DNA from: Stigmatella aurantiaca DW4/3-1
Lineage (GTDB): Bacteria > Myxococcota > Myxococcia > Myxococcales > Myxococcaceae
Assembly: GCF_000165485.1 (NCBI RefSeq)
Contig: NC_014623.1
Span: 5,598,893-5,662,892, forward strand
Reading direction: 5' to 3'
DNA length: 64,000 bases
Shown here piece by piece: positions 1-64,000 of the stretch. The translations under genes were made by a program, and so were the position numbers. Each line of letters begins with the position of its first letter. The stretch's first letter is position 1. Below the pieces are notes generated by a model. It was not told the DNA's origin, ran no database searches, and saw only the letters and a list, made by a program, of their open reading frames with translations.

Positions 1-2276
1 AGACTCTCCACGCCCAGCTCACCTTTGACAAGGTACCCATCCGCCCCTGCTTCCAGTCCCCTCCGCTTGTCCTCGGGAGAGGCCAGCGAGGACAGGATGA
101 TCACGGGGATGCGCGCCACCGCGGGTGTGGTCTTCAGCCTCCGGGTGAACGAGAAGCCATCCAGCTTGGGCATCTGAACGTCGGTGAGGATGAGATCATA
201 CGAGGTGTTCTGCACCTTGGCATAGGCCTCCTCGCCATCCTGGGCCTCTTCCACGGAGTGGCCGAGCGCCTTGACCAGCGCCCCCTCGGTGGCCCGGGCG
301 ATGGGAGAGTCATCCACCAGCAGCACGCGCAGCCGCTTGGCCTGGGGCTGCTGGGCGACGGGGCGCGCCATGCGGCGCACCTCGGTCATGATGTCCGGCA
401 CGTGGCACAGCACCGCGATGCGCCCATCCTCCAGCGCCGCGGTGCCCGCGATGAAGGCGGCACCCTTGAGGAACTCTCCGCCACATGGCTTGACGGCCAC
501 CTCGCGCTCGTCGACGAAGCCATCCACCACCAGGGCGGCGTGATCGTCGCCGTGACGCACCACCACCGCGGGCGGTTTGTCGAGGCGGTTGCCACCATTG
601 ACGCCCAGCAGCGGCCCGAGCGCCACCAACGCGGTGGGCTTGTTGCGGTGCTTCACCGCCAGCGTGCCGAAGACCTCCATCCGGTCCTCCGGCTTGACGC
701 GCGTGACGGCCACGACGTCCGCCGCGGGGATGCCGTAGACATCGTCCCCCAGGCGCACCAGGAGGACCTTCATCAACGCCAGCGACTGCGGCAGGCGCAG
801 GGTGATGGTGGTGCCCCGGCCCTGCCGGCTGACGACGCCGACCGAGCCGCCCAGGGACTCCACCTTCCGCTTCACCACGTCCATGCCCACGCCGCGGCCG
901 GAGATCTCACTGACCTGCTCGCGGGTGGAGAAGCCAGGGCGGAAGATGAGATCGATCGTCTCGCGCTCGGAGAGCGCGGCGGCCTGGGCCTGGGTGATGA
1001 GCCGCTTGTTGATGGCCACGGTCCTCAGCCGATCGGGGTCGATGCCCCGCCCGTCATCCTCCACGTCGATCTGGAGCATGTCTCCGTCGACGCGGACGCG
1101 GATGCGCAGCCGCCCCGTTGCGGGCTTGCCAAGCTGCTGACGGGCATCGGGGACTTCCAGGCCGTGATCCACCGAGTTGCGCAGCAGGTGGACCAGCGCG
1201 TCGCGCACATCGGCGAGCATGGAGCGGTCCACGCCGACGTCGGCGTTCTCGATGACCAGATCCACTTCCTTGCCCTGGGCCCGCGAGAGCTCGCGCACCG
1301 CGCGGGGGAAGGCGTCAAACACGGTGGACAGCGGCACCAGCCGGGCCTCCGCCACGGAGTCCGCCATCTTGGCCAGGTTGCCGTGGAGGGTGTTGATGCC
1401 ATCCTCGTTGCGGCGCACGAAGCGGAACGCATCGTCCCGCAGCATGTGCAGATCGCTCTCGATGCCCTCCAGCTCCGACCGCAGTTCGGCGGCGAGGTGG
1501 AGCCGTTCGCCCAGGTGCAGGAAGCGATCGCCCAACCGGGAGAAGCGCTCGAACAAGGTGGCCGTCTCCGTCCCCCTCAGCCTCCCACGAGCGCTCTCCA
1601 CGAGCAGATCGCCCGCGAGCAACCCGAGCGAGTCGAGGATCTCCACGTTCACGCGAATGCTGCGATCCGCGATGGAAGACTTGGCGGCGGCGGGGGCCGC
1701 CTCTTCCTCGGGCTTCGCGGGCGCGACCGGGGGCGGTGTGGCCACGGGCGCCTCTGCCCTGGCCACGGCCGGGGGCGGAGGAACCACCGGGGCCGGTGGG
1801 GCCACGGCGGCCGGTGGGGGCGCGGCGGGCGCGGGCAGGGGGGCGGGCGCGGGCCGGGGCTGGGCGGGCTTGTTGCCCAGCGGCGGCATGGGGTGGCCGG
1901 AGACGCTCGCGAGCGTCTTGCACATCTCCTCGCTGGCTTCCGTCCCCGTGTGGGCGCCGGGCAGGTCATCGGTGAGATCGGACAAGACATCGCAGGCCCG
2001 CAGGAGCAGGTCGGTGGCCACCTCGGTGGCCGTCTTGCCGTCGCGCTCGGCGCGCAACATGTCCTCGGCGGCATGCGCCAGCTGGCCGATGGCGGCGAGC
2101 CCCAACATCCGGGCCTCGCCCTTCATCGTGTGCAGCTCGCGCGCGACATCGTCCGCAGCCTGGTCCGCGTTGTCCTTCTCGAGGTCGAGCACCCCGAGTT
2201 GGATCTTCTGGAGCCGGTCTGCGGTGACCTCCTGGAACTTCTTCAGGAGGGACTTCTTGAGGGCCTCGGTATCCAT
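1..2276 (-). CDS. frzE: FrzE, CheA-CheY hybrid histidine kinase (3' end beyond window)
   Basis: Cytoplasmic kinase core of the Frz chemosensory pathway, which controls reversals during gliding. 758 codons are visible; the last residues (DGYLVKGELGVES) are the end of a receiver, so only about 20 residues should be missing (M. xanthus FrzE is about 777 aa). Domains in order: Hpt (about 1-125, phosphoacceptor His49 in ELHTMKGEARMLG), an Ala/Pro-rich linker (about 135-200), dimerisation plus ATPase, a CheW-like domain, and a receiver from about residue 647 with Asp699 in LILTDVQMP. The ATG at 2276 has GGAG 11 bases upstream. It lies 63 bases after frzCD, so it is the fourth gene of frzA-B-CD-E. 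In M. xanthus frzG and frzF follow; they would lie left of the window. Confidence 0.96.
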   Translation of the reverse strand, partial: MDTEALKKSLLKKFQEVTADRLQKIQLGVLDLEKDNADQAADDVARELHTMKGEARMLGLAAIGQLAHAAEDMLRAERDGKTATEVATDLLLRACDVLSDLTDDLPGAHTGTEASEEMCKTLASVSGHPMPPLGNKPAQPRPAPAPLPAPAAPPPAAVAPPAPVVPPPPAVARAEAPVATPPPVAPAKPEEEAAPAAAKSSIADRSIRVNVEILDSLGLLAGDLLVESARGRLRGTETATLFERFSRLGDRFLHLGERLHLAAELRSELEGIESDLHMLRDDAFRFVRRNEDGINTLHGNLAKMADSVAEARLVPLSTVFDAFPRAVRELSRAQGKEVDLVIENADVGVDRSMLADVRDALVHLLRNSVDHGLEVPDARQQLGKPATGRLRIRVRVDGDMLQIDVEDDGRGIDPDRLRTVAINKRLITQAQAAALSERETIDLIFRPGFSTREQVSEISGRGVGMDVVKRKVESLGGSVGVVSRQGRGTTITLRLPQSLALMKVLLVRLGDDVYGIPAADVVAVTRVKPEDRMEVFGTLAVKHRNKPTALVALGPLLGVNGGNRLDKPPAVVVRHGDDHAALVVDGFVDEREVAVKPCGGEFLKGAAFIAGTAALEDGRIAVLCHVPDIMTEVRRMARPVAQQPQAKRLRVLLVDDSPIARATEGALVKALGHSVEEAQDGEEAYAKVQNTSYDLILTDVQMPKLDGFSFTRRLKTTPAVARIPVIILSSLASPEDKRRGLEAGADGYLVKGELGVES

Positions 2277-2339
2277 GGCCGGGGTTTCTCCGGGCGGATT
2301 GGGGCCGCACGGGGTAGCCCCTCTCCTCCCGGGTTGTGC

Positions 2340-3584
2340 TTAGTCGGCCTTGAAGCGCTTGATGAGTTCCGCCAGCCGGCTGGCCAGCTGCGTCAGTTCG
2401 GCGGAGGCACCCGTGGCCTGCTTGGAGGCCTGCGTCGTCTGGCGCGTCACATCCTCGATCTCGGCCATGGAGGCCACCACCTGCTCGGTGGCGGTGCGCT
2501 GCTGCTGCGTGGCCAGGTTGATGACGCGTGCTGCGTCGCTGGTCTCCTGGACCCCCGCGAGAATGCCCTCGACGGCGGTGGCCGCCACGGAGCCCAGCTT
2601 CTCGCCGGACTCGGTGGCCACCTTGGAGGCATCCGCCGCGCCGCCCGCGGCGGCCGTGGCCTCGCGGATCTCGGTGATGAGGCTCTTGATCTCCTTGGTG
2701 GAGTCCAGGACGTTCTCCGCCAGGCGCCGCATCTCCGCGGCGACGATGGAGAAGCCCTTGCCGGCCTCACCGGCGCGGCTGCCTTCCAGCGCCGCGTTGA
2801 GCGCCAGCAGGTCCGAGCGGTCGGCGATCTCGTCGATCACCTCCACCACGGTGCCGATGCGCTCCACGCGCTTGGACAGCTTGGTGATGGCGTCGGCCAC
2901 GGCGATCCCATCGCTGCGGATCTGCTGCATGGCCTGGATGAACTCGGCGATGGCGCCCCGGCCCGCGCGCGCGGCACCGAGCGTCTCCTCGGCCACACGG
3001 GCCACCGCGCCCGCGTTCTCGGCGATCTGCGCGGAGGCGTGCTTGAGCTCCTCCATGGTCGCGGTCGTCTCGTGGATGGCCGCGGCCTGCTCGGTGGAGG
3101 ACGTCTCGTGCTGCGTGGAGGCGGCCAGCACCTGGTTGGCGGAGGAGGACAGCCGCAGCGCCGCCTCGTTGATCTCCCTCACGAAGGTGCGCAGCGTCTC
3201 GATGACCTTGCCGAAGCCCTCCAGCAGGGGCGCGAGCTGGGGATCCTCGGTGGTGGTGGTCCAGCGCGACAGGTCACCCTCTCGCACCAGGGCGATGAGC
3301 GAGTCGAGCGCCTGATCGATCTCCTGAGCGGCGACCTGCTTGCGGTGCTCGGAGTCCGAGAAGCGCTCCAGCACCTGGTTGAGCAGGATGGCCACATCTG
3401 CCAGCTCGCCGGTGACGATCTCCGGGGTGATGCGCGCCTGGAGGTTTCCCGCCAGCACCGACCGGAGCGTGTCGGACAAGGGCTTGAGGGCCGGGGTGTT
3501 GGACTTGGCCGGGGGTTTGGCCACCGCCGCCTTCTTCGGGGCGCGGGGCTTCACGGACTTCTCGTTCGGGGTGTCCAGAGACAT
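2340..3584 (-). CDS. frzCD: FrzCD, cytoplasmic methyl-accepting chemoreceptor
   Basis: Receptor of the Frz pathway; it couples through the CheW-like proteins FrzA/FrzB to FrzE. 414 aa with no signal peptide or membrane segment, as in M. xanthus FrzCD (417 aa). The N-terminus begins MSLDTPNEK, also as in M. xanthus, followed by an Ala/Lys-rich stretch and a nucleoid/HAMP-like N-terminal part (about 1-130). The long helical MCP signalling domain follows, with the hairpin tip LLALNAALEGSRAGE and the C-terminal helix ending LIKRFKAD. Gln/Glu-rich heptads flanking the tip are the likely methylation segments. It starts 5 bases after frzB stops. The near-identity of the signalling half to the M. xanthus protein makes the assignment secure. 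Confidence 0.97.
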   Translation of the reverse strand: MSLDTPNEKSVKPRAPKKAAVAKPPAKSNTPALKPLSDTLRSVLAGNLQARITPEIVTGELADVAILLNQVLERFSDSEHRKQVAAQEIDQALDSLIALVREGDLSRWTTTTEDPQLAPLLEGFGKVIETLRTFVREINEAALRLSSSANQVLAASTQHETSSTEQAAAIHETTATMEELKHASAQIAENAGAVARVAEETLGAARAGRGAIAEFIQAMQQIRSDGIAVADAITKLSKRVERIGTVVEVIDEIADRSDLLALNAALEGSRAGEAGKGFSIVAAEMRRLAENVLDSTKEIKSLITEIREATAAAGGAADASKVATESGEKLGSVAATAVEGILAGVQETSDAARVINLATQQQRTATEQVVASMAEIEDVTRQTTQASKQATGASAELTQLASRLAELIKRFKAD

Positions 3585-3589
3585 TGCGG

Positions 3590-3964
3590 TCAGTGCCTTC
3601 CTTGAGTCTTTGCGGTTTCGACCAAATCGATGAGCAGAACAGGGTGGGCCTCTTCCAGGACCACCCCAATGGCGAAGGGCGACGCGGTGACGGCGGCGGG
3701 CAGCCGGCGCAGATCCGCGATGTTGATGGGGCGCACGCCCTGAACGGCATCCACCTTGAGGTGGGCCTCCCCCTCGGGAGTATCGAAGACGAGGGCCCTG
3801 CGGCCCTGATGAAGCTCGCCCAGCTCGGGCCGGGTCAGATCCCCCGGCAAGGCCCGCTCGATGCGCTGCACCTGAGAGGCATCCACCCCATAGAGGTGGG
3901 GCCCGATCTCGAAGAAGAGGATGTCCACCTCCTCATCGGTGCGGACCGCGGCATCGTCTATCAT
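3590..3964 (-). CDS. frzB: FrzB, CheW-like coupling protein
   Basis: Second CheW-like protein of the Frz system, 124 aa from the ATG at 3964. A single CheW fold is visible (IGPHLYGVDASQVQRIER near the start, VVLEEAHPVLLIDLVE at the end). In M. xanthus FrzB is needed with FrzCD for normal signalling but is a short CheW-like protein thought not to bind the kinase; I infer the same role from position and length. The start overlaps the frzA stop in an ATGA (3961-3964), so the two genes are translationally coupled. A longer open frame upstream overlaps frzA and lacks family similarity, so the short start was chosen. Confidence 0.9.
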   Translation of the reverse strand: MIDDAAVRTDEEVDILFFEIGPHLYGVDASQVQRIERALPGDLTRPELGELHQGRRALVFDTPEGEAHLKVDAVQGVRPINIADLRRLPAAVTASPFAIGVVLEEAHPVLLIDLVETAKTQGRH

Positions 3965-4503
3965 CGCGCCACCGCCCGCTGCCGCGCCGTCTGGAGGAGC
4001 TTGGAGAAGTTGAGCAGGTTGATGGTCTCCTCGGCCGTGGGCCCCTGAACGACCCCCAGCAAGTGCTCGGTGGCGGCGTCGGCGCCCACCGGCGGCGGGA
4101 GGATGTCGGAGACAAGAATGCGGCGCAGCCCCAGCACCGTGTCGGCCACCACGCCGGCGACATAGTTGCCGCTGATGCCCACGAAGATCCGGGTCCGGGG
4201 CATGATGCGCGCCTCCCCCTTGGCCAGGAAACGGAGCAGATCCAGCACCGGCAGCACCTCCCCCCGGTGTCCAGTAACCCCCAGAAGAAACGAGGGAGAG
4301 CGTGGCAAAGGCGTCATCAGACCCGCCCGGAGCACTTCCAGGACGTTCTCGCTGGGCACACCCAGGCGGAGCCCGCCTACACGGAAGCAGAAAAACTCTT
4401 GCTCGGGACGCGCCTGAGCGGCGAGGGCCCGGTCCGGAGCAATCCGCAGCGCACGTTGAAGAGGAGTCGAAGTCAAGGCACCAAAGTATCCGGAGGCATG
4501 CAA
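3961..4503 (-). CDS. frzA: FrzA, CheW coupling protein
   Basis: CheW-type adaptor linking FrzCD to the FrzE kinase. CheW domain from about residue 36 (EFFCFRVGGLRLGVPSENV), with the central LGVTGHRGEVLPVLDLLRF and IFVGISGNYVAGVVADTVL segments typical of CheW. First gene of the frzA-B-CD-E operon, divergent from frzZ across about 100 bases. The start is uncertain: the longest frame opens at a TTG (4503) without a clear ribosome site. M. xanthus FrzA is about 160 aa, which would match a start some 20 codons downstream. The ATGA overlap with frzB fixes the 3' end. Confidence 0.93.
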   Translation of the reverse strand: MHASGYFGALTSTPLQRALRIAPDRALAAQARPEQEFFCFRVGGLRLGVPSENVLEVLRAGLMTPLPRSPSFLLGVTGHRGEVLPVLDLLRFLAKGEARIMPRTRIFVGISGNYVAGVVADTVLGLRRILVSDILPPPVGADAATEHLLGVVQGPTAEETINLLNFSKLLQTARQRAVAR

Positions 4504-4606
4504 AACGGGTCAAGGGGAGTGCCGCGAACGCTTGCTTGGCCACCGTTTCGATGGTCCCGGGCGGGTCAATCAGTGTAGGGTGGTTTCAGGATTCTTGGGG
4601 AGGCAG

Positions 4607-5488
4607 ATGTCTCGCGTACTGGTCATTGACGATAGCCCGATGCTGGTGGAGCTCACCGTCCGGGCACTCACCGCGGCCGGCTACCAGGCAAGCGGCGCAA
4701 TGGACCTGGCGAGCCTGGAGCAAAAGCTCGCGGAAGGCCCATTCGCGCTCATCCTCATGGACGTCAACATGCCGGAGATGTTCGGCGACGACGTCGTGGA
4801 GTACCTCCGCAGCCAAAAGAAGGTCACCTCCAAGCTGGTGCTCTACTCGGACATTCCCGAGGCGGAGCTGGCAACCAAGGCACGGGCCTCGGGCGCAGAC
4901 GGCTACATCCTCAAGGGGGGTGGCCTGGAAGCGGTCCTCGAAGGGGTGACGCGGCTCATTGGCTTGCCCGCCCCCGACGTGGTGGCCGCGCAAGAGGCCC
5001 TGGCCGCCGCCGCGGCGGTGGCGCCACCCGTGGCCTCCCCTGCCCCCGCGGCCCCCGCGCCAGCCACCGGGGCGCTGGGCCCTGCCCCGAAGACCGGTGG
5101 GCGCAAGCCACGCATCCTGATCGTGGATGACAGCGAGATGACGGCCCGGATCATCGAGGCGGACCTGGTCACCAAGGGCTTCGAGGTCCACGTCGCGGAC
5201 ACGGCGGACAAGGCGACGAAGATCATCCTCAAGAAGCAAACGCGGCCGGATCTCGTGCTGCTGGACGTGCGGATGCCGAACGTGAACGGCGAGCAGTTCT
5301 GCCGCTTCATCAAGAGCAACAGCCTCTTCAAGGGCATCAAGGTCCTGCTGTGTTCAGGAGAGAACGTCGAGGAGCTGCAGCGCATCTGCCGCGAGGCGGG
5401 CGCCGATGGCTATGTCCCCAAGGACGCGGTGATGAGCAGCCTGGTGGCGCGCGAGCTGAGCCCGGCCCCCGCCGCGCCCCAGGAGTAA
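4607..5488 (+). CDS. frzZ: FrzZ, dual-receiver response regulator
   Basis: Output response regulator of the Frz pathway: two CheY-like receivers joined by an Ala/Pro linker, without an effector domain. Receiver 1 spans about 1-120 with Asp52 in LILMDVNMP; the linker is about 125-165; receiver 2 begins at RKPRILIVDDS with Asp220 in LVLLDVRMP. Both positions equal those phosphorylated in M. xanthus FrzZ. 293 aa from the ATG at 4607, preceded by GGGGAGG at a good distance; an upstream in-frame ATG at 4532 lies in the divergent promoter region and was rejected. Divergent from frzA as in M. xanthus. FrzZ receives phosphate from FrzE and sets polarity reversal through the MglA module. Confidence 0.95.
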   Translation: MSRVLVIDDSPMLVELTVRALTAAGYQASGAMDLASLEQKLAEGPFALILMDVNMPEMFGDDVVEYLRSQKKVTSKLVLYSDIPEAELATKARASGADGYILKGGGLEAVLEGVTRLIGLPAPDVVAAQEALAAAAAVAPPVASPAPAAPAPATGALGPAPKTGGRKPRILIVDDSEMTARIIEADLVTKGFEVHVADTADKATKIILKKQTRPDLVLLDVRMPNVNGEQFCRFIKSNSLFKGIKVLLCSGENVEELQRICREAGADGYVPKDAVMSSLVARELSPAPAAPQE

Positions 5489-5516
5489 CCCCGCGGGCCC
5501 CCCGCCGGGAGCCACT

Positions 5517-6824
5517 TCACTTGCGGCGGGCGGCCGGGGTCTCCCGCTCTTCCAGGCCCCGCGCGAAGTTGCCGATGATGAGACCGGGCCGGGCCGCCTT
5601 CAGGCGCTGAAGGAGTTCGCGGATGCCCACGGGCTCGCCCCCCGCGCCCCGATCCCGCGCCACCTCCAGGTATTGGAGCGGATCAATGCACAGCGAGCGG
5701 GTCTGCACCTGGTTGACCTGGTACTGGCTCACCAGCCGCTCCAGGGCCCGCACCTCGCCCTCCCGGTCCGTGACGCCCGGAAACAGCAGCAGGTTGAGGG
5801 ACAGGTATGCCCCCCGCTCCCGGGCCAGGGCGATGGAGGCCTCCACGTCCTCCCAGGTGTACTTCACCGGCTTGTAATAGGCCTCGTAGAGGTCCTTCAC
5901 CGCCGAGTTGAGCGAGACGCGGATCGCATCCAGCCCCGCGTCGAACAGCGTCGCCAGGCCATGCGTCAGGCTGGCGTTGGTGTTGATGTTGATGGAGCCC
6001 TTGTCCGTGCGCTCCCGCATGTAGCGGATGGCCTCGGCGATGGCCTTGTAGCGGGTGAGCGGCTCGCCTTCGCACCCCTGGCCAAAGCTGATCATCGTCC
6101 GGCCTGGCGCGTTCTCCAGGTGATACACGCCAATGGCGCCCATCTCCTCGCCCGAGGGGCCATCCTCCATGCGCTCGTGGGAAGCCGGAGGGCCGTCCGC
6201 GGGCTGATCCGAGATGCAGCCCACGCAGCGCGCATTGCACATGACCGAGGCGGGGATGGCCCCTTCGTCGCGCACGTAGAAGACGTTCTGCGAGGTGAAG
6301 CAGCGGTACAACAGGGCGCACGTCTTGAGCTGCTTGAGGACGCGGTTGTCTGGGAAGCGCCGGAGGTGCTCGTCCACGAGTTGGCGCATCTGCGGCGTGG
6401 AGTAATTCTCTGGATCCCAGTGGGATCTCTTATCGGTGTGGATGGCCCAGGCCACCGGCCCGTCCTTTCCCCACGCGGCGGCGGTGTATGCCCACTGCGG
6501 GAGGATCGGCCCGTCCCCCTTCACCTCTCCCGGCAGAAAGGTGCGGGTGTAGCCCGGCGGAAGCAGCGCCCCGACCGCGTTGGGCACAAAGGTCTTTCCG
6601 CCCACCTTCATCTCGCGCACCAGCTCCAGCTCTCCCGTCTCGGGGTCCAGTCCCACCGGCAGGCGCCCAGGCAAATGAACGAGCCTTCCCGTGGCTGGCA
6701 AGGGGATGGGACGATCCTGCGGGGGCACGAGTTCTTCCCCACTCCGCAGGGTGGCGATCAGGTAGGGGTGCTCCATCACCCGCCCCTGAGGATCCGCGAA
6801 CAGCAACTTAGGTGCCGGCTTCAT
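5517..6824 (-). CDS. radical SAM domain protein, function unknown
   Basis: 435 aa from the ATG at 6824, preceded by GGGAGA. The radical SAM cluster motif CxxxCxxC is at Cys196, Cys200 and Cys203 (MCNARCVGCIS), followed by SFGQGCEGEPLTRY and INTNASLTHGLATLFDAG, which fit the SAM-binding strands of the TIM barrel. The first 190 residues are an N-terminal extension without a recognised fold (FVPNAVGALLPPGYTRTF, possibly beta). There is no SPASM-type Cys-rich tail. Converges on frzZ (28 bases apart) and diverges from aldA. Substrate unknown; the related proteins I recall are uncharacterised myxobacterial and other deltaproteobacterial members. Confidence 0.85.
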   Translation of the reverse strand: MKPAPKLLFADPQGRVMEHPYLIATLRSGEELVPPQDRPIPLPATGRLVHLPGRLPVGLDPETGELELVREMKVGGKTFVPNAVGALLPPGYTRTFLPGEVKGDGPILPQWAYTAAAWGKDGPVAWAIHTDKRSHWDPENYSTPQMRQLVDEHLRRFPDNRVLKQLKTCALLYRCFTSQNVFYVRDEGAIPASVMCNARCVGCISDQPADGPPASHERMEDGPSGEEMGAIGVYHLENAPGRTMISFGQGCEGEPLTRYKAIAEAIRYMRERTDKGSININTNASLTHGLATLFDAGLDAIRVSLNSAVKDLYEAYYKPVKYTWEDVEASIALARERGAYLSLNLLLFPGVTDREGEVRALERLVSQYQVNQVQTRSLCIDPLQYLEVARDRGAGGEPVGIRELLQRLKAARPGLIIGNFARGLEERETPAARRK

Positions 6825-6949
6825 GACTTTCTCCCTATCACGCCGCGCCGCGCCACGCTTGGACGCACGCGTCACGCCCGGGGGGACGCCTTGATTCCCG
6901 AAAGTCCACTGGTATGGTCCGCCCCGCTGTTTTGCCCTGGAGGCACGTC

Positions 6950-8083
6950 GTGATCGTCGGAGTTCCCAAGGAGATCAAAACCCGTGAGTACCGCGTCGGC
7001 ATGGTTCCCGCGGGGGCGCGAGCGCTGACCAGCGCAGGCCATACGGTGTTGATCGAGACGAACGCGGGCGCGGGCTCCGGCATCCCGGACTCCGAGTATC
7101 AACGCGTCGGCGCGCAGATCATCAAGAGCGCGGACGAGGTGTGGTCGCGCGCGGAGATGATCGTCAAGGTGAAGGAGCCCATCGCGCCCGAGTACGAGCG
7201 CATCCAGAACGGGCAGATCATCTACACCTACTTCCACCTGGCCGGTGTGGACCCAGAGCTGACGCGGACCCTGGTGAAGAAGAAGGCGGCGGCGGTGGCT
7301 TACGAGACGCTGCAACTGGACGACGGCAGCCTGCCGCTGCTCAAGCCCATGAGCGAGGTGGCGGGGAAGATGGCCATCCAGGTGGGCGCCACCTGTCTGG
7401 AGAAGGCGCACGGCGGCAAGGGCATCCTCTTGAGCGGCGTGCCCGGCGTGCGCCGGGGCCGCGTGGCCGTCATTGGCGGGGGCGTGGTGGGCACCTGCGC
7501 CGCCAAGGTCGCCGTGGGCATGGGCGCCGAGGTCACCCTGCTCGATGTGAACCTGGAGCGGCTCACCTATCTGGATGACGTCTTCCTGGGCCGCGTGGCC
7601 ACGCTGAACTCGGACAGCGAGACCATTGCCCGCACCGTGCGCGAGTCGGACCTCGTCATCGGCGCCGTCCTCATCCCGGGCGGCAAGGCCCCCAAGCTCG
7701 TCCCCGAGGCCCTGCTCAAGGAGATGGAGCCGGGCTCCGTCGTGGTGGATGTGGCCGTGGACCAGGGAGGCTGCATCGAGACGTGCCGCCCCACCACCCA
7801 CGACAACCCCACCTACACCGTGCACGGCGTGGTCCACTACTGCGTGGCCAACATGCCCGGCGCGGTGCCCCAGACGTCCACCTACGCGCTGACGAACACC
7901 ACGCGCCCCTATGCCCGGAAGATCGCCGAGCTGGGGCTCGTGGAGGCCATCAAGTCGGACCGCGCCCTGGCCCGCGCCCTGAACACCTACGATGGCAAGG
8001 TGACCTACGAGGCCGTTGCCAAGGATCTCGGGTACGAGCATGTGCCCATCCACGACGCGCTCGGCGCCCGGGCAGCCCGGTAG
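6950..8083 (+). CDS. aldA: alanine dehydrogenase
   Basis: NAD-dependent L-alanine dehydrogenase (alanine + NAD+ to pyruvate + ammonia + NADH), cytosolic, hexameric in characterised members. 377 aa from a GTG at 6950 with GGAGG 6 bases upstream, matching the usual length of about 371; the upstream ATG at 6914 would add an unrelated tail. Visible signatures: [16 protein letters not shown] at the N-terminus, YTYFHLAG (substrate-side His) and the dinucleotide motif [20 protein letters not shown]. In M. xanthus aldA lies in the same frz neighbourhood and its disruption disturbs development, so the locus is syntenic. An inverted repeat sits just downstream. Confidence 0.95.
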
Positions 8084-8102
8084 AAGACCCCTGTCCTACC
8101 CC

Positions 8103-8125
8103 GGAGGGCCGCTTGCCTGCCCTCC
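8103..8125 (+). terminator. possible terminator hairpin after aldA
   Basis: Inverted repeat GGAGGGC / GCCCTCC with a 9-base loop, 20 bases after the aldA stop. There is no T-run after the stem, so it may be a weak or factor-dependent terminator or merely stabilise the 3' end. Confidence 0.35.
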
Positions 8126-8222
8126 TGCCTGCCTTCCCCGGCCTTTTGGAATAAACATTGTCCTGAGGTGTCCGTCGTCCTTAAGAGCAACCGTGCGGAC
8201 GGCAATGCCGGGGACTGTGTTG

Positions 8223-8250
8223 TTGACCAATCTGTTCCCGTGCATACATT
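8223..8250 (+). promoter_or_regulatory. candidate sigma70-type promoter of rpoE1
   Basis: TTGACC (8223-8228), a 16-base spacer, then TACATT (8245-8250), about 58 bases before the rpoE1 start, in a locally AT-richer stretch. Match to consensus is partial. An ECF-type autoregulated promoter could also lie here but I cannot identify one. Confidence 0.35.
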
Positions 8251-8307
8251 GATCGGCAGATAACAATACTTTCGCCTGTAATCTCGGGCCTTTAGGAAGG
8301 CGGCGAC

Positions 8308-8949
8308 ATGTTGGACTTCAGGCAACCGAATCGGACGAAACAGGAATTCGAGGAGCTGGCCCTGGCCCACCTCGATCCCCTCTATTCCGCCGCCCTCCGG
8401 CTCACGAAGAACGAGCGCGATGCGGAAGATCTCGTGCAGGACACCTGCATGCGGGCCTACCGCTTCTTCGACAAGTTCGAGCGCGGCACCAACATCAAGG
8501 CGTGGCTCTTCAAAATCCTCACCAACACCTTCATCAACCGCTACCGGCGCAAGGTGAAGGAGCGCACCGTCGTGGAGGGCGTCGAACGCGAAGCGGTCCA
8601 CGAGCGCTTCGTGAGCCGCGACGCGACGGACTTCGCCGCCAACCCCGAGCAGTACTTCTTCGACCGGCTGCTGTCGGATGATGTACTCCGTGCCATCGAC
8701 TCGCTGCCCATCGACTTCCGGCTGGTGGTCATCCTCGCGGACTTGCAGGAGTTCTCCTACAAGGAGATCGCGGAGATCCTCGAGTGCCCCGTGGGCACGG
8801 TGATGAGCCGCCTGTTCCGGGGCCGCAAGCTCCTGCAGAAAACGCTGCGGGAGTACGCCGAGGGCCAGGGTGTCTTCCGCCATGACGCGGAGCCTGTGAA
8901 GGCCCCCGCGGATCTGGAAGAGTACCGTCACAGGAAGAAGACAGGGTAG
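8308..8949 (+). CDS. rpoE1: RpoE1, ECF sigma factor
   Basis: Extracytoplasmic-function sigma factor, 213 aa. Region 2 is clear ([19 protein letters not shown], then [20 protein letters not shown]). Region 4 follows with an HTH ([25 protein letters not shown]). The ATG at 8308 is preceded by AGGAAGG. It lies between aldA and an anti-sigma candidate, the same order I know for M. xanthus rpoE1, which affects motility under certain conditions. The C-terminal extension after residue 190 is charged. The gene for the putative anti-sigma partner begins 72 bases after the stop, with a strong hairpin in between. Confidence 0.9.
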
Positions 8950-8958
8950 AAAGAGGTT

Positions 8959-8993
8959 GACGGGCCCAAAGGCATTTCAGCCCTGGGCCCGTC
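8959..8993 (+). promoter_or_regulatory. perfect hairpin between rpoE1 and the anti-sigma gene
   Basis: Arms GACGGGCCCA (8959-8968) and TGGGCCCGTC (8984-8993) pair perfectly over 10 bases with a 15-base loop. It begins 9 bases after the rpoE1 stop and ends 28 bases before the next ATG. No T-tract follows, so partial termination or mRNA processing that sets the sigma to anti-sigma ratio is an inference. Confidence 0.5.
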
Positions 8994-9021
8994 GCACACT
9001 GGCCCTCCTCACAGAGCGCTC

Positions 9022-9849
9022 ATGACCTGCCAGGAACTCGATCGGTTGCTCTACCCGTACCTCGACGGTGAGTTTCAGCCCGAGGAACGGATTGAAGTCG
9101 AGACCCACCTCGCCACGTGCGAGTCCTGCACCCTGCGGGTCGAGCAGGAGTCGGCGATCCGGCAGGTGCTCCGACGCGCGGCCAACCACTCCGTCCAGTC
9201 GCGTCGAGCGCCCGCGTCCCTCCGGGCTGGAATTCAGCTGGGAATGAAACAGGAGCACCGCCGGGCCCAACAGCTTCAATGGTTGCGCATGGGCGCCGCG
9301 GCGCTGGTGGTCGCGGCCGTAGGAGGCGCCTGGGTGACGACCCGCCCCGAGGAGCGCCTCCACTTCGTGGAGGAGGCCGTCCGGCGCCACTCCAAGCGAC
9401 TTCCCTTCGAGATTGCCAACGTGGCCCCGGAGCATGTGGAGGCCTGGTTCGATGGCAAGCTGGATCACCCGGTCCCCGTGCCGCGGTTGCGCAACGTGAG
9501 CCTGTCCGGTGCGCGCATCTCCAACATCAAGGATCGCCCGGCCGCGTACATCAGTTACGAGGCGCCGCCCCAGAAGGCAGGCGAAGAGGGCCGCCGCATC
9601 GGGGTCTTCGTCTTTGACGACGCGCGGCAGGATCTGGATGCCCAGGCACTGCCCGCCGTCCAGGTGGACTCGAGCAACGGCTACAACGTGGCCGTCTGGC
9701 GCGAGGGAGAAATCGTCTACGAACTGGTGTCCGATCTGGACGAGGCGGACATCCGCAAGCTGCTGATGGAGAAGGAGCTGCGCCTGGGCAACGTGCCCCT
9801 CCCCCAGACGCCGTCCCTGCCCATTCGTCCTGCGTCTCACGTGCCGTAG
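9022..9849 (+). CDS. zinc-finger anti-sigma factor candidate, single-pass membrane protein
   Basis: 275 aa. The N-terminus has the ZAS/zf-HC2 pattern: Cys3, His29, Cys33, Cys36 (MTCQELDRL and HLATCESC), known in other ECF anti-sigma factors to bind zinc and hold the sigma. One membrane segment at about 88-106 (LRMGAAALVVAAVGGAWV) separates this from a periplasmic domain of about 165 residues containing NIKDRPAAYISYEAP. It follows rpoE1 in the same direction, so RpoE1 is the likely target. I infer signal-dependent release of RpoE1 at the inner membrane; no site-2 protease partner is nearby. Confidence 0.85.
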   Translation: MTCQELDRLLYPYLDGEFQPEERIEVETHLATCESCTLRVEQESAIRQVLRRAANHSVQSRRAPASLRAGIQLGMKQEHRRAQQLQWLRMGAAALVVAAVGGAWVTTRPEERLHFVEEAVRRHSKRLPFEIANVAPEHVEAWFDGKLDHPVPVPRLRNVSLSGARISNIKDRPAAYISYEAPPQKAGEEGRRIGVFVFDDARQDLDAQALPAVQVDSSNGYNVAVWREGEIVYELVSDLDEADIRKLLMEKELRLGNVPLPQTPSLPIRPASHVP

Positions 9850-9935
9850 CACGCCGGGGCAAGTGCCCGGCCGCCCACCAGGCGGTAGCGCGCTACGAGC
9901 CTGTTGCCTCCCGGGAAGGGCGCCGGGCCCGATCA

Positions 9936-9964
9936 TTGACGGTCCCCACTCTGGCCGATAGCCT
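9936..9964 (+). promoter_or_regulatory. weak candidate promoter for frzS
   Basis: TTGACG (9936-9941), a 17-base spacer and TAGCCT (9959-9964) lie about 80 bases before the frzS start in the 196-base gap after the anti-sigma gene. The -35 match is good and the -10 match is poor. Confidence 0.25.
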
Positions 9965-10045
9965 CGTTGGAGATTTCTTCCGTCGCCCGCCATCGCCTGT
10001 GCGAGGCCTTCCGCGTGCGCCGCTTCCAGGTCGGGCCGTCCGTCC

Positions 10046-11827
10046 ATGTCCAAGAGAATCCTGATTGTCGAAAGTGACACCACCCTTTCCGCGGCCTTGC
10101 GCGAGGCCATGGACTCCCGGGGCTTCGGGGTGGACGAGACGGCCGACGGCAAGGGATGCGTGGAGCAGATCCGCAGGGATCGTCCGGACTTGGTGGTGCT
10201 GGCGGTGGATCTGTCCGGCGGCCAGAATGGCTACCTCATCTGCGGCAAGCTGAAGAAGGACGACGATCTCAAGAACATTCCCATCGTCATCATCGGAAAC
10301 CCGGATGGCTTCGCCGCCCACCGCAAGCTCAGGGCCCACGCGGACGAGTACGTGGCCAAGCCCGTGGACTCGGAGCTGCTGGTGGAGCGCGTGGGCGCGC
10401 TGATCGGCTTTCCGGACACGGTGATGGGCGAGGTGGTGGAGAACGAGGGGCTCACGCTCGACGCGCTGTCGGATGAGCCGATGTCCGACGAGGAGCCGAT
10501 CGTCACCGGCGAAAGCGCCGAGGAGATCGCCGTCGACGAAGCCTCCGGCTCATCGGGCGAAGAGCTGGACATGCTCGACGCGGCCTTCAACGACATGTCC
10601 GACGGGGGCGTTGCCGCCGAAGAGGAGCCCGTGGTGGCGCCCGCGGACACCGAGGGGGAAGAGGATCTCTCCTCCCTCGACAACCTGGGCATGGCGTCCG
10701 AGGACGCGCTGAATGCCCTCGGAGACGACGAGGACGAGAAGACCCAGATCGGGTTTCTCTCGCCCCTTCATGAGCCTGAGATCGTCACGCCCAAGCCACT
10801 GCCGCCCGCCCCGCGCCCGGTCCCGGTGGCCGCGGCCCCCGTCCCCGCGCGTGTCTCGAGCCCAGCGGCTCCCGTGACGTCGGCGGCGGATGCCGCCGAG
10901 CTTCGCAACCTGCGCGCCAAGGTCGCGGAACTCCAGAGCGCCCTCGCGGACGCCCAGTCCCAGACCTCCTCGGTGGAGAGCCGGGTGCAGGAGCTGGAGT
11001 CCCAGCTGGAGACCCAGACGACGGAGCTGGAGACGGCCCGCGCCTCCGCTGGCAAGAGCGACAAGGACACCTTCGCGCTGCGCGATGCGGTCAACAAGAA
11101 GGACAAGGAGATCCTCCGGCTCAAGAGCGAGTTGAACCTCCGCGAGCAGGAGAAGGACCGGGAGATCTCCCGCCTCAAGGGCGAGCTGACCCAGAAAGAG
11201 CATGACTTCGTCGAGCTCCAGGACAAGCAGCTCGAGCTGGAGCGGCAGACCACCGATTCCGCCGCGGAGCTGGCGCGCCGTGACGCACAGATCAAGACGC
11301 TGACCACCAAGGCCGATCAGCTCACCGCCGACCGCAAGAGGGTGGACCAGCAGCTGCTCGCCGCCAAGGAGGAAGCCCGCAGCGCCACCTCGAAGCTCAC
11401 CGCCTTGCAGACCGAGGTGGACTCGCACCATGAGCAGCAGAGCGCCGCGCAGGCGGAGCTGGAGGAGCTGCGGGGACGGATCGAGCAGCTCGAAGCGTCG
11501 CTCCAGGCCGCCCAGAGCGAGTCCGAGGAGCTGCGTGGCCAGCTGGAGACCTCGAACCAGGAGGCCAGTGAGGTGCGTGGCCAGCTCGAGCAAGCCCAGT
11601 CGGAGCTCTCCAGCCAGGCGGCCCAGTCCGCCGAGGAACTCGAAGGCCTGCGCAAGCGCATCTCCGAGCTGGAAGAGGCCGCGGCACGCAGCGAGGAGCG
11701 CGTCACGAAGCTCTACTCGCGCATCAAGAACGACGAGAAGCTGCGCGAGCGCGCCAAGAAGGCGCTGGGAATCGCCCAGCAACTTCTGGAGGAGCCCTCC
11801 TCCTCACTGGACGAGGCAGCCGCCTGA
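10046..11827 (+). CDS. frzS: FrzS, pseudo-receiver coiled-coil motility protein
   Basis: Social-motility protein that in M. xanthus travels between cell poles and promotes type IV pilus function. 593 aa (M. xanthus about 555). The receiver-like domain (1-125) starts MSKRILIVESDTTLS and keeps Asp55, but the switch Ser/Thr after strand 4 is absent (IVIIGNPDGF) and His92 is present, as described for the atypical FrzS receiver, so signalling is probably phosphorylation-independent. An acidic then Pro/Ala linker (about 135-285) is followed by a long coiled coil (about 285-570) rich in Glu, Gln and Lys heptads, and a short acidic C-terminus. Most of the extra length is in the linker and coiled coil. 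Confidence 0.95.
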   Translation: MSKRILIVESDTTLSAALREAMDSRGFGVDETADGKGCVEQIRRDRPDLVVLAVDLSGGQNGYLICGKLKKDDDLKNIPIVIIGNPDGFAAHRKLRAHADEYVAKPVDSELLVERVGALIGFPDTVMGEVVENEGLTLDALSDEPMSDEEPIVTGESAEEIAVDEASGSSGEELDMLDAAFNDMSDGGVAAEEEPVVAPADTEGEEDLSSLDNLGMASEDALNALGDDEDEKTQIGFLSPLHEPEIVTPKPLPPAPRPVPVAAAPVPARVSSPAAPVTSAADAAELRNLRAKVAELQSALADAQSQTSSVESRVQELESQLETQTTELETARASAGKSDKDTFALRDAVNKKDKEILRLKSELNLREQEKDREISRLKGELTQKEHDFVELQDKQLELERQTTDSAAELARRDAQIKTLTTKADQLTADRKRVDQQLLAAKEEARSATSKLTALQTEVDSHHEQQSAAQAELEELRGRIEQLEASLQAAQSESEELRGQLETSNQEASEVRGQLEQAQSELSSQAAQSAEELEGLRKRISELEEAAARSEERVTKLYSRIKNDEKLRERAKKALGIAQQLLEEPSSSLDEAAA

Positions 11828-11831
11828 AACG

Positions 11832-11847
11832 GAGGCCCCGGAGCCTC
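11832..11847. terminator. short inverted repeat between convergent frzS and coaA
   Basis: GAGGC / GCCTC with a 6-base loop in the 27-base gap between the two stop codons. It could serve as a bidirectional terminator, but the stem is only 5 bp and no T-run follows. Confidence 0.25.
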
Positions 11848-11854
11848 TCCCACC

Positions 11855-12805
11855 TCAGAGCTTGCGCATCCGGATGCGGCTCACCTTGTGGTCGGGCCCC
11901 TTGGCCAGGATGAGGCGAGCCCGGGAGCGGGTGGGCGCGATGTTCTGAGCCAGGTTCGGGCCATTGATCTCCGCCCACAGCGTCTCCGCCCGGGCGATGG
12001 CCTCTTCCCGCGTCAGCTTCGTGAAGGAGCGGAAGAAGGACTTCTCGTCGTGGAACGCCGTGTCCCATAGCCGCAGGAAGCGGTTGACGTACCAGCGGCG
12101 GATGTCCTGCTCATTGGCATCCACGTAGATCGAAAAATCGAAGAAGTCGGAGAGGAAGATGCGCGGCACGGACTCGGCATCCGTGGGTCCCGTCTGCAAG
12201 ACGTTGAGCCCCTCGAGGATGAGGATGTCCGGCTGGCGGATCGTCTTCACCTCTCCCTGGACGATGTCGTAGGTGTGGTGCGAGTAGATGGAGGTAGTGA
12301 CCTCGGACCGGCCCGACTTCAGATCGGCCAGGAAGCGCACCAAGGCGCGCCGGTCGTAGCTCTCGGGGAACCCCTTGCGCTTCATGAGGCCGCGCTTGGT
12401 CAACACGTTGTTGGGAAACAGGAACCCATCGGTGGTGACCAGCTCGACGCGCGGGTGATCCGGCCAGCGGCCCAGCAGCGCCTGGAGGATGCGCGCCGTG
12501 GTGCTCTTGCCCACCGCGACGCTGCCGGCGATGCCGATGACGAAGGGAACCTTCTGCGCGAAGCCGCCCAGGAAGGACTGCTGGGCCGTCCACAGGTTCT
12601 GCGTCGCGGCGACGTAGAGGTTGAGCAGACGCGACAGCGGCAGATAGACGTCCACGACTTCATTGAGGTCGAGCTGCTCCCCCAGACCCCTCAGCCGTTC
12701 GATCTCCTCCTCCGAGAGCGGCAGCGGCGTGGCCGCACGCAGGGCCCGCCACTCCTCTCTGCCAAAATCGACGTACAAGGACGGGCTCGAACTCGAGCTG
12801 AACAT
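11855..12805 (-). CDS. coaA: type I pantothenate kinase
   Basis: Phosphorylates pantothenate with ATP, the first step of coenzyme A synthesis. 316 aa from the ATG at 12805, the same length as E. coli CoaA, with GGAGG upstream. P-loop GSVAVGKST at 94-102, the [11 protein letters not shown] and [12 protein letters not shown] segments that shape the pantothenate pocket, and [10 protein letters not shown]. Last gene of the minus-strand run birA-coaX-solenoid protein-coaA; it starts 4 bases after the preceding stop. A type III kinase (coaX) is encoded in the same operon. Confidence 0.96.
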
Positions 12806-12809
12806 GGAA

Positions 12810-13946
12810 TCATCCTCCCTCCTTCTTGGGTGCCGTCTTCTTCTCCAGCACCTTCTTGGCAAAGCTCTGCACGCCCGAGGGGACGTTGCGGTCCTTCGAC
12901 AGATCCTTCAGCTCCGAATCCCGCAACGAGTTGAGGAACTTCATCACCACGGTGAGCGGCACCTTGGGGTTCTTCACCAGGGCCAGCTTGATCTTCAAGT
13001 TCTTCGTCCACTCCCGGTTGTTATAGATGGTGCGCAGGACCTCCTCGTTCGCCGCCTTGTTACCCGCGGAGAGAAGCACTTCACCATCGGTGATCCGGGG
13101 GCTGCGAATGACCGCCGTGCACACCAGCTTGTTCGAGTCGCGAATCAGCGCCGAGCGGGCCTCCTTGTTTCCCAGCGTCGCCAGCTTGATCTTCTCCGCG
13201 ATGCTCATCTTCATGATGCGCTGGGTGAGGTTGAGGCGCTTGCCCTCCTCCATGGGCGGCGCGTTCTCCTCCGGGCCCCCTTCGTCCTGAAACTCCTGAA
13301 GCACCTGCTCCGCGGTGGGCCCTGGGTCCGGCGGCGCCGCCACCGCCTGAGGACCAAAGAGGCGCACCCGGGCCGCCTGCATCTGCGGCACGTCCGTCAG
13401 CGCCACCCCGCTGCGGACCGCGAAGTCACACACCGAGTCGATGAGCGCCGGACCCACCTGCCCATTGGAGCAGAGGTTGCGGATGATGTTCTCGTGGCGA
13501 AGGATGCGCAGCTGGTTCTGGCCGATGATCTCCGCCAGCTTCGCGCTGCACTCCCGCGCCAGCTCGGCCACCGCCTCATCGGGGGTGGTGGCGTTGAGAA
13601 CCAGCATCTCCGCGTAGACGTCCTTGCCGCCCAAGAGCCCCAGGAACCAGCCCAGCACGGGGGCCTGCACGCTCTCGTCCCGGAGCGCGGAGCCGAGGAT
13701 GCGCTCCGGCAGCCCGGCGGCCGTCTTCGACGCCGTGTCGCGCACCGCCTGCTCCGCGTCGAACGTGAGCATGTACAGCGCGCCCAGCATGTCCGAGGGG
13801 TTGAGCGGCACCAGCCCCTTGGCCGCCATCATCCGCAGGGGAACCGGGGCGGCCGGATCCACGTGCTTGCGCATGTTGGGCGGAAGGAATTCCGAGTTGA
13901 AGGGACAGCCCGGCGGAGCAGCGGGAACAGGAGCAGCAGTGGTCAT
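12810..13946 (-). CDS. conserved alpha-solenoid-like protein, function unknown
   Basis: 378 aa from the ATG at 13946, which overlaps the coaX stop (ATGA, 13943-13946). No signal peptide. After a Pro-rich N-terminus, most of the protein is a series of short helical repeats (for example [19 protein letters not shown] and [20 protein letters not shown]), reminiscent of leucine-rich-variant or HEAT repeats in which Asn/Lys-Asn-Pro turns recur. A Pro/Glu-rich break near residue 200 separates two repeat blocks. The ends are Lys-rich. Its coupling to coaX and coaA suggests co-expression with cofactor biosynthesis, but I cannot name a function. Confidence 0.75.
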
Positions 13947-14713
13947 GTTGCGTAGTTCCTTCCGTAAATGATGCGCAGCCCCTCGAGCATGAGGAGCTCG
14001 TCCACTTCCTGGATGACCTTCGACTCGCCCGCGACGAGCGCCGCCATCTCTCCGGTGGCGATGATCTTCGCGGGGAAGCCCAGCTCGGTCTTCATGCGCT
14101 CGCACAAGCCATCGGCCATGCCCACGAACCCGTAGACGAGGCCCGACTGCATGGAGTGCACCGTGTTGCGGCCCACCACGTGCGGTGGCCGGGTGAACTC
14201 CACCCGGGGCAGCTTGGAGGCATTCTGGAAGAGCGCCTCCATGGAGATGGTGATGCCGGGGCAGATGGCGCCGCCCAGGTACTCGCCCTTGGGCGACACG
14301 GCATCGAAGGTGGTCGCCGTCCCGAAGTCCACGACGATGAGCCCCGTGTGGTGCTTCTCGAAGGCCGCCACCGCGTTGACGATGCGGTCGGCGCCCACCT
14401 CGCGCGGGTTGTCGTAGAGGATGGGCATGCCCGTCTTCACGCCTGGCCCGACGAACACCGGGGGCGTCTTGAAGTAGGTCTCGCTCATCTTCCGCAGGTT
14501 GAACTGGAGCGGCGGCACCACGCTGGAGACGATCACCGCCGTCACCCGGGTGGCATCAATCCCGCTCCACGCGAAGAGCTGGCGCGCGAGGATGCCGAAC
14601 TCGTCGGGGGTGCGGCGGGCGCTCGTCTCCAGGTACCAGTGCGCCAGGAGCTTGCGCCCCTCGAACGCTCCCAGGACAGTGTTCGTGTTCCCGACGTCGA
14701 TCGCGAGCAGCAT
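13943..14713 (-). CDS. coaX: type III pantothenate kinase
   Basis: Pantothenate kinase of the ASKHA superfamily, unrelated to CoaA but doing the same reaction. 256 aa from the ATG at 14713 (MLLAIDVGNTNTVLG). Phosphate-binding motif DVGNTNT at 6-12, the middle motif GADRIVNAVAAF, and VVDFGTATTFDAV, all diagnostic for CoaX. It lies 43 bases after birA, the same pairing seen in many bacteria, and its stop overlaps the next start. Type III kinases use a monovalent cation and resist feedback by CoA, unlike type I. Confidence 0.96.
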   Translation of the reverse strand: MLLAIDVGNTNTVLGAFEGRKLLAHWYLETSARRTPDEFGILARQLFAWSGIDATRVTAVIVSSVVPPLQFNLRKMSETYFKTPPVFVGPGVKTGMPILYDNPREVGADRIVNAVAAFEKHHTGLIVVDFGTATTFDAVSPKGEYLGGAICPGITISMEALFQNASKLPRVEFTRPPHVVGRNTVHSMQSGLVYGFVGMADGLCERMKTELGFPAKIIATGEMAALVAGESKVIQEVDELLMLEGLRIIYGRNYAT

Positions 14714-14756
14714 CACGCCGCACACTCTACCGCGAAGGCCGCCCGGGCGGACCTGT

Positions 14757-15767
14757 TCAGGCGCCGCCCTTCACCCGAGGCCGCACCTGCTCCACGTCCC
14801 CAGCGAGCACCCGCTCGATCGAGCCGCTGGGCGTCCGCACCAGCAAGGCCCCCGACTCGTCCACATCCTCGGCCATTCCCCGGAACTCGAGCCGGGCGGT
14901 ACGCACCAGCACGTCCTGGCCCAGCGTGCAGGACAGCTCTTTCCAGCGCCGCCGCACGGGGCCGAAGCCCACCTCCTGGTGCCGGGCCAGCCACTCCTCC
15001 AATCGCAGCCACAGCGCCGCGGCGAAGGATGCCCGGGGCACCGGCCGGCCAAGCTCCAAGGACAGCGAGGTGGCCTGAGCCCGGAGCTCCTCGGGAAAGT
15101 GCTCCCGCTGGGCGTTGAGGTTCACCCCGATGCCCAGCACCACGAAGTGCACGCGCTCGGGCTCCGCGGACATCTCGGTGAGGATGCCCGCCACCTTGCG
15201 CCCGTCGATCTGCACATCATTGGGCCACTTGATGGCCGCCTCGGCCCCGGCCTCGCGCAGCGTCTCCGCCAGGGCCACCGCCGCCACCAGCGTCAGCTCC
15301 GGGGCGTGCTGCGGGGGCAGCTCCGGCCGCAGAATGGCCGAGAAGTAAAGGTTGAGCCCCGGAGGCGACACCCACACCCGGCCCCGCCGCCCCTTGCCCG
15401 CCGTCTGCTGCTCCGCCACCACCACCTCTCCGTGCTCCGCGCCTTCGTGCGCAAGCCGGAAGGCCAGCTCGTTCGTGGAGGCCAGCGTGCCGTGGCAATG
15501 CAGGGTGCGGCCCAAATCCCGGGTGGCGAGCAGCGGGTTGAGCTCCAGGGGCGTCAGCCGGTCGGGGACCTCGGTCAGCCGGTAGCCCCGGGCCGGAATC
15601 GCCTCGATGCGGTAGCCCTTGCTGCGCAGCCCCTCCACGTGCTTCCACACGGCGGTGCGCGACAGCCCCAGCTTGCTGGAGAGCGCTTCTCCCGAGGTGA
15701 AGTCCTCACCTCCCTCGGAGAGAAAGCCCAGGATGAGCTCTTCTTGCGTCTCGGGCGTTTCAGGCAT
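14757..15767 (-). CDS. birA: biotin-protein ligase with DNA-binding domain (BirA)
   Basis: Makes biotinyl-AMP and attaches biotin to carboxylase carrier domains. 336 aa. An N-terminal winged helix (about 8-62, TSGEALSSKLGLSRTAVWKH) is followed by the catalytic domain with the AMP-binding loop GKGRRGRVWVSP, KWPNDVQIDGRKVAGIL and the C-terminal SH3-like domain. The HTH suggests it also represses transcription as in E. coli; I do not see an obvious operator. First gene of birA-coaX-solenoid protein-coaA, with an 83-base gap to hom behind it. Confidence 0.94.
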   Translation of the reverse strand: MPETPETQEELILGFLSEGGEDFTSGEALSSKLGLSRTAVWKHVEGLRSKGYRIEAIPARGYRLTEVPDRLTPLELNPLLATRDLGRTLHCHGTLASTNELAFRLAHEGAEHGEVVVAEQQTAGKGRRGRVWVSPPGLNLYFSAILRPELPPQHAPELTLVAAVALAETLREAGAEAAIKWPNDVQIDGRKVAGILTEMSAEPERVHFVVLGIGVNLNAQREHFPEELRAQATSLSLELGRPVPRASFAAALWLRLEEWLARHQEVGFGPVRRRWKELSCTLGQDVLVRTARLEFRGMAEDVDESGALLVRTPSGSIERVLAGDVEQVRPRVKGGA

Positions 15768-15868
15768 CGGGGCGGCCTCGGCTGTCGGGATGCCCGCAGG
15801 GTACGGAGCACTCACCCGCCATGCAACAGGACGGGCCCCCTGCCCCCGGGCTCCTCCCGCCTGGCTGT

Positions 15869-17194
15869 CTACCCACCCGCCCGGAGCACCCCAGGCCCTT
15901 CCTCGATGCGAATGACCTGGGTGGGCGCCCGCGTGCTCTTCAGGGCGTCGATCCACTGCACCGCGGCTTGTACGTCTTGCTCGCGGGTGGTGTGCGTAAA
16001 GACGACAATGGTGGCGTGGGGATCCTCGGGCCGGGCCGGGCGCTGGAGCACGGAGGCCAGGCTCACCCCGCGCTCGCCCAGGACGGTGGCGATGCTGCCC
16101 AGGACGCCTGGCTCGTCGCTCACGGAGAAGCGCAGGTAGAACGGCCCCCGGCGCTGGACGGCAGGCACGCGCGGAGCCTCCTGGAGGTACGGCGGGCACA
16201 GCATGGGCAGCCGGCCGGAGACGCCCGCCAGCAGGTTCCGGCAAATGTCGATGATGTCCGCCACCACCGCGCTGCCGGTGGGCAGCGAGCCCGCGCCCAG
16301 CCCGGAGAACAACGACGCGCCGAGCGCCGCCGACTGGAGCAGCACCGCGTTGAAGGCGCCCCGCACATCCGCCAGGGGGCTGGCGGAGGGAATGAAGGCC
16401 GGGTGCACCCGCACATCCAGCCCCTCGGAGGAACGTTGGGCGATGGCCAAGAGCTTGAGAACATAGCCCGCCTCGCTGCCGAGGCGGATGTCCAGCGGCA
16501 ACAGGGAGGTGATGCCCTCCACGTGCACATCCTGCGGGGACACGCGCGTGGCGAACGCCAGCGAGGCCAGCAGGCAGAGCTTCTGCGCCGCGTCCATCCC
16601 GCTCACATCCAACGTGGGGTCCGCCTCCGCGTACCCCAGCTTCTGGGCCTGGGCGAGCGCATCCGCATAGGTCGCCCGCTCATCGGCCATGGCCGAGAGG
16701 ATGAAGTTGGTCGTCCCGTTGACGATGCCGTGGATGGAGGACACCCGGTCCGCGGCGAGCGCCTCGCGCAAGGTGCGGATGATGGGAATGCCGCCGCACA
16801 CGGCCGCCTCGAAGTGCAGATCCACCCCTCGGGCGAGGGCCTGGGAGAAGAGCGCCTCCCCGTGCGTGGTCAGCAGGGCCTTGTTGGCGGTGACGACATG
16901 CCGCCCCGAGGCGATGGACCGCTCCAGGTACTCCCTCGCGGGCGTCAGGCCCCCCATCAGCTCGACGACCACCGCCACCTCGGGATCCGCGAGGATGGCC
17001 TCGATGCTGTGGGTGAAGAGCTCCGCCGGCACGTCATCGGGCCGAGCCCTCCCGCGCTCCCGCCCCAGGATGTGCCGCACCCTCACCCTCGCGCCCAGAC
17101 GGCGCTCGATGTCCCGGGCATGGTCCGCGAGGATCCGGTACGTCCCCAGCCCCACGTTGCCCAGGCCCAGCAGCGCGATTCCGATCTCTTTCAT
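15869..17194 (-). CDS. hom: homoserine dehydrogenase
   Basis: NAD(P)-dependent reduction of aspartate semialdehyde to homoserine in the threonine/methionine branch. 441 aa from the ATG at 17194 with GAGGAG upstream. Rossmann motif GLGNVGLGT near residue 10, VVTANKALLTTHG, the catalytic-region signature IHGIVNGTTNFIL with DPTLDVSGMDAAQKL, and a C-terminal ACT domain (about 350-430, YLRFSVSDEPGVLGSIATVL) for feedback control. Overlaps the stop of the upstream lipoprotein gene by 4 bases. Confidence 0.96.
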   Translation of the reverse strand: MKEIGIALLGLGNVGLGTYRILADHARDIERRLGARVRVRHILGRERGRARPDDVPAELFTHSIEAILADPEVAVVVELMGGLTPAREYLERSIASGRHVVTANKALLTTHGEALFSQALARGVDLHFEAAVCGGIPIIRTLREALAADRVSSIHGIVNGTTNFILSAMADERATYADALAQAQKLGYAEADPTLDVSGMDAAQKLCLLASLAFATRVSPQDVHVEGITSLLPLDIRLGSEAGYVLKLLAIAQRSSEGLDVRVHPAFIPSASPLADVRGAFNAVLLQSAALGASLFSGLGAGSLPTGSAVVADIIDICRNLLAGVSGRLPMLCPPYLQEAPRVPAVQRRGPFYLRFSVSDEPGVLGSIATVLGERGVSLASVLQRPARPEDPHATIVVFTHTTREQDVQAAVQWIDALKSTRAPTQVIRIEEGPGVLRAGG

Positions 17195-17793
17195 TCGCTC
17201 CTCTTTGCGCCCTGTCCTGGCTTCACCTCGTACGCCAGCAGTTCCAGCCACGTCTGCGGAATGCGCCGACCCTGGCGCTCGGCCTCCACCTGGATGCGAA
17301 CCAGCCCCACGCCGGCGGCAAAGGTGAGCGTGTTGACGAGCGTGGTGTCCGCATCCACGCGGTTGCGCGCCTCTACCTGGACGCAGTTCTGGAAGGCCCC
17401 CGCCGGGGCCTCGCATGGCTGGCCCGCCCAGAGGATCTGATAGCGCTCCGTGGAGGAGACCGACACCACGTTCGTCCACGAGCGCCCCGCCTCGACGGGG
17501 CCCCGCAGCAGGTAGCGCTTCTGATCCCGGATGCCGAAGTTGTCCACGGCAAGCTGGCCGCCCTGGTTGTCGAGGAAGTAGCCGCCCTCTTCACCGGCGA
17601 TCTTCACCTCCACGCGCTTGTCATCCCGGCCATTCAGCCGGTACGTCCAGCCATTGCCAACCGCGAGGGGGTAATAGGCGGCCAGCGACGCCTGCGGGGG
17701 GGGCGCCTCGTCCGCGTCGATCCGCTTGGCACAACCGATCCAGACCAGGGCCGCGGATACCAGCACCCAGCCCCCAACAAAAGAGACCTTCAT
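17191..17793 (-). CDS. lipoprotein, function unknown
   Basis: 200 aa from the ATG at 17793. Signal peptide with lipobox WIGC (Cys21), then AAYYPLAVGNGWTYRLNG, a motif common in secreted myxobacterial proteins of unknown function that have a beta-rich fold. Aromatic residues and a pair of cysteines (about 125 and 133) follow. The stop overlaps hom by 4 bases and its start lies 4 bases after the upstream HEAT-repeat lipoprotein gene, so all three are probably co-transcribed. Likely in the cell envelope. Confidence 0.75.
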   Translation of the reverse strand: MKVSFVGGWVLVSAALVWIGCAKRIDADEAPPPQASLAAYYPLAVGNGWTYRLNGRDDKRVEVKIAGEEGGYFLDNQGGQLAVDNFGIRDQKRYLLRGPVEAGRSWTNVVSVSSTERYQILWAGQPCEAPAGAFQNCVQVEARNRVDADTTLVNTLTFAAGVGLVRIQVEAERQGRRIPQTWLELLAYEVKPGQGAKRSE

Positions 17794-17797
17794 GTGT

Positions 17798-18715
17798 TCA
17801 ATGATTCGCGGGGTCCATGGTCCCACGCGCCTCCGGTGAGCCGTGCTTGCGTGATGCGTGAAGCGTCTCCAGGGCTTGCTGCGCGGCGGCCTGGATGGCG
17901 GGTTGATCATGCCCCTCCGCGACGGTGTAGAGGTACGCCTCCGCCTCGGTGCCACCAATCTCCCCGAGCGCGAAGACGATCTCCTGCAGGAATCCCACCT
18001 CCTTGCCCCTCGACAGATCGATGAGGGCGGGCACGGCCGCCGGGGCGCGCATTTCCACCAGCGCCCCGATGGCCTGGCGCACCGTATTGGCGTCGCTCGC
18101 CTTGAGCCGCTCGATGAGCAAGGGCGCCGCGGCCGGGTGGCGCCGCTCGGCCAACGTGCGCAAGGCGAACTCACGGACGCGCGAATCCGAGGATTGGAGA
18201 TCCTGCACGAGCGCGCCGCTGTCCCGCTCCAGGGAGACCAACTGAAGGTGCGCCAGCTCCGTCACCTGACGGAGCGCGGCCTCGAGTGAGGTCCGCAGGG
18301 CCTTGCGCCGGGCCTCGGGCGTCTCCGGCTCCACCCGGGTCTCCCCCAACCCGACCACCTCATAGCGCTCGGGGAGATCTCCGCCAAAGCGCTCCAGCAC
18401 CAGCGTGGCGCCGACCTCGGCATAGGTGTGCTTGCTGTCGTCCTTGAGGATCTCCCGGGTGAAGGGCAGCTCCAGCGTCATCCGCCAGGGGCGGACCTCG
18501 CGGGCCTCCTTGCCCTGAAGCAACTCGAAGCGCTTGCTGGCCTGGAGCGTCTCGTGGAAGAGGGCCCGGATCCGCTCCGGATCCAGCGCGAGCTGGGAGT
18601 TGTCCGTGACTGTCTCCCCGGACAGCCTCACCTCTTCCACCGGGTAGCGAGGCGCCTGAGAACGACAGGCGCCCAGCAACACAAGACCGAGGGTGAGGAG
18701 CAGGAACGGCTTCAT
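17798..18715 (-). CDS. HEAT-repeat lipoprotein
   Basis: 305 aa from the ATG at 18715. Signal peptide with lipobox LGAC (Cys17). The middle (about 60-165) is a mixed domain with EVGATLVLERFGGDLPERYE. The C-terminal half carries HEAT/PBS-like repeats (DSRVREFALRTLAERRHPAA, then NTVRQAIGALVEMRAPAAVP), typical of protein-protein contact surfaces. First gene of a three-gene unit with a second lipoprotein and hom. Function unknown. Confidence 0.75.
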   Translation of the reverse strand: MKPFLLLTLGLVLLGACRSQAPRYPVEEVRLSGETVTDNSQLALDPERIRALFHETLQASKRFELLQGKEAREVRPWRMTLELPFTREILKDDSKHTYAEVGATLVLERFGGDLPERYEVVGLGETRVEPETPEARRKALRTSLEAALRQVTELAHLQLVSLERDSGALVQDLQSSDSRVREFALRTLAERRHPAAAPLLIERLKASDANTVRQAIGALVEMRAPAAVPALIDLSRGKEVGFLQEIVFALGEIGGTEAEAYLYTVAEGHDQPAIQAAAQQALETLHASRKHGSPEARGTMDPANH

Positions 18716-18762
18716 GACGTCCTCACCGTACCGCACTCCCCCCCTGCCCGTCCCGGGAACCG

Positions 18763-20628
18763 TTAGCTCGTGCTCCCCTCGGAAGAGCCACTTTCCGGAG
18801 GAGGAGGCGGCGGCGGCGCGGGGGGCTCTGCCACGGCAGGAGCGTCCCCTCCCAGCAAGGACGGGGGCCCTTCGCTGGCGGAGGCCGCCACGGGGGCAGG
18901 CGTTCCCTCGGGAGGCGCCTCCCCAGCGGGGGTGGCCCCAGGGGCTCCCGCTTCTGGCCGGTTCCCACGGCCGCGGCGCCCACGGCGGCGGCGGCGGCGG
19001 CGCTTGCGATCGGCCGGCGTGCCACCCTCCGCGGGCGTGCCACCCTCCGCGGGCGTGCCACCCACGAACGCGCTCGCGGCCTCGAGATCCTCATCCTCCC
19101 CTTCGTCGTCGCCCTCCTCCCCCTGATCGTCCTCCTCCGCGGAGGATGGGGGCGGCCCCTTGGAGAGGCTGCTCTCGCGAACCGGCTCGGCCTCGATGAC
19201 CTTCGGCTCGTCGGCGAGGGCGGGCTCCGCGTCCAGTCCGGACTCCTCGCTCCCCTGGGAGAGCGTCTCCTTCCCTCCAGACTCGCCACGGGTCTGCTGC
19301 TTCTCGCGCTGACGCTCTTCCCGCCGGCGCTGGGCCTCATCGGCATCGAGCTTGGCCGCCTCGAAGAAGCGCTCGTCGATGTCGAACATCTCCACCTGGG
19401 TGATGGTCACCGCCGTCTTGGCCTCGAGGAACTTCTCGCCGAGCGCATCCCCACACCACAGCATCACCAGCGCGCCGCTGGCCTGGGCCTCGGTGCGGGC
19501 ATCGCCCCGGGCCTCGCCCGCGCTCACCAACAGGCCCACCTGTGCCGAGTAGTGGCCGAGGTCCCGCCGCAGCTCCTGCACCATCTTGCGATCGACGGTG
19601 GACGTGCCCTTGAGCAGCCGCACCGCGTAGCGCAGCTCCACGCTGCCCTCGCGCTTGCGCGCGGTGAGCAAGGGGCCTTCCTTGGAGCGCTTGGCGACCT
19701 TCAGCTCCCGGAAGTGCAGCGCGTGCATCATCTTCACGACGGACTTCTCGAAGGTGCCCACCTCCAGCTCGCCCAGGCGCTTGCGCAGGCCGCGCGCCAC
19801 CGAGCGGCGCACATCCTTGAGCGTCGTCTTGAGCGTGGCGAGCACCACCGGATCCACGAGCGGCTCCACCGCACCCGCGGGGGCCGCGGGGCGCGAGAGG
19901 ATCGGCCGTCCGCCCTCCAGGGGAATGCCCAGGGCCGCGGCGAACGCGGCCTGCAACTCCAGGGGCGGCGCCTCGCTGGGCGACCCCGCGCGCTCCAGGA
20001 GTACCTCACCCAACTGCTTGTTGAAGGAGAACTGGGGCCGACGGCCCGCGTCGATGCGGCGCTGGTTGTCCTCCAACAGCGCGGTCAGCACCGCCTCCAC
20101 GGTGAGATCCTCGGCGGCCAGCTCCCTCGACCGGGACCGCTCGATGAGCTGCTCGACCCGCAGCCCCGACCCGGCCTCGCTGAGGATCTCGAACACCACC
20201 TCCGGCAGGGGCGGGAACCGGCGCTTGCGGCCGCGATCGTCCTCCTCATCCCGGCGGCGCTTGCGCTCGCTGCCCCGGCCCGTGGCCCGCACATTGTCCG
20301 TGCGGGGCTCGGGATGGCGCTCGGCGGGACGCAAGGGGGGCAGCTCCTCTTCCGGGTTCGGCTCCACCACCCCGGTCTGCGCCAATGCTTCCAGATCCTC
20401 CTGCAAAGCCCAGTCCACCAAGGCAAACGTGTCCTTGGAGGTCACGACCACCTTGCGATCCCGCGTGCGCCGTGCCATCGCGGCCAACCGCGACAACATC
20501 GTGATTTCGGGCGTCTTCCCGACGTGGGACAAGAGGTTCTGGGCGATGGACTTCTCGGTGATTTCGAGAAAGTGGAGGGGACGACCTTCGCTCTCCAGGA
20601 TTCGGAGCGCGGCCTCGTAAAATGTCAT
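18763..20628 (-). CDS. HARE-HTH protein with degenerate Mrr-like nuclease domain
   Basis: 621 aa. N-terminus 3-75 (FYEAALRILESEGRPLHFLE, then SRLAAMARRTRDRKVVV) fits the HARE-HTH winged helix found in RNA polymerase delta and chromatin proteins. A basic linker and a second winged-helix-like segment (about 143-210, VVFEILSEAGSGLRVEQLIE) follow. Residues about 290-415 (EKSVVKMMHALHFRELKV to AQVGLLVSAGEA) resemble the Mrr restriction-endonuclease fold, but the D/E-x-K active-site pattern is not evident. The C-terminal 170 residues are low complexity: acidic, then GGTPAE repeats, an Arg tract and Pro/Gly. It is likely nucleic-acid binding, and the nuclease role is doubtful. Confidence 0.7.
   Translation of the reverse strand: MTFYEAALRILESEGRPLHFLEITEKSIAQNLLSHVGKTPEITMLSRLAAMARRTRDRKVVVTSKDTFALVDWALQEDLEALAQTGVVEPNPEEELPPLRPAERHPEPRTDNVRATGRGSERKRRRDEEDDRGRKRRFPPLPEVVFEILSEAGSGLRVEQLIERSRSRELAAEDLTVEAVLTALLEDNQRRIDAGRRPQFSFNKQLGEVLLERAGSPSEAPPLELQAAFAAALGIPLEGGRPILSRPAAPAGAVEPLVDPVVLATLKTTLKDVRRSVARGLRKRLGELEVGTFEKSVVKMMHALHFRELKVAKRSKEGPLLTARKREGSVELRYAVRLLKGTSTVDRKMVQELRRDLGHYSAQVGLLVSAGEARGDARTEAQASGALVMLWCGDALGEKFLEAKTAVTITQVEMFDIDERFFEAAKLDADEAQRRREERQREKQQTRGESGGKETLSQGSEESGLDAEPALADEPKVIEAEPVRESSLSKGPPPSSAEEDDQGEEGDDEGEDEDLEAASAFVGGTPAEGGTPAEGGTPADRKRRRRRRRGRRGRGNRPEAGAPGATPAGEAPPEGTPAPVAASASEGPPSLLGGDAPAVAEPPAPPPPPPPESGSSEGSTS
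19018..19063. repeat. 18-bp tandem repeat coding GGTPAE units
   Basis: Two full and one partial copy of an 18-base unit (19018-19035, 19036-19053, 19054-19063) inside the low-complexity tail of the HARE-HTH gene. The unit keeps frame, so copy-number change would only lengthen or shorten the tail. Copies are identical, which suggests recent slippage. Confidence 0.8.
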
Positions 20629-20728
20629 CGAGTATTCCCCAAGAATTTCAGACGGTTACAAAAATGTAGGTCCGTATGGGCGGCGGATGCTAGCCACCTG
20701 TATTCTGGCTTGTCAACGAAGGGAACGG

Positions 20729-22915
20729 ATGACCCGCTTTCGTCTTGGACAGCGCTGGAAGCGCGAACCCTCGGCTCCGCCGTTGGATTCCATCGCCTTG
20801 GAACTGGATGGCGTCAATCTTCTTTCTGGGGCGGTGGAGGAACCGCTCGTGGAGGTGGTGCCCGCCCTGACGCGTGCGGCGGCGGCGCTGCACTCCGGAA
20901 AGCAAGGGCTGGCGCAAGTCTCCCTGGCGGAAGCCGGCCTGGAACTGGTGCTGCGGCGCACCGGGGCCGAGGTGGACCTGTGTGTGGTGAGCCTCGGCCG
21001 CCCCGCCCGGCTGTTGCGGCCGCCCGTGCGGGTGGACCTGGAGGAACTGGCGGAGGCGGCGCGGGAGTGTGGCCGGAGTTTCCTCTCGGACATCTCCCGG
21101 GTGGCCCCCGAGACGCTCGCCACCCCCCAAGCCCGGGAGCTGGGCGAGGCCCTCCGGGAGCTGGGCGGCCCCGGGGGGGGGCAGAAAGAGCCTCGCCCCG
21201 AGCCCTTTTCCCGCCGGGTAGAGGCCTCGGAGCAACCCGGCTTCGGCTTCGAGCTGAAGGATCCGGCGGACCTCTTGCGCTCTCAGGGAAGGGATCCGGG
21301 CGCGGCCTTGGGAACCCTGCTGTGCGCGGGCGAGATCTGGCTGACCTTGCCCGGCCACCCCACGGCGTGGCGGGCGCCGGGCCCTCCTTTCCTCACCGCG
21401 CTGGAGCTGTCCCGGCAGGCGGTGGAGCTGACGCGGGCCGTGGAGCTGGGCGAGCCCCGCTTCTCCCTGGAGCTTGCGGGGGTGAAGCCAGCACTCTCGT
21501 TGGAGCTAACGGCGGGGCGCGGCAAGCTGGGCACGGGCCCTTCCTTCGAGGTGAAGGGCGAGGCGCTGGCGGCGGCGATGTTCCACCTGGGCCAGGCGTT
21601 GGCGCTGGCCATCTCGGAGCGTGAGCGGACGCAGGCCTCCAACCCCTACTTGGTGGAGCTGACCGACCGGTGTCGAGAGGGGCTGTCGCACCTGCGAGGG
21701 GCCGTCCCCCCTCCTGAAGGAGAGGCGCAAGCGCGGGGACGGGGGCGCGCGGCCCGGGCCGGCAAGCCCCTGCCAGTGCCCGGACGCCTGCGCCGGCTGC
21801 GCTTCGAGAAACGCTGGTCACAGAAGGGGCTGACCGGCGCCGAGTTTGGCCAGCTCCACCTGGGGCGCCAGGCGGCGGTGTTCTGTTCGCGGGAGATGGC
21901 CTGTGGGCTGTCTCGCCAGGATGGGACGATGCTGTGGCGGCGAGCCTCGAGCCACGGCGTGGCGGCCACGGCGGACGGCCACGTGGTGACGGCGGACCTG
22001 GATCGCGTGCTCGGATTCATGGGCGCGAACACGAGCGCCCGGTGGTTGCACGACCATGACGGGCTGACGCTGGGGCCGCAGCTGCTGCGCCAGGACGGGC
22101 TGCTCATCACCCTGGCGGAGGACCGGACGGTGCTGGCCTTCGCGGAGGTGAGTGGCCGCGAGGTGTGGCGCCTGGCGCCTCCGCGCACGCAGCGCAGCTG
22201 GCTGGCCACCCAAGGTCACCGGGCGATGCTGGCCACGGATTCGGGTTACCTCTATGGGCTGGACATCTCGGATGGGCAGGTGCGCTACCGGATGCGGGCG
22301 CCGCAGCCCTTCCACGGCACACCGGTGCCCTGGGGCAAACACTTCGTGGCGATGCTGGGCCGAGGGTCGCACCACGCGCTGCTGATGGCGGATGCCCACT
22401 CGGGAGACGTGGCATGGACGCGCGAGTTCCACCTCGCCTTGCCCTCGGCCCCCCTGCCCTCCCGGACGCGCCTGTACGTCGCCGGAGACCGGGATCGAGA
22501 GGGCGTCCTGCTCTGCTTGGACGCGAAGGGAAAGCTGCTGTGGGAGCGCGCGCTGCACCTGGGCACGGGCCCCTACGCCCTCGCCTCCCTGCCGGGAGCC
22601 GTGCTGGTGACCTCCGCCAGTGGCGCGGCGGCCCGGGTGGACACCTCCGGTGAGCTGAGCTGGCGCGTAGGCGCCGTGGGAGAACCGCTTGCGGGAGCCC
22701 TGCCGGCGCGGACCTCGCGCGGCGTGACCCTCATCCCCGGAGAACAGGTGCGCGCCGTGGATCCCAAGGGTGGGCAGGTGCTGGGGCAGGTGCGCGCCGG
22801 CGCGGGGCTCGTCGCGCTCCAGGTGGATTCCCGGCTCGGCCTCTACCTGCTGGACGACAGCGGAACCCTGGGCGCCTACCGGCTGGTGTCTCACTTCACC
22901 GTCGTGGACGGCTAA
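20729..22915 (+). CDS. PQQ-type beta-propeller repeat protein
   Basis: 728 aa from the ATG at 20729, preceded by GAAGGG; an earlier in-frame ATG at 20687 was rejected as it lacks a ribosome site. No signal peptide. The N-terminal 330 residues are Leu/Ala-rich and unrecognised (AALHSGKQGLAQVSLAEAGL). A basic linker follows, then the C-terminal half is a propeller of PQQ/Trp-like blades (SRQDGTMLWRR, AEVSGREVWRL, DAHSGDVAWTREF, DAKGKLLWERALH, DTSGELSWRVG). This fold usually serves binding or scaffolding; no quinoprotein catalytic residues can be assigned. Contains a run of nine G at 21173-21181. Its stop overlaps the stop of the convergent small gene. Confidence 0.7.
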   Translation: MTRFRLGQRWKREPSAPPLDSIALELDGVNLLSGAVEEPLVEVVPALTRAAAALHSGKQGLAQVSLAEAGLELVLRRTGAEVDLCVVSLGRPARLLRPPVRVDLEELAEAARECGRSFLSDISRVAPETLATPQARELGEALRELGGPGGGQKEPRPEPFSRRVEASEQPGFGFELKDPADLLRSQGRDPGAALGTLLCAGEIWLTLPGHPTAWRAPGPPFLTALELSRQAVELTRAVELGEPRFSLELAGVKPALSLELTAGRGKLGTGPSFEVKGEALAAAMFHLGQALALAISERERTQASNPYLVELTDRCREGLSHLRGAVPPPEGEAQARGRGRAARAGKPLPVPGRLRRLRFEKRWSQKGLTGAEFGQLHLGRQAAVFCSREMACGLSRQDGTMLWRRASSHGVAATADGHVVTADLDRVLGFMGANTSARWLHDHDGLTLGPQLLRQDGLLITLAEDRTVLAFAEVSGREVWRLAPPRTQRSWLATQGHRAMLATDSGYLYGLDISDGQVRYRMRAPQPFHGTPVPWGKHFVAMLGRGSHHALLMADAHSGDVAWTREFHLALPSAPLPSRTRLYVAGDRDREGVLLCLDAKGKLLWERALHLGTGPYALASLPGAVLVTSASGAAARVDTSGELSWRVGAVGEPLAGALPARTSRGVTLIPGEQVRAVDPKGGQVLGQVRAGAGLVALQVDSRLGLYLLDDSGTLGAYRLVSHFTVVDG

Positions 22916-23142
22916 CGCTCCTTCACCTGGCGGTTTTGCGCGGCGAACTCGGCAGCGAAATCCAGGTACTTGCGAATGGCCTGCTCATGGTCGCCGTGGC
23001 AGTCCCTCAGGTACTTGGCAGCCCAACCCTCACCAGGGAACTCACCCTTCGCGATAAGCCATTCGAAGAAATGGCCATACTCCTCATCATGAATGCCATT
23101 GCCAATCATGCAGGAGTGATACCCATTCACGAAACCGGCCAT
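22912..23142 (-). CDS. small conserved-looking protein, function unknown
   Basis: 76 aa from the ATG at 23142, starting 4 bases after the stop of the Ser/Thr kinase gene on the same strand, so probably co-transcribed. Sequence is aromatic and acidic (GNGIHDEEYGHFFEWLIAKG, then WAAKYLRDCHGDHEQAIRKY) and looks like a compact helical protein. No signal peptide and no strong ribosome site, consistent with coupling to the kinase. Could be a kinase partner or substrate; that is speculation from position only. Confidence 0.6.
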   Translation of the reverse strand: MAGFVNGYHSCMIGNGIHDEEYGHFFEWLIAKGEFPGEGWAAKYLRDCHGDHEQAIRKYLDFAAEFAAQNRQVKER

Positions 23143-23146
23143 GTGC

Positions 23147-24556
23147 TCAAGGTTCGCGGGTGGGATTGGACGTAGGTTGGCGGCTGGACGAGAGGATCGG
23201 CACGTAGCAGGTGCCCTTGAACATCTGGCCATTCAACCCCTCACACCTTTCACCGTTCAAGGGGAGCGGCCCCCAACATCCCCCATTGAGAGCCACTTGT
23301 CTGTTGTGAGCACAGCGACCCTTTGCATCGGGCCGTGCTTGTCCCTGAAGTGGCTCAGGAAGTTTGTCATCGGCAAGCATTTGTCTGGCCGGTGAAGGCG
23401 GGAAGGCTTCCGCAGAGGTGGCGGTGCCAGCATCGCCAAGCCCAGCCGTGCCTCCATCCTTCGCATGGGAATCATCCACCTTGAGGAGAGCGAAAGACTC
23501 CTTCCCCGGAGGCCGCGCCACCGTCCACCAGCTCCCCATGATGAGCACCATCCCCACGGCTGCCGCGCTTGCGAGCCAGAGGCTCAGCGATTTCAGGCGC
23601 GCCGGGCGCCGCAAGTGCTGGGCGGATTCAACACCCTCCTGCTGAGAGGCCTCGTCCCCCTTGCACGAAGCGAGTGGCTCCAGGGCCCCAGCCAATTCGA
23701 GGGCAGAGCCCCGTTCCTCGGGCCTCACGGAGAGCATGCGAAGAATCAGGGCACTGAGTCGTTCGTCGATCCGAGGGTTGAGCGCGTGGGGCGAGGGAGG
23801 CGCCACCGCCTTGAGCTGCCACTGGCCCACCTCATCACGGAAAGGCTCTCCGAATTCAGGATACTCGCCGGTGGCAAGCCGGTAGGCGGTCACTCCCAGC
23901 GAATAGAGATCATCCGCGGGGCCCGCCACATACCGGGCCTCGGGCTCGTGGACGAACCTCAACGAGAACATCTGCGCTTCCGGCGAACGGTAGGCCGGAG
24001 TTCCCGGCGGCAATGTCTGCGTCGTCAACGTCGCAGCACCAGGATGGCTGCCTGAGCCGAAGTCCATGAGGACGGCGCTACCCTCTGAACGCCGCACGAG
24101 AACATTGTCCCCCTTCACATCCCTGTGGACGATGCCCTGCGCGTGGAGCGCCTGAAGAATCCGTGCAAGCTGAGCCAACACTTGGCTCACCTGCCGAGAC
24201 GAAGGGGGGTGCTGCTGGACCCAGTCATACAGGGGGATCCCCTCCACCCAGTCCATCACGAGGTAGGGAAGGAGCGTTCCTCCTGGGTGCCGCCAATCCC
24301 CTTGCTCCCACAAGCGCGGGACACCGGGATGGCGAATCCGGGACAACAGCTCCGCTTCGCGCGCGAACCGTGGATCTCTTGGGAGCATGGCGAGCTTGAG
24401 CGCCACCGGGGCCGCCGACTCCTGCTCCACCGGCACCGCGCGGTAGACGGCACCATGAACACCGCGCCCTGCCCAGGCTTGCACGCACCACGGCCCCACC
24501 ACCGTCCCTGGGGGCAAGAGTCCTGGATGCAAGTCAGAGGAATGCTTTTTCTCCAT
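23147..24556 (-). CDS. membrane Ser/Thr protein kinase with Cys-rich extracytoplasmic tail
   Basis: Eukaryotic-like kinase, 469 aa; the ATG at 24556 has GGAGG 5 bases upstream. Gly loop GRGVHGAVYR at 30-39, catalytic Lys54 (VALKL), HRDVKGDN with Asp146, DFG at 165-167, and the substrate-side segment GTPAYRSPEA. One membrane helix at about 325-345 precedes an Ala/Pro linker and a tail with four cysteines (GGCWGPLPLNGERC and GTCYVP) that recurs in myxobacterial kinases. The kinase faces the cytoplasm and the tail the periplasm. Neighbours are a small cytoplasmic protein behind and a Cys-rich lipoprotein in front. Confidence 0.93.
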   Translation of the reverse strand: MEKKHSSDLHPGLLPPGTVVGPWCVQAWAGRGVHGAVYRAVPVEQESAAPVALKLAMLPRDPRFAREAELLSRIRHPGVPRLWEQGDWRHPGGTLLPYLVMDWVEGIPLYDWVQQHPPSSRQVSQVLAQLARILQALHAQGIVHRDVKGDNVLVRRSEGSAVLMDFGSGSHPGAATLTTQTLPPGTPAYRSPEAQMFSLRFVHEPEARYVAGPADDLYSLGVTAYRLATGEYPEFGEPFRDEVGQWQLKAVAPPSPHALNPRIDERLSALILRMLSVRPEERGSALELAGALEPLASCKGDEASQQEGVESAQHLRRPARLKSLSLWLASAAAVGMVLIMGSWWTVARPPGKESFALLKVDDSHAKDGGTAGLGDAGTATSAEAFPPSPARQMLADDKLPEPLQGQARPDAKGRCAHNRQVALNGGCWGPLPLNGERCEGLNGQMFKGTCYVPILSSSRQPTSNPTREP

Positions 24557-24657
24557 GCAAGCCTCCCTATGCCCAAGTTCATCCAGCTCTGCCAGCCCCC
24601 CGGCGGCCCGCCGTCACGGTCTACCGCGAGCCGCCGACATCTCATCCGCTGCGGGGC

Positions 24658-24975
24658 TTAGTAACAGTCGCCGCAGACAATTCGGCCGGTCGAGCCCGCA
24701 TCGTACGAATCCGTGGGGGAGACACACCACACATGCTGCTCATTGGCATACCCGCCGTAGTAGTAGCGGCACGGCGGCTGACCCGCGCTGAAAAACGGGC
24801 ATTCCCAGATAATCTGCTGAGTGTATCCAGGGGGGCAGCTCGGGGCGAGCGACTGCGACTGCTCGCCAGTGTCCTGTGGCTGTGCCTCCGCCTCGGGGGC
24901 GAGTTCCGTGCCACCGCAGCCCGTCAACACCCCTGCGGCCAGCATCACGCCCATGAACAGCGTCTTCACCTTCAT
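24658..24975 (-). CDS. small Cys-rich lipoprotein
   Basis: 105 aa; the ATG at 24975 is preceded by GGAGGGACAT. Signal peptide with lipobox LTGC (Cys20), an acidic Gln-rich spacer, then a small domain with five cysteines (SCPPGYTQQIIWECPF, PPCRYYYGG, VWCVSP, IVCGDCY has two), suggesting disulphides in the envelope. It lies about 100 bases upstream of the kinase gene on the same strand. Function unknown; a ligand or reporter for the kinase's Cys-rich tail is an untested thought. Confidence 0.75.
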   Translation of the reverse strand: MKVKTLFMGVMLAAGVLTGCGGTELAPEAEAQPQDTGEQSQSLAPSCPPGYTQQIIWECPFFSAGQPPCRYYYGGYANEQHVWCVSPTDSYDAGSTGRIVCGDCY

Positions 24976-25017
24976 ATGTCCCTCCTGGTGGGTTTCCTGG
25001 TTGAAGCGCTCAGGACA

Positions 25018-25034
25018 ATAACACTCTCTGTTAT
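25018..25034. promoter_or_regulatory. inverted repeat upstream of the Cys-rich lipoprotein gene
   Basis: ATAACA-ctctc-TGTTAT, perfect 6-base arms with a 5-base centre, 43 bases upstream of the lipoprotein ATG in an AT-rich patch. Shape and position fit a regulator binding site overlapping a promoter. Confidence 0.4.
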
Positions 25035-25070
25035 CAAGTAACAGTCAGGATACCCAGTATACCGTGATGT

Positions 25071-25094
25071 GCCGCCCCCCTCAGGGGCGGCTTT
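25071..25094. terminator. GC-rich hairpin with short T-run
   Basis: GCCGCCCC / GGGGCGGC with a 5-base loop, followed on the + strand by TTT. It sits in the 504-base stretch (24976-25479) that otherwise has no convincing gene apart from the Cys-rich open fragment at 25137-25334. It may terminate transcription in either direction. Confidence 0.45.
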
Positions 25095-25136
25095 CAGAAT
25101 CACTCCGGGCTCAACCCCGCCTGAGAAGCCGACCCA

Positions 25137-25334
25137 CTACATGGGGCCAGCGCAGTTCTTGGTGTGGACGGACTTCGGACACCAGTAGTTGGTGATGTTC
25201 AGGCCAGCCTTGGTGCCCGAACGCGCGGAGCAGGCCCCGCAGCCCGCGTGAGCGTGGTGAGAGAAACCATGCGGGACTGCCTCCTGAAGGGAGTGCTTGA
25301 AACGAACGCAGGATTTGCAAGTTTTCCATGAAAT
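25137..25334 (-). pseudogene. Cys-rich open fragment without a start codon
   Basis: A 65-codon frame closed by TAG at 25137 and opened only by an in-frame TGA just upstream; it contains no ATG before the last codon. The translation is Cys-rich and ordered (TCKSCVRFKHSLQE, HAGCGACSARSGTKAG, NYWCPKSVHTKNCAG), unlike a random GC-rich shadow and similar in style to the nearby Cys-rich lipoprotein. It may be the 3' remnant of a small exported protein gene that lost its 5' end, or the start may be hidden by a frameshift. It may also be chance. Confidence 0.3.
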
Positions 25335-25479
25335 TCAACGCTCCAAGAGTCGGGCCATCAACAGGCCCGCCGCAGAGGCAAAAGCGCGGGGGCACCTCCT
25401 CGGTAGACTGCCCCATCTCTACGGCCGCGCGGCAGCGGGCAACCTCCCTCCCGCGCTCGCGGACTTTCAGGAGCCCCCC

Positions 25480-25872
25480 ATGCCGGAGCCTCGCAGCGTC
25501 CTCCTCATCGGCGTCAACCCCGAGGAGGTGGATTTTACCGATCCCTCGCTCCCCCCCGGCATGAGCGCGGAGAAGATCCACGCCGGGCTTCGCCGGGCGC
25601 ACGCTCTGCTCACCGAGCAGGGCTACGTTTCCGATCAGTGCATGGTCTCGCTCAAGGGAGGAGCCCAAGAGCAGATCGTGGAAGCCCTGGGGCGCAAAGT
25701 CTACACCTGCGTGGTGATCGGCGGCGGCGTCCGCAAGCCGGAGCCGAACCTCGCCCTCTTCGAGAGGATCATCAACACCGTGCACAAGCATGCGCCCGGC
25801 GCCGTCATCGCCTTCAACACCCGGCCCGAAGACAGCGCCGAGGCCGTCGCCCGGGTGCTGCCCAAAGGCTGA
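25480..25872 (+). CDS. conserved hypothetical protein
   Basis: 130 aa from the ATG at 25480, with CAGGAG 6 bases upstream. Starts PEPRSVLLIGVNPEEVDF and has alternating beta and alpha segments (VYTCVVIGGGVRKPEPNLALF, then RIINTVHKHAPGAVIAFNT), suggesting a flavodoxin- or receiver-like alpha/beta fold without catalytic motifs. I recall similar short proteins in other proteobacteria, none with a known role. No signal peptide. It converges on the next gene with a 21-base gap. Confidence 0.7.
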   Translation: MPEPRSVLLIGVNPEEVDFTDPSLPPGMSAEKIHAGLRRAHALLTEQGYVSDQCMVSLKGGAQEQIVEALGRKVYTCVVIGGGVRKPEPNLALFERIINTVHKHAPGAVIAFNTRPEDSAEAVARVLPKG

Positions 25873-25893
25873 CAGCCTTCGCGCGGCGGGCGT

Positions 25894-26379
25894 TCACCGG
25901 CTGGCACGGCGCAGGTGCTTCCACATGTGCCAGCTGTTGGCGAGATGCCCGACGGCGAACACGAGGCTCGCGGCGGCAAGCCACCACGACCCGCTGACCG
26001 CGGCAGCGCAGAGCAGTGCCCCCACCGGAAAGACCGCGCCCGGCACCGGAACACCCCACAGCGGACGGAACAGCGCCTCCAGACTCCGCCCACTCTGGAG
26101 ATACCGGGCCCACGGAACACCGTTCAGCCCCACGAAGGCCACACTGGCCCCCGCCAGACCCACCGAGCCCCACCCATGGCTCGAGACATCTTCAAGAGAG
26201 GGCCCGGCAAGGAGGAGCAAGGCGCAGGAGGCAACGCGGCCGGCGTGCTCGACGGCATCGAAAGACACGCCCGCCGACCGCGACGCGGGCCACGGCCCAG
26301 ACGACGGCCAGAACAAGAGCATCAGACTCGGCGCGAGAATCGCCGCGACAAGGGCCAGACCCAGCGGCGAAAACCCCAT
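25894..26379 (-). CDS. multi-pass membrane protein, function unknown
   Basis: 161 aa with GAGGGG just before the ATG at 26379. About four to five hydrophobic segments (LALVAAILAPSLMLLFW, ASCALLLLAGPSL, VGLAGASVAFVGLNGV, VFPVGALLCAAAVSGSWW, AAASLVFAVGHLANSW). Ends with a basic His/Trp tail (HMWKHLRRASR). No family recognised. Confidence 0.65.
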   Translation of the reverse strand: MGFSPLGLALVAAILAPSLMLLFWPSSGPWPASRSAGVSFDAVEHAGRVASCALLLLAGPSLEDVSSHGWGSVGLAGASVAFVGLNGVPWARYLQSGRSLEALFRPLWGVPVPGAVFPVGALLCAAAVSGSWWLAAASLVFAVGHLANSWHMWKHLRRASR

Positions 26380-26428
26380 CTCCCCTCCTCGAACATCTCC
26401 AATGAGACGAACTCTACGAAGTGTCCGA

Positions 26429-26438
26429 GGGGGGGGGG
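26429..26438. repeat. run of ten G
   Basis: Homopolymer in the 69-base gap between the metallophosphoesterase stop and the membrane-protein start. It lies near the likely promoter of the membrane-protein gene, so slippage could alter spacing, or it may be a sequencing-sensitive spot. Confidence 0.6.
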
Positions 26439-26448
26439 AGTGGAAACG

Positions 26449-28593
26449 TCAGGGCTGCTCGTTGAAGCTCAGCGCGTCGTCACGGGCATTGCTGACCCGC
26501 TTGCCCTTGAAGTCGATGGTGAAGTGTCCGCTCGGCTTGGCCGAACCGAGCCCTTTGAAGATCGCGAACACTTGCTTGAACTGACTCTGGAACAGCACGT
26601 GGACGGCATTCTGGTCCGACGGCTGCGCGCCGATCTTGAGGATCTCTGGTGGGCTGTCCGGGAACGCGCCCATCAAGACCTTGTACTGGCTCACGCGCTC
26701 GGCGCCCATGTCGCGCAGCGCCAACTCGCCTGCATACACGGTGCGGTGAAAGTCACCGTAAAACCCATGGGCCGTGATCTTCTCGAAGCTGTCCAGCGTC
26801 AGGCCCGCGGCGCCGGCAAGCTGGCTGGCCTTGGCCGTTGCCTCGGTCCAGTCCGTGACCAGTTGGCTGGCCGGTACAGCCTCGCCGCTGGCTGTACCTT
26901 TCGCCGCGCAGGCCGCGCTGATCGGCACGATGCCCGGTGCGTCCTTGAGTTGCGCGAGCGTCACCTGAGTCCGCAACTGCGACAGGATCAGCATCTGCTT
27001 CGCGTTCAAGGACATCGCCGCTTCCTTCATCTCGCACGGCCAGTACTCGTCCATGAAGCGCAGGCGCGACAGTTCCCCAAAGTAATGGCGCGTGAATTCG
27101 CCGTAGGACTTTGTCTCCAGGATGGCGCGATCCCATCGCTTGGCCACATCGCCGCTGGCGGTGCTGCCCTGCAAGTAGCCGTACTCGGTCTGGTAAAACG
27201 GAAACAGCTCGTCATAGCGAGGCACGGAGTTCAGGCCGATGGTCTGCACCTCGACGGTGTCCTGATCCTTGTAGGTGACAATCTTGTAAGCCGCCCCATA
27301 CACCGCCAGCGATGGCGACTGGACATTGACGAGGAAGTGACCGGCCTCATCATGGTAGTCATTGGTGCCATTGAAGTGCATGTGGCCGCCGATATGCAGT
27401 TGCAATCCGGTGGAAGCCAGCGCCGCCGTGGTGGACACCTCCGGGACACGGGCGGTCTGGAAAGCGCCCGGCTTGAACACCGCCTTCATCGCGGCGGTCT
27501 GGTTGGCGTAGAAGTCCATGGCCGGGTAATGCGAGAAGGCCATCAGCTGCTTGCCCTGCGCCTTGGCGCGTCCGGCCACCGACCTGATCCAATCCAGTTG
27601 GTGCTTCTTGTGCGTCAGCACCTTGTTCCAGCCCGCATTGCCAGCCCCATCAAACCCTTTGAAGGCTTCCGGGTTGGCCGGATCGAAATGGCTGTTGGGA
27701 ATGAAGACATTGGCGTCGATCGACAGCAGCCACAGATCCTTGACCGGTTCCACCAGATAGCTCGAGTCGATGATGAAGCTGCACTTGGTGTAGTCCTTGC
27801 CAGGCTCCTTGTAGCGGCCGCCCTCACCTTCCGCGCACATCTCGAACTGGCGGTTCTTCAGGTCCCCCTGAATCACAGCCTCATCGTAGCTGTACAGGCC
27901 GTTGCGGTACTGACTGAAGGGCGTTTCCCAGTACAGGTCCGCCTTGTCCGGCATGAAGCCGAAATCGCCCAGCTTGGCGATCAGCTTTTCGTAGCCCTGT
28001 TCCATCAACTCGCCAGTACAGACCACGCTGGGGTCCATGGCCTTGCAAGCAGCGCTGCCCGTGGCGTACACCTTTTGTTCCTTGCCCTCCTGGGTCAGAA
28101 AATCGTTCTTGCCAGCCTCATCGTCGTCATAGGGCTCGTTGGGATCGTGGTTGCCAGGCGCGAGAAAGAAGCGCATGCCCTTGGCACGGTACTCATGCAG
28201 GATGACGGCAAAGCCATCGATGTTGATCGGCTGGGCATCGTCGGAGTAATCGCCAGGAAACGCCACCAGACGCACGCCCTTGGCGTACGCGTCGTCCAAC
28301 GCGGCGCGGAAGGCGAAATAGTTCTCGTTGAACAGACGGGTCGAGGTCAGCTGTGCATACATGGTGCGGATGGACGCGTTCTTGCCATCCTTGGCCGGAA
28401 TGCCCGCGAATTTCGGACTCTTGAAATCGCCATAGACGTTTTCAAAGTGCACGTCCGCCATGAAAGCGACACTGGGCGCGACAACGGGCGCCTCCTGCTC
28501 CGGCGCAGGTTGACTGCTGCCGCAGGCCCACGCCAGTGCCGTCAACAGCGCTACGCCACCATGCCTTGGGCATGGCCGCATCTTGATACCCAT
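26449..28593 (-). CDS. metallophosphoesterase lipoprotein (calcineurin-like)
   Basis: 714 aa from the ATG at 28593 (GGAG upstream). Signal peptide with lipobox WAC (Cys24). Calcineurin-like metal site: DVH at 47-49, GDYSDD at 114-119, GNHD at 147-150, SHYPAM and GGHMHFNG further on, so a binuclear-metal phosphoesterase acting outside the cytoplasm. The C-terminal 280 residues form an extra domain (PRYDELFPFYQTEYGYL) without a known motif. Base use is less GC-rich than in the neighbours (a sampled 60-base row is 55 percent GC against 72 percent in a typical row), which suggests acquisition by transfer. Substrate unknown. Confidence 0.85.
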   Translation of the reverse strand: MGIKMRPCPRHGGVALLTALAWACGSSQPAPEQEAPVVAPSVAFMADVHFENVYGDFKSPKFAGIPAKDGKNASIRTMYAQLTSTRLFNENYFAFRAALDDAYAKGVRLVAFPGDYSDDAQPINIDGFAVILHEYRAKGMRFFLAPGNHDPNEPYDDDEAGKNDFLTQEGKEQKVYATGSAACKAMDPSVVCTGELMEQGYEKLIAKLGDFGFMPDKADLYWETPFSQYRNGLYSYDEAVIQGDLKNRQFEMCAEGEGGRYKEPGKDYTKCSFIIDSSYLVEPVKDLWLLSIDANVFIPNSHFDPANPEAFKGFDGAGNAGWNKVLTHKKHQLDWIRSVAGRAKAQGKQLMAFSHYPAMDFYANQTAAMKAVFKPGAFQTARVPEVSTTAALASTGLQLHIGGHMHFNGTNDYHDEAGHFLVNVQSPSLAVYGAAYKIVTYKDQDTVEVQTIGLNSVPRYDELFPFYQTEYGYLQGSTASGDVAKRWDRAILETKSYGEFTRHYFGELSRLRFMDEYWPCEMKEAAMSLNAKQMLILSQLRTQVTLAQLKDAPGIVPISAACAAKGTASGEAVPASQLVTDWTEATAKASQLAGAAGLTLDSFEKITAHGFYGDFHRTVYAGELALRDMGAERVSQYKVLMGAFPDSPPEILKIGAQPSDQNAVHVLFQSQFKQVFAIFKGLGSAKPSGHFTIDFKGKRVSNARDDALSFNEQP

Positions 28594-28707
28594 TCCGCAG
28601 CTCCATGAAATGATGGGTCGACCGTTCGAATGCACACCATTGCATCGGCCAATGATCCCTTCATGACATGTTCGTGACGGATGGGTGACTCGCTCTTCAC
28701 ACGGTGA

Positions 28708-28730
28708 CACCCGGCAAGTGTTGCCGGGTG
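28708..28730. promoter_or_regulatory. perfect 10-bp inverted repeat, 3-base loop
   Basis: CACCCGGCAA-gtg-TTGCCGGGTG. It lies 115 bases upstream of the metallophosphoesterase start and 44 bases downstream of the polyglycine protein stop, both on the minus strand. No T-run follows on either strand, so either an intergenic terminator stem or a dyad operator. Confidence 0.45.
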
Positions 28731-28773
28731 CTGCCGCGCAAGTTTTGCCTGCTGCTCGTCCAGGGTGGCTGGC

Positions 28774-29667
28774 TTAGTCTTCCCCGTCGCCATCGTTCTC
28801 GTAGACGGGATCCGGCACCTCATACCGGCCGTGGACGCGGTTTTGCGCCTGGCAGTTCTGGGTGCACGGGGTGGCGGGGGGAGAGTCCTCCACCGCATCC
28901 TCCCCCAACACTCCGCCCATGCGCCCACCGGACGTGACACGCCAGATCGTCTCGTGCTCATCCTGGACGAGCTTGGCGGCCACCTGAGGGCTGTCCTTGC
29001 CCCGGATGAGGTCCAGGTTACCGAAGTTGATCTTCCCGGTGTACGGGTTGGTGAAATAGAACACGTTCGGCCCCAGCGTGTGGACGAAGTCGATCGTCCC
29101 CGTCTCGGTGGCCAGTTCCGGCTCGATCTGGAAGATGCCGCCCTGGGCGCAATCCTTGGCTTGGATCTTCATCTTGAAGGTCTGACCTTCGCGGATCAGC
29201 CGCAGGTCACCGTCTTTGATCTCCACCCGCATGGAGCTCCCATCCAGCGTCGCCGTGCCGAGGATCGGCTCCTTGCGCGTGAAGAGCACCGTGGTCACCC
29301 CCCCCGTGATGTCCAGGGGGTTGTTCGAGGCCTTGAGCGTGTAGTTGTAGACGCCCAGCGTCGAGACATCGACGTCGAAATTCACGTAAGTACCACGCAC
29401 CTTCAAGATGCCGTGGGGAGGCAGACTCTGGCTGGGGATCTCCGTCCTGCCACCACCCCCACCGCCACCACCCCCACCGCCACTACCACCGCTCCCGCCT
29501 CCCTTGGCCTTGAGGTTCAGGGGCGTTCCATTGGGCAACACCAGGGAAAATCCGCCCCCCGAGCAGGCTGTGGAATTGGCGGCATGCGCGGTGGACACTC
29601 CGAACAACGCACAGAATCCAAACGAGAGCAGCGCTCCCAGGGAGCGCGATCGAGCCGATAGACGCAT
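28774..29667 (-). CDS. secreted protein with polyglycine linker, function unknown
   Basis: 297 aa from the ATG at 29667. Signal peptide MRLSARSRSLGALLSFG to STAHA, cleaved before Ala-Asn-Ser. Residues about 50-70 are a Gly/Ser tract with a run of eleven Gly. The body is beta-rich (VRGTYVNFDVDVSTLGVYNY, TATLDGSSMRVEIKDGDLRL) with an acidic C-terminus after CTQNC. Divergent from the giant multicopper oxidase gene and sharing its 415-base control region, so it may respond to the same signal. No family recognised. Confidence 0.7.
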   Translation of the reverse strand: MRLSARSRSLGALLSFGFCALFGVSTAHAANSTACSGGGFSLVLPNGTPLNLKAKGGGSGGSGGGGGGGGGGGRTEIPSQSLPPHGILKVRGTYVNFDVDVSTLGVYNYTLKASNNPLDITGGVTTVLFTRKEPILGTATLDGSSMRVEIKDGDLRLIREGQTFKMKIQAKDCAQGGIFQIEPELATETGTIDFVHTLGPNVFYFTNPYTGKINFGNLDLIRGKDSPQVAAKLVQDEHETIWRVTSGGRMGGVLGEDAVEDSPPATPCTQNCQAQNRVHGRYEVPDPVYENDGDGED

Positions 29668-29802
29668 GAGTGAGTTCTTTTCCAGGAAATGATTGTTGTT
29701 TGCACTGAAAACAAAGACTGCATGGCTGAATCCAGCCGCCGTCAACCTAACGTTTGTCTCCGGCATGTACAAACGGAATCGAGCACAAAACCAATCTCAG
29801 GA

Positions 29803-29872
29803 GCACAGGCGGGATTCCTGAGAGGATTCTTAGCCTGGCACAGGCGGGATTCCTGAGAGGATTCTTAGCCTG
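29803..29872. repeat. two perfect 35-bp tandem copies with TTCCTGAG/TTCTTAG boxes
   Basis: Unit GCACAGGCGGGATTCCTGAG plus 15 more bases, repeated without a mismatch (29803-29837 and 29838-29872); the first bases of a third copy follow in degenerate form. Each copy holds two related half-sites, TTCCTGAG and TTCTTAG, 12 bases apart. There are no spacers, so not a CRISPR. Confidence 0.85.
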
Positions 29873-29901
29873 ACACGGGCGATGCCTCCTCGCCTGGCCA
29901 T

Positions 29902-29919
29902 TTCTCAGAGACTTCTCAG
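29902..29919. promoter_or_regulatory. direct TTCTCAG boxes, 11-base spacing
   Basis: TTCTCAG at 29902-29908 and again at 29913-29919, an exact helical-turn spacing as used by OmpR/PhoB-type regulators. They resemble the boxes within the upstream 35-bp repeats. The CusR-like regulator at 41689-42378 is the obvious candidate, by inference. Confidence 0.45.
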
Positions 29920-30082
29920 CTACGGCTGTGCGCCCGCCGTTACTGCCAGTGAGTTGGCGAGGTTACGGGATGGCTTTACTTCTCATCGGCTTTATTTCAC
30001 TAGGAGACATTGTCTCTCACTGCTGCCTGAACGCGCATTGAGATGACCTGCAAGTGATTTCCCTTCATTCAGGACGGGACCC

Positions 30083-33000
30083 ATGTCGTCACAAAAGAAA
30101 CTCGATAGGGCACGGCGCCAGACGCGGCCTCCGGGGCCGCGCCACGCGCTTCTGGCCGCGCTATTCGCCGCGGGGGTGGCCTGCCAAGGCAACCTATCCG
30201 ATGGCGAGCCGGAGGAGACTGTCACCTCTGGCACCCAGCCCATGGCCTCACAGGAAATGCCCCTGGTGGAGCCAGCCCCCATGGCTGGTACGCGGGTGAC
30301 GTGTGCCCGCACCATCACCGCGAACGTGGTGGCGCTGGATCAGGTCTACACCTACAACCGGTTCGGCTCGTATAACCCCTCGGGGATGATGTACGCTCTG
30401 AAGCGCGACGTGGAGCCCATCCATGGGTCCCAGCCCGTCGGCCCTGGCAACGCGCGGCTTCGGTTGGACAAGCGCCCGCGGCCCCTGACATTGCGAGCCA
30501 ATGTGGGGGACTGTCTGCGCATTCAGTTCACCAACTGGCTCGCGCCCACGCGCGCGGCCATTCCCAGCCCGTCTCAATCTCAGCCCACCCCCAGCCAGGT
30601 GGCGCAGCCCACGGCGGGCTTTGCGATGGTGCGCAAGATGCTGCCCACGTGGCTCCCCACGTCCTCATGGGACCCCCTGGCCTCGCTGGTGACAGGGCGT
30701 GCGGTGGGCGGAAGCTGGCTGGGCGCCGGGCCGGAGCAGAACCCAGGAGAAGAGGAAGAGCCAGACGATGAGCCGGGGGACGATCATGGGCCGGGGGATG
30801 CCGACAACGCCCACAAGGACAACTCCCCCTTCACCCGCCGGGCCTCGGTGCACGTGCAGGGCCTGCAGTACCTGAGCATCAACGACGACGGCGCGAACGT
30901 GGGCAAGAATCCAAGCTCCCTCGTCGACCCCGGAAACAGCACCACGTACACCCTCTATGCGGATCACGAGGGCGTCTTCTTCATGTACAGCATGGGCGCC
31001 ACCTTTGGAGGCGAGGGCGACGGCGGCTCCACCGCCCAGGGCCTCTTTGGCGCCGTCAACGTGGAGCCCGCAGGCTCCAAGTGGTTCCGCTCCAAGGTAT
31101 CCGCCGAGGTGCTCCAGGCTGCCACGCGCAAGGACACACAGGGCAAGCCCCTGTCCAACCCGGATGGCACCCCCCTCATCGATTACGAGGCCCGGGATTC
31201 CCGCGACCGGCCCCTGCTCAACATCCTCGACACGAAGACCTACGAACTCTGGCACGGAGACCTGGAGGCCATCATCACCGGCTATTCGCGCACCAGCGTG
31301 GGCACCTTCACCTCCAAGGATCAGGGGCACTTCCGGGAGATCACCGCCCTCTACCATGACGAGATCAAGGCGGTTCAGGCCTTCGACGAGTTGGAGTGGA
31401 ACCCCACCTTCCACGGGGTGCGTGACGGCTTTGGCGTCAACTACGGCGTGGCGGGCCTGGGCGCGGAGTTGATGGCCAACCGGGCCCAGATCGGCCCCAC
31501 CAAGAACTGCGCGGACTGCGCCTTCGAGGAGTTCTTCCTCGAATCGTGGGCCGGTGGCGACCCCGCCCTCAACGTGGAGAAGGATTGGCAGGGCAATGCC
31601 GTGCGCGCCCTCTACCCGGATGATCCGTCCAACGTGCACCACAGCTACCTGGGTGACCCGGTCCGCATCCGCAACATCCACGCAGGCCCGGCGGAGACGC
31701 ACGTCTTCCACCTCCATGCCCACCAGTGGAAGTTCTCTCCCGGCGATGACAACTCCACCTACCTGGACTCGCAGTCGATTGGACCGGGCGCGGCCTTCAC
31801 CTACGACATCAACTACGGCGGCTCCGGCAATCGCAACCTCACTCCGGGTGACTCCATCCACCACTGCCACCTCTACCCGCACTTCGCCCAGGGCATGTGG
31901 GCCCTGTGGCGCGTGCACGATGTCTTCGAGGCCGGCACCCCAGATCGCCGCTTGCCGGACGGGGAGATTGCCGGCGGCACGCCCATTCCCGCGGTCATCC
32001 CCATCCCGGCGCGGGCCATGCCGCCCATGCCCACCTACGCAGACACGTCCGTGAAGGATGCGAACGGCCACCAGGTGCTCCGGCCCGCCTTCCCAGGCTA
32101 CCCCTTCTACGTCGCGGGCAAGGCCGGCCACCGCCCGCCCCAGCCCCCGTTGGATCTGGAAGAGGACGGCGGACTGCCTCGCCACATCGTCACCAGTGCC
32201 ATTGGACCCTCCACCTATGGGATGCCCGGCAAGCGCTTCTACGTGGACCACCACGCGCTCAACGTGAAGCTGCTGCCCCAGGACGGCACGCTCCTGGAGA
32301 AGAAGGCCATGTCCTTCCATGGCGGTGAGTTCCCCGGCGCCACCTCCGTCCAAAGGCCCTACTACACGGCCGACACCGTCGCGGCCTATCCGGCTTACAC
32401 GGCGACTGGCACCCGGGGGTTCTTCTACGTCAACGGCCGCAAGCCCGTTGCGGGGGCACCCTACGCGGACCCCTGCCCCGCCTCCGCGCCGCGCCGCGAT
32501 TACCGTGCCGCCTACCTGCAGATCGACCTACAGAACGTCAACCGGGAAGGCTGGCACGACCGGCAAGCACGCATCATGGTGCTCAATGGCGACGTGGCGG
32601 ACACCCAGAGTGGGCTCCGGCCGCCCGAACCCTTCTTCTTCCGGGCCGAGTCCGGCGAGTGCATCAATTTTTACGCCACCAACCTCATGCCCAGTGAGCT
32701 CGAGGCGGACGACTTCCAGATCTACACCCCCACGGACACCGTCGGGCAGCACATCCACCTGGTGAAGTTCGACGTGATGGCCGCGGACGGCGCGGGCAAC
32801 GGATGGAACTACGAGGATGGGACGTTCTCATTCCAGGAGGTGCTGCACCGCATCGACAAGATCACCGCCGCAGGGGGGGCCTTCGCGGCGGATGGCACGG
32901 TGGACAGCACGGGACCGAGGGTCCCCCTGTCGGCCCGGCCCCATTCGCGCCTGGGCGTGATGGGCGCGCAGACCAGCACGCAGCGATGGTGGGCGGATCC

Positions 33001-35539
33001 GCTCACCGACTCCAAGGGCCAGGAGCGCCCCATCGAGACGGTCTTCACCCACGACCACTTCGGCCCCTCCAGCCACCAGCACCACGGCTTCTATGGCGCC
33101 CTCATCGTGGAGCCCAAGGGCTCGAAGTGGAGGAATCCGCAGACAGGCGTCTACTACGGCACGCGCCCGAGCGATGGTGGCCCCACGAGCTGGCAGGCGG
33201 ACATCCTCACGAAGGATCCCGCCAACAGCTACCGCGAGTTCGCGCTCGCCTTCGCCGATTACTTCCCCGCCTACGACGCATGTGGCCAACCGGTGAACGC
33301 GCCCAACTTCAAGGAGGCGGCGCTGCCGTGGGCGGTGAATTTCCAGCAGACGCCCATGCCCGAAGCCATCAGCACCTCGGATCCGGGCGCCATGATCATC
33401 AACTACCACAACGAGCCCATCCCGCTGCGCATCGGCGAGCGCACCTCAAACTGCGGCAACCGCGTGCTGCGCACGGATGACCGCGGCGACATGGCCAATG
33501 TCTTCCGCTCGGACTTGCACGGCGATCCGTACACGCCGCTGCTGCGCGGCTACGAGGGCGACAAGGTGAAGATCCGCCTCATTCAGGGCTCCCAAGAGGA
33601 GCAGCACTCCTTCTCCCTCCACGGCGCCAAGTGGCTGCACGAGGGTGCGGACCCCCACAGCGGCTACTTCAACGCGCAGGGAATTGGCATCTCCGAGCAC
33701 TTCGAATTCAACCTGACCAACGGCCTGCCCGCCCTGGCCGGTACTTACGAGACCGCCGACTACATGTACCAGAGCGCCTCCAATGGCGACCTGTGGAACG
33801 GCATGTGGGGTCTGCTGCGCACGTATACGAAAAGGCAGACAGGGGTGAAGACCCTCGGCCACCTGGCGCTCCAGGCGGCGGACCTCTCCACGATGGACTC
33901 CGCTGCGCTGTCCTTCAGGGAACAGCTCGCGGAGAGTTCCTGGACGCCCACGCCACTGCTGGAGCTGCCACCGGAGTCCGTGCTCGGACGGATGGATCCG
34001 GACAACGAGGAGACGATCCAGCGCTCTTATGAGGTGGACGACGCGGGCCAGCAGGTCAGGGAGCGCAAACTGACGTATGCCATGACGTACCCCGACAAGA
34101 TGCGCCAGCTCGACGCCAGGCTCGTGCAGGAAGCGGAGTCACAGGGCCGGTTTGGCCAGAAGGCGGCGAACGTCGATGCATGCCCCCGCGGCAGCAAGGT
34201 GCGCCTCTACCGTGTGTCCGCGATCGACGCGGCCCACTGGCTGCCGGGAGGCAAGCTTGTCTACAACAGCAAGTACGGTCTCTATGACCCCGATGCCATC
34301 CTGTTCGCCAGGAACGAATACCTAACGGACCTCAAGAGTGGAAAACGCCAGCCCGAGCCGCTCATCCTGCGCGCCCGGGCCGGCGAGTGCCTCCAGGTGG
34401 AACTCACCAACCTCCTGCCCGATCAGCTCAGCAAGACGCCTCAGTGGGCGTATCACACGGCCATCACGCCGTACTTCAACGTCAACCAGGTGAGGCCCTC
34501 CAACCACGTCTCGCTGCATCCACAGCTCGTCAACTACGACGTCAACACGGACGATGGCGCCAACGTGGGCCTCAATGCCCTTCAGACAGTGCCCCCCGGC
34601 GGCAAGCGCGTCTACCGTTGGTACATGGGCGACTACCGCAGCTCCAACAACGGGTCGGCCACGCGCCGAGGCATCTACACGCCGGTGGAGTTTGGCATCG
34701 TCAACCTGCGCAACATGGCGGACGTGGTGAACCACGGCATGCACGGCGGCATCGGCGCGCTCATCGTCGAGCCTCCCGACGCTGTCTGGACCACGGATGT
34801 GGGCACCGACGCCCAGGCCCGCGTGAGGTACACCGTCCAGAGCAACCAGACCGACGAGGACGAAGACGAAGACGAAGATGACGAGGACGAAGACGAAGAC
34901 GACGAGGACGAAGACGAGGACGGCAAGACGGAGACATTCCGCGAACTCGTCATCCTCTATCAGGACGACCTGGGCCTGCACTCCAACCAGTCGCAGTTCT
35001 GGGATACCGAGGGGCTCAGCAGTGGCACCGCCCTGCGCAACACCCGGGGCATCGATGACTCCCAGGACACCGGCCAGAAGGCATTCAACTACCACACCGA
35101 ACCGTTGTGGGCCCGGTTGGGCCTCCCCCCGCAGACGGATCCCGGGATCCTCAACGACCAGGAACTGAGTGGCCTCCTGAGCTCCACGGCATACGGAGAT
35201 CCAGCCACCCCCGTGTTCACCGCAAATGCCGGCGAGCCCTTGCGGTTGCGAGTGGGTCACCCCTCGGGACACTCGCGCCAGCACGTCTTCACGCTCCACG
35301 GCGCCGAGTGGCAGTTCAACCCCTGGGCAGAGGGTGCTTCGTCCCTGCGCATGGGTCCCAACACCACCTCGAGCATCGTTTCCAGCCAGGGCACCATGTC
35401 GGTGATGCAGTCCTGGAACTTCAATCCCCTGTATGGCGCGGGCGGTATCGCCCACGCTCCCGGGGACTATCTCTACCGCGACCAGACCAGCTACCAGTGG
35501 AGCAGTGGCGGACTCTGGGGCGTGCTCCGCGTGCAGTAG
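30083..35539 (+). CDS. giant multicopper oxidase, MnxG/ceruloplasmin-like, 1818 aa
   Basis: Very large cupredoxin protein. Basic N-terminus, hydrophobic stretch and lipobox-like GVAC (Cys34) point to export. Three related modules are visible (about 74-612, 790-1250, 1405-1818). DDGANVG recurs at 268-274 and 1490-1496, GALIVEP-type strands recur three times, and each module closes with GMW or GLW plus LLR/LWR (near 605, 1241, 1811). Copper ligands: HLHAH (543-547), HCHLYPHFAQGM (594-605, the type 1 site with Cys595), HIH (890-892), HDHFGPSSHQHHG (990-1002), HSFSLHG (1175-1181), HSRQHVFTLHG (1730-1740). Only module 1 keeps HCHxxxHxxxxM. A 23-residue Asp/Glu run at 1591-1613 splits module 3. Size and motifs fit Mn(II)-oxidising MnxG-type enzymes; the substrate is inferred. 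Confidence 0.9.
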   Translation: MSSQKKLDRARRQTRPPGPRHALLAALFAAGVACQGNLSDGEPEETVTSGTQPMASQEMPLVEPAPMAGTRVTCARTITANVVALDQVYTYNRFGSYNPSGMMYALKRDVEPIHGSQPVGPGNARLRLDKRPRPLTLRANVGDCLRIQFTNWLAPTRAAIPSPSQSQPTPSQVAQPTAGFAMVRKMLPTWLPTSSWDPLASLVTGRAVGGSWLGAGPEQNPGEEEEPDDEPGDDHGPGDADNAHKDNSPFTRRASVHVQGLQYLSINDDGANVGKNPSSLVDPGNSTTYTLYADHEGVFFMYSMGATFGGEGDGGSTAQGLFGAVNVEPAGSKWFRSKVSAEVLQAATRKDTQGKPLSNPDGTPLIDYEARDSRDRPLLNILDTKTYELWHGDLEAIITGYSRTSVGTFTSKDQGHFREITALYHDEIKAVQAFDELEWNPTFHGVRDGFGVNYGVAGLGAELMANRAQIGPTKNCADCAFEEFFLESWAGGDPALNVEKDWQGNAVRALYPDDPSNVHHSYLGDPVRIRNIHAGPAETHVFHLHAHQWKFSPGDDNSTYLDSQSIGPGAAFTYDINYGGSGNRNLTPGDSIHHCHLYPHFAQGMWALWRVHDVFEAGTPDRRLPDGEIAGGTPIPAVIPIPARAMPPMPTYADTSVKDANGHQVLRPAFPGYPFYVAGKAGHRPPQPPLDLEEDGGLPRHIVTSAIGPSTYGMPGKRFYVDHHALNVKLLPQDGTLLEKKAMSFHGGEFPGATSVQRPYYTADTVAAYPAYTATGTRGFFYVNGRKPVAGAPYADPCPASAPRRDYRAAYLQIDLQNVNREGWHDRQARIMVLNGDVADTQSGLRPPEPFFFRAESGECINFYATNLMPSELEADDFQIYTPTDTVGQHIHLVKFDVMAADGAGNGWNYEDGTFSFQEVLHRIDKITAAGGAFAADGTVDSTGPRVPLSARPHSRLGVMGAQTSTQRWWADPLTDSKGQERPIETVFTHDHFGPSSHQHHGFYGALIVEPKGSKWRNPQTGVYYGTRPSDGGPTSWQADILTKDPANSYREFALAFADYFPAYDACGQPVNAPNFKEAALPWAVNFQQTPMPEAISTSDPGAMIINYHNEPIPLRIGERTSNCGNRVLRTDDRGDMANVFRSDLHGDPYTPLLRGYEGDKVKIRLIQGSQEEQHSFSLHGAKWLHEGADPHSGYFNAQGIGISEHFEFNLTNGLPALAGTYETADYMYQSASNGDLWNGMWGLLRTYTKRQTGVKTLGHLALQAADLSTMDSAALSFREQLAESSWTPTPLLELPPESVLGRMDPDNEETIQRSYEVDDAGQQVRERKLTYAMTYPDKMRQLDARLVQEAESQGRFGQKAANVDACPRGSKVRLYRVSAIDAAHWLPGGKLVYNSKYGLYDPDAILFARNEYLTDLKSGKRQPEPLILRARAGECLQVELTNLLPDQLSKTPQWAYHTAITPYFNVNQVRPSNHVSLHPQLVNYDVNTDDGANVGLNALQTVPPGGKRVYRWYMGDYRSSNNGSATRRGIYTPVEFGIVNLRNMADVVNHGMHGGIGALIVEPPDAVWTTDVGTDAQARVRYTVQSNQTDEDEDEDEDDEDEDEDDEDEDEDGKTETFRELVILYQDDLGLHSNQSQFWDTEGLSSGTALRNTRGIDDSQDTGQKAFNYHTEPLWARLGLPPQTDPGILNDQELSGLLSSTAYGDPATPVFTANAGEPLRLRVGHPSGHSRQHVFTLHGAEWQFNPWAEGASSLRMGPNTTSSIVSSQGTMSVMQSWNFNPLYGAGGIAHAPGDYLYRDQTSYQWSSGGLWGVLRVQ
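34853..34921 (+). repeat. GAC/GAA low-complexity tract coding 23 acidic residues
   Basis: Alternating Asp/Glu codons encode an uninterrupted acidic run inside module 3 of the giant oxidase. It interrupts the module between GTDAQARVRYTVQSN and the TETFRELVILYQDD strand, so it is an insertion loop that could bind divalent cations. Confidence 0.85.
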
Positions 35540-35616
35540 TCCCGCTTGTCTCTCCGGGGTGGCGCGGGGCTCCAGCGTCCCGCGCCCCCTGCCTTCCCTC
35601 TGGAAACACTTTTCCC

Positions 35617-37611
35617 ATGCGAAAGCTCCTTCTTCTTTCCGCGGGCGCCGTGCTCGCGGCACTCCTGGCCACCGCGGGATGGCAGTTGCAGCATCGTGCG
35701 GGGCCACCCGCCCTGCCTCGTTCCCAGCCCGTGGATCTTCCCGCGCAAACGCCCGTGACGTTGACGCGTCCCGATGTGGACGTGAGCTTCGATCTACGGC
35801 TGCATGCCCGAATCCCCGGCGCCGAACGCGGCACGCCCTTGGACGGCACCGCGCGCTTCGTGCTCAAGAACCCCCCCACGGGCGAGCCCCTGCGCGGCGT
35901 CCGTCCCCTCGGTTGGATCACCCGGCGCGTGCAAGGACAGGCGGCACCCGACGAAGCGGCCTGCAAGGAGCGCATCCAGACCTATCTGGGGGGCCTGCTG
36001 TCGGCCCGTGCCGACGCCAACCTCAACTCCTACCTCTTCCTCACCCTCAACCATGATCAGACGGTGTCGGTGATCGATCCCCAGATCTCCCTCAGCCGCA
36101 CCAAGCTCCAGAACCTGGTGTCGCTGGGCGGTGAACCCGTGGACTGGGTGCTGCCCCCGGACATGAAGGCGCTCTTCCTCTCCATCCCCGTGCACGGAAC
36201 GGTGTCCGTGGTGGACCTGCGCCGCTTCGTGGTGGTGCGCAACGTGCACGTGGGAAAGAAACCGGGCCGGATGGCCGTCAGCCCGGATGGACGCACCGTC
36301 TGGGTGGCCAATGAAGGAGACGGCACCGTGTCCGTGATCGACACGGCTTCCTACCAGGTCCTGCGCACGCTTGAGGTGGGCGGTGGCGGACATGCTTTTT
36401 CCTTCAGTGAGGGAGGCCGGACCGCATGGGTCTCCAGCTCCGAGGGCGAAGCGCTGGTGGCGGTGGACGTGGCTTCGCTTGAAGAAACCGGCCGCGTGGA
36501 GGTGGGCGTCGGCGTAGGCAGCATCGCTTACAGCGAGGTGGCCAAGGCCCTCTATGCCGTGCAGGAGCGGACCCACGAGGCGCTGGTGGTGGATCCCCAC
36601 CGCCGCGAGGTGGCGCGCCGCATTCCCCTGGCTCCCTCGCCCGGAATGCTGCGCTTCGACAACTCCGGCCGTTGGGCCTTTGTCCTCTACCCGCACGGCG
36701 ACCGCGTGGATGTCCTCGACGCGGCCTCCACCCAGCTCGCCTACACCCTCACCGGCTTCGCCGCGCCGGATCAGCTGGTCTTCACCAACGCCTACGCCTA
36801 CGTGCGCAACACCGAGGACGCGCGCCTGTCGCTCATCGAGCTGGCCTCGCTGGAGAAGGAGGATGGCAAGCCGTCCATAGCCCACGTGGTCATGGGTCAA
36901 AAGAAGCCCTCGGAGTCCAGGGGACTGGGCCGCTCCGCGCCCATCGCCGCGATGCCCGAGGGCAACAGCGTCATCGTCGCGGGCACCGCCGATCGCGCCC
37001 TCTTCCTCTACAGCGAGGGCATGATGGCGCCGCGGGGCACGCACCTGAACTATGGCCGCGAGCCCAAGGCGGTCCTGGTCCTGGATCGCTCGCTGCACGA
37101 GGTGGAGCCCGGCGTCTTCACCTCCGAGGCCGTGGTCCGAGAGAACGGCCTCCACGACGTGTACTTTCTCTTGGAGAGCCCGCGCACCTTGGCGTGCCTG
37201 GAATGGGAGGTCCGGGGCATCCCCGAAGATGTCTCCGCCTCTCGCAAGCTGCCCCTCACCCTCACCCCCGAATTCAACCCCACCGCGCCGCTCCCCCCCC
37301 GTGCTCTTACCTCGCTGCGCTTCCGGTTGAGCCCCCTCTCGGATGCGAAGGACACCCGCCCGGTGCAACCCGAGGAGGTGCAGGTGTTGATGTTCCGCCC
37401 ACCCTCGGGGCACTGGCTGCAACGGCCCACGCCCCGGCTCGTGGAGCCGGGGCTCTTCGAAGTCGAGGTCTCTCCCCCCGAGCCCGGTCAGTACCAATTC
37501 CTGGTGAGCGTGGAGAACCGGGGCGCCCCGTTTGGGGTGCTCCCCCACTTCACCCTTCGCGTCCAGCCTTCACTGGCCGCCCTCCCTCCTTCCGAAACCC
37601 ACCCCCAATGA
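35617..37611 (+). CDS. YVTN/cytochrome-d1-type beta-propeller protein, exported
   Basis: 664 aa. N-terminal membrane anchor or signal (MRKLLLLSAGAVLAALLATA), a small beta domain with one Cys (about 110), then a seven-blade-type propeller of YVTN repeats (QTVSVIDP, HGTVSVVDLRRF, MAVSPDGRTVWVANEGDG, YQVLRTLEVGG, HEALVVDPHRREV, DRVDVLDAAST). The C-terminal 190 residues are Ig-like beta strands (EPGVFTSEAVVRENGLHDVY, EPGQYQFLVSVEN). It starts 77 bases after the oxidase stop, same strand. Role inferred: periplasmic scaffold or metal/electron-transfer partner of the oxidase. Confidence 0.8.
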   Translation: MRKLLLLSAGAVLAALLATAGWQLQHRAGPPALPRSQPVDLPAQTPVTLTRPDVDVSFDLRLHARIPGAERGTPLDGTARFVLKNPPTGEPLRGVRPLGWITRRVQGQAAPDEAACKERIQTYLGGLLSARADANLNSYLFLTLNHDQTVSVIDPQISLSRTKLQNLVSLGGEPVDWVLPPDMKALFLSIPVHGTVSVVDLRRFVVVRNVHVGKKPGRMAVSPDGRTVWVANEGDGTVSVIDTASYQVLRTLEVGGGGHAFSFSEGGRTAWVSSSEGEALVAVDVASLEETGRVEVGVGVGSIAYSEVAKALYAVQERTHEALVVDPHRREVARRIPLAPSPGMLRFDNSGRWAFVLYPHGDRVDVLDAASTQLAYTLTGFAAPDQLVFTNAYAYVRNTEDARLSLIELASLEKEDGKPSIAHVVMGQKKPSESRGLGRSAPIAAMPEGNSVIVAGTADRALFLYSEGMMAPRGTHLNYGREPKAVLVLDRSLHEVEPGVFTSEAVVRENGLHDVYFLLESPRTLACLEWEVRGIPEDVSASRKLPLTLTPEFNPTAPLPPRALTSLRFRLSPLSDAKDTRPVQPEEVQVLMFRPPSGHWLQRPTPRLVEPGLFEVEVSPPEPGQYQFLVSVENRGAPFGVLPHFTLRVQPSLAALPPSETHPQ

Positions 37612-38720
37612 TGAACGCCCCCCTCCAGGCACTGCTGCTGCTTCTGATCAGCTCCACCTGTCCAGCGCTCGCGCTCGCGCAAGGCACGGCACGGGTTCCC
37701 GCGCCAGACCCGCAAGCCCTCCGTATCCAGGTGCCCGACGTCCCCTTGGTGAATCAGCACGGCCAGCAGGTGCGGCTGTGGTCTGACCTCGTCCGTGGCC
37801 AGACCGTGGCCATCAACTTCATCTTCACCCGCTGCAAGACCATCTGTTCGCCAATGACGGCCACCTTGGCACGCGTGCAAAAGGAGCTGGGACCCGACAG
37901 CCCGGTGCGCTTCATCTCCATCACCCTGGACGTGGCCAATGACACCCCCGAGCGCCTCGCCCACTTCGCCGAGCCCTTCGCCCCCGGACCCCACTGGTCC
38001 TTCCTCACCGGCGAGCCGGCCCTGGTGAAGGAGGCCCTCGTGGCCCTGGGCGGCTACACCCCGGACAAGGAAGCCCACCGGCCCCTCGTGCTCGTGGGCA
38101 ACGCCACGGCGGACAAGTGGCTGCGCGTGGACGGCCTTGGCTCGGCCTCTTCCCTCCTCGAGGCCATTCGCGAGGTTCGCGCCGCCTCCGCGCCCCCCGC
38201 GGAACTCACCCCCACGTCCCCTTCCGCCCAGGATGCCGCCGCCGCGCGCTATTTCACCAACACGGAGCTGGTGGACCAGCATGGCAAGACGCACCGCTTC
38301 TACGAGGACCTCATCCGCGGCCGCAAAGTCCTCATCAACTTCGCCTTCACCGCGTGCAAGGGCGTCTGCTCTCCCATGACCAAGCACCTCGCCGAGGTCC
38401 AGAAGGCGCTGGGCGGCCGCGTGGGCAAGGACACCACCATGATCACCCTTTCCGTGGACCCCGCCAACGACACCCCAGCGACGCTGGCCCACTTCACGCA
38501 GAAGTTCGGCGTGGGGCCTGGCTGGTATTTCCTCACCGGCGCCCCCGAGAACATCTCCCTCGTGCTCAAGAAGCTCGGGGGCTACACGGATGATCCCAAC
38601 ACCCACAGCTCCACCCTGCTCATCGGAGATGCCACCACCGGAATGTGGGTGAAAGCCCCCGCCATGTCGAACACCAGCAACCTCGTGTACGCCGTAGAGC
38701 ACCTCAATGATCCCCGGTAG
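37608..38720 (+). CDS. tandem SCO1/SenC copper-chaperone protein
   Basis: 370 aa; the ATG at 37608 overlaps the stop of the propeller gene. Signal peptide (LLLLLISSTCPALALAQG). Two complete SCO domains in one chain: CKTIC (Cys76, Cys80) with His157, and CKGVC (Cys250, Cys254) with His333. The CxxxC plus distal His is the SCO copper site that delivers copper to oxidases and acts as a thiol reductant. One SCO domain per chain is the usual form. A SCO-like gene (mnxC) also accompanies MnxG in Bacillus, which supports the reading of the locus. Ends inside the start of the next gene (14-base overlap). Confidence 0.93.
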   Translation: MMNAPLQALLLLLISSTCPALALAQGTARVPAPDPQALRIQVPDVPLVNQHGQQVRLWSDLVRGQTVAINFIFTRCKTICSPMTATLARVQKELGPDSPVRFISITLDVANDTPERLAHFAEPFAPGPHWSFLTGEPALVKEALVALGGYTPDKEAHRPLVLVGNATADKWLRVDGLGSASSLLEAIREVRAASAPPAELTPTSPSAQDAAAARYFTNTELVDQHGKTHRFYEDLIRGRKVLINFAFTACKGVCSPMTKHLAEVQKALGGRVGKDTTMITLSVDPANDTPATLAHFTQKFGVGPGWYFLTGAPENISLVLKKLGGYTDDPNTHSSTLLIGDATTGMWVKAPAMSNTSNLVYAVEHLNDPR

Positions 38721-40305
38721 CCAGGGCGCGCGAGGCGGAACGCTCCGCGGGGTGCTTCTGGGTATGGTGGTGCTGCTGGGAGGAGCTTGCCGCCAGGAAG
38801 TCCCCTCCACCACGCGGGATCTGGAGGCGGCCAAGAGGGGACGGAGTCTCTTCCAGCGAGGCACGAGCGCCCGGGACACCCCCCTGGTGGGCCAGCTCGG
38901 GCCCGAGCAGATCGACCTGAGCGGCTCCGTGGCCGCATGCGCGCGCTGTCACACGCCGTCCGGCCGCGGAAGTGAGGAAGGTGGCGTGGAGGTGCCGGAC
39001 ATCCGCCCCGAGGCCCTGCGCCATCCACGTGCGCGCACCTCGGTGGACGTGGAGGATCGATCCCGCCCCGCGTATGGAAGGGACACCCTGCTGCGAGCCA
39101 TCACCGAGGGCCGTTCGGCCAGCGGCCGCCCCTTGGGGGTGGCGATGCCGCGCTACGTGCTCGCCCCGGCCGAGCGCGAGGAGCTGCTCGCCTATCTGGA
39201 GACGCTGGGCGAGACACCCGACCCCGGCATCACCCCTACCACCCTCACGGTGGGCGCGGCGCTGCCCCTCTCGGGGCGGTTGGGCGAGGCCGGACAGGAC
39301 GTGGAGCAAGTGCTGCGAGCCGCCTTCGAGGAGGTCAACGCGGAGGGAGGCATCTATCGGCGGCGCTTGGAGTTGGTGGTAGAGGACGATTCGGCGCCTG
39401 TGGGGCCGGATGCCACCACACGGTTGCTGGAACGCGGGGTGCTCGCCCTGGTGGGCAGTCTGCGCAAGGGCGTGCCCACCTCGGACACACTGCTGCGGCG
39501 CGAGGGGGTCGCACTCGTGCTCCCCACCGCGCTCACGGAAGAGGCCAGAGGCAGCGACAGCCCCATCTTCTTCCTCTATCCCGAGGAACCCATCCAGGCC
39601 CGCCTGGTGGTGCAGCACCTGGCGCGAGAAAACGAGTCCCAGCTGCGCCGCCAGCCCCTGGCAGTGGTGCGAACGGACGATGCCGCGGGCCTCGCCTGGG
39701 CCCGCGCGGCGCGCGAAGAGGCCCTGCGGCGCGAGCTTCATCCTCCCACCGAGTTCCCTCTTTCAGAGGGAGCCGCCGGCCTCGAAGCACTCCAGAACCT
39801 GCGCCAAGCACCACCTCCAGCCCTGCTCTACGCGGGCCCTCCAGAGGGGCTCAAGTCACTGGTCGAAATGTTGGAGTCTTGGAAGCTGGCGACGCGCGTG
39901 TACGCCCCGGCCCGTTTGGCCAGCCCCTCGGCGGTAACGGGTGGCCCGCTCCCCCTCTTCTTCGTCTACCCACCGGGAGTGGAGGCGCGCGAGGATCACC
40001 TGCGCGCCTTCACCGCCTTCCTCGAGCGTCACGGTCTGCGCCCGCGTCACACGGCCTTCCAGCTCGGCGCGTATGCGGCATCCCGTGTGCTGGTGGAGGC
40101 TTTGCGGCGCTCGGGCGCGGACGTGACTCGCGCGGACCTGATGCTTCACCTGGAGGCGCTTCGGGACTTCGACACGGGAGTGACTCCCCCGGTGACGTTC
40201 GGGGTGAACCGTCGCGTGGGCGTGCAGGGGGCCCAGTTGGTCCGCCTGGACGCGGCAAGTGGCCGGTGGGAGGCGGCCTCCCCCTGGATTCCCCTCTCCC
40301 CCTAA
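38707..40305 (+). CDS. cytochrome c fused to periplasmic-binding (type I) domain, lipoprotein-like
   Basis: 532 aa. Lipobox-like GGAC (Cys28). Residues about 40-170 form a c-type haem domain: CARCH (78-82) with candidate axial Met147 (VAMPRY). Residues about 180-530 form a Leu/Ile/Val-binding-type periplasmic fold (TLTVGAALPLSGRLGEAG, LALVGSLRKGVPTSD, FFLYPEEPIQARLVVQ, TAFQLGAYAASRVLVEAL). Combination of an electron carrier with a ligand-binding receptor in one chain is unusual. Fourth gene of the oxidase operon, overlapping the SCO gene, and converging on the sensor kinase with 1 base between the stops. Confidence 0.88.
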   Translation: MIPGSQGARGGTLRGVLLGMVVLLGGACRQEVPSTTRDLEAAKRGRSLFQRGTSARDTPLVGQLGPEQIDLSGSVAACARCHTPSGRGSEEGGVEVPDIRPEALRHPRARTSVDVEDRSRPAYGRDTLLRAITEGRSASGRPLGVAMPRYVLAPAEREELLAYLETLGETPDPGITPTTLTVGAALPLSGRLGEAGQDVEQVLRAAFEEVNAEGGIYRRRLELVVEDDSAPVGPDATTRLLERGVLALVGSLRKGVPTSDTLLRREGVALVLPTALTEEARGSDSPIFFLYPEEPIQARLVVQHLARENESQLRRQPLAVVRTDDAAGLAWARAAREEALRRELHPPTEFPLSEGAAGLEALQNLRQAPPPALLYAGPPEGLKSLVEMLESWKLATRVYAPARLASPSAVTGGPLPLFFVYPPGVEAREDHLRAFTAFLERHGLRPRHTAFQLGAYAASRVLVEALRRSGADVTRADLMLHLEALRDFDTGVTPPVTFGVNRRVGVQGAQLVRLDAASGRWEAASPWIPLSP

Positions 40306-40306
40306 T

Positions 40307-41692
40307 TCAAATTCGGTATCGCACGGGCAGCTCCAGCACCACCTCTGTCCCCTGGATCCTGGCCGTCTCCACCCAGACGCGGCCTCCGTGCCGCCTTGCC
40401 ACCTCTCGGACGATCGCCAACCCGAGCCCCGCTCCGGGCGTGGTACTCGACAACTTGCGGAAGGGGGCAAATACCGCCTCTTTTTGATCGGGCGGAATGC
40501 CTGGGCCCTCGTCCGCCACGCTGATGCACGCGCATCCTCGCTCCCGCCACAAACGCACGTGGATCTCTCCCCCCTTTGGAGAGAATTTGAGGGCATTGGA
40601 CAGCAAATTGTCCACCGCCCGCCGTACCCCACTCGGATCGAACCAGATGTCCTCCCTCCTGGGAGATTCCAGGCGGATGATCAGCCCGCGCTCCTCCGCC
40701 TCGGCGCGAGCCGCCTCCACGGACTGAGCCACCACCTCGGCCAGATTCGCCTTCTTCCGATCCCACTCCCCCCGCCCCGCGGCGGCCAGCTCCAACAGCT
40801 CGCCCGCAAGGACGGCCAGCCGATCCACCTCACCGCGGGCATCGCGGAAAAAGGCGCGCATCTCCTCGGTCCCCCGTTCGCGCCGCAGCGCGAGATCCAT
40901 CCGGGTCCGCATGAGGGAGAGCGGCGTGCGCAGCTCATGAGCAGCGTCCGCGATGAGCCGATCCTGCTCTTCCCGGGCACCGCGCAACTTGTCCGTGACC
41001 TCGGCGAGCACATCCCGCAGCTGGCCAATCTCATCCGCGTCCCCATCCGAGGCGGGTACCTGGGAGAAGTTTCCCTCGCGCAAGAGCGTCAGGTGGCGGG
41101 TGATGGCACTCAACCGGGATGCCATGCGCCGGGCGAGCAATGTCTGGAGTACCAGCAACGTCGACCCCAGGAGCGCCGCCATGGTGAAGGCCCTGCGGTA
41201 ATAGCCGCGCACCGAGCCGTCCACCTGCGCCAGCGTTGCGGTCAGACGCAGCGCGTACAGCTCGCCCTGAGGCGACAGAACACTCACCACCGCCTCGCGC
41301 ACGCGCGTTCCATCCGGCAAGGTGTGGGTCGACAGCTGGGGCGGCAGCTGAGGATCCCCCGGTTTCAGCGAAGCCGTGACGGCCGTCTCCTCCGGCAACG
41401 GCGGATGATGCATCAACAGCCGTCCGTCCTGGCTGAAAAGCTCCCCCCGTGGGGCGAAAGGCTTTACCTGCTCGAGGAGAGGGTACATGGCCATGTTCAG
41501 GCTCGCCCTCTTTTCAGAGCCTTCAAAGAGGCTGACGCTGAGGCTCTCCACCGCGGCCTGGGTCAGCAAGGCTTGGTCCAGCGCGGATTCCAAGTCGTAC
41601 CGGAAGAGCTGCCCGGCAACGACGAGCGCGGCGAGCGCGGCCAAGGACGGAACCAGGACGCCGAGCAACCACAGACGCCGCGTGAGCGTCAT
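40307..41692 (-). CDS. sensor histidine kinase, CusS-like
   Basis: 461 aa. Membrane helix at about 5-28, periplasmic sensor domain (about 30-165), second helix near 168-188, HAMP, HisKA with His252 (DAAHELRTPLSLMRTR), then HATPase (DNLLSNALKFSPKG, DEGPGIPP, GAGLGLAIVREVARRHGG). The architecture matches metal-sensing kinases of the CusS family. Its start overlaps the stop of the regulator gene by 4 bases. Next to a copper oxidase operon, copper or oxidised metal is the likely signal; the sensor domain has only a few Met/His residues (NMAMYPL, LLMHHPPLP). Confidence 0.9.
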   Translation of the reverse strand: MTLTRRLWLLGVLVPSLAALAALVVAGQLFRYDLESALDQALLTQAAVESLSVSLFEGSEKRASLNMAMYPLLEQVKPFAPRGELFSQDGRLLMHHPPLPEETAVTASLKPGDPQLPPQLSTHTLPDGTRVREAVVSVLSPQGELYALRLTATLAQVDGSVRGYYRRAFTMAALLGSTLLVLQTLLARRMASRLSAITRHLTLLREGNFSQVPASDGDADEIGQLRDVLAEVTDKLRGAREEQDRLIADAAHELRTPLSLMRTRMDLALRRERGTEEMRAFFRDARGEVDRLAVLAGELLELAAAGRGEWDRKKANLAEVVAQSVEAARAEAEERGLIIRLESPRREDIWFDPSGVRRAVDNLLSNALKFSPKGGEIHVRLWRERGCACISVADEGPGIPPDQKEAVFAPFRKLSSTTPGAGLGLAIVREVARRHGGRVWVETARIQGTEVVLELPVRYRI

Positions 41693-42378
41693 GGCTCGCG
41701 GGGCTCCTGCTCAATGAGCAGGGTGTAGCCCACCCCGCGCACGGCACGGATGGAGACGTCCTTGGCCCCCAACCGCTCCAGCTTCGTGCGCAGATAGCCC
41801 ACGTACACCTCCAGCACGTTGGGGCTGCCATCGAAGTCCGGGCCCCAGGCCTCCGCCATCAACCTCGCACGCACCTGGGGCGTGCCCTGCTGGCGCGCCA
41901 GCGAGGAGATCAGCGAGAACTCACGCGCGGTGAGCGGCTCCTCTTGGAGCCCCCTGCGCAGCACCCTGCGGCGGGGATCCAGCAACACCGAGCCCATCCG
42001 CACCGGCCCCCCCTGCTGCTCTCCCCGGCGATGCAGGGCCTCCAGCCGCGCCAGCAGCTCGTCGAAATCGAAGGGCTTCACCAGATAGTCATCCGCCCCG
42101 GCACGCAGCCCCATGACCTTCTCCCCGGTGGTGCCCCGGGCCGTCAGCATCAACACCGGCGTCTGCAAGCCCGCCTCTCGCCACTCACGCAGGACCGATA
42201 CCCCATCTTGGCCTGGCAAAGACCAGTCCAGGAGGATCACATCGAAGTGCTCGAGTTCGTCCTGACGCAGGGTGATTCGACCACTATTGCAGACAAGAAC
42301 CTCGTGCCCCTCTTCTTCCAGCCCCTGCCTCAAAAGAACCACCATCTTCTCTTCATCTTCGACGAGGAGGAGCTTCAA
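41689..42378 (-). CDS. OmpR-family response regulator, CusR-like
   Basis: 229 aa. Receiver with Asp51 (VILLDWSLPG), Lys in DYLVKPF, and an OmpR/PhoB winged-helix effector (about 128-225, LTAREFSLISSLARQQG, VRAVRGVGYTLL). The start is a TTG at 42378 (KLLLVEDEEKMV); no strong ribosome site. First gene of the two-gene signalling unit. It probably regulates the oxidase operon and perhaps itself; an inverted repeat sits 17 bases upstream. Confidence 0.9.
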   Translation of the reverse strand: MKLLLVEDEEKMVVLLRQGLEEEGHEVLVCNSGRITLRQDELEHFDVILLDWSLPGQDGVSVLREWREAGLQTPVLMLTARGTTGEKVMGLRAGADDYLVKPFDFDELLARLEALHRRGEQQGGPVRMGSVLLDPRRRVLRRGLQEEPLTAREFSLISSLARQQGTPQVRARLMAEAWGPDFDGSPNVLEVYVGYLRTKLERLGAKDVSIRAVRGVGYTLLIEQEPREP

Positions 42379-42394
42379 GATGGAGCACCTAACG

Positions 42395-42408
42395 CTTCAC
42401 AATTGAAG
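42395..42408. promoter_or_regulatory. CTTCA-caat-TGAAG dyad upstream of the CusR-like gene
   Basis: Short perfect dyad 17 bases before the regulator start. Could be an autoregulatory or repressor site. It lies in the 227-base divergent gap with the O-methyltransferase gene (42379-42605), whose remaining sequence is AT-rich (around 42465-42520) and may hold both promoters. Confidence 0.3.
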
Positions 42409-42605
42409 GGAGCCAAGCGTCGTTTGTTCCCGTGACCCCCCCGACACTTGGGATAAGCGTGTTAATAGTCGTTTACCTTATAGCCAGAGAGCACCGCTCT
42501 TGCAATATTGTTATGATTGTGGCCGCGACGTGACCCACCGCGCATCGCGATTCAAGCCATTCCAATGACAACACCAGGCTTCATCTATTCCCCAGGAACA
42601 GCACC

Positions 42606-43631
42606 ATGACGCAAGCATTCGATCCTTCCCGCATCATGCAGATTGGCACCGGTTACTGGGCCTCCAAAACCCTGTTGACGGCCGTGGAACTTGGTGTCTT
42701 CACACAGCTTGGCCAAGGAAGTCTGACGGGCCCCGAACTCGGAAAGCGGATGGAACTGCACCCCCGCACCATCTATGACTTCTTCGACAGCCTCGTGGCC
42801 CTGGGCCTCCTGGAGCGGGAGGGAGATGGCCCCACGGGCCGGTACCGGAATACGCCCGAAACGAAGGCATTGCTCGACCGGAACAGCCCTGACTACATGG
42901 GCGGCATCCTCGAGATGTTCAACTCACGGCTCTACCGCTTTTGGGGTGATCTCAGCGAGGCGCTGCGCACGGGAGAGGCGCAATCCGAGATCAAGCACAC
43001 GGGCAAGTCGATGTACACGGAGCTCTTCAGCGATCCAGAGCGGCTTGAGCAGTTCACGCGAGCCATGAGCGGCATCTCTCGCAGGAATTTCGTGGCCTTC
43101 GCCGAGAAGTTCGATCTGTCCCGCTACCGGACGCTCTGTGACGTGGGTGGCTCTTCCGCGGAACTCTCCATCTCGGTGGCCCAGCGTCACCCTCACCTGG
43201 CCTGTGTCTCCTTCGATCTGCCTGTTCTGAAGCCCATCGCCCAGCGAGCGATCGACCGCGCGGGGCTCACGGGACGCATCACCCCCGTCGGTGGCGACTT
43301 CCTCCACGAGCCCCTGCCGAAGGCAGACGTCATCACCATGGGGATGATCCTTCACAACTGGAGTCTGGAGAAGAGAAAGCACCTCATCCGTCTGGCCTAC
43401 GAGGCACTTCCCGAAGACGGTGCCTTCGTCGCCATCGAGCACTTCATTGATGATGCGCGCCGCCAGAATGCCTTTGGTCTCTTGATGTCGCTGACCATGC
43501 TCATCGAGTTCGGCGACGCCAGCGACTTCACTGGCGCCGACTTCCGGGGATGGTGCTCGGAGGCAGGATTCCGCCGGTTCGAGACCATTGCCTTGACGGA
43601 CCCAGGTGCGGCGGTGGTGGCATACAAGTAG
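42606..43631 (+). CDS. SAM-dependent O-methyltransferase (Methyltransf_2 type)
   Basis: 341 aa. N-terminal winged-helix dimerisation domain (about 10-85, LTGPELGKRMELHPRTIYDF), then the SAM-binding domain (TLCDVGGSSAELSISVAQRH, FDLPVLKPIAQRAI, DVITMGMILHNWSLEKRKHL). This matches hydroxyneurosporene or acetylserotonin O-methyltransferases and polyketide-tailoring enzymes of that family. The HNW segment is near the usual catalytic position. Isolated from any biosynthetic cluster here, so the substrate is open. Divergent from the two-component genes. Confidence 0.88.
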   Translation: MTQAFDPSRIMQIGTGYWASKTLLTAVELGVFTQLGQGSLTGPELGKRMELHPRTIYDFFDSLVALGLLEREGDGPTGRYRNTPETKALLDRNSPDYMGGILEMFNSRLYRFWGDLSEALRTGEAQSEIKHTGKSMYTELFSDPERLEQFTRAMSGISRRNFVAFAEKFDLSRYRTLCDVGGSSAELSISVAQRHPHLACVSFDLPVLKPIAQRAIDRAGLTGRITPVGGDFLHEPLPKADVITMGMILHNWSLEKRKHLIRLAYEALPEDGAFVAIEHFIDDARRQNAFGLLMSLTMLIEFGDASDFTGADFRGWCSEAGFRRFETIALTDPGAAVVAYK

Positions 43632-43717
43632 CGTGGCGCCCTTATCCTCTCACGAACCAGAACCCAGACGGAATATGCGTGGAGGCAGAAACGTGGGCTG
43701 ACCCAGGAAATGGCGGC

Positions 43718-44632
43718 TTACTGCTTCGCGCTCGCCTTGGCCGGGTCAATCTCCTCCTCGGGCCGCTCCTCTTCCGTGGCCCCTTCCCACTTCTCTCCTG
43801 CCCCGAGCCGCCACTCGCCGGGCACATCCAGCTTCCACGTGTACGTGGCCGAGGCGATGCCTCCCGAGGCCGCCCGCGAGGCCACCTTGAAGGTGATGTC
43901 CATCTTCGACACCTCCGAGGGCACCAGGTCCATGTCGTAGTGGCCCAGCACCATCTGCGGGGGGAACTCGGCGATGAAGCGCTCCGGGAAGTCGATCTTC
44001 ATCGACGGGTCCGTGCCCCTCATCTCTCCCAGGAGCTTGCCCCGGGCGTCCGTGAGCCTCCAGGCGGTGTCGAAGCTGGCGCTGGTGACCATCTTCTTCA
44101 GCTTGCCGTCCTCCTTCAGCTCGCGCTGCGCACCCCAGAGCGCCAACTGCAACCGGACCTGCGGCTTGCCCAGCACCATCACCACGTCCGAGGACACCAC
44201 ATCCAACCGCATCCCCTTGTCCGTGGCCGTCCACTCCGGGTGGTAACGCCCATTGCGCAGTGTATCGAAAACTTTACGCGTATACTGATAAAAGGCCTTC
44301 CGGTCGTCGGCGCGATCTTCCTTGCCGCTCTCCACCTGGCGCTCTACCTCCTGGAGGTATGTGTCAAACTCCTTATTCCCTCCATAGCGGTTCTGGTGGG
44401 TGGCAATCTGCTCGAAGTAGGCCTTGAAGAAGGGGACCACTTCCTCCCGGTAGCCCTTGTCGTCGGGGTTGCTGCGCATCCACCCCGCCCGCTCCAGGTA
44501 CTCCTTCTGGATCCGGGCCAAGTCCGCCTTGCGCTCTGCCTCATGGGTCTGGGCGCTCAGCTTCCGGTAGAACATCACCGAGGCGACCAGCACACCCACA
44601 AAGAGGACGATGACACCAAAGTAGCGCTTCAC
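43718..44632 (-). CDS. membrane-anchored protein, function unknown
   Basis: 304 aa with a GTG start at 44632. N-terminal membrane anchor (YFGVIVLFVGVLVASVMFY), then a charged helical segment (about 30-110) and a beta-rich domain (LDVVSSDVVMVLGKPQVRLQ, SKMDITFKVASRAASG, TYTWKLDVPGEWRLG). Acidic C-terminus rich in Glu and Lys. Appears to be a myxobacteria-type envelope protein; no family recognised. It diverges from the MetX-like gene across 53 bases. Confidence 0.7.
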   Translation of the reverse strand: MKRYFGVIVLFVGVLVASVMFYRKLSAQTHEAERKADLARIQKEYLERAGWMRSNPDDKGYREEVVPFFKAYFEQIATHQNRYGGNKEFDTYLQEVERQVESGKEDRADDRKAFYQYTRKVFDTLRNGRYHPEWTATDKGMRLDVVSSDVVMVLGKPQVRLQLALWGAQRELKEDGKLKKMVTSASFDTAWRLTDARGKLLGEMRGTDPSMKIDFPERFIAEFPPQMVLGHYDMDLVPSEVSKMDITFKVASRAASGGIASATYTWKLDVPGEWRLGAGEKWEGATEEERPEEEIDPAKASAKQ

Positions 44633-44685
44633 TCAGAGAGTCTCCTGATGCGTAAGGGCGTCCAGTGATATGAGAACTTCCCTGA

Positions 44686-45720
44686 GTGATCCAGGCCACG
44701 GGCACCTACCTGTTGACAATACCGCTCCCCCTTGAGGAGGGAGGGCTGCTGGACGGCACCCAGGTGGCGTACGACACCTACGGTGAACCGTCTGGCGAGA
44801 ACTCGGTGGTACTGCTGCATGATCTCGCCCAATCCCACCGCGCGCTGGGACCGGCGGAGGCCTCCGCGTACCAGGCCTCGGGCTGGGGCCGGGAGCTGAT
44901 CGGCGAGCGCCGCCCGCTGGATCCCTCCAGCCTGCACATCCTCTCCCCGAACCTGCTCGGCAGCCCTTTTGGCACCACCTCTCCCCTCACGGAGGACCCC
45001 TACACCGGCCAGCCCCTGGGACCCTCGCTGCCCCTGCTGACGGTGGTGGACATGGCGCGCGTCCTGTCCGCGTTCATGCGCGGGGTGGGGCTCAAGCGGG
45101 TCCGGGCTTTGATCGGCGTGGGCCTGGGAGGCATGGTCGCCCTGCGGCTCGCGGCCTTGTTTCCCGAACTCACCGCCGGGGTGGTGGCCATTGGCGCGTC
45201 ACGGGCGCTCCCGGAGCCGCTGCGGGACCGGCTCGGCATGTTCAACCAGCTGCTCTGGATGGACCCGGAGTTCCGCGAGGGGTTCTACAGCCCGGACGCG
45301 GGCCCGCGCCGGACGCTGCGCAAGCTGCGGCTGGAGTACCTGCGGCTGCTCTATGGACGCGAGCTGCTCACCGCCCGGTACCGGGACATCACCACCGCCG
45401 AGCAAGCGCTGGAGGCCGACGCCGACGCCTTCTCGGCCACCTTCGACGCGAACGCCTGGTCCCTGCTGTGCACCGCCTACGCGGGGTGCGACCTGACGGA
45501 GTTCCTACCGAAGATCCGGGCCCAGGTGCTGCTCATCACCGGCGCCTCGGACATGCTCGCCCCGCCTGCCCGCGTCCGAGAGACGTACCACCTGCTGAGC
45601 GCGTCGGGCGTCCAGGCGCGCTACCACGAGTTGCAAGGCGCCGGAGACCACGGGGCCCTGCTCACCGAGACCCGGCGCATGCACGGCCCCGTGCGGGACT
45701 TCTTGCGCCGGTTGCGCTGA
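44686..45720 (+). CDS. MetX-like alpha/beta hydrolase lacking the catalytic serine
   Basis: 344 aa from a GTG at 44686. Overall layout is that of homoserine O-acetyltransferase: VAYDTYGEPSGENSVVLLHD, LSPNLLGSPFGTTSP, VVDMARVLSAFMRGVGLKRV, then the nucleophile elbow. There the expected G-x-S-x-G-G reads GVGLGGM, with Gly146 in place of Ser (codon GGC). The acid (GASDMLAPP) and the C-terminal His (GDHGALL) remain. So the acyl-enzyme route is impossible unless another residue serves. The gene is intact otherwise; the start lacks a good ribosome site. Could be a pseudoenzyme or a changed function. Confidence 0.8.
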   Translation: MIQATGTYLLTIPLPLEEGGLLDGTQVAYDTYGEPSGENSVVLLHDLAQSHRALGPAEASAYQASGWGRELIGERRPLDPSSLHILSPNLLGSPFGTTSPLTEDPYTGQPLGPSLPLLTVVDMARVLSAFMRGVGLKRVRALIGVGLGGMVALRLAALFPELTAGVVAIGASRALPEPLRDRLGMFNQLLWMDPEFREGFYSPDAGPRRTLRKLRLEYLRLLYGRELLTARYRDITTAEQALEADADAFSATFDANAWSLLCTAYAGCDLTEFLPKIRAQVLLITGASDMLAPPARVRETYHLLSASGVQARYHELQGAGDHGALLTETRRMHGPVRDFLRRLR

Positions 45721-46353
45721 CTACCGCGAGGGGGACACCGCGAGCCGCGCCCGGAGCGCGCCCACCAGCATCCCAATGGCGATGTCGTTGTTTCCCCCGT
45801 GCGGGATGATGATGTCCGCGAAGTGCTTGGACGGCTCGACGAAGCCCATGTGCATGGGGCGCACGTGCCGCAGGTACTGGCCCACCACGTGATCGAAGTC
45901 CCGGCCGCGGTCCTTGATGTCCCGGGTGAGGCGCCGGAGGATGCGGAGGTCATCGTCGGCATCGACGTAGATCTTCACGTCCATCTGGTCCCGCACTTCC
46001 TTCATGTGCAGCACGAGGATGCCCTCGATGAGGATGATGTCCCCCGGCTCCACGAGGACGGTGTTCGCCTGGCGGGAGGACGTCCGGAAGTCGTAGGCGG
46101 GCTTCTGGATGGCCTGCCCGGACTTCAGCTGCTTCAGGTGATGAACGAGCAGATCCGTATCGAAGGCATCGGGGTGATCGAAGTTCACCTGCCGCCGGTC
46201 CTCCAGCGGCATGTCCTTCAGGTCACGGTAGTACGAGTCTTGATCGATGAAGGCGACACGGCAGTCGGCCAGCGCCTCGCGAACCTTCCGGGCGACGGTC
46301 GTCTTGCCGGACGCGGTTCCGCCCGCGATTCCAACGACGAGGGGTGACGACAT
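45721..46353 (-). CDS. udk: uridine kinase
   Basis: Phosphorylates uridine and cytidine in pyrimidine salvage. 210 aa from the ATG at 46353, close to E. coli Udk (213). P-loop GGTASGKTT near residue 11, DQDSYYRDL, NFDHPDAFD, YDFRTSSR and the lid RRLTRDIKDRGR. A longer open frame upstream adds an unrelated Arg/Gly-rich tail and was rejected. It follows the DUF692 gene by 65 bases on the same strand and ends at the stop of the convergent MetX-like gene. Confidence 0.95.
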   Translation of the reverse strand: MSSPLVVGIAGGTASGKTTVARKVREALADCRVAFIDQDSYYRDLKDMPLEDRRQVNFDHPDAFDTDLLVHHLKQLKSGQAIQKPAYDFRTSSRQANTVLVEPGDIILIEGILVLHMKEVRDQMDVKIYVDADDDLRILRRLTRDIKDRGRDFDHVVGQYLRHVRPMHMGFVEPSKHFADIIIPHGGNNDIAIGMLVGALRARLAVSPSR

Positions 46354-46418
46354 GGTCGGCCACCTACCGCAGCGGCACGGCCAGCGCAAGGCTGCGTCTG
46401 AAGCTGGACCATCCCGGC

Positions 46419-48092
46419 TTAGCCTCCCCGCCGCGCCAGTCCACGGCCCAGGGCCTCGGCAAGCCCCTCGGGGGAAAGGGAGGCCTCGGGGACGGGCCCC
46501 GAGGCCAGGGTTCGAAGCAGCGCAAGGAGGGAGGCAGGCGCCGTCTGCACGTCCCATCGCCCTGCCCTCCGGCGAACGGCGAAGCGCCAGGGCCGCAGCG
46601 TCACGCGCCGCGCCGTCTGGGCCAGGGACTCCAAGCCGCTCAACTCCAGCAACTCACACGCCCACGCACGCCCCGTGAGATGCCGCCGCAACGCCCGGGC
46701 CGTGTAGACGACTTCAGAGAGGTCCGCCGGGAAGACGCCCACCCAGGTGTCTGCCGCGAGCCCCACCTCGCCGGGTCCCGGAGGGGCGTGGGGCCGCTGC
46801 GCCAGGGAGGGCAGGAACACCTCGAAGGAGAGCGCCGCCGAGCACCCTTCGTCCGGCTGAGCCCGCAGGCGCCGCCGGGCAAACGCCAGGAACGCACGGT
46901 CCAGGGAGCGGCCCTCGCCCAGGAACAGCTCGCGAAACTCCGGAGACGCCGTGAAGGCCCGCAACTCGTCGCGCGTTCCGGCCATCAGCAAGCGCGTCAA
47001 AGGGAAAGCCCGATCGAGCTGCTCGGCCACCACCGCCAGGCGGAAGTCCGTCTCCGCCCGGCTGCCCTCCGGGTCGTCACCCGGCTCGGGCGGCCGGGCG
47101 CCGTAGCCCAGTTCGAACAGCTCCCAGGGCCTGCTCCCGTTGGGCGGCGGCGGAACCTGCACCTCCCGGGGGGTGAGGCGCAGGGGCGGACGAGGGTCTG
47201 CTGGGATCCACTTGCGCAGGCGTTGCAAGGTCCGCTCGGCCACCTCGGGCGGGTGCCCATCCCCCTCGAAGGTGACCGCACGCAAGGAGGTGCAGCGCGA
47301 CAGGAGGGTCTCCAGCATCGCGAACAGCTCGTCACGCACCGGCTGGGTGTGGTCATCCACGTAAAAGCGGCGGTTCCCTCGGCGCGTCACCACGCCCCCG
47401 GCGAGGTGGAGCTCGATGACCTGCTCGAACGGGAAGCCGTCCCACCCTGCCTCCAGGGGCAAGCCCGCGGAGAGCTGGTAGCTGAGCAAGTGCCCCACAT
47501 CGACGAGGAGCGGGAGCCCGGTGCGCGCATGCAGCCCAGCCATGAAGTCGAGCACGTGCATGTCTCCGCGCCGGGCAAAGACCGCGGGGTTCTCCAGCGC
47601 CAGCGGGCGGTTCAGCGCCGCCTGGACATGGAGGGCGTGCGCCACGCAGTCCTCCAGCCCCTCTGGCGTGAGCGGAGGCGGAATATAGAGGTAGCCCGGA
47701 AAGGGTTGGCCACCCGCGTGCCACCAGCCCACGTCATTGCCCACCCAGGCGCTGCCCACGGCCCGCGCGTGTGCTTCCAGCTCCGCCAGGGCCTGGGGGG
47801 TCTCCCGCTCGGGCCCGTAGAGATTGAGGTGTACCGGGTGGAAGAGCACCGGCACCTGCCCCAGGTTCCGGAGCATCTCGGGATACAGCGTGGCGTGCGC
47901 CTTCGTCTCCTCCAGCGACAGCGGAGCGCTGTACTCGACGAAGTCGAAGAGCCCGGGAGCATCTGCGAGCAGACGGTAGGGATGGGGCGGATCGCTGGCA
48001 TTCAAGTTGCTGCTCAACCCCAGCCCGCGCCACGGCAGCGTCCAAGCCTCCTGCGAACGCCCCTTCACCCCACTGCCTGTCGTCTCGCCCAT
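46419..48092 (-). CDS. DUF692/MNIO-family enzyme with long C-terminal extension
   Basis: 557 aa from the ATG at 48092 (a GTG at 48068 is an alternative). Residues 20-285 are the DUF692 TIM barrel of multinuclear non-haem iron oxidative enzymes (MbnB family): VLFHPVHLN (His85, His88), LALENPAVF (Glu167), LLVDVGHLL (Asp198, His201), VIELHLAGG (His229), VDDHTQP (Asp247, His248), VTFEGDG (Glu276). In known systems these act on Cys of a precursor peptide with a partner protein (DUF2063/MbnC). Here about 260 further residues follow (RLAVVAEQLDRAFPLTRLLM, SPEFRELFLGEG); they may be a fused partner. No precursor gene was spotted nearby. Confidence 0.85.
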   Translation of the reverse strand: MGETTGSGVKGRSQEAWTLPWRGLGLSSNLNASDPPHPYRLLADAPGLFDFVEYSAPLSLEETKAHATLYPEMLRNLGQVPVLFHPVHLNLYGPERETPQALAELEAHARAVGSAWVGNDVGWWHAGGQPFPGYLYIPPPLTPEGLEDCVAHALHVQAALNRPLALENPAVFARRGDMHVLDFMAGLHARTGLPLLVDVGHLLSYQLSAGLPLEAGWDGFPFEQVIELHLAGGVVTRRGNRRFYVDDHTQPVRDELFAMLETLLSRCTSLRAVTFEGDGHPPEVAERTLQRLRKWIPADPRPPLRLTPREVQVPPPPNGSRPWELFELGYGARPPEPGDDPEGSRAETDFRLAVVAEQLDRAFPLTRLLMAGTRDELRAFTASPEFRELFLGEGRSLDRAFLAFARRRLRAQPDEGCSAALSFEVFLPSLAQRPHAPPGPGEVGLAADTWVGVFPADLSEVVYTARALRRHLTGRAWACELLELSGLESLAQTARRVTLRPWRFAVRRRAGRWDVQTAPASLLALLRTLASGPVPEASLSPEGLAEALGRGLARRGG

Positions 48093-48103
48093 GTGACGCG
48101 GGG

Positions 48104-48838
48104 ATGCTACACCCGAAGCCCATGTTCCATCGCCAGGGCCCCACCTTTTTCGAGCTGGCCCACCAGTGCCTGTCCTCCGTCGAGCACGGGTATGATCTGC
48201 TCGCGCCCAAGTTCGATCACACGCCCTTCCGCACACCGGAGGTGGTGCTGAAGAAGGCCATGGAGCAAGTGGGCCCTCCGGGCGCCATCGCCCGGGCACT
48301 CGACGTGGGCTGCGGCACGGGGGCGGCGATGCGGCACCTGCGCCCCCTGTGCCGTCAGGAAGTGGTGGGGGTGGACTTGAGCCGCGGCATGCTGGAGGAG
48401 GCCCGCCGCCGCCAGGCGGATGCACCGGGGGAGGCCACCTTGACCTTCGTCCAGGGCAACGCGCTGGATCTGACCTACGAGGCGGAGTTCGACGCCGTGA
48501 CGAGCTTTGGCGCCTTCGGCCACATCCTGGAGGAGGATGAGCCTCGCCTGGTGCAACGCATCGCTCGAGCACTTCGTCCGGGGGGCCGCTTCATCTTTGT
48601 CTCGGCCCATCCCCCGTCGATGCTCAGCCCCGGGTACTGGCTGGCCCGGGGCTTCAACGCGGCGATGCACGTGCGCAATGCGCTCTTGCAGCCTCCGTTC
48701 GTCATGTACTACCTGACGTTCCTCGTGCCACGCGCCCGCGCGTTGCTGGAGGCGCAAGGCTTCGAGGTCGACGTGCGCGAGGGGCTGCTGCCCCGCCCCT
48801 TCCTCCGTTACCCGATCGTCGTCGCCACCCGGAAGTAA
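48104..48838 (+). CDS. SAM-dependent methyltransferase (class I)
   Basis: 244 aa from the ATG at 48104. Motif I ALDVGCGTGAAM (about residues 65-76), acidic loop VVGVDLSRGML, motif II FDAVTSFGAFGHI, motif III ALRPGGRFIFVSA: the ubiquinone/menaquinone-type Methyltransf_11 family. It opens only 11 bases from the divergent DUF692 start, so the promoters of both genes must overlap coding sequence or a start is misplaced (an internal ATG at 48122 is possible). Substrate unknown. Confidence 0.85.
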   Translation: MLHPKPMFHRQGPTFFELAHQCLSSVEHGYDLLAPKFDHTPFRTPEVVLKKAMEQVGPPGAIARALDVGCGTGAAMRHLRPLCRQEVVGVDLSRGMLEEARRRQADAPGEATLTFVQGNALDLTYEAEFDAVTSFGAFGHILEEDEPRLVQRIARALRPGGRFIFVSAHPPSMLSPGYWLARGFNAAMHVRNALLQPPFVMYYLTFLVPRARALLEAQGFEVDVREGLLPRPFLRYPIVVATRK

Positions 48839-48860
48839 GGTCTACGCCCGCCGGAGGACC

Positions 48861-50090
48861 TCAGTCCGAGCGCATGGCCTCCACGGGATCCAACCGGGCC
48901 GCGCGCGCCGCGGGATAGATGCCGAAGATGAGCCCCACCCCGGAGCTCATCCCCAGCGACAGCGCCACGGCCCAGGGGGGCACCAACGTGGGAAAGCCCA
49001 GCATCCACCGTCCCAGGAACGCCAGGCCGAACCCCAGCCCCACGCCGATGGCGCCTCCCACGAGCGACAGCATCACCGCCTCGGTGGCGAACTGCCCGAG
49101 GATGCGCCGCTTGCGCGCCCCGAGCGCCTTGCGGATGCCGATCTCCTTTGTCCGCTCCGTCACCGACACCAGCATGATGTTCAGAATGCCGATGCCCCCC
49201 ACCACCAGGGACAGCAGGCACACGCCGAACCCCGCGATGGTGATGACCTGCGAGAGCTGGTTGAAGGTCTGCGTCATCGACTCATTCGTGTGCAGCTCGA
49301 AGTTGTTCTCCGCGAGAGGCCCCACGTCGCGCCGCCGGCGCAGCAAGGTCTCCACCTCGTCCTTCGCCTTGTTCACCAGGTCCGCATCATGCGCCTGGAT
49401 GTTGAGATCCAGGGAGCGCGCCTTCCCATAGAGCTGCTGGAAGGACCGCAGGGGCATGATGACGAGGTTGTCCATGCTCATCATGCCCAGGAAGCTGCCG
49501 CGCCGCTGCAGCACGCCGATGATGGTGAAGGGCCGTCCCTTCACGCGAATCTCATGGCCGATCGGATTCTGGCCAGGCAGCAGCGCGTCCGCCACGTCCA
49601 GGCCCACCACCGCCACGTGGCGCCCATCCACGGCCTCGGACTCCCCGAAGAACCGTCCGGACGCCACCGTGATGCCGCTGGTCTCCAGGTACTCGGGCGT
49701 GGCCCCGAAGACGCGCACCGATGGACGCGTCTCCTGGGTGGCCGTCACGATCTTCTGGCCTCCCTCGTCGTCGGAGGCCGCCACCGACTTCACCGAAGGG
49801 CACGACTGCTCGATGGCGCGGGCATCCTCCAGGGTGAAGCTCGGGCGCTTGGCGTACATCTGCCAGTTGAAGCGGCCAAAGCCCATGGGCCACTTCGTCG
49901 CCATGAAGGTATTGGCGCCGAGCTGGGACAGATCCTTGTTCACCTTGATGCGCAGCCCCTCGATGAGGGCCATCATCGTGATGACCGTGGTCACGCCAAT
50001 GACGATCCCCAGCAGCGTCAGCAGCGAGCGCAGCGGGTTCCCCAGGAACGTGCCAAAGGCCAGACGCAGGTTATCGAGAAAGGCTCGCAT
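48861..50090 (-). CDS. MacB-type ABC transporter permease (second)
   Basis: 409 aa, FtsX/MacB permease fold: one N-terminal helix (NPLRSLLTLLGIVIGVTTVITM), a large periplasmic MacB domain (about 50-280) and three C-terminal helices ending with the FtsX signature (ERTKEIGIRKALGARKRRIL, FGIYPAARAARLDPVEAMR). It lies 9 bases after the first permease gene. Together with the ATPase, adaptor and TolC-like genes it should form a tripartite exporter. Two distinct permeases rather than one MacB homodimer suggest a heterodimeric channel. Confidence 0.92.
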   Translation of the reverse strand: MRAFLDNLRLAFGTFLGNPLRSLLTLLGIVIGVTTVITMMALIEGLRIKVNKDLSQLGANTFMATKWPMGFGRFNWQMYAKRPSFTLEDARAIEQSCPSVKSVAASDDEGGQKIVTATQETRPSVRVFGATPEYLETSGITVASGRFFGESEAVDGRHVAVVGLDVADALLPGQNPIGHEIRVKGRPFTIIGVLQRRGSFLGMMSMDNLVIMPLRSFQQLYGKARSLDLNIQAHDADLVNKAKDEVETLLRRRRDVGPLAENNFELHTNESMTQTFNQLSQVITIAGFGVCLLSLVVGGIGILNIMLVSVTERTKEIGIRKALGARKRRILGQFATEAVMLSLVGGAIGVGLGFGLAFLGRWMLGFPTLVPPWAVALSLGMSSGVGLIFGIYPAARAARLDPVEAMRSD

Positions 50091-50099
50091 GGGGTCGGT

Positions 50100-51326
50100 C
50101 TACTCGTAGCGCAGCGCTTCCACGGGATCGAGGTTGGCCGCCCGGGCCGCGGGCCAGATGCCAAACAGCAGGCCCACCACCGCCGCGAAGCCCACCCCCG
50201 CCACCACGGTGATCAGCTGAACATCCGCCGCCAAGGGGGTGATGAGGGAGACCACCTTCGCCGTGCCCAGACCCACCACGGTGCCCAGTGCGCCCCCCAC
50301 GGCGGAGACGGCCGAGGCCTCCATCAGGAACTGCACCACGATGGTGCGCTTGCGGGCCCCCAATGCCCGGCGGATGCCAATCTCCCGTGTCCGCTCTCGC
50401 ACGGACACCAGCATGATGTTCATGATGCCGATGCCCCCCACCAGCAAGGTGATGAAACCCACGCCCACCGCCACGCCGTAGAGCGCTCCGGTGAGCTGCT
50501 GATAGGTGTTGGCGAGCATCTCGGGGCGGTTGATGGAGAAATCGTCTGGGGCTTCCGGAGGGGTGTTCCGGACGCGCCTCAGAATGCCCACGAGCTGATC
50601 CTCGGCGCGATTCACGTCCTCGGTGCTCCGCACCGAGAGGGCCATGCTGAACGCGCGCTGCTTGCCAAACAGGGCGTAGAACGTCTTGAAGGGCACCATC
50701 ACGGTCAGATCCTGGTTGTTGTCCAGCATCATGCCCTTGCGCGACAGCGTGCCCACCACCTGGAAGGGACGCCCGTCAATCCGGACCGTCTGTCCCACGG
50801 GGCTGACCCCCGGAAAGAGCCCCGAGGCCACGTCCGCCCCGAGGACGGCCACGGCGCGGGTCGTCTCGTTGTCCGCCTCCGTCAGGAAACGGCCCAAGAC
50901 CACTTCGAAACCGGAGATGGACAAGTACTCGTTCGTCACCCCGTTGATGTTCACGGTGGACAGCTGCTCCTCGCCGTGGGCCACATCCGCCGCGCGCCCC
51001 ACCACCGGCGAGATCGCGGTGAGGTACGTGGACTGGGCGCGGATCTGTTCCAGCTGCGCGAGGGTGAAGTTCTTGCGGTTGCGGTACAGCCACCAGTCCC
51101 CTCCCATCACCCAGGGGAACTTGGAGATGAAGAGGTTGTTGGAGCCGATGGTGGCCAGCTGTCGATCGAAGGACGCGTTGAGCCCCTGGATGATGCCGAC
51201 GATGGCCAACAGGGTGGCCACGCCGATGCCGATGCCGATCGTCGTGAGCACCGTGCGCATCCGGTTGGCCTTCAGCGAGTAGAGCGCGATGCGCCCTCCC
51301 TCCAACACGTCCACTCGGAAGCTCAT
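50100..51326 (-). CDS. MacB-type ABC transporter permease (first)
   Basis: 408 aa, same family as the next permease. N-terminal helix [20 protein letters not shown], periplasmic MacB core (about 50-275), C-terminal FtsX signature ([39 protein letters not shown]). The start overlaps the stop of the ATPase gene by 4 bases (ATGA). Confidence 0.92.
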
Positions 51327-52087
51327 AACCCTCCCGCCCCCTGTGCCGAGGGGATCACGAGATTCGTGAGCGCCACCTCACGGCCGGGCCCGTCCGCCAC
51401 CACCTCACCATCGCTGAGGCGCACCGCCCGTGGGCAGCGCGCCGCCAGCTTGGGCTCGTGGGTGACGAGCACCAGGGTATGCCCCGCCCGGTGGAGTTCC
51501 TCGAAGAGCCGGACAATCTCCTCCCCCGTGGCCGAGTCCAGGTTTCCCGTGGGCTCGTCCGCCAGGAGCATGGAGGGCTCGGCCACCAGTGCCCGGGCAA
51601 TGGCCACGCGCTGGCGCTGGCCACCGGACAGCTCGTTGGGCCGGTGGTGCATGCGGTGGCCCAGTTGCACCTTCTCCAGGGCCGCCTTCGCCCGCTCACG
51701 GCGCTCGCGTGCGGCCACCCCCCGGTACACCAGCGGCAGCTCCACGTTGGAGAGCGCCGTCTCCCGGGGCAGCAGCTGGAAGGTCTGGAAGATGAAGCCG
51801 ATCTCCTTGTTCCGGATGAGCGCCAGCTCGTCGTCGTTCATCCGCGCCACATCCTTGCCATTGAGGATGTAGTTGCCGCTGGAGGGGGTATCCAGGCAGC
51901 CCAGCACGTTCATCAGCGTCGTCTTGCCCGAGCCAGACTGGCCGATGATGGCCACCCACTCTCCCCGGCGGATGCCGAAGGAGACGCCTCGCAGGGCGCG
52001 CACTTCCTCACCACCCACGTTGAAAACGCGGGTGATGTTCACCACTTCGATGAGCCGGTTCTCACCGGTCCCGGCGCCGTGACTCAC
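51323..52087 (-). CDS. ABC transporter ATPase (MacB/LolD type)
   Basis: 254 aa from a GTG at 52087. Walker [11 protein letters not shown]-loop FIFQTFQLL, signature [15 protein letters not shown], Walker [14 protein letters not shown]-loop VTHEPK. The FtsX/MacB/LolD subfamily is indicated by [24 protein letters not shown] overlap with the membrane-fusion gene and ATGA overlap with the first permease make this a coupled operon. Confidence 0.95.
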
Positions 52088-53349
52088 GACTTGTGCCCAC
52101 CCTTCATCCCAGGTCCCCCTTGCACGGGTTCACTGACGATGTCCCCATGGTTGAGATCCTTGGAGAGTGTGCGGTAGGGCCCTTCCACCACCCGGTCCCC
52201 ATCCCGCAGGCCCTCGAGGATCTCCAGCTCCGTGTCGGAGGCGATTCCCGTGCGCACGCGGCGCACCTGCGCCTTGTTGTCCGTGTCCACCACGAAGACG
52301 ACCTTGGCCAGCGACTCCGTCTTGCGCCGGGCCTGCAACCCTCCGCCCTCCACGGGCGCCTGGTAATCCGGCAGGCTCTTCTCCGAGCGCACCGTCACCG
52401 CCTGGATGGGCACCAGCAACGTTTCATTGTGCGTCTCCGCGGCGATGCGGACTTCCGCGCTCATGCCCGGCAAGACGCCCGCGGGCCGCGCGTCGAGGGC
52501 CACGGTGATGGGAAACGTCGTCACCTCCGCCTCCGTGCCCTCGTTCTTGATGAGCGCCTTCTGGGCAATCTCCACCACCGAACCCTGGAAGGATTCTCCA
52601 TCCAGGGCGTCCAGGGCCACCTCCGCGGGCTGGCCCGGCTTCAGGTGCACCACCTCGTGCTCGCCCACCTCGATCTTCACCTCCATGGCGTTCAGGGCGG
52701 CGATGATCATCACGATGTCGTCGGACAGGTCCGAGCCACGGACGCGCTCGCCCACCTCACGGGACAGTTCGATGACGTTGCCGTCGATGGGCGAGACGAG
52801 CGTCGTCTGCGCCAGGTTGCTCGCCGCCTCCTCGTAGACGGCGGACGCCTGGGCCAGACGCTGCCGGGCCGCCGCCTGCTGCGCATCGGCCGTGTCCCTG
52901 GCCGCTTGCGCCTGCTCCAGCTCGGCGCCCGAGGCCAGCCCCTTCTCCACCAGGCTCTTCACGCGCGCGTACTCGGCATGGGTGCGCTGGGCTTCCACCT
53001 CGGAGACCTGGACCTCGGCCTTGGAGGCGCTCTGGGACGCCAGCGCCTGCTTCACCGTCGCCTCGAACCGCCGGCGGTCGATGCGCCCCAGCACCTGCCC
53101 CTTCTTCACCGGATCCCCGTCCTTCACCAGCAGCTCCACGAGATCTCCGGAGAGGCTGGAGGAGATCTTCACGGTGGTGGCCGCCTGCACCTTGCCAGCC
53201 CCCGTGATGGTCCGGGTGATGGGCCCCTTGTGGACCTTGGCCAGCTGGACCTCCACGGACGGGGGAGGCCGATCCCGGAGGCCTCCCGCCGTGATGCCCG
53301 CCGCCCCGAGGAACAGAACGCCAGCGATGACTGCCTTCCACCACTTCAT
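52084..53349 (-). CDS. membrane-fusion (adaptor) protein, MacA/HlyD type
   Basis: 421 aa. N-terminal anchor ([18 protein letters not shown]), barrel-sandwich hybrid halves ([39 protein letters not shown]), an alpha hairpin (about 100-190, rich in Ala, Gln, Glu) that should reach the TolC-like protein, and a membrane-proximal beta domain. Starts with an ATGA overlap after the TolC-like gene. Confidence 0.93.
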
Positions 53350-54680
53350 TTCAACTCTCCCGGACTCAGGGTGCCCATGGCCCGCATCAAGCCAAAGCGG
53401 GCAGTCTCTACGTTGACTCGGTTCTCCAGCAGCGTCAGCTCGGCTTGCGTGAGCTTGAGCTGCGCGTCGCGCACCTCCAGCGTGGAGCCCGCGCCCGCCT
53501 TGAAACGCTCCTCGGCCAGCGCCAGGCTCCGCGCGGCGGTCTCCCGGTTCTCCGAGGCAAGCTGCGCGGCGGAGATCTGCGTCACCAGGAGCTGGAGGGT
53601 GCGCTGCACCTCGGCTTCCAGCTCACGCTCGGTTTGCGCCAGGTTCAGCTCCGAGGTGCGCAGCGTTGCCCGGGCCTGGTTCAGCTGAGCATCGGTCGAC
53701 AATCCGGTGAAGAGATCCCACTGCAGCACCACGGAGCCCGTCACCGTGTTCTGCAGGCGCGGCGTGGCAAAGACAGCGTCTGCTTCGGGACCTCGGCGCA
53801 AGTAGGCCCCCTGCGCCAGCAGACGGGGCCAGTAGCCCGCGCTGGCGACCTCTTTGCCCAGCGAAGCGGCGCGCACCTGTTGCTGAAGCGCCTGGAGCAA
53901 GGGCCTGCGCTGGCGGGCTTCGGCGAGCGCCAGCTCGAATGAAGGTGTCGGCAACGGGGGCTGCAAGAGGCTCTCGGGCGCCTGGGCTTCCAGGGGCTCG
54001 GCACCGGGCCGGGCCAGCCACACCGCGAGCTGCCCCCTGTCCTGGGCGAGCTGCGCCTGGCGCAGCAGCAGATTGATGCGGTCATTGCCGAGGTTCACCC
54101 GCGCGGACAGCTCCTCGCCCCGGCCCACCCGCCCCGCCTCGAAGAGCGCCAAGGCCCGCTCGAGCTGCTCCTCGCTGCGCTGCACGGTGGCCTCCAGCAC
54201 CCGGATGGTGGCCTGCGTCCGGTAGAGCGCGAAGAAACGGTTGATGGCCTCCAGCTCGGAAGCATCCTCCTGCTCACGGGCCTGGCCTTGCGCCGCCTCG
54301 AAGACCGCGCCACTCTGCTCGAGCTGCTTCCAACGGACCCGGTCATAGATGAGCTGCGAGAGGTTCAACGAGATCTCGAAGTCGCCGCTGTCCCTGGGGC
54401 TGGTTTCGCCCGCTCTCTGCTCGAAGGTGCCCTCGCCGGTCTGGACAAGGACGATGCCCCGCTCCCGCCCCACGTAGGTGCCGCCCGCCGAGGTGGAGAA
54501 GGACAGCTGCGGCAACAACGGCGCACGCGCCAACCGGACATCCTGCTCCGAGCGCGTCGCGTCCAGGAGCGACAGCAACGCCTGGGTGTTCTTCCGTCCT
54601 TGGGCCCGGACTTCCTCCAGAGAGATGGGGGTCGCGGCGGGAACAGCCGCCATCCATGCGGCGAGGAGAAGCGCGCTCAC
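53346..54680 (-). CDS. TolC-family outer membrane efflux protein
   Basis: 444 aa from a GTG at 54680 (GGTGG upstream; GTGA overlap with the preceding gene). Signal peptide (SALLLAAWMAAVPAATP). Two outer-membrane-efflux repeats of coiled-coil helices (about 25-210, 230-430); internal repeat ends EELSARVNLGNDRINLLLRQ and STLEVRDAQLKLTQAELTLL. The longer frame upstream belongs to another gene's region and was rejected. Outer-membrane channel of the exporter. Confidence 0.92.
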   Translation of the reverse strand: MSALLLAAWMAAVPAATPISLEEVRAQGRKNTQALLSLLDATRSEQDVRLARAPLLPQLSFSTSAGGTYVGRERGIVLVQTGEGTFEQRAGETSPRDSGDFEISLNLSQLIYDRVRWKQLEQSGAVFEAAQGQAREQEDASELEAINRFFALYRTQATIRVLEATVQRSEEQLERALALFEAGRVGRGEELSARVNLGNDRINLLLRQAQLAQDRGQLAVWLARPGAEPLEAQAPESLLQPPLPTPSFELALAEARQRRPLLQALQQQVRAASLGKEVASAGYWPRLLAQGAYLRRGPEADAVFATPRLQNTVTGSVVLQWDLFTGLSTDAQLNQARATLRTSELNLAQTERELEAEVQRTLQLLVTQISAAQLASENRETAARSLALAEERFKAGAGSTLEVRDAQLKLTQAELTLLENRVNVETARFGLMRAMGTLSPGELK

Positions 54681-55402
54681 TTGCCACCTGCCATGGGCGC
54701 TCCCGCCCCACCGCCCATGCTGGGAAGGCCGATGGAGAACACCCCGAAGTACATCAAGTAGAGCACCCCCATCAGCAGCAGCGCGCGCCCCCGGCGCATC
54801 CCCGTCGCGGAGGAAAAGCCCAGCCCGAGCAATCCCACGCTCCAGAGATTGAAGAAGTCCACCGCCCCCAGCAGGGTCTTCAGGCGAGGAGAGGCACTGC
54901 CCAGCACCGCCAGACTGGAGGGAATCAGGCCTGGCACCCGCGCCTCGGTCATCGTGTGCTGCGCGAAGACGCAGAAGGCGAAGATGAGGTGGTACAGCGC
55001 GACGGGCATCATCGCGATGGCCGCCACGGCCATCAGGCGCCCGAAGGGGGCCCGCACGCCGAAGAGCCACGCGCTGAACCACAGCACCGCGGACAGCACC
55101 AGCACCATCAGGGGCATGACGAAGACGCCCTTGGCGATGCCGCCCACCAGCCCCTTGCGCGAGGCCATCTGGATCTTGTCGGCGATCTCGCTCTCCGAGA
55201 GACGGCTGAGCTCCCCGCTGACCTGAAGCTGCTGGACGGTCGCCGCGGCCGCATCCCACCTCAAGGAAAAGGCGGTCCCGGACAGCGACACGCACAGGCA
55301 CAGCAGCACCAAGGGCCAGCCCCAGCGGCGCGCTTCGATGGCGGCCCCCATGCCATCGAGGGGATCGACGAGAACGCGGGCGGGTTGAGCAAGAGAAGTC
55401 AT
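54677..55402 (-). CDS. multi-pass membrane protein, Yip1-like, first gene of the export operon
   Basis: 241 aa from the ATG at 55402. About five hydrophobic segments (WPLVLLCLCVSLSGTAFSL, GVFVMPLMVLVLSAVLWF, LMAVAAIAMMPVALYHLIF, FFNLWSVGLLGLGFS, ALLLMGVLYLMYFGVFS). The pattern fits Yip1-domain proteins, which are often found beside MacAB-type genes in myxobacteria. The start has no strong ribosome site. Role unknown, probably in assembly or substrate handling. Confidence 0.75.
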   Translation of the reverse strand: MTSLAQPARVLVDPLDGMGAAIEARRWGWPLVLLCLCVSLSGTAFSLRWDAAAATVQQLQVSGELSRLSESEIADKIQMASRKGLVGGIAKGVFVMPLMVLVLSAVLWFSAWLFGVRAPFGRLMAVAAIAMMPVALYHLIFAFCVFAQHTMTEARVPGLIPSSLAVLGSASPRLKTLLGAVDFFNLWSVGLLGLGFSSATGMRRGRALLLMGVLYLMYFGVFSIGLPSMGGGAGAPMAGGK

Positions 55403-55611
55403 AAGGAGAGGTCGAGAGGTGTCGGGCACTCTACGACGGGAAACCCAGGGTATTGCCTGCAACCATGGGCGAGGAGGGAGCGAACAACCTGAGCGGGAGA
55501 TGAATTCCCCCGGATTCAGGGGGGTTACAGCCGCCTTGTAGCACCCTGTAGTGGAAATTTTGCCCACAGGATCTGAAGGGTGTATTTGCTCGGCTGCTTG
55601 CCGGAGTTCTA

Positions 55612-58137
55612 ATGGTCGACAGCAGCGATCTCGCGCAGGTTCTCCACGAGGCCAAGGACATTGCCCAGAGCGTCACACAGAAGCTCAGCTCGGCCCACGT
55701 GTTGCTGGCGCTCTTCACCGTGGACAACCCCGCCCAGGTCCTTCTCAAGGAGAAGGGCATCGATGAGGATACCCTCCTCGAGCTCATGACGGGAGCACCG
55801 GCCGAGGAGGAGTTCCTCGTCCGCGACCTGTGCGACCGTGCCCGGACGATCGCTCAGCAGTGCGACTCTCGAGAGGCCGACTGCCTCCACCTGCTCATTG
55901 CCTTCTCCCGGATGCGCTGCGCCGCCAACGACCTGCTGAATCGCTCCGGAATAGAGCTCCTCAAGCTCAGCAACCAGGCCTTGGCCTACTTCACCGGCGG
56001 CCGCATGCCGCGAAAGCTACAGGCCGGCCGGGCCCCCCTGTCATCCCCCACTCTGGGCGCGCGCTATCCCATGGGACGCCCCTTGGGAGCGCCGCCCTCG
56101 CCGCTTCCCCAGTCCGCGGTCGCCGTGAGCCTTCCCCGGCCGGCGCCTTCCCGGCCTTCGCTGCCGGCGATCTCTCCCAGGGAGTTGATCGACGCGGACG
56201 AAGGTCACGACGAGGGGGTCACACCCGCGGCCGAGCTGCCTCCCGCGCCCGTGGCGAAGGCCGCCGCGGCCCCTGTGCCCGCCGCCCCACCCCGTCCCGC
56301 GGTGGCGCCCCCTGTCTCGCTGCCGGCGGCGCGTGCCATCCCCCTGTCGCTGGATCCCAAGCTGTTCCCGTTGCTGAACGCCATTGGCCGGAACCTGAGC
56401 GTGCTGGCCCAGGAAGGCAAGCTGGACCCGGTGGTGGGCCGCGCCAAGGAGATCGAGGAAGTCATCGACGTGCTGGGCAAGCGCCGCACCAACAACCCCT
56501 GCCTGCTGGGGGAAGCCGGCGTGGGCAAGACGGCGGTGGTGGAGGGCGTGGCCCAGCAGTTGGTGGGCCTGCGCGGCACGCTGGCCTCCAAGATCCTCAT
56601 CGAGCTGGACATGGCGAGCCTGGTGGCGGGCACGCAGCTGCGCGGGGCCTTCTCGGAGAAGCTGAATGCCCTGAAGGACGAGGTGCGGCGGGCGGACGGG
56701 CGGGTGGTGGTCTTCATCGACGAGATTCACACGCTGGTGGGGGCTGGCTCCACGGGCGATGGGCCTCAGGATGCTTCCAACGAGCTGAAGACGGCGATGG
56801 CGCGCGGGGAGTTCCCCTGCATCGGCGCCACCACGCACGACGAGTTCCGGAAGTTCATCACGGCGGACCCGGCGCTGGAGCGCCGCTTCACGCCCGTGGT
56901 GGTGAACGAGCCCTCGGTGCCGGACACGGTGGAGATCCTCAAAGGCGTCATCGGGCGCTACGAGGAGCACCACGGGCTGCGCTACTCGCCCGAGTCCCTG
57001 GTGGCGGCCGCATCGCTGGCGTCCCGGTACGTGACGGACCGGTTCATGCCGGACAAGGCCATCTCGGTGGCGGACCTGGCCGGTTCGCGCTGCCACCGCG
57101 AGGGCAAGGTGTCGGTGGAGCCAGCGGACGTGGCGCGGGTGGTGGCCAAGCTGGCCGGAGTGCCCGAAGAGCGGCTGTTGCTCAACGACTCGGAGCGGCT
57201 GCTGAGCCTGGAAGCGGATCTGGGACAGCGGGTCATCGGCCACGAAGAGGCCGTGGCGCGCATTGCCCGGGTCATCCGCCGCAACTACGCGGGCTTCGCC
57301 TCGCGGCGGCCCATGGGCTCCTTCCTGTTCCTGGGCCCCACGGGCGTCGGCAAGACCGAAATGGCCCGGGCGCTCGCCGAGGTTCTCTTCGGCAACCGCG
57401 ATGCGCTGGTGCGCCTGGACATGAGCGAGATGGCCGAGTCGCATGGGGTGTCGCGCCTCATCGGCTCGCCCGCGGGCTACGTGGGCTACGGCGACGGAGG
57501 CCAGCTCACCGAGCCCATTCGCCGCAAGCCCTCGTCCGTGGTGGTGCTGGATGAGATCGAAAAAGCGCACCGCGAGGTGCAGATGTTGCTCCTCCAGGTG
57601 CTTGAGGAAGGCCGGCTGACGGATGGCAAGGGCCGCCACATCGACTTCTCGAACACGGTCATCGTGATGACGACGAACCTGGGCTCGGAGGCCTTCTCGC
57701 GCGTGAGCAAGACGCTCGGCTTCGGCTCGGCAGCGCTCACGGGAGCCCAGGTGGAGGACACGGACGCGGCGAGCGCGGCGGCCCGCAAGGCCCTGCCCCC
57801 GGAGCTGTGGAACCGCATCGACGAGCGGCTGCCGTTCCGTCCGCTGAAGGAAGTGGAGGTCGCGAGGATCGCCACGTTGCTGCTGAACGAGAGCAGCAAG
57901 CGCCTGGTGACCGAGCGGGGCATCGAGTACGTCGCGGGCGAGGATGTGGTGGGCCACCTGCTGAAATCGGGCGGGTTCGATCCACAGCTGGGCGCGCGGC
58001 CGATGCGCCAGGCCGTGCAGCGGCTGGTGGAAGCCCCCCTGGCGGAGCGGATCCTCTCGGGAGAGTTCGTCGCGGGAGACCGGGTGCGGGTGGCGGTGCG
58101 CAACAGCCAGCTTGCCTTCCAGCTCGACGTGGTCTGA
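55612..58137 (+). CDS. ClpC/ClpA-like AAA+ unfoldase
   Basis: 841 aa. N-domain (about 1-130, double Clp-N repeat, SAHVLLALFTVD), an unusually long Pro/Ala linker (about 135-255), AAA1 with Walker A GEAGVGKT (300-307) and IDEIHTLVGAG, AAA2 with GPTGVGKT (575-582) and LDEIEKAHREVQ, and the D2-small domain. The middle domain looks short or absent (ClpA-like). A tripeptide LGF in SKTLGFGS near the usual ClpP-docking loop suggests partnership with ClpP. Divergent from the export operon across 209 bases. No ClpS or ClpP gene adjoins. Confidence 0.9.
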   Translation: MVDSSDLAQVLHEAKDIAQSVTQKLSSAHVLLALFTVDNPAQVLLKEKGIDEDTLLELMTGAPAEEEFLVRDLCDRARTIAQQCDSREADCLHLLIAFSRMRCAANDLLNRSGIELLKLSNQALAYFTGGRMPRKLQAGRAPLSSPTLGARYPMGRPLGAPPSPLPQSAVAVSLPRPAPSRPSLPAISPRELIDADEGHDEGVTPAAELPPAPVAKAAAAPVPAAPPRPAVAPPVSLPAARAIPLSLDPKLFPLLNAIGRNLSVLAQEGKLDPVVGRAKEIEEVIDVLGKRRTNNPCLLGEAGVGKTAVVEGVAQQLVGLRGTLASKILIELDMASLVAGTQLRGAFSEKLNALKDEVRRADGRVVVFIDEIHTLVGAGSTGDGPQDASNELKTAMARGEFPCIGATTHDEFRKFITADPALERRFTPVVVNEPSVPDTVEILKGVIGRYEEHHGLRYSPESLVAAASLASRYVTDRFMPDKAISVADLAGSRCHREGKVSVEPADVARVVAKLAGVPEERLLLNDSERLLSLEADLGQRVIGHEEAVARIARVIRRNYAGFASRRPMGSFLFLGPTGVGKTEMARALAEVLFGNRDALVRLDMSEMAESHGVSRLIGSPAGYVGYGDGGQLTEPIRRKPSSVVVLDEIEKAHREVQMLLLQVLEEGRLTDGKGRHIDFSNTVIVMTTNLGSEAFSRVSKTLGFGSAALTGAQVEDTDAASAAARKALPPELWNRIDERLPFRPLKEVEVARIATLLLNESSKRLVTERGIEYVAGEDVVGHLLKSGGFDPQLGARPMRQAVQRLVEAPLAERILSGEFVAGDRVRVAVRNSQLAFQLDVV

Positions 58138-58153
58138 CCCTGGAAGCCCTCCC

Positions 58154-59029
58154 GTGAAGAAGCACGCCTCCCCTGCTCGCCCGCGTCCCCCCCTCCTCAT
58201 CGTGGGCGCGGGCCGGTTGGGAGGCGCCCTGGCACTCTCCCTGTCCGCACGGCGCTGGCCCGTCCGCGTGCTGAGCCGGACGGAGGCCGGGCGCGGCCGG
58301 CTCAAAGCGCTCGGCTTGAAGCCCGCCACGGACAAGGACGTGCATCAGGCGCGCGTGTGCCTGCTCTGCGTCCCGGACTCCGCGGTCCCCGAAGTGGCCC
58401 AAGAGATGGACCGCCAACTGGGACGCGGCGCGGCCCTGGTGCACTGTGCGGGAGCGCTGTCCCTGGACGCGCTGGGCACTCCGAAGGGACGGCCGCTCGG
58501 CTCGTTCCATCCGCTCTGTGCGGTCTCGGATCCCCGGGACACGCTGGCCGGACACACCGTGGCCCTCAGCACCCGCTCGCGCACCTTGAAGACGGTGCTG
58601 CGCGGGATGGCCGACGACCTGGACCTGCACGTCCTGGAGGTGCCCGAATCCCAGCGGGCCGCCTACCACGCCGGGGCCGTGCTGAGCGCAGGCGGCGTGG
58701 TGGCCCTGCTGTCGGCGGCGGTGGAAGCCCTGGGCTGCGCGGGGATCCCCGCCGACGAGGCCCTCACGGCGCTGCTCCCCCTGACCCGCTCGGCGGTTCG
58801 GGGCATGGAGGCTCGCGGGCTTGCGGGGGGCCTCACGGGCCCCATCGCCCGGGGAGACGCGGGCATCGTGGCCCGTCACCTCGCCTCCCTGCCCCCGGAC
58901 GCCGCCGTGCTCTACCGCCTGCTCTCCCAGCGCGCGCTCCTGCTGGCCGGGCCTCGCCTCGCCCCCGAAGCCCGCACGGCCCTGGCGGAGCTGCTCGCGG
59001 CGCCAAGCTCCGTCAAAAGGCCTGCTTGA
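58154..59029 (+). CDS. Rossmann/DUF2520 protein (ketopantoate-reductase-like)
   Basis: 291 aa from a GTG at 58154 with GGAAG upstream. N-terminal NAD(P)-binding fold (LIVGAGRLGGALALSLSARR, residues 15-34; CLLCVPDSAVPEVAQ) and a C-terminal helical DUF2520 domain (YHAGAVLSAGGVVALLSAA; GPIARGDAGIVARHL). Family members are uncharacterised, often next to panB or panC; here neither is present. Starts 16 bases after the ClpC-like stop, so likely the same transcript, and overlaps the end of the convergent barrel gene by 17 bases. Confidence 0.82.
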   Translation: MKKHASPARPRPPLLIVGAGRLGGALALSLSARRWPVRVLSRTEAGRGRLKALGLKPATDKDVHQARVCLLCVPDSAVPEVAQEMDRQLGRGAALVHCAGALSLDALGTPKGRPLGSFHPLCAVSDPRDTLAGHTVALSTRSRTLKTVLRGMADDLDLHVLEVPESQRAAYHAGAVLSAGGVVALLSAAVEALGCAGIPADEALTALLPLTRSAVRGMEARGLAGGLTGPIARGDAGIVARHLASLPPDAAVLYRLLSQRALLLAGPRLAPEARTALAELLAAPSSVKRPA

Positions 59030-60623
59030 GCACGGCCGAGAAGCCGCTGTCGACCTCCCCTCCCCTCGCCAGTCCGACGCTGTAATAGAGATCAAACTGA
59101 AAGGTGTCGGCGAGCAGCAGGTGCACGCTCGGCCCCAGCCCTCCGACAATCCGGGCCTTCTCGGTTCCCTGCGCGAGCTCCCGCTGCCCGAACACCGCTA
59201 CATCGGTGAAGAGCCCCACCTTGTAGAGATCGCGGATGAGCGAGAAGCGCGCCTCCAGCCCGGTGCTGACGACGTTGCGCGTATAAAACCGATCATCAAA
59301 GACCCCGCGCACGTGAGGCCCGCCCACGGGCTGCTCTTCGGTGAACGGCATCTTTCCCCAGAGGAAAGCGCCCCGGCTGGTGACCCATACGTCATGCCAG
59401 CCGATCTCGCAGACCTTCTGATAGCGGTAGGTCAACAACCCATAGCTGCGGCCGGTGGAGTCGGGTGAGTACCGCCCCACCACCTCAATCTCGTGGCGGC
59501 GATCCCGGCGAATCTCGTCGGTGTCGAAGGTGACCTGCGCCGTCGCCCCCAGAAAGGGCTGAAACGTCGAGCTGGGCTCGATCCCCTCGATCGCGCCGCT
59601 GCCTTCCACGCGGCGAAGCGAGAAAACATCGAACTTCTCGGCCCCCAGCCCCAGGGCGAGGATCGTCCCAGGAAGCAGATCGTAGATAAGCCCAAGCGCC
59701 AGCTGTGCGCGGGTGGCGAAATAGCTCTCCAGCCCGACATCGGGCCGCTGGCGGCTCGTGAACTCGCCCTTGAAGGCCAGCGCGGGCCGGATGCCCAGGT
59801 GCAAGCGCGGCGCGAGCCATTGCACCTCGGAGCTCGCCCGGGTGAGCGCCAGATAGTCGTGCTCATCGACGACGTCCGTGCGGATCTTGGTCCCCAGCTG
59901 CGTGGAGGCCCTCCAACGGTCGGTGCTCAACAGCAGGTTCTCCCCCTTGTACTCGACGCCCAACCGCAGCCCGTCCACGCCACTCAGCCCCGCGTACACC
60001 CCCAGCCCCGGCACCCACTCCCGGCGGTGGAAGACGACGTGCAACTGGTAGTCGTCACGCGGTGGAAGCAGGGGGTGGTTCGTCGACCAGCTCCGGGTAT
60101 CAATGAGGGGAATGGGCTCGAGGTTCTTCACCTGGGGCCCGAGGTGGGTCACATCGTCCCGCCGCACGAGTTCGTAGTGATCGACCTCCACGCCGTTGTG
60201 CTCGCGCAACTCCGCGAACTGCCGCTTGAGGTACGGCCGGTTGAAGACGTTGTGGGGAAGTCCCAAACCGATGATCAGCTGCACCGTGCGCAGCGACCCC
60301 TGGCCTCGGAGGATGACCTTCTCCACCCGCCCCTCGTCGATGTCCACGAAGATGCGATCGCCCTGCAGCACCGCATCCACGCGCGCCAGCTCGTAGCCCG
60401 CCTGGAGCAGAAACGAGAGCAGGCGGTCCCGCACCCGTTCTGCTTCTGCGCTGCTGGCCACGAAGCCAATGGGCAGATCGAGCACCGCGAGGTACAGCTC
60501 GTCGGACAGGACGACATTGCCGCTGAAGACGAGCGGCTCGCGGCGCCGCTCCGTCTCCTCGGCCGAGCTGACGCTGGCAAGCAAGAGCAAAAGCCCGCAC
60601 AGCCATCCGAAACGTCCCACCAT
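59013..60623 (-). CDS. Omp85-family outer membrane barrel (TamA/BamA-like)
   Basis: 536 aa. Signal peptide (MVGRFGWLCGLLLLLASVSS). Short N-terminal POTRA-like region (about 30-115, EPLVFSGNVVLSDELYLAVL; VEKVILRGQGSLRTVQLI), then a 16-strand-type barrel (about 160-536) of alternating hydrophobic strands (ESYFATRAQLALGLIYDLLP, YGLLTYRYQKV), ending in Phe. Shorter than BamA because fewer POTRAs are visible. No lipoprotein partner adjoins, so the role in barrel assembly or secretion is uncertain. The gap to the next gene upstream (60624-60827) shows nothing. Confidence 0.8.
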   Translation of the reverse strand: MVGRFGWLCGLLLLLASVSSAEETERRREPLVFSGNVVLSDELYLAVLDLPIGFVASSAEAERVRDRLLSFLLQAGYELARVDAVLQGDRIFVDIDEGRVEKVILRGQGSLRTVQLIIGLGLPHNVFNRPYLKRQFAELREHNGVEVDHYELVRRDDVTHLGPQVKNLEPIPLIDTRSWSTNHPLLPPRDDYQLHVVFHRREWVPGLGVYAGLSGVDGLRLGVEYKGENLLLSTDRWRASTQLGTKIRTDVVDEHDYLALTRASSEVQWLAPRLHLGIRPALAFKGEFTSRQRPDVGLESYFATRAQLALGLIYDLLPGTILALGLGAEKFDVFSLRRVEGSGAIEGIEPSSTFQPFLGATAQVTFDTDEIRRDRRHEIEVVGRYSPDSTGRSYGLLTYRYQKVCEIGWHDVWVTSRGAFLWGKMPFTEEQPVGGPHVRGVFDDRFYTRNVVSTGLEARFSLIRDLYKVGLFTDVAVFGQRELAQGTEKARIVGGLGPSVHLLLADTFQFDLYYSVGLARGGEVDSGFSAVLKQAF

Positions 60624-60827
60624 GCCGTTCAGAAGCAGGGGGACCAGGGCTGCAACATCAGAGGGGCAACGAAGGGCACGGGCGCGGCGCGAGAGGACAT
60701 ATGGCCATCATGTAGCATCTGGCCATGACATCGTGGAGCGCAGTGTTTCAGCAAATTTCAGTGGACTCGGCGCTCCAATGGCCCAGCTCGGCAGGAGCCG
60801 GGCTGGGCGATCGGGGGAACAACCGCT

Positions 60828-62180
60828 TTAGCTGGCCGGGAACGCCGTCCAACCCGCCGTCCAATCGGTCTCTCCCACCGCGCCCTGGTAGGTAGCGCTG
60901 GTGTCGAAGAAACCATCGGAAGGCGGCGTGCCACCGGGGATGGCCACGTCGGGCTTGAAGCTCGGGCCCGGAACCTCAGGGGTAGGATCCTTGTAGAGCG
61001 CCTTGCTCAGCTTCGGATCCGCCACGCGGTTCCCCTTCCCCGACTCTCCCAGGAAGGCGTTGTACTCGCTGAAGTCGCTGCCGTCGCTGCTGGACTTCAC
61101 CACGAAGGTCGTCTCGTTGTAGGCCACCTTGCTGGACCAGAAGGTGCTGTTGGTGACCGTCAGGCGCCCCGCGTTGGCCTCGGCGATGGAATCCGCCCCC
61201 GCGATGTCGATGGCGAAGTCATTGAAGTAGGCGATGACGGAGTTGTTGATGCTGCCCGCGGAGCCCACCCGGAGGATGGCGCCCCCCTGCGTCTGAGCCG
61301 AGGCTCCCGTGGCGCGGTCCGCGCCGATGAGGGTCACGTTCCACAGCGTGGGAGACGAACGGGGCGTGGCGCTCGGCGAGGACGCGCTGTTGTCCGCCTC
61401 GATGCCGTTGTTGCCCGCCAGGCGGCTGAGCTGAACGGCGACGAACTGGGCCTTGCCCTGCCAACCCTGATCCCAGTCCAGCCCGTCATCGTCCGCCAGC
61501 GTGACGACGATGTGCTTGAGGTTGGCGGTTCCGCCGAACATCTCGACACCATCATCCAGGCCCCGGTGGACCTGCACGTAATCGATGGTGGTCGCGTTGC
61601 CGCAGCCGCCCACCGTCAGGCCATTCAGCTCATTGTTGCCGCCCAGACGGAAGCCCGCGAACTCGATCCGCGCGTACTTGAGGGTGCCGCAGCTGTGCGC
61701 CACATCCGCGCCGCCGTACCGCGTGTTCTCGCTCTCCGGGTAGCCCTCGATGTTGTCCTCGCCCCCCTGCACGTTGATGGGCGCCTTGCCCAACAGGACG
61801 AGTCCTCCCCAGTTACCCGCCTGCCGGGAGCCCTTTTCCACCGCGCTGGTGAACACGATGGGCTCCGCCGCCGTGCCCTGCGCATCGATCCGCGCGTTCC
61901 GGGTGATGGCCAGCGACGAGTTCAGGCGCCCCTGGACGACCGTGCCTGCCTCGATCTTCAGCGTCCCCTTCTCGACGAACACGTTCGTCGTGAGGACGTA
62001 GGTGTGGTCCTTCGTCCAGGTGGTGTCCTCCGTGATGTTCTTGGAGACCTCGCAAACCGCCTGGCCCGACGCGCACGAGCTGGCCGGGGGCGGGGGAACA
62101 ACGGTCTCTTCCTTGTCATCGCCACACGCGGGAAGTACCGCAAGGGCGCATACGCTGGCCCACGTCCGCACTGCTTTCAT
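60828..62180 (-). CDS. lipoprotein with parallel beta-helix, partner of the TonB receptor
   Basis: 450 aa from the ATG at 62180 with GGAG 5 bases upstream. Lipobox LPAC (Cys19), Pro-rich spacer, then a parallel beta-helix with regular turns (TTNVFVEKGTLKIEAGTVVQ, SLAITRNARIDAQGTAAEPI, NNSVIAYFNDFAIDIAG). This family of surface lipoproteins is often encoded directly beside TonB-dependent receptors, as here (36 bases between genes). It may capture the ligand or stabilise the receptor on the outer surface. Confidence 0.85.
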   Translation of the reverse strand: MKAVRTWASVCALAVLPACGDDKEETVVPPPPASSCASGQAVCEVSKNITEDTTWTKDHTYVLTTNVFVEKGTLKIEAGTVVQGRLNSSLAITRNARIDAQGTAAEPIVFTSAVEKGSRQAGNWGGLVLLGKAPINVQGGEDNIEGYPESENTRYGGADVAHSCGTLKYARIEFAGFRLGGNNELNGLTVGGCGNATTIDYVQVHRGLDDGVEMFGGTANLKHIVVTLADDDGLDWDQGWQGKAQFVAVQLSRLAGNNGIEADNSASSPSATPRSSPTLWNVTLIGADRATGASAQTQGGAILRVGSAGSINNSVIAYFNDFAIDIAGADSIAEANAGRLTVTNSTFWSSKVAYNETTFVVKSSSDGSDFSEYNAFLGESGKGNRVADPKLSKALYKDPTPEVPGPSFKPDVAIPGGTPPSDGFFDTSATYQGAVGETDWTAGWTAFPAS

Positions 62181-62215
62181 GATCGCTCCGTCTGGTGTGA
62201 TTCGAGGGTTAAGGC

Positions 62216-64000
62216 CTAAAACGGGCTCCACTCCACCTGGGCCACGGCCGTGACACCCGGCTGGTAGCGGAACACGTCGGTACCGAGCTGCTTGAAGTTC
62301 GAGGACTGGTTCAGCAAGTTGGTGCCTGTCAGCTTCAGCCGCAGGTCCTCCGACAGTTGCTGAGAGAGGGTCAGATCCACCCGGTGAAACGGCTGCTCAT
62401 AGGTATCTGGCAGCCGGTTGAAGCCCACCTCGGAGATGCGCTTGCCGAACACGTTGTAGAGCACCGTCACTTCGGTTCCCGAGCTCTCCCGGGTGTAGGT
62501 GGCGTTCACGTTGGCCACGTACGGCGACTGGCCCTGGAGCGGTCGGCTCTCGCTGGTGCTGATCTGCTGACCGGCCCCCAGGGTCACGCGGGAGTGGATG
62601 ACGCTCAGGTTGGCGCCGACCCGCACCGGGCTCAACACCTGGCTGATGCGGCCCAGGGAGACGCGGCCCTCCAGTTCGATCCCCAGCGCGGTGGCCCCAT
62701 CGGCGTTGCGGTAGCCCACATCGCCCTGGATGGAGCTCACCACCACCTGCTCGATGGGATCGATGAAGCGCTTGAAGAAGCCGCCCACCGAGAAGAGTTC
62801 GCTCTCGGTGGGGAAGAACTCCCACCGCAGGTCGGCGTTGTGAATGCGAGAGGACACCAGGTCCGGGTTGCCGCTCACGCTGCGGCGGCGGATGGCGTCG
62901 TAATAAAGGAAGGGAGCCACTTCGCGGAACTGCGGCCGTGCCACCGTGAAGCTGTAGCCCGCGCGCAGGTTCGCCTTGTCCGTCACGGCGTAGACCGCGT
63001 TCAGCGACGGCATCGGGTTGACGGTGGTTTTGTCCGTGGACGCGGGCGCCTGCCCCTGGGCGAAGCTGCTGCCAGAATCCAGCTGCTGGGTGAAGGCCTC
63101 CACGCGGGCTCCCGCGACGATCCGGAGCCGCTCCACCGGGCTGAACTCGGCGCTGAGGAAGCCGGCGTAGATCGACTGGAATCCATCGTAGCTGTCGGTC
63201 AGGAACGTCCGCTCCTCGGCGAGGAACGAGGGGCCGATGTTCGCCGCGGAGAACATCTCCTCTGCCGACAGGCCCAGCATCTCCGGATCGTCTCCGATGA
63301 AGACGAAGGAGAAGCGACGGGCGTCAAAATGGCGCTGGGACAGCTGCGCGGACGCCCCCACATTCATCTCCAGCTTGCCCAACGGGAAGCGCAAGGACAC
63401 GCTGCCTCCCCCGCTCGTGTCCCCCAGCGACGAGAAGAAACGCTCGCCGCTGTTGGCGGCCTGGCGGAAGCGCCGCACGCCGTTGGTGTCCAGGTACAGC
63501 AAGTCGCGCGTGTCGGGCTCCTCGGCCTGCGTCACCGACACGTTCGTTTGCCAGCGAAGCGTGAAGGCGTCCTCCGCGCCAAAGCGGTGCGTGCCCCGGA
63601 GCTGGTTGAAGTTCAGGAAGCGCTGGGCGAACTTCAGGCGCGTGGCATCGAATTCCGCGTTGTCCGTATCGGAGAATCCGAGCAGAACCTGGGCCGAGTC
63701 CTCGGTGGAACTGCTCACCAGCGCCAGCAAGCTCACGTCGTTCAGCGCGTCCAGCTGATAGCCCGCGTTGAACAGGGCCCCCAGGTTCGTGTTCGTGGCA
63801 CCGAACTCCGACCGGTAGAGATCCTTGGGAATCAAGTCCTGATCATTGATGCGGAACGTCTGGGCATCGGCGTTGGTGACCGCATCGCTCCGGGAATAGA
63901 GCGCGCTGGCGAGGTAACCGAAGGCCTTCCCATTGCCCCAGGTGTGGGTATTGCCCACCGAGACGCTCAGGCTGCCATTGGGCAGGCCGTTGGAGGTCCG
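62216..64000 (-). CDS. TonB-dependent receptor (5' end beyond window)
   Basis: About 594 codons of the barrel are visible; the frame is still open at base 64000, so signal peptide, TonB box and plug lie outside. Typical C-terminal barrel: repeated aromatic strands (YQLDALNDVSLLALVSSSTE, LRAGYSFTVARPQFREVAP, FFPTESELFSVGGFFKRFI) and a terminal Phe (VEWSPF). It reads FVFIGDDPEMLGLSAEEMFS in an extracellular loop. Ligand unknown; no siderophore or cobalamin genes in view. Followed by the beta-helix lipoprotein gene in the same direction. Confidence 0.9.
   Translation of the reverse strand, partial: RTSNGLPNGSLSVSVGNTHTWGNGKAFGYLASALYSRSDAVTNADAQTFRINDQDLIPKDLYRSEFGATNTNLGALFNAGYQLDALNDVSLLALVSSSTEDSAQVLLGFSDTDNAEFDATRLKFAQRFLNFNQLRGTHRFGAEDAFTLRWQTNVSVTQAEEPDTRDLLYLDTNGVRRFRQAANSGERFFSSLGDTSGGGSVSLRFPLGKLEMNVGASAQLSQRHFDARRFSFVFIGDDPEMLGLSAEEMFSAANIGPSFLAEERTFLTDSYDGFQSIYAGFLSAEFSPVERLRIVAGARVEAFTQQLDSGSSFAQGQAPASTDKTTVNPMPSLNAVYAVTDKANLRAGYSFTVARPQFREVAPFLYYDAIRRRSVSGNPDLVSSRIHNADLRWEFFPTESELFSVGGFFKRFIDPIEQVVVSSIQGDVGYRNADGATALGIELEGRVSLGRISQVLSPVRVGANLSVIHSRVTLGAGQQISTSESRPLQGQSPYVANVNATYTRESSGTEVTVLYNVFGKRISEVGFNRLPDTYEQPFHRVDLTLSQQLSEDLRLKLTGTNLLNQSSNFKQLGTDVFRYQPGVTAVAQVEWSPF

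Follow-up and report, generated by a model that had tools for sequence, protein, structure and literature searches.

Can an enzyme of the MNIO (DUF692) superfamily carry its partner protein on its own chain and, if so, what kind of side chain would such an enzyme oxidize? Most characterized MNIOs need a separate partner, and that of HvfB binds weakly, according to the part of PMC13419390 available. The question is raised by a reverse-strand gene of Stigmatella aurantiaca DW4/3-1 located in the window, by which we mean the whole 64,000-nucleotide stretch of DNA analyzed here. The gene and the parts of its product are arranged as follows.

46419..48092, (-) strand: fused MNIO-partner gene, 557 aa (open reading frame, PF05114 and ortholog conservation)
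47205..48041, (-) strand: MNIO TIM-barrel domain, residues 18-296 (PF05114 at 4.6e-30, model and Foldseek)
46797..47129, (-) strand: helical DUF2063-like half of the putative fused partner, residues 322-432 (models and structure matches)
46428..46769, (-) strand: C-terminal strand/helix half of the putative fused partner, residues 442-555, probably occupying the place of the RRE in TglI and NGO1945

The reading frame stays open upstream to 48572, so the start codon is uncertain. A preliminary description of the locus had recognized a DUF692 (MNIO) enzyme with a C-terminal extension following straight after the catalytic domain, and both points hold. Residues 45-286 match PF05114 with an E-value of 4.6e-30 and 105.2 bits, well above the curated Pfam cut-off of 25, which places the protein in the MNIO superfamily. 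The NCBIfam models BufB, ApyH, HvfB, ChrH and MbnB all match far under their cut-offs (the best, BufB, at 91.9 bits against 310 and HvfB at 43.3 bits against 360), such that no equivalog cut-off is reached. The full-length model, built from 22 sequences comprising the window protein and its orthologs, has a mean pLDDT of 86.7 and a pTM of 0.83. Its top Foldseek matches are the TglH chains 8hci_B and 8hi7_B (4.7e-12 and 5.0e-12), followed by 7fc0, 3bww, 7tcr, 7dz9 and 7tcw. Ranks 1-9 are occupied by MNIO chains only (TglH, MbnB and 3bww; E-values from 4.7e-12 to 1.4e-9), in agreement with a TIM barrel. The MNIO domain is followed by approximately 270 residues that have no Pfam match, with a linker of about 25 residues separating the barrel from the region spanning residues ~322-555.

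The fusion is present in 23 of 59 related genomes, including the window's own, at 47-100% identity, and the C-terminal part is conserved together with the barrel across these orthologs; therefore, the architecture is not a chance event. The divergent orthologs L050-L054 lack the last ~40-60 residues of the C-terminal half. Searching the phylum with a profile of the barrel detected one locus in each of 76 of 195 Myxococcota genomes (E-value of 6.9e-124 or lower), 75 of which belong to the same family as the window and one to a neighbouring family. A profile of the extension matches at the same place in 75 of the 76, although the matches in G107 and G109 cross a TGA; in the 76th genome (G030) the end of the contig cuts the locus and only the start of the extension is visible. 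No stand-alone extension protein was detected in the 195 genomes, except for three weak matches of 26-48 residues (E-values of 0.003-0.004). Scanning genome contigs with a single sequence returned nothing, and an alignment-based scan of named genomes identified 37 loci, distributed among Archangium, Hyalangium, Myxococcus (including Myxococcus xanthus strain AM003, L154), Pyxidicoccus, Corallococcus and Citreicoccus, with the rest coming from Myxococcaceae or Deltaproteobacteria MAGs and one record labelled Comamonas. The latter (L143, BNCN01000004.1), titled Comamonas sp. KCTC 72670, contains the Myxococcaceae locus, downstream of which the genes follow in the same order, and is probably mislabelled.

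Given this conservation, what is the extension? Residues 308-557 (250 residues) were modelled alone, with a pLDDT of 87.3, and compared with known structures. The three best Foldseek matches are NGO1945 (3dee, E-value 0.0031, probability 1.00) and TglI (8hci_A, 0.0041, 1.00; 8hi7_A, 0.0085, 0.99), all with E-values above 0.001 and with TM-scores of 0.38-0.44; the remainder of the 50 matches listed have probabilities of 0.15 or less, MbnC (7dz9_C) being the highest among them. Alignment with VIA-align gave a Z-score of 10.5 to TglI over 207 of 250 residues (rmsd 7.3), covering residues 9-250 of the whole-extension model, 8.1 to NGO1945 over 164 residues (rmsd 6.1), and 6.0 to MbnC over 83 residues (rmsd 3.4), followed by 4.4 for the next entry and lower values for the rest. 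Z-scores under ~13 may reflect a common arrangement in helical folds, and these scores gain weight as indicators of kinship because the top four entries are, without exception, MNIO partners.

Profile comparison points in the same direction. The extension aligns with a profile of four separate partners of Asp/His-type MNIOs, a class that is defined below, over 182 columns and with one of three DUF2063-type partners over 174 columns; in neither case did any of 100 column shuffles score as high, and both alignments are collinear and reach near the C-termini, at hhalign probabilities of only 3.5 and 4.1%. A control pairing with an unrelated open reading frame gave P 0.74. Single-sequence comparisons were not convincingly above shuffles, whether made with other extensions (54 of 100 shuffles as high for L057, 65 for L174, 2 for L028 and 16 for L124) or with separate partners (46 of 100 for L117 and 38 for L122). 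Given the low hhalign probabilities and these six unconvincing tests, the case for the extension as a partner rests mainly on structure. No Pfam family matches the extension of the window protein, and a PDB profile search was without a match. Five Pfam families are matched by any of the 22 members, and DUF2063 (PF09836) is not among them; TonB_C matches one of the 22 (0.00045), and the four further matches (0.091-0.22) are each confined to a single member as well.

Partners that lack the DUF2063 signature and yet are structurally related to NGO1945 and TglI have been termed PME-type 2, as defined in the accessible part of PMC12452194. The predicted fold and the lack of a Pfam DUF2063 signature assign the extension to this type, whereas the PF09836 signature of PME-type 1 is absent. 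Our models therefore support the view that the extension is an MNIO partner fold of PME-type 2. This is in keeping with the proposal made in the preliminary description that a fused partner would give a single-chain enzyme: structural comparison ranks TglI, NGO1945 and MbnC first, and the profile outscored all 100 shuffles against each of two sets of separate partners. The same description had named two observations that would count against it, an unrelated fold and a lack of association with precursors. The first was not seen; the second was, as no such association was found.

If the extension is a partner, the next question is what chemistry the barrel could support. Nine ligand-like positions, H85, D120, E167, D198, H201, H229, D246, H248 and E276, are invariant in 22 of 22 full-length members. 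Their codons, and the corresponding residues of PbsC, are listed below.

47838..47840, (-) strand: His85, iron-ligand position, invariant; PbsC His97
47733..47735, (-) strand: Asp120, which is His in TglH, MbnB and 3bww (alignment); PbsC Asp133
47592..47594, (-) strand: Glu167, iron-ligand position, invariant; PbsC Glu178
47499..47501, (-) strand: Asp198, iron-ligand position, invariant; PbsC Asp213
47490..47492, (-) strand: His201, which is Asn in TglH, MbnB and 3bww (alignment); PbsC His216
47406..47408, (-) strand: His229, iron-ligand position, invariant; PbsC His247
47355..47357, (-) strand: Asp246, iron-ligand position, invariant; PbsC Asp260
47349..47351, (-) strand: His248, iron-ligand position, invariant; PbsC His262
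47265..47267, (-) strand: Glu276, iron-ligand position, invariant; PbsC Glu290

The full iron-ligand set reported previously was thus correct in that all nine positions are filled, but not in kind. The His/Asn pair of the cysteine-oxidizing MNIOs (TglH, MbnB and HvfB/BufB) is missing and is replaced by Asp120 and His201. A canonical set is ruled out by the alignment with TglH, MbnB and 3bww and by a survey of 61 MNIOs. These were in part hand-picked and are not a random sample: 29 MNIO matches, minus L134 and L136, which repeat L027 and L028, were supplemented by hand with 8 of the 21 other orthologs of the fused family, 20 listed places and 5 of 25 listed plasmid matches (from 311 records). 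The His/Asn pair was found in 37 and the Asp/His pair in 24, 13 of which are the fused family, with no mixed pair, and the other seven ligand positions are identical throughout save for L128, which is degenerate, and L028, which is masked. A tree was built without L028, whose barrel is half masked; in it, the two types fell on opposite sides of a single branch (SH-aLRT 100), and the 13 fused sequences formed one clade (SH-aLRT 97); this is a quick tree of 60 rows with some long branches, in which both ligand columns were kept.

The Asp/His set is that of PbsC, for which an AlphaFold 3 model places His97/Asp133/Glu178, His216/Asp260/His262 and Asp213/His247/Glu290 at the irons, and which together with PbsD hydroxylates Phe and Tyr (PMC12257519, in the part available). 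The window protein has the same H/D/E, H/D/H and D/H/E set, the PbsC set itself being an AlphaFold 3 prediction. Since the nine residues are those of PbsC, we predict a hydroxylase-type MNIO that acts on a non-Cys substrate encoded elsewhere, PbsC being the one enzyme of known chemistry that ties the Asp/His set to hydroxylation. Taken together, we favour, with a probability of roughly 0.6, a natural single-chain MNIO with its own partner and PbsC-type irons that oxidizes a non-Cys side chain of a substrate encoded elsewhere. The invariance of the ligands also bears on whether the protein is an enzyme at all. Catalytically dead MNIOs that titrate or regulate another partner do exist, as described in the accessible part of PMC13060819, but the example reported there, PesX, is without iron-binding residues, whereas all nine positions are retained here in 22 of 22 members and the window protein has a partner of its own; a PesX-like role is thus highly improbable.

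For the favoured single-chain hydroxylase, comparison with TglHI, MbnBC, HvfBC and PbsCD suggests how the parts might work together. Residues ~18-296 would form the iron-dependent oxidase barrel, and residues ~322-555 would act as its partner on the same chain. The helical DUF2063-like half would pack on the barrel, as in TglHI-type complexes, while the RRE-like half would bind part of the substrate peptide. Two to three iron atoms could be bound through the PbsC-type ligands, with the iron activating O2, and a non-Cys side chain, perhaps aromatic by analogy with PbsC only, might then be hydroxylated or otherwise oxidized. The fusion would fix a 1:1 stoichiometry, the aim of an engineered HvfB-HvfC fusion.

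Parallels with characterized systems extend to each part of the protein. PbsC-PbsD, of the biphenomycin-like RiPPs, shares the nine predicted ligands with the same identities and order and similar spacing, and its partner has an RRE, to which the C-terminal half of the extension may correspond. However, PbsC and PbsD are separate proteins, encoded beside precursors with an FRF motif and a B12 radical SAM enzyme (PMC12257519, available part), whereas the surroundings of the window gene show no precursor motif of the FHAFRF/YHxYxY type, and the scan of seven neighbours gave no radical SAM match. TglHI, which forms 3-thiaglutamate, shares the barrel fold through TglH and provides, in TglI, the best partner-fold match of the extension, but it consists of two proteins, is of the His/Asn type and targets a C-terminal Cys (PMC12452194, in part). 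HvfBC and the bufferin pair BufBC also have the partner gene after the MNIO gene. Engineered into a single chain, HvfBC is functional and highly active, HvfB requiring its partner for the active iron state (PMC13419390, in part); in contrast, the natural proteins are separate, the partner carries a DUF2063 signature and the Cys-rich precursor has a signal peptide. HvfB furthermore keeps the Asn (N175), and 3bww, a relative that is 72% identical to it, has the His/Asn pair. Finally, MovX from Vibrio is a natural MNIO whose own chain includes a winged-helix/RRE domain at the C-terminus (PMC12452194, PMC13419390), but in the available parts of these sources it is described with that domain only and not with a whole DUF2063-like plus RRE partner, and it acts on Asn. 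The literature searched included PMC10214503, PMC9016710, PMC10635010, PMC13174530, PMC12636315, PMC12710340 and PMC12141560. Within the accessible parts of this literature, which consists mainly of open papers and is therefore weak evidence on this point, neither a natural fusion of an MNIO with a whole partner nor the split between Asp/His and His/Asn types was described.

Could the fused enzyme instead oxidize cysteine, as in bufferin, oxazolin or methanobactin biosynthesis, with a Cys-containing precursor elsewhere in the genome? Several observations favour this. BufB is the best of the NCBIfam models, albeit at 91.9 bits, far under its cut-off. DoxX genes are known from bufferin operons, and a DoxX-like gene lies divergent from the fused MNIO at three loci of one genus (L054:7552-8064, L130:6954-7358 and L132:6871-7275), of which the named twins cluster together. 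A second MNIO fusion, of 627 aa, is found in the window's own genome (L057:7050-9027, at ~5.215 Mb on contig C1), and a 66-residue open reading frame with a Cys-rich end (CISCACGSGCLCGC) adjoins it. Against this, TglH, MbnB and the HvfB-like 3bww all carry His/Asn while the fused family carries Asp/His, and HvfB needs Asn175, Asp242 and His244, with replacement of Asn175 by Ala or Ser abolishing activity (PMC13419390, available part). The second fusion is itself of the His/Asn type, and the DoxX-like genes are limited to the one genus, the L130 copy scoring 23.3 bits, just below the Pfam cut-off of 23.6 (Pfam was run on L130 only). A filtered scan, outlined below, also revealed no Cys-rich open reading frame close to the window gene. 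Cysteine oxidation by the same fusion is therefore distinctly unlikely.

The second fusion resembles that of the window in having an MNIO followed by a partner-like region, in which residues 456-619 match NCBIfam ApyI at 5.0e-9, under its cut-off, but it differs in its ligand pair, in its adjacent Cys-rich open reading frame and in an extension that shows no match to that of the window protein in the single-sequence comparison above. A glycosyltransferase with a PqqD-like domain and another glycosyltransferase-like open reading frame are located near L057, which looks like a RiPP cluster.

Consistent with the preliminary description, no Cys-rich precursor-like sequence was found at 36-60 kb of the window among those open reading frames of 25-130 aa whose codon composition satisfied a filter; ten of these have 2-4 Cys and were dismissed by eye. 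With a ligand set of the PbsC kind, one would not expect the substrate to be a Cys-rich precursor, and the absence of such a precursor near the window gene fits the predicted non-Cys substrate. The [FY]Hx[FY]x[FY] motif of PbsA-type precursors was likewise absent from all open reading frames with 20-150 aa in the 36-60 kb region of the window and in 22 ortholog loci (3332 open reading frames from 31 sources). A looser aromatic pattern matched three open reading frames of the window, and single FPFR matches occurred in L040 and L055, all of which were taken as chance; no PbsA-like or FPFR open reading frame was found near the window gene in the motif scan.

The lack of both kinds of precursor raises the possibility that the protein does not modify peptides and is instead an iron-dependent small-molecule oxidase with a structural or regulatory C-terminal domain. 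The gene is single-copy and widely conserved, as might be expected for a physiological role; a Pfam scan of seven neighbouring genes in the window revealed no recognized RiPP-modifying enzyme; and NGO1945 was originally taken for a DNA-binding protein (PMC2954202, in part). However, the partners for which there are tests, TglI, MbnC, HvfC and PbsD, bind precursors or are needed for the modification (PMC13419390, PMC9016710 and PMC12257519, in the parts available), and the Asp/His relatives of the fused enzyme keep a separate downstream gene. We regard a small-molecule oxidase as unlikely. The separate gene was seen with the closest Asp/His MNIOs that stand alone, L117-L122 (294-325 residues), where in all six inspected it lies directly downstream on the same strand and encodes 215-303 residues with no Pfam match. 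A fusion would fix just this order of MNIO and then partner. Extensions also occur in other Asp/His MNIOs, namely L174, of 533 residues, from a Streptomyces europaeiscabiei plasmid, and the frames L028 and L124.

An exporter lies upstream of the fused gene on the same strand.

53346..54680, (-) strand: TolC-like outer membrane protein (PF02321)
52084..53349, (-) strand: membrane fusion protein of the HlyD/CusB type (PF16576, PF13437)
51323..52087, (-) strand: exporter ABC ATPase (PF00005)
50100..51326, (-) strand: MacB/FtsX permease 1 (PF12704, PF02687)
48861..50090, (-) strand: MacB/FtsX permease 2 (PF12704, PF02687)
48104..48838, (+) strand: methyltransferase gene (PF13649), inverted between the exporter and the MNIO gene

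The distance from the permease stop to the MNIO start is 768 bp in the window, and an inverted methyltransferase gene is also found between the exporter and the MNIO in L034-L036. The corresponding distance is 29, 3, 11, 13, 13 and -4 bp in L045, L050-L053 and L055, and in these six relatives the MNIO gene closes a MacB/TolC-type exporter operon, which gives a weak hint that the product may be exported. A permease is visible in the fetched stretch of 10 of 27 loci, on the same strand every time, and in ten other genomes a permease ortholog lies ~11-51 kb upstream, sharing contig and strand with the MNIO. The view that this operon is ancestral was rejected, as the tree and the loci show that the earliest-branching fused members, L129-L132 and L054, have no permease in the fetched stretch (which is short upstream for L129), and dependence of the exporter on the MNIO as its partner is weakened by the presence of the permease in 43 of 59 genomes compared with the fusion in 23 of 59. 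The exporter thus does not require the MNIO, nor is an ancestral origin of the operon implied. Scanning 45600-48900 for promoters and terminators gave results no better than shuffles. Elsewhere, a protein with NGLSLNGLSLNG repeats is encoded convergent with the fused MNIO gene, in the interval separating the latter from the uridine kinase gene (L041:6972-7994 and L138:1785-2810).

Both features of the window protein may be of use beyond this locus. An enzyme that is naturally a single chain lends itself to structural, EPR and turnover studies, as was already seen with the engineered HvfBC fusion, and the gene is present in Myxococcus xanthus, a species amenable to laboratory work. The chemistry of the family, which has ~14,000 members, has hitherto been unpredictable, and the two-residue split (37, 24 and 0 in the sample of 61) provides a rule that can be tested; it is this rule that is most worth testing. 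Under it, the Cys-thiolate chemistry known from TglH, MbnB and HvfB would not be expected of Asp/His enzymes. Read at its widest, the His-to-Asp and Asn-to-His swap would separate MNIOs, at a deep level, into cysteine oxidases and side-chain hydroxylases, the fused, single-copy Myxococcaceae enzyme being one of the latter and acting on a conserved endogenous protein or an exported peptide, with a physiological role instead of a classical RiPP one; this is a tentative suggestion that we consider unlikely.

Additional observations were made at loci of Asp/His relatives. The cluster at L174 combines a YcaO-like protein, the MNIO with an extension, an acyl-protein synthase and an acyl-CoA reductase with a 53-residue open reading frame (L174:8261-8422, (+) strand, NZ_CP109155.1) that has four FPFR repeats, recalling the aromatic motifs of PbsA. 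At L117:5977-9594, (+) strand, a stand-alone Asp/His MNIO and its partner-like gene are closely followed by a Cys-rich protein of 568-575 aa, apparently secreted as judged by eye and with no Pfam match, which is a possible protein substrate. A gene with a heavy-metal-associated (HMA) domain is divergent from the stand-alone Asp/His MNIO at L118:5670-6861. Within the window itself, a 532-residue open reading frame at 38707-40305 on the (+) strand carries, as judged by eye, a CxxCH haem-type motif followed by a periplasmic substrate-binding-like domain.
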